Below are positions 1 to 47,498 of a stretch of 47,498 nt of DNA, in pieces. The notes under the pieces are model-generated. The model was not told the origin of the DNA. It searched no databases and saw only the letters and a program-made list of their open reading frames with translations. How positions within the stretch are numbered: the stretch's first letter is position 1; each line of letters opens with the position of its first letter. A program made the position numbers and the translations under genes. The stretch lies in the NCBI GenBank assembly GCA_945861155.1, contig CAMATN010000026.1:1-47498 (forward strand), in the 5' to 3' direction. The DNA is from Rhizobium sp. Q54 (GTDB lineage: Bacteria > Pseudomonadota > Alphaproteobacteria > ATCC43930 > CGMCC-115725).

Positions 1-166
1 CGAGGCGCAGCCGCCAGCGCCGGTCGCGCGCCAGCCGCCGCACCAGCAGGGCCAGCATCGCCCGCGCGAAACGCAACGCCGCGACATCCCCCAAATCGTG
101 GGCGAGGCGGCGCTTGCCCTCGCCCAGACGCGGCGCGCGCACGAACAACACAAGATGGCGCCGCAT
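1..166 (-). CDS. Partial DUF2064 / TIGR04282-type transferase (N-terminus only)
   Basis: The complement of 166-1 opens with ATG and stays open to the window edge, giving about 55 residues that begin MRRHLVLFVRAPRLGEGKRR. This matches the start of the CofC-like nucleotidyltransferase-fold family (TIGR04282, 'rSAM/selenodomain-associated transferase 1', DUF2064), which typically starts with a short beta strand then a R-x-P-x-x-G-x-x-K-x-R-L motif. The start codon overlaps the stop of the upstream gene as TGATG, so the two are translationally coupled. The partner upstream is the TIGR04283-type transferase, the usual companion of this family, which supports the call. The substrate is unknown. The C-terminal three quarters lie outside the window. 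Confidence 0.75.
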   Translation of the reverse strand, partial: MRRHLVLFVRAPRLGEGKRRLAHDLGDVAALRFARAMLALLVRRLARDRRWRLRL

Positions 167-876
167 CACCGGTACAGCCGCGCGAGGCGGCCCGGCGGCA
201 CGCCGGCGAAATAGAGCGACAGACACAGCAGGTTGCGCAGCGGCCGACTGATATAGCCGTCCTGGCGATAGCGCCGGGCCGACGCAACGACCGGCGCCGG
301 GATCGGCACCAGTCGATTGCGGCCGAGCCGACGCGCCAGATCGACGTCCTCCATCAACGGGATCGCGGCGTACCCGCCGACCGCGTTGTAGAGGTCTCGG
401 GAGATCAGCAGCCCCTGGTCGCCATAGGGCAGGGAAAAGAGGCGGCAGCGCCACGCGACGATGCGTTCGAGCCGCCGTGCCGCGCGTCGATCGTCATCCA
501 GCGCGAACCTGAAATAGCCGGCGCGGCCGGCTGAAGCGGGCTCGTTCGATTCAGCCGCCGCCATGAAGGCCGCGACCGCGCCGGTCCAGCCTGTACCCGG
601 GCGGCAATCGGCGTGCAGGAACAGCAGCCACTTTCCCGACGCGGCTGCCGCGCCGGCCGCCAGCTGGGTCCCGCGGCCACGCGGCGCCGTGAGGGTGCGC
701 GCCCCGGCGGCGGCGGCGATGGCGACCGTATCGTCCGTCGAGCCGCCATCAACGACAATGATCTCGCGGACCAATGCAGCCTCGATAAGCGTGGCCAGGG
801 TCGCGGCCAACTCACCGGCCGCGTTCAGGGCCGGGATGACCACGGACAGTGCATTTTGTTCTTGTATTGTTCTCAC
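166..876 (-). CDS. GT2 family glycosyltransferase, TIGR04283 type
   Basis: 236 residues, GTG start at 876. The GT-A glycosyltransferase pattern is clear: SVVIPALNAAGEL near the N-terminus (nucleotide-sugar strand), VVDGGSTDDT around residue 41, and FLHADCRPG, the family form of the DXD metal/sugar-binding site, around residues 86-94. A later MEDVDLARRL resembles the acceptor-side ED motif. This is the small cytosolic subfamily called 'rSAM/selenodomain-associated transferase 2' (TIGR04283), normally next to the TIGR04282 gene, as here. The real substrate is not established. The gene starts 21 bp from the divergent radical SAM gene at 898, so the two promoters must lie inside or overlap each other's coding sequence. 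Confidence 0.85.
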   Translation of the reverse strand: MRTIQEQNALSVVIPALNAAGELAATLATLIEAALVREIIVVDGGSTDDTVAIAAAAGARTLTAPRGRGTQLAAGAAAASGKWLLFLHADCRPGTGWTGAVAAFMAAAESNEPASAGRAGYFRFALDDDRRAARRLERIVAWRCRLFSLPYGDQGLLISRDLYNAVGGYAAIPLMEDVDLARRLGRNRLVPIPAPVVASARRYRQDGYISRPLRNLLCLSLYFAGVPPGRLARLYR

Positions 877-897
877 GATGCGGCCATTATCCGAGGC

Positions 898-2001
898 ATG
901 GATATGCCGGGGACCATCAAGGCGCGCAAGGGTCGCGGCGCCGTCAGCAACGCCACCGGGCGCTTCGAGAGCGAACGGCGCGTCGCGTTTGACGACGGCT
1001 GGGGCGATGATGGCTCAGGTGGGAACCCTGGCGATGACGATACGCCCCGGCTGGCCACGATTTTGGGCGTCGATGCGACCCGCACGATCATCGCGCGCAA
1101 CGATTCGCCGGATATCGGCTTCGACCGCTCGATCAACCCCTATCGCGGCTGCGAGCATGGCTGCATCTATTGCTACGCCCGGCCGAGCCACGCCTATCTC
1201 GGACTGTCGCCGGGGCTCGATTTCGAGACCCGCATCTTTTACAAGCCGCAAGGCCCGGCGCTGCTCGCCGCCGAACTGCGCAAGAAGGGCTATGATTGCC
1301 GGCCGATTGCGCTCGGCAGCAACACCGACCCCTACCAGCCGGCCGAACGGCAGCTCAGCGTCACCCGCGCGATCCTCGAAGTGCTGCGCGATTTCCGCCA
1401 TCCGGTGACGATCGTGACCAAGGGGGCGCTGATCCAGCGCGACATCGACATTCTTGGCGAGATGGCGCGCGACAACCTCGCGGTCGTGACGATCTCGGTG
1501 ACGACGCTGGAGCGCGACCTCGCGCGCCGGATGGAGCCGCGCGCCGCGACGCCCGAGCGCCGGCTCGACACGATCGCCGCGCTCGCCGCGGCGGGGGTGC
1601 CGACCGGGGTCCTGGCGGCGCCGATGATCCCGGCGCTCAACGACAGCGAGATGGAGACGATCCTCGAGCGGGCCCGCGGCGCCGGCGCGACAATCGCCGG
1701 CTACACGCTGTTGCGCCTGCCGCTCGAACTGAAGGCGCTGTTCAAGGAGTGGCTCCTGGAGCACGCGCCGCAAAAAGCCGCGCACGTCATGTCGCTGGTC
1801 GCGCAATGCCATGGCGGGCGGCTCTACGATTCGGCGTGGTCGAAACGGATGACCGGCGCCGGCCCGTATGCCGACATGCTCGCTGCGCGTTTCGACCGCG
1901 CCTGCCGCCGGCTCGGCTTCGCGCCGCGCAGCGCGCAGGCGCTCGACACCGCCCGCTTCCGTCCACCGCCGCAAAAGGGCGATCAGCTTGCGCTGTTCTG
2001 A
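898..2001 (+). CDS. PA0069 family radical SAM protein
   Basis: 367 residues from ATG 898. The radical SAM cluster motif is CEHGCIYC (CX3CX2C) inside NPYRGCEHGCIYCYAR, about residues 78-93, with the following ARPSHAYLGLSPGLDFE typical of the PA0069/SplB-like family (Rv2578c-type). These proteins bind a [4Fe-4S] cluster and cleave S-adenosylmethionine; the substrate is not known. An open frame continues upstream to 613, but that part overlaps the opposite-strand glycosyltransferase, and the family usually starts just before the 'KARKGRGAVSNATGRF' segment, so 898 is preferred. The C-terminus (PPPQKGDQLALF) is typical of the family. The 74-residue gene after it lies 51 bp downstream and may be cotranscribed. 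Confidence 0.9.
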   Translation: MDMPGTIKARKGRGAVSNATGRFESERRVAFDDGWGDDGSGGNPGDDDTPRLATILGVDATRTIIARNDSPDIGFDRSINPYRGCEHGCIYCYARPSHAYLGLSPGLDFETRIFYKPQGPALLAAELRKKGYDCRPIALGSNTDPYQPAERQLSVTRAILEVLRDFRHPVTIVTKGALIQRDIDILGEMARDNLAVVTISVTTLERDLARRMEPRAATPERRLDTIAALAAAGVPTGVLAAPMIPALNDSEMETILERARGAGATIAGYTLLRLPLELKALFKEWLLEHAPQKAAHVMSLVAQCHGGRLYDSAWSKRMTGAGPYADMLAARFDRACRRLGFAPRSAQALDTARFRPPPQKGDQLALF

Positions 2002-2052
2002 TAGGCTGGCGGCTGCGGGGCGGGATGCACCCGCGCTACGGCGGAGGGCGGC

Positions 2053-2277
2053 GTGGCCAGCGAACGGCGGCTCGAAGCGCGCGAGGTCGAGGCGATCTTT
2101 CGGGCTTTTGCCGAAATAATGCGCGAGTTGCCGCCCGACACCGAGGCCGGCTGGCTCGACGCCGCGGGCGACCTGCGGCTCGCCCCCGATATCGGTCGCA
2201 AATTGCGCACCGCCCGCGGCGTCCGCGACGTGCTGCGCCAGATCCGGGAAGCGGAAAAGGGCCAGGAGCCGGAGTGA
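2053..2277 (+). CDS. Small conserved-looking hypothetical protein (74 aa)
   Basis: GTG start at 2053 preceded by a strong ribosome binding site (GGAGGG, about 5 bases before the start). The 74-residue product is helical, highly charged and soluble by inspection, with no signal peptide, membrane segment or cysteine. It contains an E-x-E-A-IFRAFAEIMRELPPDTE helix followed by a basic segment (RKLRTARGVRDVLRQIREAE). I do not recognise the family. The position directly after the radical SAM gene suggests cotranscription, but no functional link is shown. The downstream side runs straight into a repeat element (2288-2473). Confidence 0.55.
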   Translation: MASERRLEAREVEAIFRAFAEIMRELPPDTEAGWLDAAGDLRLAPDIGRKLRTARGVRDVLRQIREAEKGQEPE

Positions 2278-2287
2278 CTGGCCGGTT

Positions 2288-2473
2288 TCACCACAAAGAC
2301 ACGGAGGGCACGGAGAAACGAGCCAAACTCTTGCCACCCTCGGTGTCATACCGGCCTTCGCCGGTATGACACCGTGTGGGGTACGATTTGTTAGCAGCGA
2401 TCCACGAGAATGTTTGACGGGCTGCCGTGAATCCCCGCGGCAAAAACGGCTTTCCGTGTCTCCGTGGTGGACG
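2288..2473. repeat. Composite element with imperfect inverted ends around a perfect hairpin
   Basis: Left end CACCACAAAGACACGGAG and right end TTTCCGTGTCTCCGTGGTGG are imperfect inverted copies of each other. Between them, 2342-2373 is a perfect 14-bp stem with a CTTC loop (GGTGTCATACCGGC / GCCGGTATGACACC). The element fills the gap between the 74-aa gene and the convergent CoA-transferase, and ends 4 bp before the CoA-transferase stop. Similar 'acacggag' and 'ataccggc' sequences are common interspersed repeats in alphaproteobacterial genomes. The hairpin could also end transcription from both sides, but no T-run follows it. Confidence 0.6.
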
Positions 2474-2476
2474 TTG

Positions 2477-3706
2477 TCAGCTCCGCTCCGGGCCGGCGGC
2501 GATGCCGGCATCGTAGAGCCGGGCGATCTCGGTGGCCGGAAGCCTGAGCACCTGCGACAGCACGCGTTCGGTATCCTCGCCGAGGCGGGGGGCGGGCCGG
2601 GTCGGTTCGCGCGGGGCGGCGGAGAAATCGAGCGGCAGACCGGGCATCGGATAGCGGCCGATGCCGGGCTGTTCGACAGCGGCGAAGAGCGGGTTGGCTG
2701 GCGAGCAGCGCGGATCGTCGCGAACCAGTTCGACAAAATCCTGGAACGGCCCCCACAGCACGCCGCTGCCGGCAAAGGCGTCGCGGATTTCGGCCAGATT
2801 CCGACCGGCGCACCAGCGCGAGATCAACGCGGCGATCGCGTCACGCGCCTCGAAGCGACCGGCTTCGCTGTCGAGATCGACCTCCATCACCGCACCGATC
2901 GTCGCCAGCTTCTCAGCGAGCCCGGTGGCGCGGCCGAGGGCGCGCCATTGCCGCGGGGTCAGCGCGATGATCATGACCCGGCGTCCGTCGGCGGTGGCGA
3001 AGTCGCGCCCGAAGCTGCCGTAGAGGTCGTTGCCGATCGCCGGCCGCGCCCGGCCGTTGAGATGCACGTCGCCGACATAGCCGAGATGCCCGACCGTCGC
3101 GAGCATCACATCGCTGAGCGCGGCGACGACCTCCTGACCGGCCCCGGTGCGAGTGCGATGCCGCTCGGCGGCGAGCAGCGCGGTCGCGAGGTAGAGCCCG
3201 GCCGCGATGTCCCAGGCCGGCAGCACATGGTTGACCGGCACGCCGCCACCCGTCCCGCTCGCGCCTGTCACGAGGGGAAAACCGCTCGCCGCGTTGACCG
3301 TGTAGTCGACCGCGGCGCTGCCGTCGCGATTGCCGATCAGCCGCAACAGGATCGCATCGTCGCGCGCCGCCTTGAGGCTGGCGTAGTCGAGGCCGGGCAG
3401 GGGGGGCAGGTTGGTCAGGACGATACCGCCACCGGAGCCCGGCGCGGTGGCGATCGCACGCGCCAATTCGCGCCCTTCCGGCTTGTCGAGCGCCAGCGCC
3501 ACCGACCGCTTTGCCTTGTTGAGCCCGGCCCAATAGAGGCTCGCGCCGCTATCGCTGACCGGCCAGCGGTTGTAGTCCATCGCGCCGCCGATCGGATCGA
3601 TGCGGATTACCTCGGCGCCGAATTGCGCCATCGTCATGCCGCCAAGCGGCGCCGCGACAAAGGCCGAGAATTCGACGATGCGCAGATCCTGCAGCAGCCG
3701 GTTCAT
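2477..3706 (-). CDS. CaiB/BaiF family (class III) CoA-transferase
   Basis: 409 residues, close to the family norm. The N-terminus carries the class signature: RIVEFSAFVAAPLGGMTMAQ, then GAEVIRIDPIGGAMDYNRWP (CoA-binding Rossmann start), then YWAGLNKAKRSVALALDKPEGREL. The motif LPAWDIAAGLYLATALL holds the Asp that forms the acyl anhydride in formyl-CoA transferase relatives, and a long second Rossmann half follows. Members move CoA between carboxylic acids; the substrate cannot be read from sequence. It stands alone, with noncoding DNA on both sides, so its pathway is not indicated by neighbours. Confidence 0.9.
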   Translation of the reverse strand: MNRLLQDLRIVEFSAFVAAPLGGMTMAQFGAEVIRIDPIGGAMDYNRWPVSDSGASLYWAGLNKAKRSVALALDKPEGRELARAIATAPGSGGGIVLTNLPPLPGLDYASLKAARDDAILLRLIGNRDGSAAVDYTVNAASGFPLVTGASGTGGGVPVNHVLPAWDIAAGLYLATALLAAERHRTRTGAGQEVVAALSDVMLATVGHLGYVGDVHLNGRARPAIGNDLYGSFGRDFATADGRRVMIIALTPRQWRALGRATGLAEKLATIGAVMEVDLDSEAGRFEARDAIAALISRWCAGRNLAEIRDAFAGSGVLWGPFQDFVELVRDDPRCSPANPLFAAVEQPGIGRYPMPGLPLDFSAAPREPTRPAPRLGEDTERVLSQVLRLPATEIARLYDAGIAAGPERS

Positions 3707-3825
3707 GCCGTACCCCGATCATCGCCAATTCGGGTGGCATTGAGCCCAAGCCGCGCCGGCGGCGCAACCCTCGCCGGCACGGCCCAACGCTGCGCCGGCC
3801 ACGATGTCGCACGCGGGCTCTGCGC

Positions 3826-4257
3826 TCAGCCGCCAGCAATGAACGAACGCAGCGAGCTTGCCTCGAACTCGACCTCGTCGAGCCGGTTCTTGACCAGATC
3901 GCCGATGCTGACGATGCCGCGCAGCCTTCCCTCCTTGACGACCGGGAAATGCCGAAAGCGCCGGCTGGTCATTTCGGCCATCAATTCGCCGACGCTGGCG
4001 CTCGGGTCGCAGGTGACGACATCTCGCGTCATCACCTCGTCGACCGTGCGCGACAGCAGATCCGCGCCGTATTCGGCCAGCGCGATCACGATGTCGCGCT
4101 CCGACAGCACACCGTCGACGCTCGCGCCGTCCTCGCTGACGACGAGCGCGCCGATGCGCTCCTTATGCAGAATGTCGACCGCCTCGGCGATCGTCATGTC
4201 GGGCCGGATCGTCGCGACCCAACTCCCTTTGTTGCGCAAGATTGTCTCGACGTTCAT
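3826..4257 (-). CDS. Tandem CBS-domain protein
   Basis: 143 residues from ATG 4257, preceded by CAGGAGTTTCCCC (AGGAG ribosome binding site), which decides against the longer open frame to 4329. Two CBS units fill the protein: residues about 1-65 (NVETILRNKGSWVATIRPDM...VSEDGASVDGVLSERDI) and about 70-135 (VDEVMTRDVVTCDPSASVGELM...RRFRHFPVVKEGRLRGIVSIGDLVK). The domain pair normally binds adenine nucleotides or SAM and senses energy state. Stand-alone CBS pairs of this size are common in alphaproteobacteria, with undefined partners. Cytosolic; no membrane segment. Confidence 0.9.
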   Translation of the reverse strand: MNVETILRNKGSWVATIRPDMTIAEAVDILHKERIGALVVSEDGASVDGVLSERDIVIALAEYGADLLSRTVDEVMTRDVVTCDPSASVGELMAEMTSRRFRHFPVVKEGRLRGIVSIGDLVKNRLDEVEFEASSLRSFIAGG

Positions 4258-4409
4258 GGGGAAACTCCTGAACGTTGGGGGCGCGGCGGCGCTCCGCCCA
4301 TCGGCCGAGCAACCGTAGTCTCGATCCACAACATAGGACAGAATGTCGCACCCGAAAAGAGGGCGTTGTCTCGGGAGCGGTTTTTAGCCCGGCCGGCGGA
4401 TTTTCCCGG

Positions 4410-4709
4410 TCAGGGCTTCCCGAGCGAGTTGATGATCTCGCGATAGGCGGCCTCCGGGAACGCCTTCAGGGTGCGGGTGCGCACCGACCCCATCTGCGCG
4501 AGCAGCAGCGTAAACCGGGCGGCGACCGCGTCATCGGGCGCATCGTAGATGATGACCAGATCGTATTCGCCCATCGTCATGTAGATCGACCGGAACTCGC
4601 CGCCCATTTCGGTCAGCGCCTTTTTCGCCCCGTCGAGCCGTTTCGGCGAATCCTTGACCTGCCGGGCGCCTTGGTCGGTCCAATTCGCAAGCATGACGTA
4701 AGCCGGCAC
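4410..4709 (-). CDS. GYD domain protein
   Basis: 99 residues from GTG 4709, with GGAGG 7 bases upstream (complement of 4716-4721); the larger open frame beyond this has no such signal. The sequence VPAYVMLANWTDQGARQVKD and the core MTMGEYDLVIIYDAPDD give the GYD motif for which the family is named (ferredoxin-like fold, PF08734). Full length for the family. No biochemical role has been firmly established for it. It is followed downstream on the same strand by the CBS gene after about 150 bp, so they may or may not share a transcript. Confidence 0.88.
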   Translation of the reverse strand: MPAYVMLANWTDQGARQVKDSPKRLDGAKKALTEMGGEFRSIYMTMGEYDLVIIYDAPDDAVAARFTLLLAQMGSVRTRTLKAFPEAAYREIINSLGKP

Positions 4710-4961
4710 GGCGAGCCTCCGTTCGATCGTCGGGTTCGCGACCGACAGGCGCCGGCCGCGACAAAGTGCCCGAGCATGATGGCTGAGCGGCCGGCCTACG
4801 ACAAGATCAAGGGACGGCTTTCCCGCGGGTTCCGGTGGCCGGATTTCTGGTCCGGATTTTGCAGTAGATATCCAGCCGCCGTGGCCCGTTAACCAAGTCT
4901 TAGATGCCCGCGGCTCAGGATGCGGGCAACGGCGCGGCAGGTGGCCGCAGAGGTTCGCTCG

Positions 4962-5087
4962 ATGCACGATTTCGTTGCCGACTGGAAGAAATGGAGCCGC
5001 GCCGAGCGCGTGCTCGCGGTTGTCGTTACGCTGATGATGGTGGCGCTGCCGCTCGGCTTGCTGCTGACCGCCAAAATCGGCGTCTAA
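4962..5087 (+). CDS. Single-span membrane microprotein (41 aa)
   Basis: ATG 4962 to TAA 5087, with AGAGG 8 bases before the start. The product begins MHDFVADWKKWSRAERVLAV: an aromatic and basic N-terminal segment of about 16 residues, then an uninterrupted hydrophobic stretch of about 20 residues ending near TAKIGV. That is the layout of a small inner-membrane protein with one span and the charged end probably inside. A GTG at 4941 in the same frame could add seven residues. I do not know a family for it. It lies between the GYD gene and the aminotransferase, which both point away from or toward it on the other strand. Confidence 0.5.
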   Translation: MHDFVADWKKWSRAERVLAVVVTLMMVALPLGLLLTAKIGV

Positions 5088-5100
5088 GATCCAGGCGCGG

Positions 5101-6276
5101 TTAGACGAGAAGCGTCTTGCCGAACGCGGCGAGGCGCCGGTAATCGCCAATCTCGTTGTAGATCTGCGCCGAGACGCGGACCCACAAAGCACCATCAAAC
5201 ACCATGATCCCCGCGGTGACGCCGCGCTGCTCGGTCAGTTCGGCGGCAAGGGCGCGCGCCGCACGGCGATCACCGCCCCGGCTTTTAGAATGGCCGCCGC
5301 CGGGCAGCCGGACCGACACCATCGACGCGCAGAATTGCGGGGCCGCCGCTGCGTCGCTCCCCCAAGCCTTGATCAGCATCGCCCCGGCGTCGCGCGCGAG
5401 CGCGGCGTTGTGGGCGCGGATCGCCTCGCCATCCCATCCGGCGATATAGTCGATTGCCGCCGGGGCGGCGAGCCAGGCCGAGTTGTCGCGGGTGCCGGTG
5501 TAATCGAACTCGGCGGCAAAACCCTGGCCGAGCGCGTGCGATTTCGACGTCGGATGCAGCGCCGATTGCCGCTCGGGCGTGCACCAGATGACCCCGGCGC
5601 CCTTCGCCGCGAACGCCCATTTGTGCAGATTGCCGACATACCAATCGACGCCGAGCGCCGGCACGTCGAGCGCGATCTGCCCCGGCGCATGCGCGCCGTC
5701 GATCGCGACCGGCACGCCGCGCTCGCGGCACAGCGCCGCCATCTCGCGGATCGGCAGCACGACCGCGGCGGCCGAGCTGATGTGGTCGAAACAGGCGAAC
5801 CGCGTCCGCGGTCCGATCGCCGCCGCCAGTGTTTCCAATAGCGGGGCCGGGTCGACGAACGGCACCGGCACCGCGACCTCGACGACCCGCGCACCGCTGC
5901 GCTCGGCGTGGTGGCGCAACGCGTTGCCGACCGCGCCGTAGACCTGCGACAGGCACAGAAGCTCGTCGCCGGGCGCGAGTGCGAGCGACGCGATGATCGC
6001 GTTGAGCCCGGAGGTCGCATTCTCGACGAACGCCCAATCCTCGCCCCTTCCGCCCAAAAAACCGGCAACCCGGTCGGCGGCGCGGCGCAAGAGGCCCGGC
6101 AGGTCGCGCCGGAAAAAGGTGCTCGGGTCGGCCTCCATCCGCTCCCGCCATTCGCGCGCCGCGTCGAGCACGACCCGCGGCGTCGCGCCATAGCCGCCGT
6201 GATTGACATGGTCGATGCCCTCGGCGAGCCGGAAATCGCCGCGGCGGGAATGGCCGAATTGCGGAAAGTTGGTCAC
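5101..6276 (-). CDS. Class V aminotransferase-fold PLP enzyme (isopenicillin N epimerase-like)
   Basis: 391 residues from GTG 6276. The open frame reaches an ATG at 6291, but that lies within the adjacent palindromic repeat, so the GTG is preferred; neither start has a strong ribosome binding site. N-terminal DHVNHGGYGATPRVVLDAAR is the typical opening of isopenicillin N epimerase/egtE-like enzymes. The conserved FVENATSGLNAII segment, the SAAAVLPIREMAALCRERG region and DGAHAPGQ (Asp that pairs with the PLP pyridine) are in order, and the Schiff-base lysine is K219 in YVGNLHKWAF. Likely an aminotransferase, epimerase or desulfurase-fold lyase; the substrate is unknown. Cytosolic. Confidence 0.88.
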   Translation of the reverse strand: MTNFPQFGHSRRGDFRLAEGIDHVNHGGYGATPRVVLDAAREWRERMEADPSTFFRRDLPGLLRRAADRVAGFLGGRGEDWAFVENATSGLNAIIASLALAPGDELLCLSQVYGAVGNALRHHAERSGARVVEVAVPVPFVDPAPLLETLAAAIGPRTRFACFDHISSAAAVVLPIREMAALCRERGVPVAIDGAHAPGQIALDVPALGVDWYVGNLHKWAFAAKGAGVIWCTPERQSALHPTSKSHALGQGFAAEFDYTGTRDNSAWLAAPAAIDYIAGWDGEAIRAHNAALARDAGAMLIKAWGSDAAAAPQFCASMVSVRLPGGGHSKSRGGDRRAARALAAELTEQRGVTAGIMVFDGALWVRVSAQIYNEIGDYRRLAAFGKTLLV

Positions 6277-6285
6277 AGGCCTAAC

Positions 6286-6388
6286 CCCCACCCCAACCCT
6301 CCCCCGCTTGCGGGGGAGGGAGTCGACGAGATCGTCGCCGCGTCACCGTAGAACCCTCCCCCGCAAGCGGGGGAGGGCAGGGTGGGGG
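6286..6388. repeat. Palindromic repeat pair (CCCTCCCCCGC-N-GCGGGGGAGGG family)
   Basis: Two hairpins of the form CCCTCCCCCGCTTGCGGGGG lie 6297-6322 and 6354-6377, separated by about 35 bp. The outer flanks (CCCCCACCCCAACCCT and CAGGGTGGGGG) are inverted with respect to each other, so the whole unit is itself a large inverted repeat. The same family recurs near 37680, 44130-44270 and 44630. This is a common alphaproteobacterial intergenic element, and it sits at the start of the aminotransferase gene. Confidence 0.8.
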
Positions 6389-6413
6389 AAGTCGGCGGCA
6401 CTCGCGGGATACT

Positions 6414-6968
6414 TTATACAACGCCCGCCTTATCGAAGCGGCGGGTGAACGAATCCTGCCAATCCTCGGTCGTCGTGAAACCGGCCAGCGATTTCGCGCC
6501 AGCCTGCGTCGCCTCCTTCAGCGCGGCGTCGGGCTGGTCGTAATCGACGTCGAAACGGCAGGGCTGGGTCGCGTGCCACGGGGTCTGGGTGAAGATTTCG
6601 ATGCGGTTGTCCTCGGGGTCGCGGAAATACACCGACCAGGTGTTGGCGTGCGAAACCGGCTCCGGCTTGGCATGCGGCAGCCGGCGCACCTTCTCGTAGA
6701 CCCGCCGCACCTCGTCGAGGCTGTCGACGCGGAACGCGACATGGCCGATGCCGCTGCCCGAATTCTCGCGTGCGTCGCTCGGGATCAGCACGATCTGGTG
6801 GTGCTCCTCGGGGCTATGGCTGAGAAAGATCAGTTCGCGCCCCTGCATCGGCCCGCGGTCGAGCACGCCGCGGTCGCTGACCACGAAGCCGAGCGTCTCG
6901 GTATAGAATTTTTCCATGACCGCGCTGTCGCGCGCGCGAATTTCAAAATGGCTGACCGTATAGCTCAT
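6414..6968 (-). CDS. VOC superfamily (glyoxalase/extradiol dioxygenase fold) protein
   Basis: 184 residues. The N-terminal half (SYTVSHFEIRARDSAVMEKF, then YTETLGFVVSDRG) and the second part (GIGHVAFRVDSLDEVRRVYEKV, then SVYFRDPEDNRIEIF) are the two beta-alpha-beta-beta-beta modules of a VOC domain. Candidate metal ligands are H at position 7 or so, H in GIGHVAF and E in NRIEIF, which fit a metal-dependent dioxygenase or isomerase. A C-terminal extension (about residues 130-184) goes beyond the usual single VOC domain. Substrate unknown. It is transcribed divergently from the RraA-like gene. Confidence 0.85.
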   Translation of the reverse strand: MSYTVSHFEIRARDSAVMEKFYTETLGFVVSDRGVLDRGPMQGRELIFLSHSPEEHHQIVLIPSDARENSGSGIGHVAFRVDSLDEVRRVYEKVRRLPHAKPEPVSHANTWSVYFRDPEDNRIEIFTQTPWHATQPCRFDVDYDQPDAALKEATQAGAKSLAGFTTTEDWQDSFTRRFDKAGVV

Positions 6969-7108
6969 CTCGGGTCCTCCGGGTTTTTGGCTGGCGCGAT
7001 CATGCGGGAAAGCGGGCCCGGCGAAAAGAGGGCGAAAAGCCCTTGCGGGCCGGCTTCATTGCCCATAAAGCCAGCGGCAACGAGCGACGCCCCCTACGGA
7101 GACACGCC

Positions 7109-7816
7109 ATGCCCAGTCACCCAGACCCCCAGATCCTCGAAGCCCTGCGCGCTTTCGATACCCCGACCATCTGCAACGCGCTCGAGATCGTCGTGCCGGC
7201 GCGGCGCGCGTTCGGGTTTACGCGGCGTCCGCTGGTGGCGCCGTTTCCCGAGCTGAAGCCGGTCGTCGGCTTCGCGCGGACGGCGCTGATCCGCTCGCGC
7301 GAGCCCCATCCGCGCGACCGCGAGAGCGCCACCCGCATGCGGCTCGGCTATTACGAGCACATCGCCATGCAGCCATTGCCGAGCCTCGCGGTGCTCCAGG
7401 ACATCGACGCGCCCGATACCGGGTTCGGCGCGTTCTGGGGCGAGGTGCAGACCCATGTCCATGCCGGGCTCGGCTGCGTCGGGGTCATTACCGACGGCTC
7501 GGTGCGCGACCTCGACGCAATGTCGCCCGGGTTCTTCGTGCTGGCCGGCTCGGTGATGCCGAGCCACGCGCATGTCCATCTCGTCGAATTCGGCGGCACG
7601 GTCAGCGTCGGCGGCATGGTCGTGTCGGCCAATGACATCATCCACGCCGACCGCCACGGCGCGGTGGTGATCCCGGCCGACGCGGTCGCCAAGATCCCGG
7701 CCGCGATCGATCTATTAACCCGGCGCGAGAAAATCATCATCGACGCGTCGAAACAAGCCGGCTTTTCAATCGAGCGTCTGCGCCAGGCCTTCAAGGAGCA
7801 GGACGATATCCACTGA
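7109..7816 (+). CDS. RraA-like protein (4-hydroxy-4-methyl-2-oxoglutarate aldolase / demethylmenaquinone methyltransferase-like family)
   Basis: 235 residues from ATG 7109, which has GGAG 7-8 bases upstream (ACGGAGACACGCC). Family marks: LRAFDTPTICNALE near residue 12, the GCVGVITDGSVRDLDAM loop that carries the G-x-x-x-D-G-x-x-R-D active-site signature, and ADRHGAVVIPADAV near the C-terminus. Members include true aldolases for 4-hydroxy-4-methyl-2-oxoglutarate and RraA regulators of RNase E; the conserved R-D supports a metal-dependent lyase. Old annotations as 'dimethylmenaquinone methyltransferase' for this fold are misleading. It is convergent with kup, 30 bp apart. Confidence 0.85.
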   Translation: MPSHPDPQILEALRAFDTPTICNALEIVVPARRAFGFTRRPLVAPFPELKPVVGFARTALIRSREPHPRDRESATRMRLGYYEHIAMQPLPSLAVLQDIDAPDTGFGAFWGEVQTHVHAGLGCVGVITDGSVRDLDAMSPGFFVLAGSVMPSHAHVHLVEFGGTVSVGGMVVSANDIIHADRHGAVVIPADAVAKIPAAIDLLTRREKIIIDASKQAGFSIERLRQAFKEQDDIH

Positions 7817-7846
7817 TCGGGTTGCTGCAAGTCGGCGCAAGCCCGG

Positions 7847-9769
7847 CTAGATTTCGATCTGACCGCCGAGTTCGACCACCCGGTTCGGCGGGATGCGAAA
7901 GAATTCGGTCGCGTCGAGCGCGATGTTGCTCAGCAGGATGAACAGCTTGTCGCGCCAATGCCCGAACGGGTGGCGGCGCGGGCTCGCCCGCAGCCGTTCC
8001 CGTCCGATGATGAATGAGGTTTCCATCAGGTTGACGTGGAAGTGCTGCGCCCGGCATTGCGCCAGCGCGCGCATGACGTTCGGCTCGTCCAGGAAGCCGT
8101 AGCGCACCCGGATCGTGTAAAATCCCTTGCCGATTTCGGCGATTTCGAGCCGCCGCTCGTCCGACACGTGCGGCACGTCCTCGGTATCGACCTGCATCAT
8201 GATGACGCGTTGGTGCAGCGCCTTGTAGTGCTTCAACGCGTGCAGCAGCGCGACCGGCACATGCACCAGGTCGCGGGTCATGAAGATCGCCGTCCCCGGC
8301 ACCCGCACCGGCCGCTCCGGGTTGAGCGTCTCGATGAACTGGGTGAGCGGCAGCGCGTCGCGCGCGCGCAACTCGGCGAGCATTCGACGCCCGCGCCACC
8401 ACGTTGCCATAAGCGCGACGACGAGCATTGCAAGTACGATCGGGAACCAGCCGCCCTGCAAGAACTTGAGCATGTTCGCGCTCAGGAAGGCGAGGTCGAG
8501 CAGCAGAAAAAGGCCAAACACCGGCACCGCTATCGCCAGGCTCCAGCCCTGGCTGCGCATGTAAAGGAAGGCCAGTCCGGTGGTGATCGCCATTTCCGCG
8601 CTGACCGCGATGCCATAGGCCGCGCCCAGATTGTCGGAGGACTGAAAGGTCACCACGAGCAGGATGACCGCAACGAGCAGCACCCAGTTGATGCGCGGCA
8701 CATAGACCTGCCCGATCTGGGTTTCGGAGGTGTGACGCACTTCGAGGCGCGGCAAATAGCCGAGCTGGATCGCTTGGCGCGAGATCGAAAACGCCCCCGA
8801 AATCACCGCCTGCGACGCGATGATCGTGGCGAACGAGGCCAATGCGACCAGCGGGTACAGGCCCCATTGCGGCGCCAACAGGTAGAACGGGCTCTCGATC
8901 GCGGCCGGATTGCCGAGCAGCAAGGCGCCCTGCCCGAAATAATTCAGGACGAGAGCGGGAAAAACGAGAGCAAGCCAGGCGCGCCGCATCGCGGTCCGGC
9001 CAAAATGTCCCATATCGGCATAGAGCGCCTCGGTGCCGGTGACCGCGAGAAACACCGCGCCCAGCATGATAAAGCCGCGCCACGGCGTCTCCACGAAGAT
9101 CGCGAGGCCGTAAAGCGGGTTGAGGGCCAGAAGGATGCGCGGCTGCTGCACGATTCCCCAGATCCCCAGCGCCGCCAAGACCGTGAACCAGACCAGCATC
9201 ACCGGACCGAACAGCCCGCCCACGACCGCGGTGCCCCGGTACTGCACCAGGAAAAGGCCGACCAGGAGCGCCAGCGCGATCGGAATGACATAGGGCTCGA
9301 ACAGCGGCGTCGCGATCTTGAGCCCCTCGACGGCGCTCAACACCGATATCGCCGGCGTGATCACGCTGTCGCCGAAGAACAGCGCGGCCCCGACCAGGCC
9401 CGCCCCCATGATCCACAAATAACGTTTCTGCCCGCGATGCGTGGTGCGCAGCACCAGCGCGGTCAGCGACAACAGGCCGCCCTCGCCGCGATTGTCAGCC
9501 CGCATGATCACGACGACGTATTTGACCGTGACGACCAGCACCAGAGACCAGACGATCAGCGACAGCGCCCCAAGGATCGCGCGCTCGCTCAGATCGCCGA
9601 AATTGATCAGCGACTGGCGGACGGCATAAAGGGGCGAGGTGCCGATATCGCCATAGACGACGCCGAGCGCAGCCAGCGTCAGGTTCTGCGCCGAGGCGGG
9701 GGCGGGCGTCGTCGCCGGGAGGGCCGCGTTCTGTAGTGCGCTACCGTCTGACATGGGGGCGTCTGACAT
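7847..9769 (-). CDS. kup: KUP/HAK/KT potassium uptake transporter
   Basis: 640 residues, normal for Kup. After a 25-residue Ala/Pro-rich start, the signature LTLAALGVVYGDIGTSPLYAVRQ opens the first membrane span. The N-terminal two thirds are about 12 hydrophobic spans, including GDSVITPAISVLSAVEGLK and GTEALYADMGHFGRTAMRRAW, which are hallmark Kup segments; the final 180 residues form the soluble cytoplasmic tail. The protein imports K+ with protons across the inner membrane. The start lies in a 15-bp tandem duplication (9746-9775) that gives two in-frame ATG codons (9769 and 9754; MSDAPMSDG), so initiation could be at either. No regulatory RNA was recognised upstream. Confidence 0.95.
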   Translation of the reverse strand: MSDAPMSDGSALQNAALPATTPAPASAQNLTLAALGVVYGDIGTSPLYAVRQSLINFGDLSERAILGALSLIVWSLVLVVTVKYVVVIMRADNRGEGGLLSLTALVLRTTHRGQKRYLWIMGAGLVGAALFFGDSVITPAISVLSAVEGLKIATPLFEPYVIPIALALLVGLFLVQYRGTAVVGGLFGPVMLVWFTVLAALGIWGIVQQPRILLALNPLYGLAIFVETPWRGFIMLGAVFLAVTGTEALYADMGHFGRTAMRRAWLALVFPALVLNYFGQGALLLGNPAAIESPFYLLAPQWGLYPLVALASFATIIASQAVISGAFSISRQAIQLGYLPRLEVRHTSETQIGQVYVPRINWVLLVAVILLVVTFQSSDNLGAAYGIAVSAEMAITTGLAFLYMRSQGWSLAIAVPVFGLFLLLDLAFLSANMLKFLQGGWFPIVLAMLVVALMATWWRGRRMLAELRARDALPLTQFIETLNPERPVRVPGTAIFMTRDLVHVPVALLHALKHYKALHQRVIMMQVDTEDVPHVSDERRLEIAEIGKGFYTIRVRYGFLDEPNVMRALAQCRAQHFHVNLMETSFIIGRERLRASPRRHPFGHWRDKLFILLSNIALDATEFFRIPPNRVVELGGQIEI

Positions 9770-9775
9770 GGGGGC
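9746..9775. repeat. Perfect 15-bp tandem duplication over the kup start codon
   Basis: GTCTGACATGGGGGC occurs twice in a row without mismatch, followed by a partial third copy (GTCTGA). Read on the minus strand it duplicates the ATG and the first codons of kup. Confidence 0.9.
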
Positions 9776-10297
9776 GTCTGATGCGCGGATCGGACATCGC
9801 CGTGGGTTTTGTCATCGGGAACGAAGCGACGGCCATCGGAGCCCGGCTCGCCCGACCGCCATATCGCCTGCTGGGGTTTGAGGCGATTGCGGCATATTGG
9901 AACAAACCAATCCGCGGCAAGGACGATCCAGCGCCGATCCGTAGGGATGAACGGCCACCCCCACGTGCGACCGGAGATTGCCCATACCGCGCCCTCTCGT
10001 GCAACAATCTTGCGGCCGGCGGGTACATGGCGCGCTCGTCGCAGCGAAACCCCACTGCTATCGATCGTCGGCGGCCGGGAAGGACCTGAAGGACCCACGC
10101 GGATCCCTAATTCGTGAATCGTACTTGCCATGATGCCCACCCATCATCTTGTCATACCGGCGAAGGCCGGTATCCACGGCAGAAATGGATTCCGGCCTTC
10201 GCCGGAATGACGAGGTGGGTGTGAAGGGCGATTCCAACCCAATAGGACCCAGAAGGACCCCCATGGAGGATTCGATGGCCCAGCAAGGTGAACGACG
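9770..10297. other. Intergenic stretch without a convincing gene
   Basis: 528 bp between kup and the PfpI-like gene, which diverge. Short open frames exist on both strands but have no ribosome binding site, no recognisable domain and low-complexity Arg/Pro composition. The visible content is a pair of palindromic repeats at 10151-10213 and a few short GGACC repeats flanking it (10078-10096 and 10241-10261). Promoters for both flanking transcripts should lie here; none could be assigned. Confidence 0.6.
10151..10213. repeat. REP-like palindrome pair
   Basis: GTCATACCGGCGAAGGCCGG plus TATCCA forms one hairpin and GGATTCCGGCCTTCGCCGGA plus ATGACGA a second in the opposite orientation, 10 bp apart. 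The same core as the hairpin at 2342-2373 and related to the CCCGCGAAAGCGGG pairs at 22597 and 37748. Confidence 0.8.
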
Positions 10298-10984
10298 ATG
10301 AGCGACAAGCCGTTTCGCAGTGGGATGCTGGTCTTCCCGAACCTGACCCAGCTCGACCTGACCGGACCCTACGAGATCCTCGCCCGGCTGCCCGGCAGCG
10401 AAACCTTGCTGATCTGGAAAACGCTCGATCCGGTCCGCTCCGAGCACGGGCTGACGATCCTTCCGAACGCGACCCTGGATAGCTGCGGGCCGCTCGACCT
10501 GGTGCTGGTGCCGGGCGGCGCCGGCATCAACCCGCTGCTCGAAGACCGGGAGATTCTGGCCTTTCTGCGGCGCAGCGCGGCGTCGGCGCGCTATGTGGTC
10601 GGCATCTGCACTGGCTCGCTGGTGCTCGGCGCCGCCGGATTGCTGCGGGGCCGGCGCGCCGGGACGCATTGGATGTCGCGCGACCTGCTCGCCGCGTTCG
10701 GCGCGGTGCCGGTCGCCGAGCGGGTCGTCGTCGACGGCAATGTGTTTACCGGCGGCGGGGTCACCGCCGGCATCGATGTCGCGCTGCGCGTCGCCGCCGA
10801 GATCGCCGGCCAGGCGGCGGCCGAGGCGATCCAGCTCGGCGTCGAATACGACCCGCAGCCGCCCTTCGCCGCCGGCTCCCCCGAGACCGCCCCGCAAGCG
10901 GTCCGCGATGCGGTGCTGGCGCGCGCCGCCCCCCGCCAGCGCGACCGCGCCGAGCGCGTCGCCCGCGCCGCCGCGGCGCTGTGA
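10298..10984 (+). CDS. DJ-1/PfpI family protein, isonitrile hydratase-like
   Basis: 228 residues, ATG 10298, with AAGG about 9 bases upstream. The class I glutamine amidotransferase-like fold is clear: NLTQLDLTGPYEIL (Asp20), VLVPGGAGINP, then the nucleophile elbow VGICTGSLVLGAAGLL with Cys104. The Asp and the Cys-Thr pair line up with D17, C101 and T102 of the Pseudomonas isonitrile hydratase InhA, which hydrates isonitriles to N-formamides; the true substrate here is unproven. THWMSRDLLAAFGA follows as in that family. The Ala/Arg-rich last 40 residues are extra. It is the first gene of a four-gene unit in which every stop overlaps the next start. Confidence 0.85.
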   Translation: MSDKPFRSGMLVFPNLTQLDLTGPYEILARLPGSETLLIWKTLDPVRSEHGLTILPNATLDSCGPLDLVLVPGGAGINPLLEDREILAFLRRSAASARYVVGICTGSLVLGAAGLLRGRRAGTHWMSRDLLAAFGAVPVAERVVVDGNVFTGGGVTAGIDVALRVAAEIAGQAAAEAIQLGVEYDPQPPFAAGSPETAPQAVRDAVLARAAPRQRDRAERVARAAAAL

Positions 10985-11805
10985 TGGAGTTCGATCCCGA
11001 GGCGGTACGCGCTTTCGAGCATGCCGGCTGGCAGCAGGCGGCGAGCGCCTACAACGCGACCTTCGCGCACGCTTCCGCGGGCTTTGTCGAGGCGCTGCTC
11101 GATGCCGCCGGCGTAAGCTCAGGCAGGTCGGTGCTCGACGTCTGTTGCGGCACGGGTGTCGTCACGGCGGCGGCGGCGCGGCGGGGGGCGGTGCCGAGCG
11201 GGCTCGATTTTTCCGCCGCCATGCTCGCGCAGGCTCGCCGCGCCCACCCGCGGCTTCGCCTCGACGAGGGCGATGCCGAGGCGTTGCCCTATGCCGACCG
11301 ATCGTTCGACGCGGTCGTGTCGAATTTCGGCATCCACCATATCGCGAACTCGGACCGGGCGATGGCCGAAGCACGGCGGGTGCTGCGGCCCGGCGGCCGG
11401 TTCGCGATCACGACGTGGGCGGCGCCGACCGAAAACGTCGCCTGGCGGCTATTGTTAGATGCGATCGGCGCGCATGGCGATTTGCACGCGGCGCGGGCGC
11501 CACCGTCAGGCGGCAACCTGCAGACCCCGCAAGCGGCGCTGCGCCTGTTCGAGGCAGCCGGGTTCAGCGAATGCCGAGCTGAAGCCGTGCGCCGGGAGTG
11601 GCTCCTATCGCAGCCGCGCGACCTGCTCACCGCGCTGGCCCGGGGCACCGCCCGCACGGCTGCCCTGATCGACGCACAGCCGGCTGCGGCGACGCCGGCG
11701 ATCGAGGCCGCGGTCGCCGCAGCCGTGCTGCGCTACCGCCGGGGCGACGGCTTCGCGGTGCCGATCGTCGCGATCCTTGCCTCCGGCACCACATCGCCGG
11801 GATGA
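10984..11805 (+). CDS. Class I SAM-dependent methyltransferase (ubiE-like)
   Basis: 273 residues. The start ATG overlaps the previous stop as TGATG. SAM-binding motif I is VLDVCCGTGVV at residues 50-60; motif II region GLDFSAAMLAQARR, motif post-I GDAEALPYADRSFDAVVSNF (about 100-118) and motif III RVLRPGGRFAITTWA are all present, the layout of small-molecule C/O-methyltransferases of the Methyltransf_11 type. The extra C-terminal 100 residues probably form the substrate lid. It ends in an ATGA overlap with the flavoprotein gene, so the product is likely made in step with the redox pair. Substrate unknown. Confidence 0.9.
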   Translation: MEFDPEAVRAFEHAGWQQAASAYNATFAHASAGFVEALLDAAGVSSGRSVLDVCCGTGVVTAAAARRGAVPSGLDFSAAMLAQARRAHPRLRLDEGDAEALPYADRSFDAVVSNFGIHHIANSDRAMAEARRVLRPGGRFAITTWAAPTENVAWRLLLDAIGAHGDLHAARAPPSGGNLQTPQAALRLFEAAGFSECRAEAVRREWLLSQPRDLLTALARGTARTAALIDAQPAAATPAIEAAVAAAVLRYRRGDGFAVPIVAILASGTTSPG

Positions 11806-13475
11806 CCCATCTCGAAACCGACATCCTGATCGTCGGCGCCGGCGGAGCCGGCATGTACGCCGCGATCGCCGCGTCCCGCGCCGGGGCGACGCGGGTGCTG
11901 CTCGCCGACAAGAGCCTGGTCGGCCGCGGCGGCGCGACGGTGATGGCGCAGATGACGGTGGCGGCGGCGCTTGGAGAGGAATGCCCGGACGACTGGACCG
12001 CGCATTTCGACGACACGCTCGCCTCGGGCCGAGGGCTGTGCGACGAGGCGCTCGCCGCGGTGCTGTGCCAGGAGGCGCCGGCCCGCATCCGCGAGATGGC
12101 GGAGTGGCGGGTCGGCTGGGCCCGGCGCGCCGACGGCCGTATCGCCCAGGTCGCCGCGCCCGGCCATTCGCGACCGCGCTGCTGCTATGTCGATTTTCTC
12201 AACACCGGCCCGGCGGTCGCGGCGACCTTGCGGCGCCAAATCGCGCGTATCGATGCGATCCGCCGGGTCAGCAATCTGACCGTCACCGATATCGTCACCG
12301 ATTGTGGCGCGGCGGTTGGCGCGGTGGCGCTCGACGGGGCGGCCGGCGAGCCGGTGACGATCGCAGCCAACGCGGTGATCGTCGCCACCGGCGGTCTGAC
12401 CCGAATTTTCCGCCGCAACAGCGCCTCGGCCAATATGGGCGGCGACGGCTATGCGCTGGCGCTTGCCGCTGGCGCCGATCTGGTCGACATGGAGTTCGTG
12501 CAATTCTTCCCGATCGGTCATCTGGCGCCGCGTCTTGTCGGCATGGACCCGATCATGTGGGACCCGTTCCGCTACAAGCTCGGCGGAAGGCTGCTCGACG
12601 GCAATGGCCGCGAATTCCTGGCCGATTACGGCAGCGACGAGACCAGCGGCTACACCACCCCGCGCGACATCGCAACCTATGCGATCCATAAGGAGGTCGC
12701 GGCCGGGCGCGGTTCGCCGCATGGCGGGGTGTATCTGTCGTTCGCGCATGTGAAGCGGGCCGCGCTCGAAGCGGCGTTCGGCCCGGTCATCGAAAGGCTG
12801 GCCCGGAACGGCATCGATCTGGTACGCATGCCGGTCGAGGTCGCCCCGATCGCGCACTATCAGATGGGGGGCATCGCGGTCGACGAGGGGATGGCGAGCC
12901 GGGTACCGGGCCTCTACGCGGCGGGCGAGGCGACGGGCGGCGCCAATGGCGCCAACCGGCTGTCGGGCAACGCGATCCCCGAGGCGCTGGTGTTCGGCGA
13001 GCGCGCCGGCCGGTTCGCCGCCGCTTACGCCGCGACGCACCGACCGGGGTGGGACCGGCGGCTCGGCGCGGAGGCGCTCGCTCGCATCCGCAGCCTCGCC
13101 GATGGAAGGCAGGGCGACATCGGCGCCGCGGTGCTGCTCGACGAATTGCGCGAGCTGATGTGGCGAGAGGTCGGCCCGTTCCGCACCGCGGCGGGGCTCG
13201 GCCGCGCGCTCTTCCGGCTCGGCGAAATGCGCGCCGCCTTGCCGGAGCTGGCGATCGCGCCGGGTCGCGTTTGCAACGCGACGCTGGCGGATTGGTTCGA
13301 TCTGCGCGCGAGCCTCTTGGCCGCCGAGGCGGTGACGCGCGCGGCACTGGCGCGCACTGAAAGCCGCGGCGCCCATCAGCGCGAGGATTTCCCCGACAGC
13401 GATCCCGCCTGGGCCAGCCGCCAGCATGTGAGCATGCGGTCGGACGGCATGATCCTGGTCGGGTCCTCGCCGTGA
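11802..13475 (+). CDS. FAD-binding subunit of a fumarate reductase/succinate dehydrogenase-like oxidoreductase
   Basis: 557 residues, start ATG 11802 inside an ATGA overlap. The N-terminus (TDILIVGAGGAGMYAAIAAS, residues 6-25) is the dinucleotide fold, and the C-terminal half has HYQMGGI and GEATGGANGANRLSGNAIPE, the FAD-binding signatures of the SdhA/FrdA/NadB/AprA family. The His that carries covalent flavin in SdhA (Ser-His-Thr motif) is not present; the matching stretch is GRGGATVMAQM, so flavin is probably non-covalent. The catalytic loop is also altered: DPFRYKLGGRLLD replaces the usual C-R-G-E-G-G. It is followed, with a GTGA overlap, by a tiny 2Fe-2S protein that should pass electrons to or from it. 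Substrate unknown. Confidence 0.87.
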   Translation: MTHLETDILIVGAGGAGMYAAIAASRAGATRVLLADKSLVGRGGATVMAQMTVAAALGEECPDDWTAHFDDTLASGRGLCDEALAAVLCQEAPARIREMAEWRVGWARRADGRIAQVAAPGHSRPRCCYVDFLNTGPAVAATLRRQIARIDAIRRVSNLTVTDIVTDCGAAVGAVALDGAAGEPVTIAANAVIVATGGLTRIFRRNSASANMGGDGYALALAAGADLVDMEFVQFFPIGHLAPRLVGMDPIMWDPFRYKLGGRLLDGNGREFLADYGSDETSGYTTPRDIATYAIHKEVAAGRGSPHGGVYLSFAHVKRAALEAAFGPVIERLARNGIDLVRMPVEVAPIAHYQMGGIAVDEGMASRVPGLYAAGEATGGANGANRLSGNAIPEALVFGERAGRFAAAYAATHRPGWDRRLGAEALARIRSLADGRQGDIGAAVLLDELRELMWREVGPFRTAAGLGRALFRLGEMRAALPELAIAPGRVCNATLADWFDLRASLLAAEAVTRAALARTESRGAHQREDFPDSDPAWASRQHVSMRSDGMILVGSSP

Positions 13476-13804
13476 CACAGCAGACCGCGCGACTGCGCAT
13501 CCGACGCGGCACGGCCGACGAGTTGCGTTACGACGAATTCACAGTGCCGTTCGACGATGGGGCGAGTGTGCTCGATGCGCTGCTCTGGATACGCACGCGT
13601 CGCGACCCGTCGCTCGCCATACGCTACAGCTGCATCAGCGCCAATGTCTGCAAGGAATGCGTGATCGCGATCGATGGTGTCGTCGACTACGCCTGTACGA
13701 CGCGGCTGCGCGCCGGCGCCGTGATGACGCTCGAACCGCTGCCCGGCAAACCGGTACTGCGCGATCTGGTGACCGAGACGCGACCGCCGCGCGAACGGCT
13801 CTAA
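13472..13804 (+). CDS. Short 2Fe-2S protein, isolated N-terminal domain of an SdhB/FrdB-type subunit
   Basis: 110 residues, GTG 13472 overlapping the flavoprotein stop. N-terminal beta-grasp strands (RLRIRRGTADELRYDEFTVP, then VLDALLWIRTRRDPSLAIRY) and cysteines C54, C60, C63 and C75 match the plant-type [2Fe-2S] domain of SdhB (C-X4-C-X2-C-X11-C), but with one extra residue in the first spacing (C-X5-C-X2-C-X11-C). The second, C-terminal domain that carries the [4Fe-4S] and [3Fe-4S] clusters in SdhB/FrdB is missing. The protein is therefore a one-cluster electron carrier fused in operon with the FAD subunit. No membrane anchor gene is adjacent, so a quinone link is not evident. Confidence 0.85.
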   Translation: MTQQTARLRIRRGTADELRYDEFTVPFDDGASVLDALLWIRTRRDPSLAIRYSCISANVCKECVIAIDGVVDYACTTRLRAGAVMTLEPLPGKPVLRDLVTETRPPRERL

Positions 13805-13911
13805 CAGCATCGTCCGGCACTGCCGGTATCGCGCTGCCGAAGCGGCGCTGACCTAGTCCGTTGGTTGCAAATGTGCTAAGACTCGACGCCTTTTCAGGGA
13901 GGGGCGACCAA

Positions 13912-14421
13912 ATGGCGAAAACCGCTATAAACGAGTTGCAGGACCAGATCGAAGCAGTCCGCCGCGAAGCTTTTGCCGCCGGCTATGCGGCGGCCATGCA
14001 AACCGTTCGCGAGTTGGCCTCGAAGCCAACCCCTGGTCAGCCAAGTCGGGGCGGCGAGCCGCAAACAGCCGCGCCGGCGCGCCGGGGGCGTCCCCCTCGA
14101 TCGACCAGCCCCGCGCCGGCCGCCGCTCAGCGCCAGCCGCGCGCCGCGGCACCGCGGCAGCGTGCGAGGCTCGCCCCGGCACAGCGCCCGCAGCGCGGCA
14201 CCAATGCCCGGCTGGTCGAAGAGGTATTGCAGTCCAACGCGCCGCGCGCATTGCGTCCGGCCGAGATCCGCGGCGCCATCCAGCGCGACAAGGGCGTCGC
14301 GATGGCCTTCACCTCGATCCGCCACGCGCTCGGCCAGTTGGAGGAGCGCCGTGTCGCCGAACAAATCGCCGACAGCAAGACCTGGCGCTACCGCGAAGGC
14401 GGCGCGGCCGCGTCGGCGTAA
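13912..14421 (+). CDS. Probable DNA-binding protein with AT-hook-like linker and winged-helix-like C-terminus
   Basis: 169 residues from ATG 13912, with AGGGAGGGG about 8 bases upstream; an ATG 51 bp earlier lacks such a site. Residues 1-40 are a charged helix (ELQDQIEAVRREAFAAGYAA). Residues about 45-105 are a low-complexity Pro/Ala/Arg/Gln linker with RRGRPPRS, an AT-hook-like motif. Residues 107-165 (NARLVEEVLQSNAPRALRPA, then EIRGAIQRDKGVAMAFTSIR, then HALGQLEERRVAE) look like a helix-turn-helix/winged domain of the type seen in small phage- and Tudor-like regulators. I do not recognise a named family. Not in an operon: a 107-bp gap separates it from the redox operon. Confidence 0.6.
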   Translation: MAKTAINELQDQIEAVRREAFAAGYAAAMQTVRELASKPTPGQPSRGGEPQTAAPARRGRPPRSTSPAPAAAQRQPRAAAPRQRARLAPAQRPQRGTNARLVEEVLQSNAPRALRPAEIRGAIQRDKGVAMAFTSIRHALGQLEERRVAEQIADSKTWRYREGGAAASA

Positions 14422-14428
14422 GAATGGG

Positions 14429-15235
14429 CTACGCCGCCGCGACCTGGCGAGGGCGGTAGATCGCGGTGTGCACGATGTGGGCGACCGGCATCGCCTCGTT
14501 GGCGATGACCAGCGCGTCCAGTTCGACGAAGCGGTGGCCTTTGTGCTCGTAATTGCCGGTGATGCGGGCGCGTACCGCCAGCGTATCGCCGACCCTGGCC
14601 GCGGCCAGATGCTGCACCCGGCTGCCGGTATGGATCCACGGGCCGAGCATGACGTTGCGGCTCAGCACGAAATTGCAGCTGCGCAACAGGTCGCGCGGAT
14701 GCACCAGGCGCTGGTCGGCATAGATCGTGGCGCTCTCGTGCGAGTCGGCGAGATAGCGCGCCGCCATCTCCGGGGTCACCGGATAGGGGTCGAGACCGAG
14801 CCAACAATCGACCGGCAGTGACGTCTCGTCGGCCGGCGGGCGTTCGGCGCGCTGCGGCGCCTTGCGGAACAAATCGAGCGATGGCCCAGACGTCGGCGCA
14901 TCGGGCAACGTGGCCCGCCCGGTGGCGCAGACAACGCCGCGGCTTTCGATCGCGATGTCGAGCCCGCCATCGCTTTCGGTCGCGGTGACGCTCGCGGTGT
15001 CGCCGTCATAGACCGGCTTGAAGAACCGGCACTCGGCGGTCCCGCGCTCGAGCCAGGCGCGGCCCCAGCGCATGATCGGCAGATGCGACATGTAGCCGTA
15101 CACATCGACCCCCGGTACGAGGCCGCCGCCGAACCCAAAGCGCCGGGCGGTGGCGTCGTCGTGGATCTTGTTCTCCGAATCGTGGGCGGTGTTGAAGGCA
15201 GCGACCCGATAGGGTCCGAGAAACGCTGTTGTCAT
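14429..15235 (-). CDS. Double hot-dog (MaoC-like) dehydratase or thioesterase
   Basis: 268 residues from ATG 15235. N-terminal half: HDSENKIHDDATARRFGFGG, then LVPGVDVYGYM, resembles the MaoC/FabZ active-site helix (SEN-x-x-H-x-D-x-x-x-A). C-terminal half (about 165-268) repeats the fold: LGPWIHTGSRVQHLAAARVG, then DTLAVRARITGNYEHKGHRF, the strand pattern of hot-dog enzymes. Such fused hot-dogs act on acyl-CoA or acyl-ACP as hydratases/dehydratases or thioesterases. The adjacent GNAT-like gene upstream is 10 bp away on the same strand, so the two are probably one operon. The substrate is not known. Confidence 0.75.
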   Translation of the reverse strand: MTTAFLGPYRVAAFNTAHDSENKIHDDATARRFGFGGGLVPGVDVYGYMSHLPIMRWGRAWLERGTAECRFFKPVYDGDTASVTATESDGGLDIAIESRGVVCATGRATLPDAPTSGPSLDLFRKAPQRAERPPADETSLPVDCWLGLDPYPVTPEMAARYLADSHESATIYADQRLVHPRDLLRSCNFVLSRNVMLGPWIHTGSRVQHLAAARVGDTLAVRARITGNYEHKGHRFVELDALVIANEAMPVAHIVHTAIYRPRQVAAA

Positions 15236-15245
15236 CCTGACCTCG

Positions 15246-16040
15246 TCAAACCCGGTGATGCACCCAGAGATTGGGCTCGATATAGACGGCGTGATCCTGC
15301 TCGCGCGAGACATGGACCGGCGACAGCGCTCCGGCAACGACGACAGCGCCTGATTTATCGAAAACCATGCCGGTCCAGCGCGTCCACTCGGCAAGGCTGC
15401 CGGCGATCGCCATGCTGCGCGGCGCGATCTTGACGATCCGCGCGCCGGCCCTCACATGCGCGCGCAGCCAGGAATCATGCGGCAGCCCGTCGTCGCGGGT
15501 GCGCGCCACATAGTCGGCGAACGGCACATGCGGCTCGCGGTGCTTGTCGCTCGGGCGCAGCGGTGCGTACAGGTCGCCAAAGCCGCGCGCCCAGGTATTC
15601 GCGATCATCGCTTCGAGCATCAGCTGCGAGACGCCGTGGTCGCGATAGGGTGGCAGCACGATGATCTCCAACGCGCTGACGACGGTCGCCCGGCGCCCGG
15701 CGCGCCAATCCGAATCGGCCCAGCGGATCACCTCGTCCCAACCGCCGGGCGGAAGCTCGTTGCGCCCGGCGGTGCCGTCGCGGAACGCGAACGGCACGCT
15801 GAACCCGCGCGCGATCACCCGCTCCGGTTGCTCGCGATCGACCGCAGCCAGGGCGAAATCGAGGTAACGGTCGAATGCCCGGTCGGCGTAGTACAGCGCC
15901 GCGACCGGGTCGTGGCGCATGAATTCCGGCACGGCGGCGCCGAACTCGGCGGAAAATACCTGCGCGCGCAATTCGGGCCGCTCCGCCAGCGTGCAGACGG
16001 CGAGCCGCTCGGGCGGACAGCTCGCCGCCACGGCTGTCAT
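15246..16040 (-). CDS. GNAT-like N-acetyltransferase fold protein
   Basis: 264 residues. The acetyl-CoA-binding motif of GNAT proteins is weak but visible at about residues 145-165 (LEIIVLPPYRDHGVSQLMLE, the R-D-H-G-V-S in place of the usual R/Q-x-x-G-x-G/A), followed by MIANTWARGFGDLYAPLRPS. Bulky segments before and after are not standard for a single GNAT domain. Start ATG 16040 falls inside a fragment of an interspersed repeat (GTCATTGCGAGCGAAGCGAGG), with no ribosome binding site, so the true start may be an internal GTG a few codons on. It precedes the hot-dog gene, suggesting an acyl-CoA-related role; not proven. Confidence 0.6.
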   Translation of the reverse strand: MTAVAASCPPERLAVCTLAERPELRAQVFSAEFGAAVPEFMRHDPVAALYYADRAFDRYLDFALAAVDREQPERVIARGFSVPFAFRDGTAGRNELPPGGWDEVIRWADSDWRAGRRATVVSALEIIVLPPYRDHGVSQLMLEAMIANTWARGFGDLYAPLRPSDKHREPHVPFADYVARTRDDGLPHDSWLRAHVRAGARIVKIAPRSMAIAGSLAEWTRWTGMVFDKSGAVVVAGALSPVHVSREQDHAVYIEPNLWVHHRV

Positions 16041-16111
16041 TGCGAGCGAAGCGAGGAAAATTCAGGCCGTCGGTACTTCTCAATCATCGGAATTGCTTTG
16101 GTTATGTGTAG

Positions 16112-16561
16112 TCAACCATCGTTCTCAACGAAGATCATATTGTGATCTGCGGGTACCAGGTTTGAGGGCAGCCGAGTGTCACGATCGTACTCAGCTTCCT
16201 GAAGAGAGGCGCCTTCGACGTTTACGTCGAGCATATTGGCGCCCTGTAATTGAGTCCTGCCCCCAAGATTATCAGGCCCCATATTTACTCCTCGGAGGTC
16301 GGCCCCGCGCAGATCTGCCTCCTTCAGGTTTGCACCTTGTAAGTTGGCAGCCTCAAGAATGGCTCGCCGAAGATCGGCACGAAAGAACCTTGCCCAATAT
16401 AAGTCAGCTCCTGTCAAGTCCGCCTCTATGAGGCTGGCGTCGGAGAACTCCGCACCTTCCAGGATGGCACCGCGCAGGTCGGCCTTGTCGAGATTGAGGC
16501 TGTCGAAGTCATATCCGTCCACGTTCGCTAGGATAACTCCCGCCTTAGTTTTGACCTGCAT
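16112..16561 (-). CDS. Pentapeptide-repeat protein
   Basis: 149 residues from ATG 16561, which lies next to a palindromic repeat. Residues about 22-125 are A(D/N)LXX repeats: SLNLDKADLRGAILEGAEFS, then LIEADLTGADLYWARFFRAD, and so on through ANLKEADLRGADLRGVNM. These form a right-handed quadrilateral beta-helix. Family members have varied or unknown roles; some mimic DNA and protect gyrase, but nothing here points to that. The base composition is visibly lower in G+C than the neighbours (runs such as ttattaa-like and codons ending in A/T), hinting at acquisition. The frame continues upstream across the next gene and was cut at this ATG. Confidence 0.85.
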   Translation of the reverse strand: MQVKTKAGVILANVDGYDFDSLNLDKADLRGAILEGAEFSDASLIEADLTGADLYWARFFRADLRRAILEAANLQGANLKEADLRGADLRGVNMGPDNLGGRTQLQGANMLDVNVEGASLQEAEYDRDTRLPSNLVPADHNMIFVENDG

Positions 16562-16576
16562 CGTGTAGCCCAGTTT

Positions 16577-16657
16577 TGTAGGGCGGATCAGCGAAGCGCA
16601 ATCCGCCACCTCAGTGATGCCGGTTTGGCGGAATGCGCTACGCTTTTCCGCCCTACA
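16577..16657. repeat. Inverted repeat, TGTAGGGCGGA family
   Basis: TGTAGGGCGGATCAGCGAAG plus CGCAATCCGCCA at the left and TGGCGGAATGCGCTACGCTT plus TTCCGCCCTACA at the right are imperfect inverted copies of about 32 bp, separated by 17 bp. It fills the gap between the pentapeptide and dehydrogenase genes. Related elements are frequent in many proteobacterial genomes. Confidence 0.85.
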
Positions 16658-16671
16658 TTTCGCGGGCGCGC

Positions 16672-17604
16672 CTACTGCTTGTCGTTGTCGAGCACGGCCT
16701 GGATCTTTGCCGGGTCGACGGCGAGCGGGGCGACGCCGGCGCGCTCGATCTGCAGCAGCCCGCCGACCCGGCTGTCGCGCTGGCCCCAGCCGCGGTTCAT
16801 CGCCTCGGTCAATTCCTCGAGCGCCAGATTGGCGAGCCGCATCGGCACCGCCATCTCCTTGCCGAGCCCGACCGCCAGCGACACGTCCTTGTGCAGCAAA
16901 CGCAGCGCGAAATCGGCCGGGTCGTAGGTGCCGCTCAGAAACTTGCCGAGCCGGTCGAAGGTCCGCTGCCGGCCGGTCGCGCCCTGGCGCACCGCCTCCC
17001 ACAATTCGAGCGGGTCGACCCCGGCCTTGATGCCCATCGTCATGACCTCGGCGAGCGCCACGCCGACCACCGCGCTGGTACAATTATGCACGAGCTTGGC
17101 GATCGTGCCGGCGCCGATCGGACCGATATAGCGGGCCTGGTCGCCCATCGCGTCGAGCACGCTCTTGTGCCGGTTGAACTGCTGCTCGTCGCCGCCGACC
17201 CAGATCGCCATCTTGCCGCTGGCCGCGCCGCCGGGGCCGCCACTGACCGGCGAATCAAGCATATAGAGGTTCTTTTCGGCGAAGGCGGCGTTGATCTTGC
17301 GCACGACACCGACCGAATTGGTCGACATGTCGAAAAACGCGGTGTCAGGCTTCATGCCCTCGATCAGCCCGTTCGGCCCGAGCGCCACGGCTTCGACATC
17401 GGCCGGCACCGGGAGCGAGGTAAACACCGCCTCGACCTGCTCGGCGAGCGCCTTCGGGCTGTCGGCCCAGACCGCACCGTTGGCGAGATAGGGTTCGGCC
17501 GCGGCGCGGCGCAAATCATGCACGACAAGCTGGTGGCCAGCCTTCTGAAGATTGGCCGCCATGCCCTTGCCCATCATGCCGAGCCCGATGAAACCTACGC
17601 GCAT
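16672..17604 (-). CDS. 3-hydroxyisobutyrate dehydrogenase-like NAD(P)-dependent oxidoreductase
   Basis: 310 residues from ATG 17604, with GGAGG 5-6 bases upstream (GGTGGAGGATCGAG). RVGFIGLGMMGKGMAANLQK at the start is the GxGxxG nucleotide-binding fold; FFDMSTNSVGVVRKI is the substrate-loop motif and LDSPVSGGPGGAASGKMAIW is the conserved D-x-P-x-S-G-G segment. The catalytic lysine is in IGAGTIAKLVHN (family G-x-G-x-x-x-K-x-x-N). Members oxidise beta-hydroxyacids such as 3-hydroxyisobutyrate, tartronate semialdehyde or 6-phosphogluconate-like compounds; the exact one cannot be told. No metabolic neighbours. Confidence 0.92.
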   Translation of the reverse strand: MRVGFIGLGMMGKGMAANLQKAGHQLVVHDLRRAAAEPYLANGAVWADSPKALAEQVEAVFTSLPVPADVEAVALGPNGLIEGMKPDTAFFDMSTNSVGVVRKINAAFAEKNLYMLDSPVSGGPGGAASGKMAIWVGGDEQQFNRHKSVLDAMGDQARYIGPIGAGTIAKLVHNCTSAVVGVALAEVMTMGIKAGVDPLELWEAVRQGATGRQRTFDRLGKFLSGTYDPADFALRLLHKDVSLAVGLGKEMAVPMRLANLALEELTEAMNRGWGQRDSRVGGLLQIERAGVAPLAVDPAKIQAVLDNDKQ

Positions 17605-17700
17605 CTCGATCCTCCACCGCGACGACATCAACTTGTCGCGGGGAGTGTGGCCGGGCGGCCGGGCCAAGCGCAAGCCGCGCGGGCGACGGCCGGGGATGTT

Positions 17701-19065
17701 TTATTCGACGAGCCGGCCGCCGGTCAGGCTGGTCGAGCGGGTGCCGGTGCCGGTGCAGTTGTTCTGGAAGGTCGAGCTGCCGCTGAAGTTGATCTTCCAG
17801 GCGATCAGCTGGGTGCATTGCGCGCCGCCGGTCGGGCTGCCGCCGGAATAGTTGACGATCTGCTGCGGGAAGTAGATCGCGCCGACGATGTTTTGAGTGG
17901 CGCCGCCGGTCAGCGAATTGACCTCGGTGTGGTCGGTGCAGGCGCGGTCCTGGTATACGGCGATGCCCGATAGCGGGCCGGCGCTGGGGGCGGTCAGGGT
18001 CACGACGGCGCCGCCGTTGATCTTGCTGGTGGCGCAGTCATGGCTGGCGTTGCTCCGCGTCAGGACGATCGTCGTGCCGCTGGTTCCGGTCAGGCGCGAG
18101 CCGCCGGCGATGCTCAACTCGCCGCGGTCGATGATGAAGGTGCCGGGGCCGAGCGTCAGCGTCGAGTTGCCGACCAATTCCAGGCCGTTGCAGAACACAT
18201 AGACGCCGCCGGCGCCGATGTTCTTGGTCTCGGTGGCGCCGCCGGTCAGCTTGTAATTGGTCGAATTGCAGCCGGAATAGCTCGGCACCGCGGCGTTCAG
18301 ATAGGGATCGATCAGCGGGTCGACGCCGGTAAAAATCCCGTTCGCCGCGCTCAGCCCGCCGCCGCTGACCCCGCCGACGATATAGGCGATGTTGGCGTGG
18401 ATCGTGGCGCCGCCGCTCAGCGACAGCGCGCTCGGCGAGGGCGAGTTCAGGTACAGCGAGCAGCCCGGGAAGCTGAGCGCGGTGGAGCCAGAGGCGGTCG
18501 TCGTCGTTTCGCTGAGCGGGTCGAGCGCGACGACGCATGCCTGGCCGGTGAGGCTCGTATTCGCCAGCGCCACGGCGCGGACCGAGATCGTCGGGCCGCT
18601 CGGCAGAAACAGCGCGGAAATCAGCGCCGCTTGCGGCTGGCTGATCAGCACTTCGATGGCCGGGCTGCTTTGGTAGTTGCCCGATGTCGGCGGATAGTTG
18701 ACCGCAATGGTGGTCCCCTCGGTGCCGTGGACGAATTTGTAGCCGGCCGCAATGCTCGTCGCCTCGCTCGTCAATGTCGACGAGTTCTTCGCACCCGCCG
18801 CCAGCGCCGCCGCGGCGGTCGAGGCTGCCGCGTCGGCGGCGCCCTGCATCGACCGCTTGGTCAGATACCAGCTCGCCGCTTCGGTGCCGAGCCCGGCAAA
18901 CCCGACGATTCCCGACAGCGATAGCGCCAGGACGACCAGCGTCGCTCCGGCGCGATCGCGCATCATCGGGCCGAGACACCGCGCGATCGACGCCGGCAAC
19001 GACCGCGCCGTGGGTTTCTTGAGAAACGTGGGTTTCTTGAAAAACAGGTGGCGCAGGGGTTTCAT
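17701..19065 (-). CDS. TadG-like Flp pilus-associated protein with beta-solenoid-like C-terminus
   Basis: 454 residues from ATG 19065; an in-frame ATG at 19095 would overlap the preceding gene by 26 bp. Residues about 35-80 (RDRAGATLVVLALSLSGIVG, then AGLGTEAASWYLTKRSMQ) are the TadE/G-like N-terminal membrane segment followed by the typical W-Y-x-x-K-R-x-x-Q-x-A-A-D-A-A motif, here QGAADAAA. The remainder is Thr/Ser/Gly-rich with repeated LSGGAT/LTGGAT units and alternating beta-strand segments, consistent with an extracellular solenoid, plus several cysteines. TadG is a minor pseudopilin or pilus-assembly protein. The N-terminus contains an 18-bp tandem duplication (FFKKPTFLKKPTARS). The third gene of a three-gene unit. 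Confidence 0.75.
   Translation of the reverse strand: MKPLRHLFFKKPTFLKKPTARSLPASIARCLGPMMRDRAGATLVVLALSLSGIVGFAGLGTEAASWYLTKRSMQGAADAAASTAAAALAAGAKNSSTLTSEATSIAAGYKFVHGTEGTTIAVNYPPTSGNYQSSPAIEVLISQPQAALISALFLPSGPTISVRAVALANTSLTGQACVVALDPLSETTTTASGSTALSFPGCSLYLNSPSPSALSLSGGATIHANIAYIVGGVSGGGLSAANGIFTGVDPLIDPYLNAAVPSYSGCNSTNYKLTGGATETKNIGAGGVYVFCNGLELVGNSTLTLGPGTFIIDRGELSIAGGSRLTGTSGTTIVLTRSNASHDCATSKINGGAVVTLTAPSAGPLSGIAVYQDRACTDHTEVNSLTGGATQNIVGAIYFPQQIVNYSGGSPTGGAQCTQLIAWKINFSGSSTFQNNCTGTGTRSTSLTGGRLVE
19011..19046. repeat. 18-bp tandem duplication in the TadG-like gene
   Basis: TGGGTTTCTTGAGAAACG is followed directly by TGGGTTTCTTGAAAAACA (16 of 18 matching). In frame it encodes a repeated Lys-Lys-Pro-Thr segment near the N-terminus. 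Confidence 0.85.
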
Positions 19066-19069
19066 GCGG

Positions 19070-19465
19070 TCAGCTCGGATAACAGGCTTGCGCATCGAGG
19101 GTCACCGACAGCGTCATGAAGGGAATGGTCATCGCGAGCGGATAGCTCGCCGAGACCCGGTTGCCGCAACTCGCCGTGGTGGGGACAAAAATCGAGCTGT
19201 CGAAACCGGTGCCGGCCTGGCTCGCGGCATAGCTCCGGATCTGGTCTGGCGTGCCGCACAGGGTCGGGTTGACGCTGGCGCAGCGTGCGGCCTCCGCGAC
19301 CGAGAGATTGAGCGCGTTCTGCAGCCACACGGCCTGTCCGGTGGCGATGATCCCAAAGAGGAACAGGAACAAGGGAGCCGAGATCAGCGCCATCTCGATC
19401 GCGGTATTGCCGCGCGTGTCGCCAGCAAAGCAGCGGCGAGCCGCGATCGGCTTCATTTTATCCAT
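19070..19465 (-). CDS. TadE-like pseudopilin
   Basis: 131 residues. RGNTAIEMALISAPLFLFLF around residues 18-37 is the TadE signature (basic, N-T-A-I/V-E-x-A-L/F, then a long hydrophobic span). The remainder is extracellular, with cysteines in SVAEAARCASVNPTLCGTPD and CGNRVSASYPL for disulfides. TadE/TadF are minor pilins of the tight-adherence system, processed by the prepilin peptidase TadV. Overlap-free but directly adjacent to the genes on each side (5 bp before the TadG-like start), so almost certainly one operon. Confidence 0.85.
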   Translation of the reverse strand: MDKMKPIAARRCFAGDTRGNTAIEMALISAPLFLFLFGIIATGQAVWLQNALNLSVAEAARCASVNPTLCGTPDQIRSYAASQAGTGFDSSIFVPTTASCGNRVSASYPLAMTIPFMTLSVTLDAQACYPS

Positions 19466-19470
19466 TTGCG

Positions 19471-20013
19471 CTAACGGATGCGGATGGTCGACTGCGCGGT
19501 CAGGATCACCGCATCGCCGAGCGCCGAGTAGGGCAGCACCGGGTCGTACGGCAATTGCGCGGTGACGACGACGTAATAGCCCGCTGTCTCGCCATTGGAA
19601 CAGGTGCTGCCGGGGGTCGCCTGACTGACCGTGCCGCCGGTTGGGCAGCCGGTCACCTGATACGGGACCGGGGTTGCCTCAATCCCGGAAAGCGTGCTCG
19701 CCGCTTTCACCGCATTGGTGATGTCGGCCGGGGAGTTGCTGTGCCAGGGGTGGAATGAGGCGTATTGCGCACCGGCCTGCGCGGCTTGCTGCACCTCGAT
19801 GCGCTGCGAGAACGCGATGCCGAGATCGGCGACGGGGACCAAGAGGCCCAACAGGATTGGGGCTGCCAAACCGAATTCAACCGCCGAGGTGCCATGCTCG
19901 GACCTCGATAAACGACGAAAACGGCTCAAAAAAGCACGCACAGGAGACTTGAGAGTCGCCGGCCAGCGCCCCCCGGCGCCAGCAGGTTTTCCCCTGCTTA
20001 TGGTTTTTGTCAT
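19471..20013 (-). CDS. TadE/TadG-like pseudopilin
   Basis: 180 residues, ATG 20013, with GATTGGAGCAACAAAA (GGAG, 7 bases) upstream. An Arg-rich N-terminus of about 38 residues precedes SEHGTSAVEFGLAAPILLGL (residues about 38-57), the typical TadE membrane motif; a C-terminal beta domain follows with two cysteine-containing loops (YQVTGCPTGGT and GSTCSNGE). First gene of the three-gene Tad unit, behind an AT-rich intergenic region that should carry its promoter. No other tad genes (ATPase, TadB/C, secretin, prepilin peptidase) are within the window. Confidence 0.82.
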   Translation of the reverse strand: MTKTISRGKPAGAGGRWPATLKSPVRAFLSRFRRLSRSEHGTSAVEFGLAAPILLGLLVPVADLGIAFSQRIEVQQAAQAGAQYASFHPWHSNSPADITNAVKAASTLSGIEATPVPYQVTGCPTGGTVSQATPGSTCSNGETAGYYVVVTAQLPYDPVLPYSALGDAVILTAQSTIRIR

Positions 20014-20160
20014 TTTTGTTGCTCCAATCGAACACCCGGTTAGGTGGTGTTGATCGGTCTATTTGTCGATTATTATTTACTCGGATTTATCCGAAAACAG
20101 ATGCACGATTATCACTTTGTTAGAGATTCCCAATCATTGGTTGTACTGTTTGGAAACTTA
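20014..20160. promoter_or_regulatory. AT-rich leader of the Tad-like unit
   Basis: 147 bp with markedly higher A+T than its surroundings, between the divergent... that is, between the stop of the VOC gene and the start of the Tad unit, both on the minus strand. It holds an inverted repeat with six-base arms (TCGGATTTATCCGA, 20081-20094), a possible operator, and TA-rich -10-like sequences (TGATAAT on the minus strand, around 20107-20114). No confident -35 could be assigned. The role is inferred from position and composition only. Confidence 0.4.
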
Positions 20161-20760
20161 TTACACTTCTCGGTGACGCAGCTGGTTGTTGACCTGCCGG
20201 TCGCCGGCGAGCCAGCGCTGCAACTCGCTGTGCGCATCGGCCCGGCGCAGCGCGTCGATGGCCGCGGCATCGGGCGGGTCGCGGGTGAATTCGACGATGA
20301 GGCCGTCCGGCGAATTCGTGTAGATCGACGCGCAGTAGCCGTGATCGGTCTCGCGAAATTTTTCGCCAGCCTTGTCGAGCCGCGCCTTCAGCGCCTCGTA
20401 GGTGGCGTCATCAACCTTCAGGGCGATATGGTCGTAGTGACCGATCTCGGCCGGCTGCTTCGCCTGGGTGCGATCGTACATCGCCGGGTCGGCGAACTGG
20501 AAGAAGGCGAGCGCGCTGCCGTCGGCCAGGCCGAAAAACGTGTGGCAAAACTCGATCGGCTCGCCGGTGTCGCGGCTGACCGATTTCTCGCACCAGGTCG
20601 CGACCAGCGGGATTCCGAGCAGATCTTCGAGAAAGGCTCGGTTTGCCTCGTGATCGCGCACGACATAGGCATGGTGGTGCAGGCGTTGCGGCAATCCCGG
20701 CAGCCCCCCGGTTTGATCGCCCGAATTCTGTTCGCCCGAATTCTGCGCAATCGCATCCAT
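20161..20760 (-). CDS. VOC superfamily protein (glyoxalase/dioxygenase fold)
   Basis: 199 residues from ATG 20760, with GGAGGGAG about 9 bases upstream. After a flexible Gln/Asn/Gly N-terminus produced by a 15-bp tandem duplication, the VOC domain starts at QRLHHHAYVVRDHEANRAFL. The two halves (LGIPLVATWCEKSVSRDTGE... and GHYDHIALKVDDATYEALKA, then YTNSPDGLIVEFT) carry candidate metal ligands H (HHAYV), H (DHIAL) and E (IVEFT). Closest in look to 'VOC family, dihydroxybiphenyl dioxygenase-like' proteins; substrate unknown. Separate from the Tad genes despite sharing the strand. Confidence 0.85.
   Translation of the reverse strand: MDAIAQNSGEQNSGDQTGGLPGLPQRLHHHAYVVRDHEANRAFLEDLLGIPLVATWCEKSVSRDTGEPIEFCHTFFGLADGSALAFFQFADPAMYDRTQAKQPAEIGHYDHIALKVDDATYEALKARLDKAGEKFRETDHGYCASIYTNSPDGLIVEFTRDPPDAAAIDALRRADAHSELQRWLAGDRQVNNQLRHREV
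20717..20746. repeat. 15-bp tandem duplication at the VOC gene start
   Basis: TCGCCCGAATTCTGT then TCGCCCGAATTCTGC (14 of 15 matching). On the minus strand it codes for the repeated QNSGE/QNSGD at residues 6-15 of the VOC protein. Confidence 0.85.
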
Positions 20761-21013
20761 GCCGAAATCTCCCTCCGCTCTGCTTCGCGCATCGTGGGAT
20801 AGCGCGTCATTGTTGGGGCAATATACGACCCTCTGCCGCGCGCCGGTAGCGGTTCTCCGTATCGTGGAACGCACCGGCGTGCGCGCCGTATACAGGCTGC
20901 TGCGGGCTTGAGCCGGGCCGGCTGTTGCGCCGAGCCCAAGATGCGGTCGGCGATGGCCGGGTAAGCCCGTGGCCCAACGCCGCGAGGGCGGTCGGCATCA
21001 ACGGAGGGTGGTA

Positions 21014-22561
21014 ATGGCGCAAGTCGCATTCAGTCTGTCTTTCGACGGCGTTCAGGAAGTTCCCGATCAAACTACGTCGGCGTTCGGCACGGGGCTGGTG
21101 ATCTTCGACACGATAACCAACACCGCCAGCTACGTCTGGCAGATCAGCGGCATCGATTTCGGGACGATCTCCGGCCAGAACCCGGCGACCCCGACGACCC
21201 TGGATGACGCCGTCGGCTTCCACTTCCACAATAACGCGCGCGACGTAAACGGCCCGATCGTGTTCGACATCCCGAGCCAGGATACCGATGACCTTCAGGT
21301 GGTCAATACCGGGGGCAATACCTGGTCGATCTCCGGGACCTGGGAACCCACCGACCCGGCCAACAATTCGATCACCACCTTCGCCGCGGCGCTCGCGGCG
21401 GGGACCGTTGGGGCCGACGTACCGATCTATGGCAATATCCACACCGCCACCGCTCCGGGCGGGCTTATTCGGGCGCAATGGGTCGGTTTTCGGCAGCCGC
21501 CCCAGCGCGATTTCAACGGTGACGGCAAGTCGGATATTCTGTGGCAGAACGACAACGGCGCCGTCCACACCTGGCAGATGAACGGCGCCGGGGTGGCCGC
21601 CGCCAGCGATGTCTTTATCGCCGATCCGGGCTCGCACCTGGTCGGTACCGGGGATTTCAACGGTGACGGCCTGTCGGATTTCTTATGGGACAACGGCAGC
21701 AATTCGATCTCCATCCGGCAGACGAACGCCGGTGCTGCCCCGATCAATGTCGGGCCGATCGGCTCCGCCGACGCGACCTGGCAGGTTCGCGCCACCGGCG
21801 ATTTCAACGCCGACAGCACCACTGACATCCTGTGGCGGAACGATAATGGCGCCGTCCATATCTGGCAGATGAACGGCAGCGCCGTCGCCGCCACCGGCGA
21901 CGTCGGCATTGCCGACGCCAGCTGGCAGATTCGCGGGACCGGCGATTTCGGCGGTGACGGTCGGGCTGACATCCTGTGGCAGAACGTCAACGGCTCCGTC
22001 GAAATCTGGCAAATGAGCGGCACGACCGTACTCAGTGCCGGGCCGGCGGGGTTCGCCGATCCGAGCTGGCACATCCGCGGGACCGGCGATTTCGGCGGCG
22101 ACGGCAAGGCTGACATCTTGTGGCAGAACGACAACGGCATCGTCCACATCTGGGAGATGAACGGCACTACCCTGGTCAACAGCGCTGACGCCGGCTTTGC
22201 CGATGCCAGCTGGCACATTCGCGACATCGGCGATTTCAGCGACGATGGAAAATCGGACATTGTCTGGCAGAACGACAACGGCACGGTCGAGATCTGGCAG
22301 ATCGACGGGACGACCGTCACCGGCACCGGTCAGCCCGGAGCGGCCGACACGACCTGGAACATCCTCCCGCCCGACAACACCAGCGCGACGGCAACCCCGC
22401 CCAGCCCGCTGGCGATTAATACATCCTTCGGGTTCGGCGACATTGCCGCCGACCAGGCCTACGCCGACGATCCGTTACCCTCGACGCCGTCATCCGGGAA
22501 CGGCAGCGACCCGTCGCTGCTTTGGACCGGCGCGATGGATCAGGGCTTATTGTACAACTAG
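21014..22561 (+). CDS. CHRD domain plus FG-GAP/VCBS repeat protein, probably secreted
   Basis: 515 residues from ATG 21014, preceded by GGAGGGTGGTA. Residues about 1-150 look like a CHRD domain (AFSLSFDGVQEVPDQTTSAF, GFHFHNNARDVNGPIVFDI, then YGNIHTATAPGGLIRAQ), a fold first defined in chordin. From about residue 165 six repeats of about 47-50 residues carry DFNGDGKSDILWQNDNGAVH-type cores (Ca-binding D-x-N/G-x-D-G-x-x-D loops of FG-GAP/VCBS repeats), a likely seven- or six-bladed beta-propeller. No classical signal peptide, so type I secretion is likely (inferred). The final 60 residues are an Asp/Ser/Pro-rich tail. Adhesion or polymer binding is possible, unproven. Confidence 0.8.
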   Translation: MAQVAFSLSFDGVQEVPDQTTSAFGTGLVIFDTITNTASYVWQISGIDFGTISGQNPATPTTLDDAVGFHFHNNARDVNGPIVFDIPSQDTDDLQVVNTGGNTWSISGTWEPTDPANNSITTFAAALAAGTVGADVPIYGNIHTATAPGGLIRAQWVGFRQPPQRDFNGDGKSDILWQNDNGAVHTWQMNGAGVAAASDVFIADPGSHLVGTGDFNGDGLSDFLWDNGSNSISIRQTNAGAAPINVGPIGSADATWQVRATGDFNADSTTDILWRNDNGAVHIWQMNGSAVAATGDVGIADASWQIRGTGDFGGDGRADILWQNVNGSVEIWQMSGTTVLSAGPAGFADPSWHIRGTGDFGGDGKADILWQNDNGIVHIWEMNGTTLVNSADAGFADASWHIRDIGDFSDDGKSDIVWQNDNGTVEIWQIDGTTVTGTGQPGAADTTWNILPPDNTSATATPPSPLAINTSFGFGDIAADQAYADDPLPSTPSSGNGSDPSLLWTGAMDQGLLYN

Positions 22562-22966
22562 GCACGATCGGGGCAGATTGAATCGCTTCAAGAGTTCGTC
22601 ATTCCCGCGAAAGCGGGAATCCAGTGTAAAAGCTGTGCCGCTTACCCTGGACCCCCGCTTCCGCGGGGGTGACGAATCAAGGGGTGCTTCAGCCAAAAGC
22701 GATCGTGCTCTAGCCTCGATTCGTCAGACGAATGATGGCGGTCTCAGTTTGGCGCCGCAGGCGTCGTGCGTCCTTCGAGACGCGCCCTTCGGGCGCTCCT
22801 CAGGATGAGGCTACAATGTTGATAGCATTAAAGAAAGAGCCTCATCCTGAGGAGGCCGCAATGCGGCCGTCGAGAAGGACGCACGAGAATCATCCAACTT
22901 GAAACTGAGACACTGCCGCTGACCGCACTCCCGGCGGAGTGCGGTCAGTTGTCCGCCTCCCGCTAA
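22562..22966. repeat. Intergenic repeat cluster: REP-like pair plus MITE-like element
   Basis: 405 bp without a gene. At 22597-22675 two hairpins (GTCATTCCCGCGAAAGCGGG... and ...CCCCCGCTTCCGCGGGGGTG) form a REP-like pair. At 22764-22886 there is a long inverted repeat: CGTGCGTCCTTCGAGACGCG...CTCCTCAGGATGAGGCT on the left and AGCCTCATCCTGAGGAGGCC...GAGAAGGACGCACG on the right, with a 25-bp centre (acaatgttgatagcattaaagaaag). The centre and arms match, in reverse orientation, the element at 34669-34785. The stretch separates convergent genes, so it may also end transcription. Confidence 0.8.
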
Positions 22967-24061
22967 TCAGCCGAAAATCACCTCGCGGCCGTTATCCGAT
23001 GCCTGTTTGATGGCGTCGACCAGGCGGTGCAGGTCGACCGCGGTGTCGAAAGTCGGCTGGCGGCTTTGCCCGTCGCGTATCGAGCGGGCGAACAGCGTGT
23101 ACATTTGTCCGACATTGACCGCTTCACCCGCCGGCGTGCCGGGTGCGGCGACGCTGAAACGCTCGGGCACCGGCATCGGCGCGAGCGTGTTGCCGCCTTT
23201 TGCGCCGTGCAGGAAAACCTCGCTCAATTGCGGCGAATCCTCGCCCATCGCGACCAGCGTCCCGTCACGGCCGTAAATTTCCATGCGATAGCCGCTGCCG
23301 GCGAACGGAATGGCGCCGATATGGACGGACGCCACGGCCCCGCTCGCCAGCCGGCCGCTGACCAGCACGTTGTCGGGTGCGGTGACGTCCAACAGCGCCT
23401 GGGTCCCGGTGTCGAGCCACTGCTTGGCCTGCGTCGCCACCACCGCGGACAGCCGCGAAAAGTCGCCGGCGACGAAACGCATCGCGTCGACCGTGTGGCC
23501 GTTGGCGATGGTCAGCGTGTTGGCGCCGAGTTCGGCGTCGCGCTGCCAGGTGCGATGCGACGGCCGGGTCAAGACGCCTTCGCGCATCAGGCAGACATGG
23601 ACCGCCAATACCTCGCCGACAAAACCGCCCTCAAGCAGTTCCTTCATATACATCACGGTCGGATTGACGCGCGCCTGCAGGCCGATCGCGGTGACGAGAC
23701 CTTGGGACTTGGCCAGCGCGGTCAACTCCACGGCCTCCGCGGTCGTGCGCCCGAGCGGCCACTCGCAATAGACGTGCTTGCCGGCCTCCAGCGCCGCCTT
23801 GGTCGGGGCATAATGCGACGGCACGCGCACGACGATCGCGACCGCGTCGATGTCCGGCGAGGCGACCATCTTGCGGTAGTCGTCGAAGGCCAGACGCGCG
23901 CCGTAAGCCTGGCGCGCCGCTTCGGCGCTGTCGGCCCGGGTGGTGCAGACCGCCGTCAACTCGACATCCGAACTGGCCTGCACGGCCGGCAGGTGGGAGC
24001 GGGACGACCAGGTGCCCCTGACGCTGGCGCCGACCAGGCCAAGCCGAATCTTGTCTGCCAT
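22967..24061 (-). CDS. Gfo/Idh/MocA family NAD(P)-dependent oxidoreductase
   Basis: 364 residues. N-terminal IRLGLVGASVRGTWSSRSHL is the Rossmann nucleotide site (GxxGxxG variant); VYCEWPLGRTTAEAVELTAL carries the family E-K/W-P motif, here E-W-P, where the usual Lys is Trp, a feature of several family members. The central GHTVDAMRFVAGD motif (H and D for catalysis) is in place, followed by the beta-sheet C-terminal domain. Members act on sugars, inositols or their acids; this one is nearest in look to 1,5-anhydro/galactose dehydrogenase-like proteins, not confirmable. The minus strand, divergent from ghrA downstream. Confidence 0.88.
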   Translation of the reverse strand: MADKIRLGLVGASVRGTWSSRSHLPAVQASSDVELTAVCTTRADSAEAARQAYGARLAFDDYRKMVASPDIDAVAIVVRVPSHYAPTKAALEAGKHVYCEWPLGRTTAEAVELTALAKSQGLVTAIGLQARVNPTVMYMKELLEGGFVGEVLAVHVCLMREGVLTRPSHRTWQRDAELGANTLTIANGHTVDAMRFVAGDFSRLSAVVATQAKQWLDTGTQALLDVTAPDNVLVSGRLASGAVASVHIGAIPFAGSGYRMEIYGRDGTLVAMGEDSPQLSEVFLHGAKGGNTLAPMPVPERFSVAAPGTPAGEAVNVGQMYTLFARSIRDGQSRQPTFDTAVDLHRLVDAIKQASDNGREVIFG

Positions 24062-24215
24062 ATCGCTACCTTTCTGCGAATTATCTTCGGTGAACCGCGA
24101 GCGATCAGCTAAAAGCGGAAGCTCTGCCCGGATCGTTGCCTCTTAACGGGCCGGCTTGCAACATCGATCGAATGCGGCGGCGGGCCCAGGTCCGGCGCGG
24201 TGACCGGGAGGGGAA

Positions 24216-25151
24216 ATGGCGCTGCTCATCGTCAATCTCGACAAACAGATCGGTAACGCCGAGGCATGGCGCGCCAATTTCGCGGCCCAGCTTCCCGATC
24301 TGGAAATCCGCATTTGGCCCGAGGCCGGTGAGGTGAAGGATATCAAGTACCTCGCCTTCATCCGCCCCGATTTCGGTGTTTTGCCCGCCCTGCCGAATTT
24401 GAAGGCGATGTTCAGCCGTTCGGCCGGCGTCGAATCGTTCATCGCCCATCCGAATTTCCCGAAAGTCCCGCTCGGCAAGCTCGAACCGGCGGGCGGCGAT
24501 CCGATGATGACCGAATACGTCGTCATGCATGTTCTCCGGTTTCATCGCGACGTACCCGGCTACCAGGCGGCTCAGGCCAATCGCGAGTGGCGACGGACCA
24601 AAATCATCCGGCCCGAGGAACGGCGCGTCGGGTTTCTCGGCTATGGCATGATGGCGAAGGCGCCGGCGCTGGTGTTGCAGTCGCTCGGGTTCGCCGTTTC
24701 GGCCTGGGTCCGATCGCCGCGGGCGGCCGCCGAGGTACCGATATTTCACGGCCCGGACCAGCTCGAGCGGTTTCTGAACCAGACCGACATCGCCGTCTGC
24801 CTGTTGCCGCTGACCCGGGAAACCGAGGGCATCTTCTGCGCGCGTAATTTTGCGATGATGCCGCGAGGCGCGATGCTGGTGAATGTCGGGCGCGGCAAGC
24901 ATGTGGTGGATTCCGATTTGATCGCCGCGCTCGATTCAGGACAATTGTCTTACGCCGCATTGGATGCGCTGTGGCCCGAGCCGCTGCCGCCGGAAAGCCC
25001 GCTCTGGCTGCACCCGAAAGTCACCATCATGCCGCACGTCGCGCGGCGGCCGACCGTCGCCCAACTCGTGACCGAAATCGCCGCCAACATCCGCAGCGTC
25101 GAGGCGGGCGGCCGGCTGTTGCAGGAAGTCGATATCGCGACGGGATACTAA
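24216..25151 (+). CDS. ghrA: Glyoxylate/hydroxypyruvate reductase A
   Basis: 311 residues, ATG 24216, with GGGAGGGG about 6 bases upstream. The D-isomer-specific 2-hydroxyacid dehydrogenase layout is clear: RVGFLGYGMMAKAPALVLQS (nucleotide fold), SAWVRSPR (the R that favours NADPH), LLPLTRETEGIF, ARNFAMMPRGAMLVNVGRGK, LPPESPLWLHPKVTIMPHVA and a C-terminal ...DIATGY, which closely matches E. coli GhrA, including its R-x-x-H-V-V-D catalytic section and the tail. The enzyme reduces glyoxylate and hydroxypyruvate with NADPH. Divergent from the Gfo/Idh gene with about 150 bp between; no other glycolate-cycle gene is nearby. Confidence 0.92.
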   Translation: MALLIVNLDKQIGNAEAWRANFAAQLPDLEIRIWPEAGEVKDIKYLAFIRPDFGVLPALPNLKAMFSRSAGVESFIAHPNFPKVPLGKLEPAGGDPMMTEYVVMHVLRFHRDVPGYQAAQANREWRRTKIIRPEERRVGFLGYGMMAKAPALVLQSLGFAVSAWVRSPRAAAEVPIFHGPDQLERFLNQTDIAVCLLPLTRETEGIFCARNFAMMPRGAMLVNVGRGKHVVDSDLIAALDSGQLSYAALDALWPEPLPPESPLWLHPKVTIMPHVARRPTVAQLVTEIAANIRSVEAGGRLLQEVDIATGY

Positions 25152-25164
25152 GAGCGCAGCGGCC

Positions 25165-28100
25165 TCACGCCCTGAACAGGGTGCCGGCGGTCAGGGCGGT
25201 CTGCAACTCGGTCTGGGTGATTCCGAGGAGGGTCATTACGGTGCCGTCGGGCAGGGTGACGATCGAGCTGGCGCCGCCACCCGATGATTGCGAGGTCGCG
25301 ACGATCGCGGAATTGGTCTGATCGGTCTCGTTCTGGTAGAAGATGAAATCGGTCAGGCTGTCGAAATCGCCGGCCGCGCCGCCGATCGTCACCCGCGCCG
25401 ACGACGCGCCGGCCACGGTCGAATTTATCGTGGCAGTGCCGGTGACGGTGTCATAGCTGGTCGCGACCACCGTGTCGTTGGTCCCGAACCCGACAGCGGC
25501 GCCGGGCACATTGGTCGAGTGACCCCACAGATGCGCCCCGCCAACCGCCGCGCCGTTGCCGATTCCGATGCGGTCGCCGCCGCCGCCCCACACCGAGTCG
25601 CTGCCATTGCCGGCCATGATCGTGTCGGCGCCGCCGGCGCTGAACGAATTGACCGTGGCGTTGCCGGTCGAGCCCGACAAATCGAGCAGATCGCCGCTGC
25701 CGCCGACTTGCGGGTTGTAGCTGAGGCTCGACGACCCGCCCAATATCGTGTCGGCCCCGCCGCCCGAGCCAATGACGGTGTCGACAACCCCGGCGCCGCC
25801 CGAGCCGACCCGGATCGTCATGCCGCCGGCCGACCCGTCGGCGTACTGGCTGCCGCTGCCAAAGGTAATCGTGTCGCCGATCCCGCCGAAGACCGTGGCC
25901 GCGCCGCTGCCCAAAATCACCGAGACGTTGCCCGCTGTCGCGTTGATACGCGCGTCACCGGTCTGCGCCGCGAAATCGACGATGTCGCCATTGCCGAGGG
26001 CCTGGATCTGTACGGCGGCCGCGCCGCCGGTGATCGTGTCCGTCGCACCGGGGACCGACGAGTCGATCGAGCCGATGATCGTGTGGGTGCCGCCGGACCC
26101 GACCGCGATCCGCATGCCGCCGATCTGGCCGTCGACGTATTGGCTGGCCGATCCCATCGTGATCGTGTCGCCGATGGCGCCGAAGACCGTCGCCGGCCCG
26201 GCCCCGAGCGTGATGCGAGTGTTGGAGTCGTTGGTGGTCGATGTGATCCCGTTGACGGTCGCGCTGCCGGTAGAGTTGGACAGGTCGACAACAGCGCGGA
26301 AGCCAAAGAGTTGGATGTCGAGGTTGGCGCCGCCGTTACCCAGAATTGTGTCGTTGCCTGCATAGATCAAATTGTCGCCGCCGGCGCCGCCGACGATCGT
26401 CGAGCCGGCGCCGGGCCGTGCGTCTATATAGGTGAAGCCGCTGGCGCCGGCGGTGATCGAGCTGAACACACCGCCCAGGATCGTGGTCCTGCCGGCGCCC
26501 CCCACAATCGTCAGATTCCGCCCCGCCGCATGAATAATCGTTTCGCTGGAGTCATCGGCGGCACTGACGATCGAATCGCCGGTTCCGCCGATAATCGTAT
26601 TGAAGCCGGTGCCGCCGATAATCGTCTGCCCACCCAGCCGACCGTCGAGGGTCTGGTTGCCGCCGCCTCCGACCAGCGTGTCGCCGGGGGCGCCGACGGC
26701 GATCTGAAAGTCGAGGTCGCCGAGAATGATCTCTGCCGGCGCGTTGCCGCCGGTCACCGAGTCGGTGACCGTATAGTTGCCGCCGAACAGTTGCATCTGG
26801 GTGCCGGTCAGGAACCCGTTGCGGTCGATTGTCGCTCCGGGGGCGATCAGCCCGTCCTGGAACCCGCTAGTGAGCGTGGGAAGCGGGTCGCCAATCGACA
26901 GCGCGGTGAAGACCTCGATATTGAAATTTCCTGGGACCGGCGCGGGGAGGACGGGGTTGATGCCGTCGTTGATGCCGACCGAGACCGGAGCGATGCCAAA
27001 TGCCCCGAAGACGAAATATCCGCCCGGGGACTCGGCGATCGTGGTTCCACCGCCTCCGTGCGGCGCCAGGAAAAAGGAACGGCCGGAAAAATCTTCATTG
27101 GGGTCGAGCTGGAGGTCGAAGCTGCCGCCGTTCTGGTTGACGTGCAGCACATTTCCGGGGTCGAGGATCGCGGTGCCGCCGCTGTCGAAAGGGATATCCA
27201 GCAGATCGATCGTGGCGTCCGGAACCAAGCCCGAGATCGTGAACGCCGGGTTTGCGGTGCTGTCTATCGTCAATTCGCCGCCGGGGCCGACGAAGGTGAC
27301 GCCGCCGCTGACGTTCGCTCCGCTCTCGAGAGAAAGCCTCGCGCCCAGGCCGGCGATCGTCGTACCGATGGTGGTGCCGCCGGGCGCTACGACTGCGATC
27401 CCACCGGCAAAGATCGCCGTCCCGTCCGCCGTGCCGCCCGACAGCACGACCTGGTTGCCGACGTCGAGGAGCGTCGCCCGGCTCACCGTGCCGCCCGATG
27501 ACACGAATTGGACGGCGCCCGACAGGACGCCGCCCGACATGACCGCGCCGAGCACCGTGCCGCCGGACAACACGAATTGGTTGCCGCCCGCCAGGACAAT
27601 CGTTTCGATCGCGGTGCCGCCTGACGACAGGAACTGGCTGCCGCCCGACAGGACCGCGCCGATCGCGGTGGCGCCGAGCATGATCTGGCTCGCGCCGGCG
27701 AGGACCGTCGTCGCGCTCGCGGTCGCGCCCCCCTCGACCTGCTGCAACCCGCCGCCGCTGACGGTCGTATCGAATGTCGTCCCGCCCGAAAGGAACTGGA
27801 CCCCGCCGTTGGCGACGGCAGCGCCGCTCGCGGTGCCGCCCGCGCTGACAATCTGCTGGCCGCCGCTGTTGACAACTGTATCGGTGGCAATCCCTTGCGA
27901 CCCGACCGTCTGTTTTGCGAAGGCGTAGACGGTGGCGCTTGAGGCGCTGCCTAACACGGTTTGCCCATATATAGAATAGATCGCCGCCCTGATGTCCGTG
28001 CCGCCCGCGCTGACGGTCTCGGTGCTCGTCCCGTTGATCGTGGTATCGATCGCAGTCCCGCCGACAAGCACCGTGAGGTTGGCGACGGTGAAGTTCCCCG

Positions 28101-29061
28101 TGGCAGCATAGAGCGCGGTGGACACCGCCAATCCGCCGGGCTCGACATAGGACAAGCCATTAGCGACTACCATTGCGCTGGCGGTGCCGTAGACATACTG
28201 GACGCTGATCCCGAGCGAGTGCTGCTGGCCGAGGGTGAGTCCGCTGGTAAAGCCGCCAGCCTCGACGATTTGCGTGCTGGGTCCGGTTAAGCGCGAGCCG
28301 AGATCGACCCCGCCGGAGGAAATCAACTGGAACCCGCCGCTGCTGACGTTCGTGGCGCTGGCGGTGCCGCCCGGGTTGATGATCTGGGTGCCGCCCGACG
28401 GGACCACCGTTCCGGTTGCGGTGCCGCCCGATTCGATGGTTTGGCTGCCACCCAGCAGCACCGAGGCCCCGATCGCGGTGCCGAACACATCTTGGATGCC
28501 GTTCGAGATAATCGTCGCGCCGATATCGGTGCCATAAACGATTTCGTGGCCGCCACCACTTATTAAGGTCGCGCTCGCCTGGGCGCCGGCGTCGACAATC
28601 GAACTGCCGAGGGAGCGGAGCCGGGTGTCGCTCGCGCTTGCGCCGGAGAACAGATGCACGACACCCCAATCGACGGTTATCGCGGTGGCGGAGGCGCCGT
28701 CGAAGACTTGGACAAAGCCGCCGCTGGTGACGTAGGTCGCGCTGGCCGTGCCGGAAACGAATTGGAACCCGCCATTGACGGTCGTGCCGCTCGCGGCGCC
28801 GCCGGCTTCGACGAACTGGCGGCCGCCGCCATTGACAACCGTGTCGTTGGCGACCCCGAAAACCTGCTGGATCGCGAAATCGATCAAGACGCCGCTCAGG
28901 GTTGCCGCGCTCGCGACCCCTCCGGCGCTGACGATCTGCGTGCCGCCGCCGTTTACCGCGGCGCCGAGGTCGATGCCGCCGGACAGCACGGTCTCGGTAT
29001 CGCCGAGATCGAGGACGATACCGCTGCTGGTCTGCCCCGAGCTGACGACGAAGTCGGTCAT
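25165..29061 (-). CDS. Large repeat protein: AIDA-type strand-loop-strand repeats plus RTX-like C-terminal half
   Basis: 1298 residues, no signal peptide. Residues about 1-620 are tandem strand-loop-strand units of about 18-25 residues (SGGTASATNVSSGGFQLISS-like; Gly/Thr/Ser/Val-rich, about 25-30 units), the repeat of AIDA-type autotransporter passengers. Residues about 620-720 are a bridging segment (GARLSLESGANVSGGVTFVG, then LDPNEDFSGRSFFLAPHGGG). From about 720 RTX-like, calcium-binding-style beta-roll units appear (GGGGNQTLDGRLGGQTIIGG, then GGAGGDNLIYAGNDTILGNG). The last 40 residues (VTLPDGTVMTLLGITQTELQ) have no autotransporter barrel, so a type I secretion route is inferred. Adhesion to a surface is likely. 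No transport genes adjacent. Confidence 0.8.
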   Translation of the reverse strand: MTDFVVSSGQTSSGIVLDLGDTETVLSGGIDLGAAVNGGGTQIVSAGGVASAATLSGVLIDFAIQQVFGVANDTVVNGGGRQFVEAGGAASGTTVNGGFQFVSGTASATYVTSGGFVQVFDGASATAITVDWGVVHLFSGASASDTRLRSLGSSIVDAGAQASATLISGGGHEIVYGTDIGATIISNGIQDVFGTAIGASVLLGGSQTIESGGTATGTVVPSGGTQIINPGGTASATNVSSGGFQLISSGGVDLGSRLTGPSTQIVEAGGFTSGLTLGQQHSLGISVQYVYGTASAMVVANGLSYVEPGGLAVSTALYAATGNFTVANLTVLVGGTAIDTTINGTSTETVSAGGTDIRAAIYSIYGQTVLGSASSATVYAFAKQTVGSQGIATDTVVNSGGQQIVSAGGTASGAAVANGGVQFLSGGTTFDTTVSGGGLQQVEGGATASATTVLAGASQIMLGATAIGAVLSGGSQFLSSGGTAIETIVLAGGNQFVLSGGTVLGAVMSGGVLSGAVQFVSSGGTVSRATLLDVGNQVVLSGGTADGTAIFAGGIAVVAPGGTTIGTTIAGLGARLSLESGANVSGGVTFVGPGGELTIDSTANPAFTISGLVPDATIDLLDIPFDSGGTAILDPGNVLHVNQNGGSFDLQLDPNEDFSGRSFFLAPHGGGGTTIAESPGGYFVFGAFGIAPVSVGINDGINPVLPAPVPGNFNIEVFTALSIGDPLPTLTSGFQDGLIAPGATIDRNGFLTGTQMQLFGGNYTVTDSVTGGNAPAEIILGDLDFQIAVGAPGDTLVGGGGNQTLDGRLGGQTIIGGTGFNTIIGGTGDSIVSAADDSSETIIHAAGRNLTIVGGAGRTTILGGVFSSITAGASGFTYIDARPGAGSTIVGGAGGDNLIYAGNDTILGNGGANLDIQLFGFRAVVDLSNSTGSATVNGITSTTNDSNTRITLGAGPATVFGAIGDTITMGSASQYVDGQIGGMRIAVGSGGTHTIIGSIDSSVPGATDTITGGAAAVQIQALGNGDIVDFAAQTGDARINATAGNVSVILGSGAATVFGGIGDTITFGSGSQYADGSAGGMTIRVGSGGAGVVDTVIGSGGGADTILGGSSSLSYNPQVGGSGDLLDLSGSTGNATVNSFSAGGADTIMAGNGSDSVWGGGGDRIGIGNGAAVGGAHLWGHSTNVPGAAVGFGTNDTVVATSYDTVTGTATINSTVAGASSARVTIGGAAGDFDSLTDFIFYQNETDQTNSAIVATSQSSGGGASSIVTLPDGTVMTLLGITQTELQTALTAGTLFRA

Positions 29062-29097
29062 GCCTGATTTATCCCTCGCCGCGTCCGAGGGCGGCGC

Positions 29098-29451
29098 TCA
29101 CGGCGAGCGGCCGGCCGCGAGCAGGTTGACGTATTGCCGGTTCTGCGCCTCGACGCGGATGTCGTTGCGGGGCAAACGGCCTTGGCCGGCTGCCCGCCAT
29201 TGATCGACGAAATTCTGCTGCGGAATCCGCTGGCGCGCCTGGGCCGCTTCATGCTGAAGATAGCACGCCTCGCGCGCGCTGCGGTTGAAGCGATCGAAGC
29301 GCTGGTCGCTCAGAAAGCATCGGGTAAGCGCTTGCCGCCGGACGGCATCGCTTGGATAAAGCTGGCGATAGAAATCCGATATCGCGTCGGCCTGGGACAC
29401 GGCCGCGCCCACCGACAAGCCGACCAGGCCGGCCATTAAAACCAATCTCAT
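29098..29451 (-). CDS. Small secreted protein of unknown function
   Basis: 117 residues from ATG 29451. MRLVLMAGLVGLSVGAAVSQ plus ADA is a signal peptide with probable cleavage after A-D-A (residues 21-23). The mature part (ISDFYRQLYPSDAVRRQALT, CFLSDQRFDRFNRSAREACY, LQHEAAQARQRIPQQ) is helical, charged and Gln/Arg-rich, with two cysteines that could pair. I do not recognise the family. It is a periplasmic or secreted protein between the large repeat protein (just downstream, 36 bp) and the response regulator. Confidence 0.6.
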   Translation of the reverse strand: MRLVLMAGLVGLSVGAAVSQADAISDFYRQLYPSDAVRRQALTRCFLSDQRFDRFNRSAREACYLQHEAAQARQRIPQQNFVDQWRAAGQGRLPRNDIRVEAQNRQYVNLLAAGRSP

Positions 29452-29506
29452 AATCCCCGTCCCCCCGGTCGGGCGTGCCGCGGCGGAGCGGCGCGGAACC
29501 GGCAGC

Positions 29507-29917
29507 TTAGCGTAATCCCCCGGCCGAGCCGACGAATCTTTCGACCAGCTCGAGAAACTCGCGGAGCATGATCGGCTTGGTGACATAGCCGTCGCAGCCG
29601 CCGGCCAGCGCCTTGCGTTCGTCGCCGATCATCCCGAAGGCGGTGACCGCGACCACCGGGATGGCCCGCGTCCGGGGGTGGTCCTTGAGTTGGCGGACGG
29701 CGTCGAGGCCCGAGATGTCGGGCAGTTGCAAATCCATCAGGATCAGATCGGGGTGGTGATCGCAGGCGAGCGCGACGGCGGCCCCGCCCTGTCCGGTGGT
29801 TATCGTTCGATATCCGTATGCCTGGAGAACGTCGCGCAACAGCTTCATGTTGAGCGCGTTGTCCTCGACGATCAGGATCCGCTTCGGCGCGGATGGCGGG
29901 CGGTCGTCACCTTGCAT
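29507..29917 (-). CDS. Single-domain response regulator (CheY/DivK-like)
   Basis: 136 residues, a receiver domain only. ILIVEDNALNMKLLRDVLQA (E18, D19), LILMDLQLPDISGLDAVRQL with the phosphoacceptor D62, VVAVTAFGMIGDERKAL (T92) and GYVTKPI (K114) are all present, so the domain should be active. The pattern resembles DivK and receiver partners of hybrid histidine kinases. No kinase is adjacent, so it is an orphan receiver. The upstream leader contains a 19-bp tandem duplication (29939-29976). Confidence 0.92.
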   Translation of the reverse strand: MQGDDRPPSAPKRILIVEDNALNMKLLRDVLQAYGYRTITTGQGGAAVALACDHHPDLILMDLQLPDISGLDAVRQLKDHPRTRAIPVVAVTAFGMIGDERKALAGGCDGYVTKPIMLREFLELVERFVGSAGGLR

Positions 29918-29938
29918 CGGCCAAAGTTCGCGCGCGTT

Positions 29939-29976
29939 GCTACGGGAAGGGCGGAGGGCTACGGGAAGGGCGAGGG
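29939..29976. repeat. 19-bp tandem duplication between response regulator and mepA
   Basis: GCTACGGGAAGGGCGGAGG followed by GCTACGGGAAGGGCGAGGG (17 of 19 matching). It lies in the leader of the divergent response regulator and endopeptidase genes. Confidence 0.85.
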
Positions 29977-30051
29977 ATCGGGATGCCGCAGGCGGTGCCA
30001 GTGAAGGTTTTTAACACGGGATTTGTAAGCGATTTTGTACAATACCGCCAG

Positions 30052-30081
30052 TCTTGTCCGGGCCAATCTTGTCCGGGCAAG
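30052..30081. repeat. 15-bp tandem duplication just before mepA
   Basis: TCTTGTCCGGGCCAA then TCTTGTCCGGGCAAG (13 of 15 matching), ending next to the GTG at 30082 used as the endopeptidase start. Confidence 0.8.
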
Positions 30082-31038
30082 GTGCGTGGGCGCCGGTCTT
30101 GCGGCGAGCGGGCGGGCGCCGCGCTTGTCGTCCTCTGCGCCCTCGTCGCGATACTCGCGGGTTGCCTGCCCGGAGTGATCGGGGCGGCGCAGGCCCAGGA
30201 GAATGCGTCGCAGGAGGCCGGGCGCCGTCGCGCGGCGCTCGATCGGCTGCCGGAGGATGCGGCGCAGCGCCTGTTCGGGCTCACGGCGAGCCCGGCCCCG
30301 GCGCCGGGGCGCGCGATCGGCAGCTACACCAGGGGCTGTCTCGCCGGCGGCGTGGCGCTGCCGCCCGACGGCGCGAATTGGCAGGTCATGCGGCCGTCAC
30401 GCAATCGCGCCTGGGGCCATCCGGCATTGATCGAGTTTATCCAGCGTCTGGCTGTTACGGCGCACGGCGCGGGATGGCCGGGATTGCTGGTCGGCGATAT
30501 CGCGCAGCCGCGCGGCGGACCGATGTTGACCGGCCATGCCTCGCACCAGCTCGGCATCGAAGCTGATCTGTGGCTGACCCCGATGCCCGATCGGCGGCTG
30601 AGTGCGGCCGAGCGCGACGACATGCCGGCCACCAACCTGGTCGCCGCCAATGGCGACGATGTCGACCCGGCGGCGTGGCGCTCCCAGCACCGCAAACTGC
30701 TCGAAGCCGCGGCGCGCAGCCCGGGCGTTGCACGGATTTTCGTCAACGCCGCGATCAAGCGGGCGCTGTGCCGCGAAGCGGCGGGCGAGCGCGACCGCGA
30801 GTGGTTGCGCCGGATCCGACCGTCATGGGGGCACAATTTCCATTTTCACGTGCGCCTCTATTGCCCGCGCGGCGAGAGCGAGTGCCAGAACCAGCCCGAT
30901 CCCGGTCCGGGCGATGGCTGCGCCGAACTCGCCTGGTGGTTTACCGACGAGGCGAAGCATCCCAAGCCCGGCCCGCCCCGGAAACCATTGCGGGTTGCGG
31001 ATTTGCCGCCGGCCTGCGCCGCGCTGGTCTCGCGGTAG
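30082..31038 (+). CDS. mepA: Penicillin-insensitive murein endopeptidase (MepA family)
   Basis: 318 residues from GTG 30082; the open frame reaches 29893 but the upstream part is low complexity and holds tandem repeats. The start is uncertain: the N-terminus (after a basic segment) has ALVVLCALVAILAGC, a hydrophobic span ending in a lipobox-like L-A-G-C, so the product may be a lipoprotein. The enzymatic marks are PMLTGHASHQLGIEADLWLT (H-x-x-H-x-x-G-x-x-x-D zinc ligands), and SWGHNFHFHVRLYCPRGESE near the end (final ligand His and peptidase M74 motif). MepA cleaves D-Ala-mDAP cross-links of murein in the periplasm. Divergent from the response regulator. Confidence 0.85.
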   Translation: MRGRRSCGERAGAALVVLCALVAILAGCLPGVIGAAQAQENASQEAGRRRAALDRLPEDAAQRLFGLTASPAPAPGRAIGSYTRGCLAGGVALPPDGANWQVMRPSRNRAWGHPALIEFIQRLAVTAHGAGWPGLLVGDIAQPRGGPMLTGHASHQLGIEADLWLTPMPDRRLSAAERDDMPATNLVAANGDDVDPAAWRSQHRKLLEAAARSPGVARIFVNAAIKRALCREAAGERDREWLRRIRPSWGHNFHFHVRLYCPRGESECQNQPDPGPGDGCAELAWWFTDEAKHPKPGPPRKPLRVADLPPACAALVSR

Positions 31039-31041
31039 ATC

Positions 31042-31362
31042 TCAGCCGAAGAATTTCGCGGCCAGCAGCACGCCGGTTGCGACGACGAGCATCCCGCCCA
31101 AACGGATCGTGATGTCGCGTCGCATGATCTCCATCTCGGCGCGGAGGGCGGCGAATCCGGCGTTCATCGCGGTTTCGAGCCGAGCGATATCAGCCTTCAG
31201 TTCATTCTTCACCGCGAGCAGTTCATCCTTCGTCGCGAGCCTCGACAGCTCCGCCTCGCGCGACTCGCGCAGCACGCCGACCAGCGCCTCTGCTTGGGCG
31301 TCGTCGAACCCGGCGCCCTTGAGCCGCTTCGAGACTTCGAGTGTGTCGAGCGCGACGGCCAT
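31042..31362 (-). CDS. DUF1640-like coiled-coil membrane protein
   Basis: 106 residues. N-terminal VALDTLEVSKRLKGAGFDDA, then QAEALVGVLRESREAELSRL, and a long helical heptad region (TKDELLAVKNELKADIARLE) run to the final span LGGMLVVATGVLLAAKFFG. This is the layout of DUF1640 proteins (also seen in mitochondrial CCDC90/MCUR1), with an amphipathic coiled coil and one C-terminal membrane anchor. It lies 4 bp upstream, in the direction of transcription, of the PDZ protein gene stop, on the same strand and likely the last gene of that transcript. Role unknown. Confidence 0.75.
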   Translation of the reverse strand: MAVALDTLEVSKRLKGAGFDDAQAEALVGVLRESREAELSRLATKDELLAVKNELKADIARLETAMNAGFAALRAEMEIMRRDITIRLGGMLVVATGVLLAAKFFG

Positions 31363-31366
31363 CCGG

Positions 31367-32344
31367 TCAGTGCAGCTTGGGAGCCTTCAGCAACCGGGTA
31401 CGGTCGGCCGACAGGATGCGCACCTTTATCGTTTCCTTGTCGCGCCCGATTTGCAGCACGACTTCGGTGCCGGCCGCGCCGCTGGCCCAGACGCGGCGCC
31501 ACAGCGAGGCGAGGCTCGACACCGGCTCGTCACGCACCGCGATGATGCGATCGCCAGGCTTCAGCCCGGTCTTGCTCGCGGGTCCCCGTTCCGACAAACC
31601 GGCGACGACGATCGAATCCTCGACCTCGGCGGCGTAAAGCCCGAGCCAGGGCCGGGGCGGCCGGTTCGTGCGGCCGTAGGTCAGGATGTCGTCGAGGATC
31701 GGCGGCAAGAGATCGATCGGCACCACCATGTTGACGTCCCGACGCAGTTCGCGGCCGCTCGAATGCTGCACATGCAGCGAGCCGATCCCGATCAGGCTGC
31801 CGTCGCCGCCAATCAGTGCCGCGCCGCCCCAAAACGGATGCGCCGGGGCGGTGAATATCGCGCGATCGAGCACGTATTCCCAATACCCGGCAAATTCCTG
31901 GCGCGCCACGACCGTCGCCGCGACCGCGTGACGGCGTCCGCCCTCTGCGGCGAAAATTGCCTTGTCGCCGGCTCCGACCCGCATTCGAGCGCCGACGTCG
32001 ATCGGCTCCACGTTCAACCGCCCGAGCGCCTGCACCAGCCCGAACCCGGTCTCCTGGTCGTAGCCCAGGACGTGTCCGGGCACCGCGCCGCCCACGCTCG
32101 AGGTCAGCCAGATCGACTCGGCCTCGGTGATCAGATAGCCGATCGTCAGCACCAGCCCGTCCTTGCGGATCAGCACCCCGCTGCCGGCGCGCTCGGTGCC
32201 GAGCGTCCCGGCCGTGAAGGCGTCCTCCGGAACGGTCGCCTGCAACCCGAGCACGGCGCCGAGCGCGCCGTCCACGTCAAACCCGAAATCCTCGACCTTG
32301 GGCTGGAACTCGCCCGGTATTTCCCAATCGATGCTTCGCGCCAT
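31367..32344 (-). CDS. Catalytically dead trypsin-like protein with PDZ domain (HtrA-type pseudoprotease)
   Basis: 325 residues. The HtrA-like trypsin fold is seen in AGSGVLIRKDGLVLTIGYLI at residues 53-72, VPGHVLGYDQETGFGLVQAL and APAHPFWGGAALIGGDGSLI, and a PDZ domain occupies about 230-320 (PWLGLYAAEVEDSIVVAGLS... TGLKPGDRIIAVRDEPVSSL). By alignment, the His is Tyr70, the Asp of the T-D-x-A-L motif is Gly100 and the Ser of G-N-S-G-G is Trp172. All three catalytic residues are gone while the fold and PDZ remain, so it should bind peptides or partners without cutting. No signal peptide is visible, so it is probably cytosolic. It overlaps nothing and precedes groES on the other strand. Confidence 0.75.
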   Translation of the reverse strand: MARSIDWEIPGEFQPKVEDFGFDVDGALGAVLGLQATVPEDAFTAGTLGTERAGSGVLIRKDGLVLTIGYLITEAESIWLTSSVGGAVPGHVLGYDQETGFGLVQALGRLNVEPIDVGARMRVGAGDKAIFAAEGGRRHAVAATVVARQEFAGYWEYVLDRAIFTAPAHPFWGGAALIGGDGSLIGIGSLHVQHSSGRELRRDVNMVVPIDLLPPILDDILTYGRTNRPPRPWLGLYAAEVEDSIVVAGLSERGPASKTGLKPGDRIIAVRDEPVSSLASLWRRVWASGAAGTEVVLQIGRDKETIKVRILSADRTRLLKAPKLH

Positions 32345-32507
32345 GTTTCCCAGCTCGTTAAATGCAGATCGCTCAGACTATAGCCAGAGAGTGCGCCGGG
32401 GCTCAGCCGTTGTCAAAAGCTTGAGCCGGGCCCATCTGCACGGGACGCCGACCTCCACCCTCGCTGCCGTCTGTCGCGACGAACCGCCGCGGAATTTGGC
32501 GATTTGC

Positions 32508-32536
32508 TTGACAAGCGGGCGCAACCCGATTAAATC
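32508..32536 (+). promoter_or_regulatory. Sigma-70-type promoter of groESL
   Basis: TTGACA at 32508-32513, 17-bp spacer, TAAATC at 32531-32536. The -10 end lies right next to the CIRCE operator, which is the usual arrangement for HrcA-repressed heat-shock promoters. No sigma-32 consensus (CTTGAAA / CCCATAT) is required by this arrangement. Confidence 0.8.
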
Positions 32537-32537
32537 A

Positions 32538-32564
32538 GCAGCACTCTCGGGTGGAGAGTGCCAA
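32538..32564 (+). promoter_or_regulatory. CIRCE operator (HrcA binding site)
   Basis: GCAGCACTC - TCGGGTGGA - GAGTGCCAA: nine-base arms around a nine-base spacer, matching the consensus TTAGCACTC-N9-GAGTGCTAA in the conserved inner bases GCACTC/GAGTGC. It is expected to be bound by the HrcA repressor and released on heat shock. Located 35 bp upstream of groES. Confidence 0.9.
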
Positions 32565-32598
32565 CCCGAAATCATCAAAACGTTCGAGGAGGTTTAAC

Positions 32599-32910
32599 AT
32601 GGGATTCCGTCCACTGCACGACCGTGTCGTGATCCGGCGCGTCGAGGCTGAGGAGAAGAGCTCGGGCGGCATCATCATCCCCGACACGGCTAAGGAAAAG
32701 CCGATGGAGGGCGAGGTGATCGCCGTGGGCCCCGGGGCCCGCGCCGACGACGGCAAGATTCAGCCGCTCGATGTCAAGGCGGGCGACCGGGTGCTGTTCG
32801 GCAAGTGGTCCGGCACCGAAGTCAAGCTCGACGGCGAAGATCTGATCATCATGAAAGAGTCCGACATCATGGGGATCATCGACCAGTCGGCCGTCCGCAA
32901 AGCCGCATAA
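32599..32910 (+). CDS. groES: Co-chaperonin GroES
   Basis: 103 residues, ATG 32599 preceded by GAGGAGGTTTAAC (AGGAGG). [20 protein letters not shown], the mobile loop [30 protein letters not shown] and [20 protein letters not shown] are all standard GroES. GroES caps the GroEL cavity during folding. It is the first gene of the CIRCE-controlled operon and 13 bp from groEL. Confidence 0.97.
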
Positions 32911-32917
32911 GGAGTAG

Positions 32918-34570
<1,653 letters not shown>

Positions 34571-34883
34571 GTCCGGCGCAAACCCGCTTCGCGAAACAGC
34601 CGCCCGCCCGTGGGAAACCGCGTGCGGGCGTTTGCGTTTTGCGCTATCGCGGTTTCGGACGGACGCTGGTGCGTCCTTCGAGACGCCCGCGTTGCGGGCT
34701 CCTCAGGATGAGGTTCTTTCTTAATGCCATCAACGACATATCCTCATCCTGAGGAGGCGCGGAGCGCCGTCTCGAAGGACGCGCGATGGCATTGCAGCCG
34801 GTCTTTTTGGGGTCGCTTGGATTGCTTCAAGCTCTGAGGAGCGCCCCGTAGGGGTGCGTCTCGAAGGACGCACGGGTGCCGTG
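34571..34883. repeat. Intergenic stretch with MITE-like element and an extra half copy
   Basis: No gene. 34669-34785 holds an inverted repeat: GTGCGTCCTTCGAGACGCCC...CTCCTCAGGATGAGG and TCCTCATCCTGAGGAGGCGC...CTCGAAGGACGCGC around TTCTTTCTTAATGCCATCAA plus CGACATA. It is the same element as at 22764-22886 in the opposite orientation; the reverse complement of the centre there (ctttctttaatgctatcaac) matches this one at nearly every base. A half copy with no left arm (GAGGAGCGCCCCGTAGGGGT plus GCGTCTCGAAGGACGCACGG) follows at 34835-34874, just before the DUF5996 stop. Confidence 0.85.
34601..34640 (+). terminator. Likely intrinsic terminator after groEL
   Basis: CGCCCGC at 34601 and GCGGGCG at 34624 can pair (seven GC-rich base pairs, with a further 2-3 imperfect pairs inside), followed by TTTGCGTTTTGCG. 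The T-run is interrupted, so the strength is uncertain. Confidence 0.45.
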
Positions 34884-35792
34884 TTATCGCTCGAGCGCGG
34901 CGCGGTCCCAGTTGCCCAAGGTCGCGGCGCCGGCATAGGTGCTTTCCAGAAAATCCAAGATTAGCTGGCCGGGTTCGGGGGCCCGGCGAACCTCGTCGTA
35001 AGGCAGGATGAATTCGCCGAGCTGGGCGTCGTAGAAAGCCCCCGCCGGGATGTTCCGTATATCGGCAAATCCTGGCGGCGCCGGGTAGGCATACGAAAAG
35101 AACGCGGGCCGGCCGTAGCCGCCGTTGCCGGGCCAGAACCCGCAGCTGCTGGCCTCGTGCGAATAGGCCTCGCCGGTTATGATATCGGCCACGCCGGGCG
35201 CTCCGGGATGCCGCGGCGCCCGCCGCCCTGAAAACCGGGTCACGGCAAGATCGAAGCTGCCCCAGAAGAAATGCACCGGGCTCGCCTTGCCGAGAAACCC
35301 CGCGCGGAAGCGTTTGAACACCTGATCGGCCTGGACCAGCACGCGCCAGAACCGATGTGCCTGCTCCGGGTCATAGGCGGCGTGCACCCGGTCCTCTTCG
35401 AACGGGATCGGGTCGGGAATCTCGACCGGCGTCGTCCATATCCGCACCGCGATGTCGAGCGCCTGCAACCGGCGCATGATTTCGGCGTGGAAATCGGCGA
35501 CCGAGCACGCGGCGAGCGGCACCTCTTCGCGTCCGCCGTCGCTCGTCTCGATCAGGAGGCGGTGGTCGATAAAGTCGAACCCGATCTCGAAAACCCGCTC
35601 GCCATCGGGAATTGGCGATGTCGTCAGGCCGCGGCTCGTCACGTAGAGCGGCACGTGCCACCAATGGTTCGATGCAGGCGCTCTCGCGAGACGGACCTTG
35701 CCGACGATCTGCGTCCACAGGTGCAGTGTGGCGCAGGTCTCCTTCCATTCGTCATAGGGCAGTGGCGGCCAGGCCGTGTCGTCTGCTGTCAT
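34884..35792 (-). CDS. DUF5996 family protein
   Basis: 302 residues from ATG 35792, with GGAGACAAAGCG upstream (GGAG). WPPLPYDEWKETCATLHLWT, then QIVGKVRLARAPASNHWWHV and PLYVTSRGLTTSPIPDGERV is the characteristic DUF5996 opening; PVHFFWGSFDLAVTRFSGRR and HEASSCGFWPGNGGYGRPAF, with GEFILPYDEVRRAPEPGQLI, follow in the normal order. Cytosolic, full length for the family. Function is not known. It stands alone, the last gene before the J-domain/cobS/cobT cluster (divergent). Confidence 0.9.
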   Translation of the reverse strand: MTADDTAWPPLPYDEWKETCATLHLWTQIVGKVRLARAPASNHWWHVPLYVTSRGLTTSPIPDGERVFEIGFDFIDHRLLIETSDGGREEVPLAACSVADFHAEIMRRLQALDIAVRIWTTPVEIPDPIPFEEDRVHAAYDPEQAHRFWRVLVQADQVFKRFRAGFLGKASPVHFFWGSFDLAVTRFSGRRAPRHPGAPGVADIITGEAYSHEASSCGFWPGNGGYGRPAFFSYAYPAPPGFADIRNIPAGAFYDAQLGEFILPYDEVRRAPEPGQLILDFLESTYAGAATLGNWDRAALER

Positions 35793-35978
35793 CGCTTTGT
35801 CTCCGGGCTGGGGTGTCGGAGCGCAAGTCTTGATCTCAGGCGATCGCGACCGGTTGCCGCATCCTATCGTGAGGCGCGGTTGACGGTGGCGCAACCCTGC
35901 TCTGCACGAGGGGCCTGCCGGCTGCCGCGGCGCGGCGAATCCTTGTCAGGTCGCGGCGGGCCACCCATACTGACCGTC

Positions 35979-36563
35979 ATGCGGCGCCAACCGATTGATC
36001 CCGTCTTCACGGCCGAGCCGGAATTGCCGGTGCGCGCTTGCGAGCGTGCCGGTTGCGCCGCGGGCGGCGATTTCCGCGCCCCCCGATCGCGGCTCGAACT
36101 CAACCTTTATTACTGGTTCTGTCTCGAGCATGTACGCGCGTACAACGTCGCGTGGAATTATTATGCCGGCATGAGTGAAACGGACATCGAGGCGGAGATC
36201 CGGCGCGACACGGTGTGGCAGCGCCCGAGCTGGAAGCTCGGCGAGCGCCACGGCCCGGGCCCCCGGACCCATGACCCGTTCGGTTTTTACACCGGCAAGG
36301 AGCAGGGCAGGGAGCACGATCGTGGGCGCCGCGCCAATGGCCAGGCACGGGATGCCGCCTCTCGCGCCGCCTCGGCCTGCGATCAGGCCCTCGCGGTGTT
36401 TGATCTCGAACCGCCCTTCACACCGGTGCGCCTCAAGGCGCGCTATATAGTGCTCGTCAAGCTGCACCACCCGGACGCACATGGCGGCGACAAGGCCGCC
36501 GAGGAGAAGCTGAAGATCATCAACCAGGCCTATGCGACCCTGAAGGCCAGCTATTTCAATTGA
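35979..36563 (+). CDS. J-domain (DnaJ-like) protein
   Basis: 194 residues from ATG 35979. The J domain is at the C-terminus (about 135-190: [40 protein letters not shown]), with the H-P-D tripeptide that stimulates DnaK. The first half ([40 protein letters not shown], then [15 protein letters not shown]) has four cysteines and a HTH-like aromatic core found in alphaproteobacterial J proteins next to cobS. Its stop overlaps the possible TTG of cobS, and this J-cobS-cobT order is common in alphaproteobacteria. A role in folding or activating the CobST chelatase is inferred from position only. Confidence 0.88.
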
Positions 36564-36622
36564 GCCACGCAGGATTCGCCGGTCCCATCCTTTCCCAGCA
36601 ACACCAGAAAGCACCAGAGGCA

Positions 36623-37624
36623 ATGCCATCCGTTCAGCAAGCGGCAACCACCCCGACTCCGGTCGGCCAGCCGGACATCAAGGTTTCAGTGCGTCAGACC
36701 TTCGGCATCGACACCGATCTCGAGGTCCCGGCGTTCAGCCAGCCAAGCGAACACGTTCCCGATCATGACGACGCCTATCGCTTCGATCGCGACACGACGC
36801 TCGCCATTCTCGCCGGCTTCGCCTTCAACCGGCGGGTGATGATCTGCGGCTATCACGGCACCGGCAAATCGACCCATGTCGAACAGGTCGCCGCGCGGCT
36901 CAATTGGCCGTGCATCCGGGTCAACCTGGACAGCCACATCAGCCGCATCGACCTCGTCGGCAAGGACGCGATCGTGCTGCGCGACAACAAGCAGGTCACC
37001 GAGTTCCGCGAGGGGATTCTGCCGTGGGCGTTGCAGCACCCGGTGGCGCTGTGCTTCGACGAGTACGACGCCGGCCGGCCCGATGTGATGTTCGTGATCC
37101 AGCGCGTGCTCGAGGTCGAGGGCAAGCTGACCCTGCTCGACCAGAACCGCGTCATTCGGCCGCATTCCGGGTTTCGGCTGTTCTCGACCGCGAATACGGT
37201 CGGGCTTGGCGACACCTCGGGCCTCTACCACGGCACGCAGCAGATCAACCAGGGCCAGATGGACCGCTGGAACATCGTCGCGACGCTGAATTACCTGCCG
37301 CACGATGCCGAGGTCGAGATCGTGCTCGCCAAGGTGCCGAGCTACAACAACGATGACGGGCGCCGGCGGATCAGCGCGATGGTGGCGCTCGCCGATTTGA
37401 CCCGCAGCGGTTTCATGAATGGCGACATCTCGACCGTCATGTCGCCGCGCACGGTGATGACCTGGGCCGAAAACGCCGTCATCTTCGGCGATCTCGCCTT
37501 CGCCTTCCGGCTGACCTTCCTTAATAAATGCGACGAGATGGAGCGGCCGGTCGTGGCGGAATACTACCAGCGCTGCTTCGGGACCGAATTGCCCGAGACC
37601 GGCATCAACGCGACCCTTATGTAG
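36623..37624 (+). CDS. cobS: Cobaltochelatase ATPase subunit CobS
   Basis: 333 residues from ATG 36623 (AGAGG 4-5 bases before). An in-frame TTG at 36560 would add 21 residues and overlap the previous stop, but the family start is near the [11 protein letters not shown] segment. AAA+ features: Walker [11 protein letters not shown] at 76-85, Walker B around [10 protein letters not shown] (about 142-150), sensor segment [14 protein letters not shown]. With CobT and CobN, it forms the aerobic cobaltochelatase that puts cobalt into hydrogenobyrinic acid a,c-diamide with ATP. CobT follows after a 176-bp gap containing repeats; no cobN lies in the window. Confidence 0.95.
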
Positions 37625-37660
37625 AACACAGCGCCGCTGGTTTTTCTCAACCTCTTTGTC

Positions 37661-37776
37661 ACCCCCGCTCCCACCCTTTTCTCCCCCGCAAGCGGGGGAG
37701 GGAAGGGTGGGGGCGGGGGCCAGGGCGACCGTCACGCGCTTGGCCCCTGGATTCCCGCTTTCGTGGGAATGACGGC
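37661..37776. repeat. Palindromic repeats between cobS and cobT
   Basis: CTCCCCCGCAAGCGGGGGAG at 37681 with CCACCCTTTT / GGAAGGGTGGGGG flanks (same family as 6286-6388), then TGGATTCCCGCTTTCGTGGG plus AATGACGG at 37748-37775 (half of the REP-like pair family). They separate the two cobaltochelatase genes and could hold their own promoter or weaken read-through. Confidence 0.8.
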
Positions 37777-37799
37777 ACGCCGACTAAGGTAAACCGACC

Positions 37800-39656
37800 A
37801 TGGCGCAGGCGTATTCGCCGACCGAGATATTCAAGCGCGCGACCGCGGCGACGTTGCGGGCGATCGCCGAGCGCGACGATCTGAACATCGGATTCGGACC
37901 GGAACCGCCGGGACTGGCCGGTACCAGGGTCAAGCTGCCCAACCCGGGTCGCGACCTGCCGGCGGACGAGGCCGCGCAACTGCGCGGCGCCGCGGACGGG
38001 ATGGCGCTGCGGCTGCGCTATCACGACGACGCGGTCCATATGAAGCGGCTGCCGGGCAATCCGATCGCACGCTCGGTCTTCGAGGCGCTCGAACAGGCGC
38101 GGGTCGAGGCGCTCGGCGCGCGCCGCATGGTCGGGGTCGCCGCCAATCTGGCGGCGGCGCTCGACGAGCAGTATCGCCGGCAAGGTTTCGAGCGCATCAG
38201 CGAGCGCACCGAGAGCACCATGGCCGAGGCGGTGCGGCTGTTGACGCGCGAAGCCTTGACCCACGAACCGCCGCCGCCATCGGCGCGCCGCGTCGTCGAT
38301 CTGTGGCGCCCGTGGCTCGAAGGCAAGATCGGCCGCGACATCGCCGAGCTCGACCGCAACGTGCTCGACCAGGATTCCTATGCGCGCGTGACCCGCCGGC
38401 TGATCCAGGATCTCGATCTCGACCTGGGCGACCTCGACGAGTCGTCGTCGGAGGACAGCCAGGGCCAGGGCGAGGAGGCTGAGGGCGAGAACCAGAACGA
38501 GAGCGGCGAAAGCGCCAGCTCAGGCGCGCAGCCTTCGCTCGATGGGTCGCCCGCCGACGGCGCCGAAGGCGACGCCGAGGAGGATGGCGACGCGGAGGCC
38601 GACGGCGAGATGATGCCCGGCGCGAGCGACGACGATCCCGGCCGGCCCGGCCGGCCCGGCAAGCTGCCGCGCGGCCGCCCGGACGAGAATACGCTCTATC
38701 GCGCGTACAGCTCGACGGCCGACGAGGTCATCGACGCCGACAAATTGTGTGACGCGGACGAACTCGGCCGTTTGCGCCATCTGCTCGACCAGCAATTGTC
38801 GCATCTGCAAAGCGTCATTGCACGGCTCGCCAATCGCCTGCAGCGCCGGCTGTTGGCGAAGCAGACCCGGGCGTGGGAGTTCGACCTCGAAGAAGGCATC
38901 CTCGACGCCGCCCGGCTCTCCCGGATCGTCACCAATCCGGTGCTGCCGCTCTCCTACAAGCGCGAACTCGAGATGGAGTTCCGCGACACGGTCGTCAGCC
39001 TGCTGATCGACAATTCAGGCTCGATGCGCGGCCGGCCGATCACGGTTGCGGCAATGAGCGCCGACATCCTGGCGCGCACTTTGGAGCGCTGCGGCGTCAA
39101 GGTTGAGATCCTGGGGTTCACGACGCGGGCCTGGAAGGGCGGCCAGGCGCGCGAGCGCTGGATCGCCGCGGGCAAGCCCGCCAACCCCGGGCGGCTCAAC
39201 GATCTGCGCCACATCGTCTACAAATCGGCCGACGCGCCGTGGCGTCGCGCCCGGCGCAATCTCGGCCTGATGCTGCGCGAGGGCATCCTCAAGGAGAATA
39301 TCGACGGCGAGGCGCTGATGTGGGCTCATAACCGGCTGCTGGGCCGGCCCGAGGAGCGCCGCGTCCTGATGGTGATCTCGGACGGCGCGCCGGTCGACGA
39401 TTCGACGCTGTCGGTCAATCCCGGCAACTACCTTGAAAAGCATTTGCGCGAGGTGATCCGCGAAATCGAGCGGATCGGATCGGTCGAACTGACCGCGATC
39501 GGCATCGGCCACGACGTGACCCGCTATTACCGCCGCGCCGTGACGATCGTCGACGCCGAGCAGCTCGGCGGGGTCATGCTCGAACGCCTGGCCGATTTGT
39601 TCGAGGAAGAGCGCAGCGGCAAAACCCGCGTCAAAAGCCGCAACCGGGCGGCATAG
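37800..39656 (+). CDS. cobT: Cobaltochelatase subunit CobT
   Basis: 618 residues. N-terminal [20 protein letters not shown], then [20 protein letters not shown] is the CobT opening. Residues about 210-300 are an acidic Glu/Asp/Ser-rich linker ([20 protein letters not shown]). The C-terminal half is a von Willebrand A domain with the MIDAS motif [20 protein letters not shown] near residue 403, TTRAWKGGQ and the [15 protein letters not shown] loop. CobT is the adaptor between CobS and the CobN/chelatase substrate. Complete, nothing odd. Expression with cobS depends on the repeat-filled 176-bp gap. Confidence 0.95.
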
Positions 39657-39679
39657 CGGGGATAACCCCGCGGACGCGA

Positions 39680-40261
39680 TTAGAGCGGCCGGCGGGACTT
39701 CAGGGCGGCGGTCAGGGTGCCTTCGTCGAGGTAATCGAGTTCGCCGCCGATCGGCACGCCTTGCGCGAGGCGCGAGATGCGTGCACCGGTCGCGGCGGCG
39801 CGGTCGGCGATGTAGTGCGCCGTTGTCTGTCCGTCGACTGTCGCGTTGAGGGCGAGGATCAGCTCGGCGTCAGGGCCTAATCTGGCGATCAGGCCGGCGA
39901 TGTTCAGCTGGTCCGGGCCGATCCCGTCGAGCGCCGACAAGGTGCCGCCGAGCACGTGATAGCGGCCGGCAAACGCGCCGGTGCGCTCCAGCGCCCACAG
40001 ATCGGCCAAATCCTCGACGACGCAGATCGCCGTGGGATCGCGCGCGGGATCGCGGCAGATCGCGCACGGGTCGGAGGTATCGAGGTTTCCGCAGGTCGTG
40101 CACGGCTGGATCGCCGCCGCCGCCGCGCTCAGCGCCGCCGCCAATGGCCGCATCAGCTGTTCGCGCCGCTTGACGAGAAACAGCGCCGCACGCCGCGCCG
40201 AGCGCGGGCCGAGGCCCGGCAGCTTGGCCAGGAGCTGGATCAGCGTGGCGAGTTCGGACAT
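39680..40261 (-). CDS. recR: Recombination protein RecR
   Basis: 193 residues from ATG 40261 (an ATG at 40288 is also in frame, without better signal). [20 protein letters not shown] is the HhH motif; [20 protein letters not shown] holds the four cysteines of the zinc finger (about 54-69); [20 protein letters not shown] and [20 protein letters not shown] are the TOPRIM segments. RecR works with RecF/RecO in loading RecA at gaps. It is the last gene of ffs-dnaX-ybaB-recR, a standard alphaproteobacterial order, and is read 61 bp after ybaB. Confidence 0.95.
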
Positions 40262-40322
40262 TGCGGCGATCGGCCCCCGAACGGACAAGCCTGGGTGGCG
40301 AGGCCGGGTTCGCTATTCGCTG

Positions 40323-40646
40323 CTAGAACGGCAATTTCATGCCGCCGGGCAGCGCGAGCCCGCCAGTCAGCTTCTGCATCTCGGATTCGGTGTGGGAATT
40401 GACCTTTTGCCGTGCGTCGTTAAACGCGGCGACGAGCAGGTCTTCAAGCACCTCGACTTCGGCGGGATCGACCACCGCCTTGTCGATCGTCACCCGCTTG
40501 ACGTCGCCCTTGCCGTTGAGCGTCAGCTGGACCATGCCGCCGCCCGCCATGCCGGTCATCTCGACGGTTTCGAGTTGCGCCTGCATCTCGGCCATCTTGG
40601 ACTGCATCGCCTGGGCCTGCTTCATCAGCTGGCCGATGTTTTTCAT
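40323..40646 (-). CDS. YbaB/EbfC family nucleoid-associated protein
   Basis: 107 residues. MKNIGQLMKQAQAMQSKMAE plus MQAQLETVEMTGMAGGGMVQ, then VTIDKAVVDPAEVEVLEDLL and GGLALPGGMKLPF: full family pattern, helical dimer with a DNA-binding beta part. Overlaps the end of dnaX by four bases (ATGA), the usual dnaX-ybaB arrangement. Binds DNA; specific role unclear. Confidence 0.95.
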   Translation of the reverse strand: MKNIGQLMKQAQAMQSKMAEMQAQLETVEMTGMAGGGMVQLTLNGKGDVKRVTIDKAVVDPAEVEVLEDLLVAAFNDARQKVNSHTESEMQKLTGGLALPGGMKLPF

Positions 40647-42472
40647 GACCCGTCCTCTCCCATGCTCGCCCCATCGTCGCCGGCATCATCCCCGGCGCCG
40701 GCGTCATCGCCGACATCATCCGTCGCGGCTTCCGTCGCGGTCTGCGCCGCGGTGAACCGCTCCCGCACCGCCGCTATCGTCGCGCCGGGGAAAATGTCCA
40801 GCACCGCCCGAACCAACGGGTGCGCCGCGACCTCGTTCCTCACCGTACTCGACCGGTGGGCCTCCTGCTGCGCCAGGGTCGGATCGCCCTCGGCGTCGGA
40901 ATAGGCGACGAGCCAGCGGGCGCCGGTCCACTCGCCGAGCAACTGGCTCATCCGGTTGGCGAGATTGTCCGGCGCGCCGTCCGCCCTGCGAATTTCGATC
41001 CGGCCGGGCTGAAACGCAACGAGATGGACATGCGACCACAGATGCGCGCGCAGCAACGCTTCGCGCCGCTTGTCGAACAGCGCGACGATCTCGGCAAAGC
41101 TCTGGGGCGGCGGGTCGAATTCGGCGCTCGGCGGCGATTCCGGCGCGGGGTGGGGCAGGGCAATGGCCAGCGCCGGACCAGCGCCGCCATTGTCAAGGCG
41201 GGATGAGCCGGGCCCGGTCGGAGCGTCGTGGAGCGGGCGCGTCGCGGCATAAGGCGCCGAGGTTGCCCCCGGCGCATTGGTCGATGCGGCCGGCTGGCCC
41301 CCGCCTAACGTGCCCCCACTCAGCGCCCGAACCAGATCGGCCGGCGCCGGCATGTCGGCGACATGGGCCAGGCGGACCAGCACCATCGAAGCGGCTTGAA
41401 TCGGAACCGGCGCCGACTGCACCTCTTCGAGGCCCTTCAACAGCATCTGCCAGGCGCGCGCCAATACCGGCATCGACAGCGCGGCGGCCAACGGGCGGGC
41501 CCGCTCGCGGTCGCCCTCCTCAAACGGATCGCCGGCCCCGGCCTGCGCGGTCAGTTTCAACCGGGTCACGAAATGGGCCAGTTCGAGCAAATCCTGCAGC
41601 ACCATCGGCGGATCGGCGCCGCCCTGGTAGAGGCTGTCCATGCGGTCGAGCGCTCCCGCCGCGTCGCCCCGCAACACGGTCTCGAACAGGTCGAAGACCA
41701 GGTTGCGGTCGGCGATGCCGAGCATGTCGCGCACCGCCGCTTCCTCGATCGTGCCGCCGCATAACGCGATTGCCTGGTCCAGCAATGACAGCCCGTCGCG
41801 CACCGAGCCGTCCGCCGCGCGCGCGATCAACCCGAGCGCCGCCGGGGCGACCGCGATCCCCTCGGCCTCGGCAATGCGCCGGTAATGGAGGACGAGTTGC
41901 TCGACCGGCACCCGGCGCAGCGCGAAACGCTGGCAGCGCGACAATACCGTCACCGGCACCCGCTGCACCTCGGTCGTGGCAAAGATGAAAATGACGTCGG
42001 GCGGCGGCTCTTCGAGCGTCTTCAACAGGGCGTCGAAGGCCGGCTTCGACAGATTATGCACCTCGTCAATGACGTAGACCTTGTGGCGCGCCGTGACCGG
42101 CCGGTAGCGCACTCCCTCGGTCAGGTCGCGGATGCCATCGACGTTGAGGCGGGAGGCGGCGTCCATCTCGATCACGTCGACGTGGCGGTCCTCGGCGATC
42201 GACTTGCAATGGATGCATTCGCCGCACGGCGCGATGGTCGGGCCGCCGGCGCCGTCGACCCCGATGCAATTGAGCGCCCGCGCGATGATCCGCGCCGTCG
42301 TCGTCTTGCCGATCCCGCGCACCCCGGTCAGCATGAAGGCGTGCGCGATCCGCCCGGTCGCGATCGCGTTCGACAGGGTGCGCACCATCGCCTCCTGGCC
42401 GATCACCTCGGCGAAGGTCTGCGGCCGGTACTTGCGGGCGAGGACGCGATAGGGGGCGGCGGTATCGCTCAT
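40643..42472 (-). CDS. dnaX: DNA polymerase III subunit gamma/tau
   Basis: 609 residues, ATG 42472. N-terminal AAA+ part: YRVLARKYRPQTFAEVIGQE, Walker A GVRGIGKTTTARIIA (about 49-63), zinc-binding APCGECIHCKSIAEDRHVDV, Walker B/DEVH in YVIDEVHNLSK and the Arg-finger region LSRCQRFALR. The Ala/Pro-rich C-terminal half is the DnaB/alpha-binding tau part. A programmed frameshift for a short gamma form was not looked for beyond inspection; no obvious A-rich slippery site is visible in the middle of the gene. The C-terminus ends in a Gly/Asp/Ala-rich tail (DDVGDDAGAGDDAGDDGASM). Confidence 0.95.
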   Translation of the reverse strand: MSDTAAPYRVLARKYRPQTFAEVIGQEAMVRTLSNAIATGRIAHAFMLTGVRGIGKTTTARIIARALNCIGVDGAGGPTIAPCGECIHCKSIAEDRHVDVIEMDAASRLNVDGIRDLTEGVRYRPVTARHKVYVIDEVHNLSKPAFDALLKTLEEPPPDVIFIFATTEVQRVPVTVLSRCQRFALRRVPVEQLVLHYRRIAEAEGIAVAPAALGLIARAADGSVRDGLSLLDQAIALCGGTIEEAAVRDMLGIADRNLVFDLFETVLRGDAAGALDRMDSLYQGGADPPMVLQDLLELAHFVTRLKLTAQAGAGDPFEEGDRERARPLAAALSMPVLARAWQMLLKGLEEVQSAPVPIQAASMVLVRLAHVADMPAPADLVRALSGGTLGGGQPAASTNAPGATSAPYAATRPLHDAPTGPGSSRLDNGGAGPALAIALPHPAPESPPSAEFDPPPQSFAEIVALFDKRREALLRAHLWSHVHLVAFQPGRIEIRRADGAPDNLANRMSQLLGEWTGARWLVAYSDAEGDPTLAQQEAHRSSTVRNEVAAHPLVRAVLDIFPGATIAAVRERFTAAQTATEAATDDVGDDAGAGDDAGDDGASMGEDGS

Positions 42473-42486
42473 TGGCCTTGGGCGCG

Positions 42487-42516
42487 GGTCCTGGGGCGCG
42501 AGGTCCTGGGGCGCGA
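42487..42516. repeat. Perfect 15-bp tandem duplication between ffs and dnaX
   Basis: GGTCCTGGGGCGCGA twice without mismatch, followed by GGTA. It fills most of the 52 bp between the SRP RNA 3' end and the dnaX start. Confidence 0.9.
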
Positions 42517-42524
42517 GGTAAGGT

Positions 42525-42620
42525 GGGAGACCAAGCAGCGACCCAGGCCGGAACTCGTTACGGCTGCTTCCTTCCGGACCTGACCGGGTTGGCGAGAGGC
42601 CTGCCCGCCGCCGATCTCCC
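42525..42620 (-). ncRNA. ffs: Small signal recognition particle RNA (4.5S)
   Basis: The minus strand carries CCCGGTCAGGTCCGGAAGGA plus AGCAGCC, the conserved SRP RNA domain IV hairpin with GGAA tetraloop (complement of 42562-42588). Flanking sequences pair to close the rod: GGGAGA at 42620-42615 with TCTCCC at 42530-42525, and inner helices between. About 96 nt. It binds Ffh for targeting of membrane proteins. The position directly upstream of dnaX is typical of alphaproteobacteria. The exact ends are estimated from pairing. Confidence 0.93.
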
Positions 42621-42737
42621 GCGCCACTATATCAGGTGCCGAGGGCGGCGCGGCAAGTTTCGGGGGCAAAACCAATCCCGACACGCGGCGCCGCATCGAG
42701 ATTGCGTCGCTTCGCCCGCAATGACACATTCATCGAC

Positions 42738-42986
42738 GTGAGCGGCTTCAACCCCATTCTTGCGCTGGTGATTGCGGTCGGCATGGCGGGCGCGGTCCTG
42801 TCCGGCTGCACAGCGCCGCATCCCAATGTCCGGGAAGGCGACGCGAATTCGGTCGAGATCGGTTATGGCGGCGATGTCGCCAGCGCGATGCCGCTCGCCC
42901 GCCGCCATTGTGCGCAGTTCGAGCGGGTCTCGCTATTTGTCGAGGCGACGATCGATCTCGCCTCGTTCAAATGCGTCCGCCGCTGA
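42738..42986 (+). CDS. Small lipoprotein of unknown function
   Basis: 82 residues from GTG 42738. VSGFNPILALVIAVGMAGAV plus LSGC is a lipoprotein signal with the lipobox L-S-G-C (Cys at about residue 24). The mature part of about 59 residues (TAPHPNVREGDANSVEIGYG) contains two further cysteines (HCAQF and KCVRR) that could pair. I do not recognise a named family. The frame extends upstream but through a fragment of an interspersed repeat (GATTGCGTCGCTTCGCCCGC), so the GTG is preferred, without a strong ribosome binding site. 32 bp before the gamma-carbonic anhydrase-like gene, likely one transcript. Confidence 0.6.
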   Translation: MSGFNPILALVIAVGMAGAVLSGCTAPHPNVREGDANSVEIGYGGDVASAMPLARRHCAQFERVSLFVEATIDLASFKCVRR

Positions 42987-43018
42987 GCGGCACGGCGTGT
43001 ATGCGGGGAGGCGCAACG

Positions 43019-43549
43019 ATGGGGCCGGTGATCCTGCCTTACCGCAACATTCTGCCGCGGATCGATCCGAGCGCCTTCATCGCGCCCGGCGCCATCGTGA
43101 TCGGCGACGTGGAGATCGGGCCGCGCGCGAATATCTGGTTCAACTGCGTCATTCGCGGCGATGACGCGCCGATTCGCATCGGTGCCGGTGCCAATATCCA
43201 GGACGGGACGATCGTGCATGTCACGTTCGAATTGGGCGAGCACATCGAGTGCGTGATCGGCGACGATGCCGCGATCGGCCACATGGCATTGCTGCACGCC
43301 TGCCATCTCGAACCCGGCGCCTTTGTCGGGATGAAGGCCTGCGTGATGGACCGCGCGATCGTCGAATCGGGCGCGATGGTCGCCGCCGGCGCCGTCGTGA
43401 CGCCGAGGAAGCGGGTCAAATCAGGCGAATTATGGGCTGGCACCCCGGCCCGCTTCGCCCGCCTGCTGAAGCCCGAGGAACAGGAATACATGCGCTGGGT
43501 GACGGCGCACTACCGCGAGCTGGCGGAGGAATATCGGAAGCGGGGATAG
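43019..43549 (+). CDS. Gamma-carbonic anhydrase-like hexapeptide protein
   Basis: 176 residues from ATG 43019, with GGGGAGG about 8 bases upstream. Left-handed beta-helix hexapeptide repeats run through the body (VIGDVEIGPRANIWFNCVIR, IRIGAGANIQDGTIVHVTFE, CVIGDDAAIGHMALLHACHL). The three histidines of gamma-CA zinc binding fit IVHV, GHMALLHAC (H in GHM and LLHAC). C-terminal EYMRWVTAHYRELAEEYRKR is the family's long helix. Members include true carbonic anhydrases and acetyltransferases; YrdA-like proteins show weak activity. Cytosolic. Confidence 0.9.
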   Translation: MGPVILPYRNILPRIDPSAFIAPGAIVIGDVEIGPRANIWFNCVIRGDDAPIRIGAGANIQDGTIVHVTFELGEHIECVIGDDAAIGHMALLHACHLEPGAFVGMKACVMDRAIVESGAMVAAGAVVTPRKRVKSGELWAGTPARFARLLKPEEQEYMRWVTAHYRELAEEYRKRG

Positions 43550-43754
43550 GGGTTCGCTATTTCGGCCGCCGTCAAAGGTCGCAGAACCGGCTTCTGGAAA
43601 ATCTGGCGCGAATCAGCAGGTGTGTGGCTAGTCTGATAGCAGGCACGACTGCGACGAAAATCTCTCACAAGAGCAAGCTTCTAGAGCGGTTGTCTTGCCA
43701 TCGCTCGGTACAGGAATCAGATTCTGTGCAGCTCTGCGAGGGGGAAGAAAAGTC

Positions 43755-44000
43755 ATGGAGAGTGTGCGGAAAATTACTGCGGGGGTGACTTTGTTCACGG
43801 CACTCGTTTCTGCTATTGGCGCGGTCTTCGCGGCAATACGTACCTTTGAGAACTCCCAGAAGATCGACAAGGTGCAGACCTGTCTCACAGCCCTTTCGGT
43901 CGCCGGGGCGGGCGGCGGCGGTGGAGGCGGTGGAGGCGGCGGGGGCGGCGGCGGCGGGGGTGGCGGCGCAGGTACTGCTCTCCTTGCGGCCTGTCGCTGA
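43755..44000 (+). CDS. Small membrane protein with long poly-glycine tail
   Basis: 81 residues from ATG 43755 (GGGGAAG about 9 bases before). Residues about 6-28 (KITAGVTLFTALVSAIGAVF plus AAI) form one membrane span; a short helical linker (RTFENSQKIDKVQTCLTALS) follows, and then almost twenty consecutive glycines before the short end GTALLAACR. The glycines are encoded by varied GGN codons (GGC, GGT, GGA, GGG), not a simple triplet expansion. Hypothetical; the low-GC start region (43550-43760) differs from neighbours. Confidence 0.45.
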   Translation: MESVRKITAGVTLFTALVSAIGAVFAAIRTFENSQKIDKVQTCLTALSVAGAGGGGGGGGGGGGGGGGGGGAGTALLAACR

Positions 44001-44121
44001 TCGAGAGGAAAAACATCTCGCCCGGCGCGCGTTCATACTCCAAAGAAGACCGCAAGGTGGCCTCGAATACTTCACGGTCGCAATCTCACTTGCCCGCCCC
44101 AGGGCGCAAGATGGTGATCCG

Positions 44122-44272
44122 ACTCCCCCTCACCCCGGCCCTCTCCCCGCAAGCGGGGCGACGGAGTTCCTGGTTCTTGTGCGGCAAGTGTACATTCTCC
44201 GAGCGCGTTTATGAGGGGGGAGCCGCGCGTTCCCTCTCCCCGCTGGCGGGGAGAGGGACAGGGTGAGGGGCT
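44122..44272. repeat. Palindromic repeat pair, CCCTCTCCCCGC family
   Basis: CTCCCCCTCACCCCGGCCCT plus CTCCCCGCAAGCGGGG at 44123-44158 and CCCTCTCCCCGCTGGCGGGG plus AGAGGGACAGGGTGAGGGG at 44232-44270 face each other around about 70 bp. The right part doubles as the C-terminal codons of the DUF559 gene. Same family as 44624-44668 and related to 6286 and 37661. Confidence 0.8.
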
Positions 44273-44616
44273 GTTTCAAGCTCGGATCGGAGCATCTGCA
44301 ACACGCCTTCGATGTTCTCGAATATCTGATTGTTCCAGATCCGGATGACTTGGTAACCGATCTCAGCCAGAAATGCGTCCCGCCCGCGATCTGCCGCGCT
44401 CTGCGCATGTTGGCCGCCGTCGACCTCGACGATCAGATGCCGCTCGCGGCAGACAAAGTCAGGGTAGTAGGGACCTACGGGCTCTTGGCGGACGAATTTG
44501 AAGCCGCCGAGCCGTCGATCGCGCAAATGTTTCCATAGCGTCAGTTCGGCGCGCGTGCTGGATCGGCGGAGCGAGCGGGATCGGCCTGTCCGCCTTTCAT
44601 CCTTTCCTCGCATCAT
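44209..44616 (-). CDS. DUF559 family (endonuclease-fold) protein
   Basis: 135 residues, from the ATG at 44616, inside a longer open frame that runs into a repeat. Core: RAELTLWKHLRDRRLGGFKF, RQEPVGPYYPDFVCRERHLI and VEVDGGQHAQSAADRGRDAF, the Vsr/PD-(D/E)XK-like nuclease motif (D in Y-x-D-F-V, E-x-D in I-V-E-V-D-G-G-Q-H), then GYQVIRIWNNQIFENIEGVL. Full length for DUF559 ends about residue 115. The last 20 residues (PHPVPLPASGERERAAPPS) are encoded by an interspersed palindromic repeat, and the ATG is next to another copy. Stand-alone DUF559 is common in alphaproteobacteria; role uncertain, DNA repair-like nuclease activity is presumed. Confidence 0.8.
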   Translation of the reverse strand: MMRGKDERRTGRSRSLRRSSTRAELTLWKHLRDRRLGGFKFVRQEPVGPYYPDFVCRERHLIVEVDGGQHAQSAADRGRDAFLAEIGYQVIRIWNNQIFENIEGVLQMLRSELETAPHPVPLPASGERERAAPPS

Positions 44617-44623
44617 TTTCGGG

Positions 44624-44668
44624 CTCCCCCTCACCCCAACCCTCTCCCCGCGTGCGGGGAGAGGGAGT
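44624..44668. repeat. Palindromic repeat, CCCTCTCCCCGC family
   Basis: CTCCCCCTCACCCCAACCCT plus CTCCCCGCGTGCGGGGAGAGGG between the DUF559 gene start and the phaC stop. Same family as 44122-44272. Confidence 0.85.
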
Positions 44669-44671
44669 TGC

Positions 44672-46525
44672 TCAATCCTCCGCCCGCACCTTGACATAGG
44701 AGCCGGGCGCGTCCTCGATCGGGGTCAGCTTGCCGTCGCCGGGCTGGCGGGCCGGCACCTCGCCGCCGGCATAGCGCGCCACCCAGCGCTCCCACACCGG
44801 CCACCACGAATCCGCGGTCTGGGTCGCGCCGGCGAGCCATTCCTCCGGGGTCGGCGGGTTGTTGTCGTTTTCCCAATGGCCGTATTTGCCGCCGGGCGGG
44901 TTGACCACCCCGGCGATATGCCCCGACGCCGACAGCACGAACTTGACCGGTCCCGAATAAAGCTGCGTCGCCGCGTAGGTCGAGCGCCACGGCGCGATAT
45001 GGTCTTCGCGGGTCGACAACATAAAAGTCGGAACCTTGATCTTGCGCAGATCGATCGGCACGCCGCCCAGGGTGATGCCGCCCGGCTTCACCAGCAGATT
45101 CTCCTGGTACATCTTGCGCAGATAGAAGCTGTGCATCGCCGCCGGCATCCGCGTCGAATCGGCGTTCCAATATAGCAGGTCGAACGGGAACGGCGATTTG
45201 CCGAGCAGGTAGTTGTTGACGACGAACGACCATATCAAATCGTTGGCGCGCAGCATGTTGAAGGTCGTATGCATGTCGCGGGCTTCGAGATAGCCTTTCT
45301 TGCTCATGCGCTGTTCGAGCGATTGCAATTGTTCCTCGTCGATGAAGACCGACAATTCGCCGGCTTCCTTGAAATCGACCATCGTGACGAGATAGGTCGC
45401 GCTCTTGACCCTGGTGTCGCGCTTCGCGGTCAGGTAGGCCAGCGTCGAGGCGAGCAGCGTGCCGCCGAGGCAATAGCCGATCACGTTGGCCGCGCGCTCG
45501 CCGGTCGCCTGTTCGATCGCGTCGAGCGCGGCGAGCGGCCCCTCGCGCATGTAATCCTCAAAGCTTTTGGCGGCGAGAAGCTCGTCGGGGTTGGCCCACG
45601 AGATCACGAAGACCGTGTGGCCCTCATCGACCGCCCAGCGGATGAACGAGTTGCGCGGCCGCAAATCCAATATGTAGAACTTGTTGATCCACGGCGGGAT
45701 GATTAAGAGCGGCCGGCGCTTTACCGTCGCGGTCGTCGGCGCATACTGGATCAGCTGCATCAAATCGTCCTGGTAGACGACCTTCCCCGGCGACGCGGCG
45801 ACGTTGTCGCCGATCTTGAACGCCGCCATGTCGGTCATGCTGATCGTGAGCTGGCCCTTGCCGCGCTCCAGATCGTCGAGCAGGTTCTTCAGCCCGTTCA
45901 GCAGGTTTTCGCCCCGGCTGTCGATCGTCGCGCGCAGCACCTCGGGGTTGGTCATCACGAAATTCGACGGCGCGAGCGCGTCGACGAACTGTCTCGTGTA
46001 GAAATCGACCTTGCGCGCGGTGCGCTCGTCGACACCCTCGACATCCCTGACCGCGCCCTGCATCCAGCGCGCGGTCAACAGATAGCTTTGCTTGATGAAG
46101 TCGAAGAGGGTGTTTTCGCTCCACGCCTCGTTGCGAAAGCGCCGGTCGTCGGGCGCGGCGTCGATGACCCGCGGTTCGGCGGCGGCGCCGAGAAAACGCT
46201 GCGCGGTGTGCTGCCACAGCCGCAAATAATCGTTCCACAGCGACATCTGCGCCTGAGCCAGCCGCGCCGGGTCGGACATCATGCGCGCGGTCATCTCGAA
46301 AAACGCCGCGCCGATCGCCGTCGGGTTCGCCATGCCGGGGCCGCCGGACCCGCCCTGGCCTGCGTCGCCGCTCTGGCGCGCCAGAAAATCGGCGACGAGG
46401 CGCTGGCTCCGTTCGGCGATCTCGGTCATCTGCCGAGCCAGCTCGGCCGGGTCGGGCCCGCAAGCTGAAGCATCTCCCGGAGCCTTGCCGCCCGCGGCGC
46501 CTGGACCGGTCCCCGTCTCGCTCAT
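44672..46525 (-). CDS. phaC: Class I poly(3-hydroxyalkanoate) synthase
   Basis: 617 residues from ATG 46525 (GAGG 8-9 bases upstream; a second ATG at 46531 is closer to it). After a Gly/Ala-rich N-terminus, the PhaC domain starts at NPTAIGAAFFEMTARMMSDP. The lipase-box-like motif is NVIGYCLGGTLLASTLAYL with the nucleophile C352; catalytic Asp is in LSTREDHIAPW and His in SASGHIAGVVNPPGGKYGHW. It polymerises 3-hydroxyacyl-CoA into storage granules. The long open frame upstream to 46903 is not supported. No phaA/B/P/R is adjacent, so the operon is split as in many alphaproteobacteria. Confidence 0.95.
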   Translation of the reverse strand: MSETGTGPGAAGGKAPGDASACGPDPAELARQMTEIAERSQRLVADFLARQSGDAGQGGSGGPGMANPTAIGAAFFEMTARMMSDPARLAQAQMSLWNDYLRLWQHTAQRFLGAAAEPRVIDAAPDDRRFRNEAWSENTLFDFIKQSYLLTARWMQGAVRDVEGVDERTARKVDFYTRQFVDALAPSNFVMTNPEVLRATIDSRGENLLNGLKNLLDDLERGKGQLTISMTDMAAFKIGDNVAASPGKVVYQDDLMQLIQYAPTTATVKRRPLLIIPPWINKFYILDLRPRNSFIRWAVDEGHTVFVISWANPDELLAAKSFEDYMREGPLAALDAIEQATGERAANVIGYCLGGTLLASTLAYLTAKRDTRVKSATYLVTMVDFKEAGELSVFIDEEQLQSLEQRMSKKGYLEARDMHTTFNMLRANDLIWSFVVNNYLLGKSPFPFDLLYWNADSTRMPAAMHSFYLRKMYQENLLVKPGGITLGGVPIDLRKIKVPTFMLSTREDHIAPWRSTYAATQLYSGPVKFVLSASGHIAGVVNPPGGKYGHWENDNNPPTPEEWLAGATQTADSWWPVWERWVARYAGGEVPARQPGDGKLTPIEDAPGSYVKVRAED

Positions 46526-46687
46526 GATCATGTCCTCACCCGTGGCGGGCCGATCAAATGTGGTGACTCGCGGGCGCGGATGGAATATACGAGAACCTAT
46601 CATGAACCTGTTCGACGGTCCAGTTGCGCTTGGGCTTCGGAACACACGTCCTTGTGTGTTGACGTTATAAAGACGGCTAGGGGCTGA

Positions 46688-47341
46688 ATGATGCAGGAAG
46701 ACATGACGGCTGCCCACGCTGATCTGATAGCCCTTGCGGCCCATAAACGATGCGCGACGATTCTTGCTGATCCTCCCTGGCGTTTCGCCAACCGCACCGG
46801 GAAGATGGCGCCGGAACATCGCCGTCTCTCTCGCTATGGAACGCTGGCGATGGAGGACATCGCGGCGCTGCCGGTCAGCCGGATCGCCGCGCCGACTGCC
46901 CATCTATATCTTTGGGTTCCAAACGCCCTGCTGCCTCATGGATTGAATGTCATGGAGGCGTGGGGTTTTCAATATAAAAGTAATATCGTGTGGCATAAAC
47001 TTCGAAAGGACGGCGGTTCTGATGGGAGAGGTGTTGGCTTTTACTTTAGAAACGTGACCGAGTTATTGCTTTTTGGCATTCGCGGGAAGAATGCACGGAC
47101 ACTTCCTCCCGGCCGACGCCAAGTAAATTACATGGGAACGCGCAAACGAGAACATTCGCGCAAGCCGGATGAGCAATATAATCTTATCGAAGATTGTAGC
47201 CCTGGTCCCTATCTTGAACTGTTCGCACGTGGAAATCGGCCCGGCTGGACTGTTTGGGGTAACCAGGCCGACGATGGTTATCACCCAACCTGGGCCACCT
47301 ACGCGCACCATTCGCGAGCGAGCCTGGAGTTGCAAGACTGA
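46688..47341 (+). CDS. MT-A70 family adenine methyltransferase
   Basis: 217 residues from ATG 46688. The catalytic motif DPPW is at residues 28-31 (CATILADPPWRFANRTGKMA), followed by LYLWVPNALLPHGLNVMEAW and the SAM-side end SPGPYLELFARGNRPGWTVW. The MT-A70 family includes m6A RNA methyltransferases and bacterial DNA adenine methyltransferases, including M.MunI-like ones; the R-K-R-E-H-S-R-K-P-D-E-Q segment is typical of bacterial members. Base composition is visibly lower in G+C than the surroundings between about 46960 and 47280. The only neighbour downstream is a truncated convergent gene. Confidence 0.88.
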   Translation: MMQEDMTAAHADLIALAAHKRCATILADPPWRFANRTGKMAPEHRRLSRYGTLAMEDIAALPVSRIAAPTAHLYLWVPNALLPHGLNVMEAWGFQYKSNIVWHKLRKDGGSDGRGVGFYFRNVTELLLFGIRGKNARTLPPGRRQVNYMGTRKREHSRKPDEQYNLIEDCSPGPYLELFARGNRPGWTVWGNQADDGYHPTWATYAHHSRASLELQD

Positions 47342-47498
47342 TTACGCTCCTGCCGCGTCTTCGTCAGCTTCATCGTCCGGAACCGGATCGCCACGCCGGC
47401 GTGCGGCGCGTCTTGCGGCCTTCTCGGTTTCAATCCTCGCCTTCAATGTCGCCAGTGCCTGAGGACCGTCATCTACGAATAGCGCAGGTCTGATCGCG
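47342..47498 (-). CDS. C-terminal end of an unidentified protein
   Basis: The minus strand has an open frame from the window edge down to TAA at 47344-47342, coding for about 51 residues: AIRPALFVDDGPQALATLKA, then RIETEKAARRAARRRGDPVP and DDEADEDAAGA. It is a charged Ala/Arg helix and an acidic end with no motif I can name. It runs convergent with the methyltransferase and ends one base after it. Whether it is linked to it (for example as a restriction partner) cannot be judged from this fragment. Confidence 0.5.
   Translation of the reverse strand, partial: AIRPALFVDDGPQALATLKARIETEKAARRAARRRGDPVPDDEADEDAAGA

Follow-up and report, generated by a model that had tools for sequence, protein, structure and literature searches.

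A widespread, seemingly uncharacterised FAD/[2Fe-2S] protein pair of the complex II flavoprotein superfamily

The conserved core of a four-gene cluster in Rhizobium sp. Q54 is a two-gene module for an FAD subunit and a [2Fe-2S] subunit, a pair that is widespread and seemingly uncharacterised. On balance, we read it as a soluble two-subunit enzyme of the complex II superfamily, most likely a reductase, that is used in several catabolic pathways. Sequence comparison gives the superfamily, predicted fold, gene pairing, single cluster motif, active-site changes, distribution and neighbours; the substrate, direction and electron partner we infer, and the likely chemistry is hydrogen addition to, or removal from, a C=C bond of an organic acid. 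Our searches found no family member with a known activity, and we recognised no published account of the pair in literature judged by titles and abstract openings, with subscription journals mostly outside the coverage.

The gene pair and its [2Fe-2S] subunit

The window, by which we mean the whole stretch of DNA analysed (47,498 nucleotides), carries four plus-strand genes: an isonitrile-hydratase-like protein of the DJ-1/PfpI type (gene 1, positions 10298–10984), a class I SAM-dependent methyltransferase whose gene is coupled to that of the FAD subunit (gene 2, 10984–11805; Pfam Methyltransf_11), the 557-aa FAD subunit (gene 3, 11802–13475) and the 110-aa single-cluster [2Fe-2S] subunit (gene 4, 13472–13804). 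The coupling described in an earlier note is confirmed by the coordinates, as consecutive genes share 1 bp at TGATG, 4 bp at ATGA and 4 bp at GTGA, where the GTG start of gene 4 overlaps the stop of the FAD gene. We recognised no membrane-anchor-like gene among the neighbours that were annotated. Across loci, the FAD and 2Fe-2S genes form the lasting unit, and genes 1 and 2 look like local neighbours.

The two genes adjoin in 121 distinct loci. We scanned the contigs of the best 80 of 269 FAD relatives (56–82% identical to the FAD protein; the other 189 were left out) and found the 2Fe-2S gene adjoining in these 80 loci, with only a partial match at L071; loci found through the 2Fe-2S gene likewise contained the FAD gene. 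The alignment of 88 rows comprises 79 named loci, 8 more and the window; L071 was dropped, and L034 and L099 lie on the same contig, leaving 87 distinct rows. A second sample of 39 loci, 20 stretches picked from 44 places in one family and 19 of 20 in another, shares 8 loci with the first set. In one family, 40 of 198 genomes had the pair; in another, 19 of 200 did. In the tree, its members fall on one side of a branch separating them from 4 references (SH-aLRT 100), the reference branches being long.

The gene 4 product matches Fer2_3 above the gathering score (6.3e-19) and no other Pfam family. Its cluster loop, C-X5-C-X2-C-X11-C (C54, C60, C63 and C75; 13631–13696, plus strand), is present in all 88 aligned rows and in all 39 loci of the second sample. 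The spacing C-X5-C in place of C-X4-C, remarked on before, is real: the SdhB encoded by this genome has C-X4-C, as have SdhB and FrdB of E. coli. The chains end 25–47 residues past the fourth cluster Cys, a region with no further Cys except for one in 2 of the 88 rows, and therefore hold no second cluster domain; the earlier observation that this domain of SdhB/FrdB is missing thus applies across the family, and the [4Fe-4S]/[3Fe-4S] domain typical of a complex II iron–sulphur subunit is lacking. In the predicted model (pLDDT 91.9) the fold matches that of the SdhB/FrdB N-domain, with TMq at best 0.86 and TMt 0.41, and profile scores separate the family (at least 150 bits) from other proteins (at most 79). 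The features of both subunits were seen in every one of the 88 aligned rows, 87 of them distinct, and are more than chance.

The FAD subunit and its relatives

The FAD protein matches FAD_binding_2 (3.8e-63) and Succ_DH_flav_C (6e-20), and its predicted model (pLDDT 86.6, pTM 0.91; least reliable at residues 40–49 and 242–250) has the flavoprotein fold of E. coli FrdA (1kf6; Z 52, 33% identity). The flavin-linking His of SdhA/FrdA is missing, as had been noticed: its place is taken by Ala45 (11934–11936, plus strand), with Ala in 87 and Ser in 1 of the 88 rows. The first-carboxylate residues of E. coli SdhA, His242, Thr254 and Glu255, are replaced by F236, W253 and D254 in all 88 rows, and 37 scorable proteins of the second sample have F (35) or Y (2), W (37) and D (35) or E (2) there, the FAD genes of L208 and L225 being partial or broken and unscorable at most active-site positions. 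The three residues lie in the signature QFFPI-x-HLAPR-xx-GMDPIMWDPFRYK-x-GG (12501–12587, plus strand), which is exact in 84 of the 88 rows and off by one residue in each of the other 4. By alignment, the catalytic Arg is kept (R286 of SdhA is R288 here), as is the second carboxylate site (His352/Arg386). The segment F-R-Y-K-L-G-G, previously proposed as the catalytic loop, instead aligns with CRGEGG of SdhA, with the catalytic Arg elsewhere. As the earlier note proposed, this is a nonstandard SdhA/SdhB-like redox pair, very likely with a substrate other than succinate.

The soluble part of complex II (SdhAB/FrdAB; E. coli FrdA 1kf6, M. smegmatis Sdh1 7d6v) shares with the pair the flavoprotein fold with its catalytic Arg, the second carboxylate site and the N-terminal 2Fe-2S domain, whereas the pair has no flavin His, second cluster domain or recognised anchor and differs in its C-X5-C spacing and first-carboxylate site. 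The genes are easily mistaken for succinate dehydrogenase; an ordinary SDH or FRD was nevertheless rejected on model cut-offs and key residues. None of 12 family proteins checked reached an NCBIfam cut-off among the matches listed. The best NCBIfam match of the FAD protein is TfrA of the thiol:fumarate reductase (CoM/CoB), and the similarity of the 2Fe-2S protein to TfrB is confined to the N-terminal end of the latter, positions 4–101 of a 488-position model; at 392 of 718 bits (371–403 for five more family FAD proteins) and 55 of 385 bits, both fall short of the cut-offs, and TfrAB was rejected. L-aspartate oxidase NadB, of the same superfamily and likewise without a flavin-linking His, was also rejected, as TIGR00551 gives 301.5 of 452.75 bits (271–316 for the five others) and NadB retains His, Thr and Glu at its C1 site. 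The partner subunit in adenylylsulfate reductase AprAB binds two [4Fe-4S] clusters; the partner here has one four-cysteine motif of the 2Fe-2S type, the FAD protein model is 20% identical to AprA (1jnr), and AprAB was set aside.

Urocanate reductase UrdA is not known to be paired with a 2Fe-2S protein. Its description reports the loss of the C1-carboxylate His with the Arg/His carboxylate contacts and catalytic Arg retained (PMC7921117), as in the FAD protein, the change being His to Tyr in UrdA and His to Phe plus Trp–Asp here. The 8-methylmenaquinol:fumarate reductase (MFR) of W. succinogenes naturally has Ala at the flavin-link position and reduces fumarate, with succinate oxidation undetectable (PMC2680327). 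Unlike the pair, MFR works with quinol and has a third subunit that associates with the membrane, and the FAD protein scores 247 against the 1100-bit cut-off of its model. These two precedents suggest a reductase whose substrate is not fumarate. The cardiac glycoside reductase Cgr2, a fumarate-reductase homologue tied to digoxin reduction, with the unsaturated butyrolactone ring as its proposed target (PMC5953540), differs in having its own [4Fe-4S] cluster(s) and predicted Tat export and in lacking the fumarate-reductase active-site residues.

Neighbouring genes and candidate reactions

Neighbouring genes were called with our own ORF and homology script, no gene finder being used, and Pfam was run on chosen representatives; in the counts, related loci are not independent and absence on short contigs is uncertain. 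A Mo-hydroxylase lies within 10 kb of the pair in 37 of the 121 loci and within 4 kb in 36, the nearest distances falling 25, 11, 1, 0 and 0 into successive 2-kb bins. Among 11 genomes drawn regardless of neighbours, 7 had one near the pair versus 1.0 expected, although these genomes represent only four families (4/4, 2/3, 0/3 and 1/1) and the detectors differ (Pfam profile genome-wide, tblastn locally). All 19 background genomes gave 12 versus 1.39 expected; this set contains 8 picked after the neighbourhoods were seen, which the smaller count leaves out, and excludes G127, where the pair is on a short contig. On the tree of the first set, the Mo-hydroxylase label requires a minimum of 14 changes, and contig ends may account for some of them. 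Hydrolases lie near the pair in 31 loci, all within 2 kb: hydantoinase A/B in 19, creatininase in 7 and M20 in 5. A ferredoxin and an FprA-type reductase occur beside the pair in 4 of the 121 loci, the ferredoxin-type gene being identified at L074 and the reductase at L111 (E 3e-80); as the three of these loci in the tree (L074, L100 and L111) form one clade, this may be a single arrangement. Neither a Mo-hydroxylase nor those hydrolases lie near the pair in 61 loci, the window among them. Liv-type ABC transporters are within 2 kb in 13 of 19 Pusillimonas-family loci; as general partners they were rejected, with 9 of the first 90 loci and mostly distant positions (2-kb bins 1, 1, 0, 3 and 4). 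The recurrent PGK, GAPDH, transketolase, RNase III and MiaB-like genes were set aside as chance housekeeping neighbours. Overall, the neighbours suggest catabolism.

In the reaction that we propose, the carboxylate of an acid R-C=C-COOH, or of the saturated acid, would be held at the retained His352/Arg386 site, and the group R, not a carboxylate, would sit in the rebuilt pocket, to which the alignment assigns Phe236, His240, Arg244, Trp253, Asp254, Arg257 and Lys259. FAD, not bound covalently to a His, would give hydride to the double bond and Arg288 the proton. A soluble donor would supply the electrons singly, by way of the [2Fe-2S] subunit; a route from NADPH through FprA to ferredoxin is plausible in a few genomes. 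Of the catabolic pathways that use the enzyme, many would also include a Mo-hydroxylase or a hydrolase of amide bonds. If this is right, a one-cluster relative of complex II would be a separate soluble enzyme in which the superfamily works with a single [2Fe-2S] relay, which bears on how complex II gained its electron chain; the neighbourhoods would offer testable catabolic pathways, and the enzyme would be useful for ene-reductase biocatalysis.

More tentatively, the pair could represent a new class of soluble ferredoxin-linked FAD/[2Fe-2S] ene-reductase for unsaturated carboxylic acids, many of them containing nitrogen (lactams or heteroaromatics), with the reduced C=C in the ring or in a side chain. 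Its place would be between a Mo-hydroxylase putting oxygen onto the ring and a hydrolase of the hydantoinase, creatininase or M20 type opening it. Proteobacteria of soil and sea would then have a reductive ring-opening strategy that does not depend on the known 6-hydroxynicotinate reductase. In the 6-hydroxynicotinate route the ring opens at a later step. That route, in E. barkeri, Azorhizobium and strain SG-6C, is an analogy only: its account describes the catabolic reduction of a nitrogen heterocycle by a homologue of the E. barkeri enzyme, a likeness by description (PMC3511419).

The pair might also, though this seems unlikely, be an oxidative dehydrogenase that desaturates a carboxylate, the [2Fe-2S] protein relaying the electrons to an acceptor such as ferredoxin. 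The pair shares its fold and catalytic residues with enzymes running both ways, some neighbours (Mo-hydroxylase, CoA ligase, enoyl-CoA hydratase and CoA transferase) belong to oxidative pathways, and several hosts, such as Bradyrhizobium, are aerobes. The covalent-flavin His, however, is gone in 88 of 88 rows, and in the studied complex II enzymes such a loss accompanies lost succinate oxidation (PMC2680327).

The same loss would fit an oxidase of the L-aspartate oxidase kind, and an oxidoreductase for amino or imino acids, in which D254 would bind a cationic group and the Fe-S protein would carry electrons to or from the flavin, would suit the NadB match, the hydantoinase and creatininase neighbours and a RidA-type protein at one locus. 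The intact C1 site of NadB and a score far under the cut-off make this improbable, and NadB is not known to have an obligate iron–sulphur partner.

The upstream genes and the genome's own succinate dehydrogenase

Gene 1 closely resembles isonitrile hydratase, and its putative activity is isonitrile hydration: it is similar over its full length to isocyanide hydratase InhA (residues 7–228 align with 3non, E 4e-72), with both catalytic residues aligned, an Asp in the motif LDLTGP and a Cys in CTGSLVLGAAG. Among the first 90 loci the window alone has it next to the pair, and none of the 39 in the second sample does; the genomes of its three closest relatives (78–83% identity) gave no match to the FAD gene at E ≤ 1e-120. 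The suggested link to isonitriles is hence a matter of a single genome's neighbourhood. The substrate may still contain nitrogen; the hints come from the hydantoinase, creatininase and Mo-hydroxylase neighbours elsewhere, with none from gene 1.

All methyltransferase genes found next to the pair belong to the genus and family of the window, where we checked six other pair-bearing genomes. It is near full-length in G386 and G783, cut by the contig end in G389 and without residues 45–191 through an internal deletion in G399; G385 gave no significant match, and in G391 the contig ends within the FAD gene, before the methyltransferase could be judged. A four-gene order conserved across relatives is therefore not seen, and as a conserved unit the four genes were rejected. 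A pathway in which methyltransferase, hydratase and redox pair act on the same isonitrile-like or nitrogen compound would explain the overlapping genes of the window and the methyltransferase's persistence in several close relatives; given the distribution of gene 1 and the gaps in G385 and G399, it is decidedly improbable, and both genes appear accessory or incidental to the pair.

The same genome encodes a separate SdhA and a complete two-domain SdhB (a 265-residue open frame) on contig C37. Although the nearest solved structures are SdhA/FrdA and SdhB/FrdB, a decayed or mis-split complex II with its missing cluster domain encoded elsewhere is very hard to credit beside this second, intact set and the one-domain length and altered active site that recur family-wide.

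A conserved gene pair and its local companions

The forward strand of the window carries four genes at 10298–13804, and their overlaps, described in the earlier note, were confirmed in the sequence. They encode, in order, an isonitrile hydratase InhA-like protein of 228 residues (the similarity covers nearly its whole length, E 4e-72), a class I methyltransferase of 273 residues, an SdhA/FrdA-like flavoprotein of 557 residues, and a protein of 110 residues with a single Fer2_3 domain only. On one side the block is flanked by a Kup potassium transporter gene on the opposite strand and on the other by a 56-base gap followed by an open frame without a Pfam match. Upstream of the operon (10157–10205), a 14-base inverted repeat, CCGGCGAAGGCCGG / CCGGCCTTCGCCGG, resembles a dispersed palindromic element; elsewhere, the reverse strand holds an open frame of 1,298 residues with AIDA-type autotransporter stalk repeats (25165–29061).

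The flavoprotein (FAD) and 2Fe-2S genes are a unit kept by evolution. A contig scan for the FAD protein turned up 269 relatives, the best 80 of which (56–82% identical) we retained; searching genomes at class level with the 2Fe-2S protein added eleven besides the window's own. Together these gave 91 loci, four of them being the same contig seen twice, and a 2Fe-2S match adjoins the FAD gene in every one, that of locus L071 being a partial match. In 55 of the 88 aligned rows the pair shares exactly 4 bases, given the gene starts picked by our script. With 31 new loci from two families and duplicates removed, the data comprised 121 distinct loci.

The window's gene pair is part of a real, larger family. 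In the genus and phylum searches, a clean gap separates the family from other iron-sulphur subunits (at least 150 bits versus at most 79 bits for the rest); the searches of the Tardiphaga and Pusillimonas caeni families, listed at E ≤ 1e-28, contain matches as low as 125 bits and five genomes with two copies. Counted as genomes with a match to the 2Fe-2S protein, the family occurs in 12 out of 385 in the class sample (all at E 1e-33 or better, the next match falling to 6.5e-16), 2 out of 398 in the phylum sample, 5 of 8 in the window's genus, 40 of 198 in the family including Tardiphaga, and 19 of 200 in the family of P. caeni. A branch with SH-aLRT 100 splits the family from E. coli SdhA, FrdA and NadB and from the window genome's own SdhA, in a tree built by a quick search and having long reference branches. 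One pair (L079) comes from a metagenome-assembled genome labelled Bordetella parapertussis, a label that may be wrong.

The first two genes are local companions. Of the 90 first-set loci, one, the window's, has the isonitrile hydratase-like gene beside the pair, and none of the 39 second-sample loci does; its closest relatives (78–83% identical) come from three genomes in which no FAD gene reached the cut-off of E ≤ 1e-120. The methyltransferase has no match in the 39 loci of the second sample. Within the window's genus and family, a near full-length match adjoins the pair in two genomes (G386 and G783), the match is interrupted by a contig end in G389 and lacks residues 45–191 in G399, no significant match was found in G385, and the contig of G391 stops within the FAD gene. 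The four-gene reading in the earlier note is not upheld. At locus L046 (1103–1510), on the same contig as L167, the pair-adjoining methyltransferase is without the stretch matching residues 45–191 and its two leftover pieces share a frame; this shortened gene is either a genuine remnant or the product of misassembly.

Cluster motif, active site and predicted reaction

The motif C-X5-C-X2-C-X11-C is present in all 88 rows of the first set, bearing out the C-X5-C spacing first noticed in the window, and in each of the 39 second-sample proteins, 8 of them from loci already in the first set. The fourth Cys is followed by 25–47 residues to the chain end, and the predicted structure of the 2Fe-2S protein (pLDDT 91.9) best matches the SdhB/FrdB N-terminal domain (TMq 0.86, TMt 0.41).

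The FAD proteins were scored by alignment with the E. coli enzymes. In the 88 rows, the position of the flavin-linking H45 is Ala in 87 and Ser in 1, H242, T254 and E255 (E. coli SdhA numbering) are uniformly replaced by Phe, Trp and Asp, and R286, H354 and R399 are retained unaltered. Of the 88 proteins, 84 match the block QFFPI-x-HLAPR-xx-GMDPIMWDPFRYK-x-GG exactly, and the remaining four depart from it by one residue. Among the 37 scorable proteins of the second sample, the H242 position is Phe in 35 and Tyr in 2, T254 is Trp in 37, E255 is Asp in 35 and Glu in 2, and R286 is kept in 37; the loop is more variable there, with for example GFDP instead of GMDP. The model of the FAD protein has the FrdA fold (Z 52) and is weak at residues 40–49 and 242–250. 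SdhA/FrdA are the solved structures that match best in sequence, at an identity of about a third, and an NCBIfam scan of six FAD and six 2Fe-2S proteins reached no cut-off among the matches listed. Judged by sequence, the pair belongs to the complex-II-type superfamily, with conserved pairing, loss of the flavin-linking His, a replaced first-carboxylate (C1) site, and retention of the Arg and of the second-carboxylate (C4) site.

Both changes have precedents. Ala at the flavin-linking position, as in 87 of 88 rows, is found in the W. succinogenes MFR, for which PMC2680327 describes non-covalent FAD and fumarate reduction with no detectable succinate oxidation; according to the same paper, His variants of the E. 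coli and yeast enzymes lose succinate oxidation, and restoring the His in MFR is insufficient alone to provide it. Urocanate reductase likewise has its C1-carboxylate His replaced, by Tyr where the family has Phe, and PMC7921117 reports that the Arg/His carboxylate contacts are retained and that the substrate carries an imidazole instead of one carboxylate. The function predicted for the family is most likely that of a non-fumarate enoate oxidoreductase. It would reduce R-C=C-COOH, where R is not a carboxylate, oxidation being less likely; hydride would pass from FAD to the substrate, Arg288 (the window's counterpart of R286) would be the proton source, and electrons would arrive via one [2Fe-2S] cluster.

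Neighbourhoods and candidate electron partners

A Mo-hydroxylase large subunit lies less than 10 kb from the pair in 37 of the 121 loci, the nearest copy being within 2 kb in 25, within 4 kb in 11 more, at 4–6 kb in one, and beyond that in none. From genome-wide counts of 5–40 such genes, about 1.0 hit near the pair would be expected in 11 genomes drawn regardless of neighbours; 7 had one, and these seven span three of the four families. The Mo-hydroxylase label requires at least 14 changes on the first-set tree, so the neighbourhood was not inherited just once. In the Pusillimonas family, 17 of the 19 loci have hydantoinase A/B (oxoprolinase family) less than 2 kb from the pair, as do two loci from alphaproteobacteria; creatininase is nearby in 7 and M20 hydrolase in 5 of the 121 loci, again always less than 2 kb away. 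UbiD is carried by 17 of 121. Other loci have a luciferase-like monooxygenase with enoyl-CoA hydratase and acyl-CoA ligase, or TauD, or CoA transferase, and 61 of 121, the window included, have neither Mo-hydroxylase nor hydantoinase, creatininase or M20 hydrolase nearby. The most fitting view of the pair is that of a catabolic module which several pathways have put to use. A scheme in which Mo-hydroxylation is combined with ring reduction and opening of an amide bond is appealing, given the analogies of the nicotinate route (PMC3511419) and Cgr2 (PMC5953540), but only 8 of 121 loci have both a Mo-hydroxylase and a hydrolase.

Substrates have perhaps diverged within the family, since two of the genomes that carry the pair twice each have one copy with QFYPNGHLAPRMVGLDPTTWEPTRVKLGG as its pocket sequence; these copies (L228 and L231) are likely a paralogue with another substrate. 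Both have a Mo-hydroxylase within 0.2 kb of the pair.

Four of the 121 loci (L074, L100, L111 and L225) have both a ferredoxin-type gene and an FprA/adrenodoxin-reductase-type gene less than 2 kb from the pair (E 3e-80 for the latter in L111), which suggests an electron route from NADPH via FprA and ferredoxin to the pair. The ferredoxin-type gene of L074 has DUF3470 and Fer4 domains, and we take its product to be a 7Fe ferredoxin. Three of the four loci form one clade, L225 being absent from the tree. A dihydrolipoamide dehydrogenase-like gene lies less than 3 kb from the pair in L085 and, downstream, in two deltaproteobacterial metagenome-assembled genomes (L087 and L109), the L109 copy having Pyr_redox_2 and dimerisation domains; its product is a possible further NAD(P)H partner of the pair.
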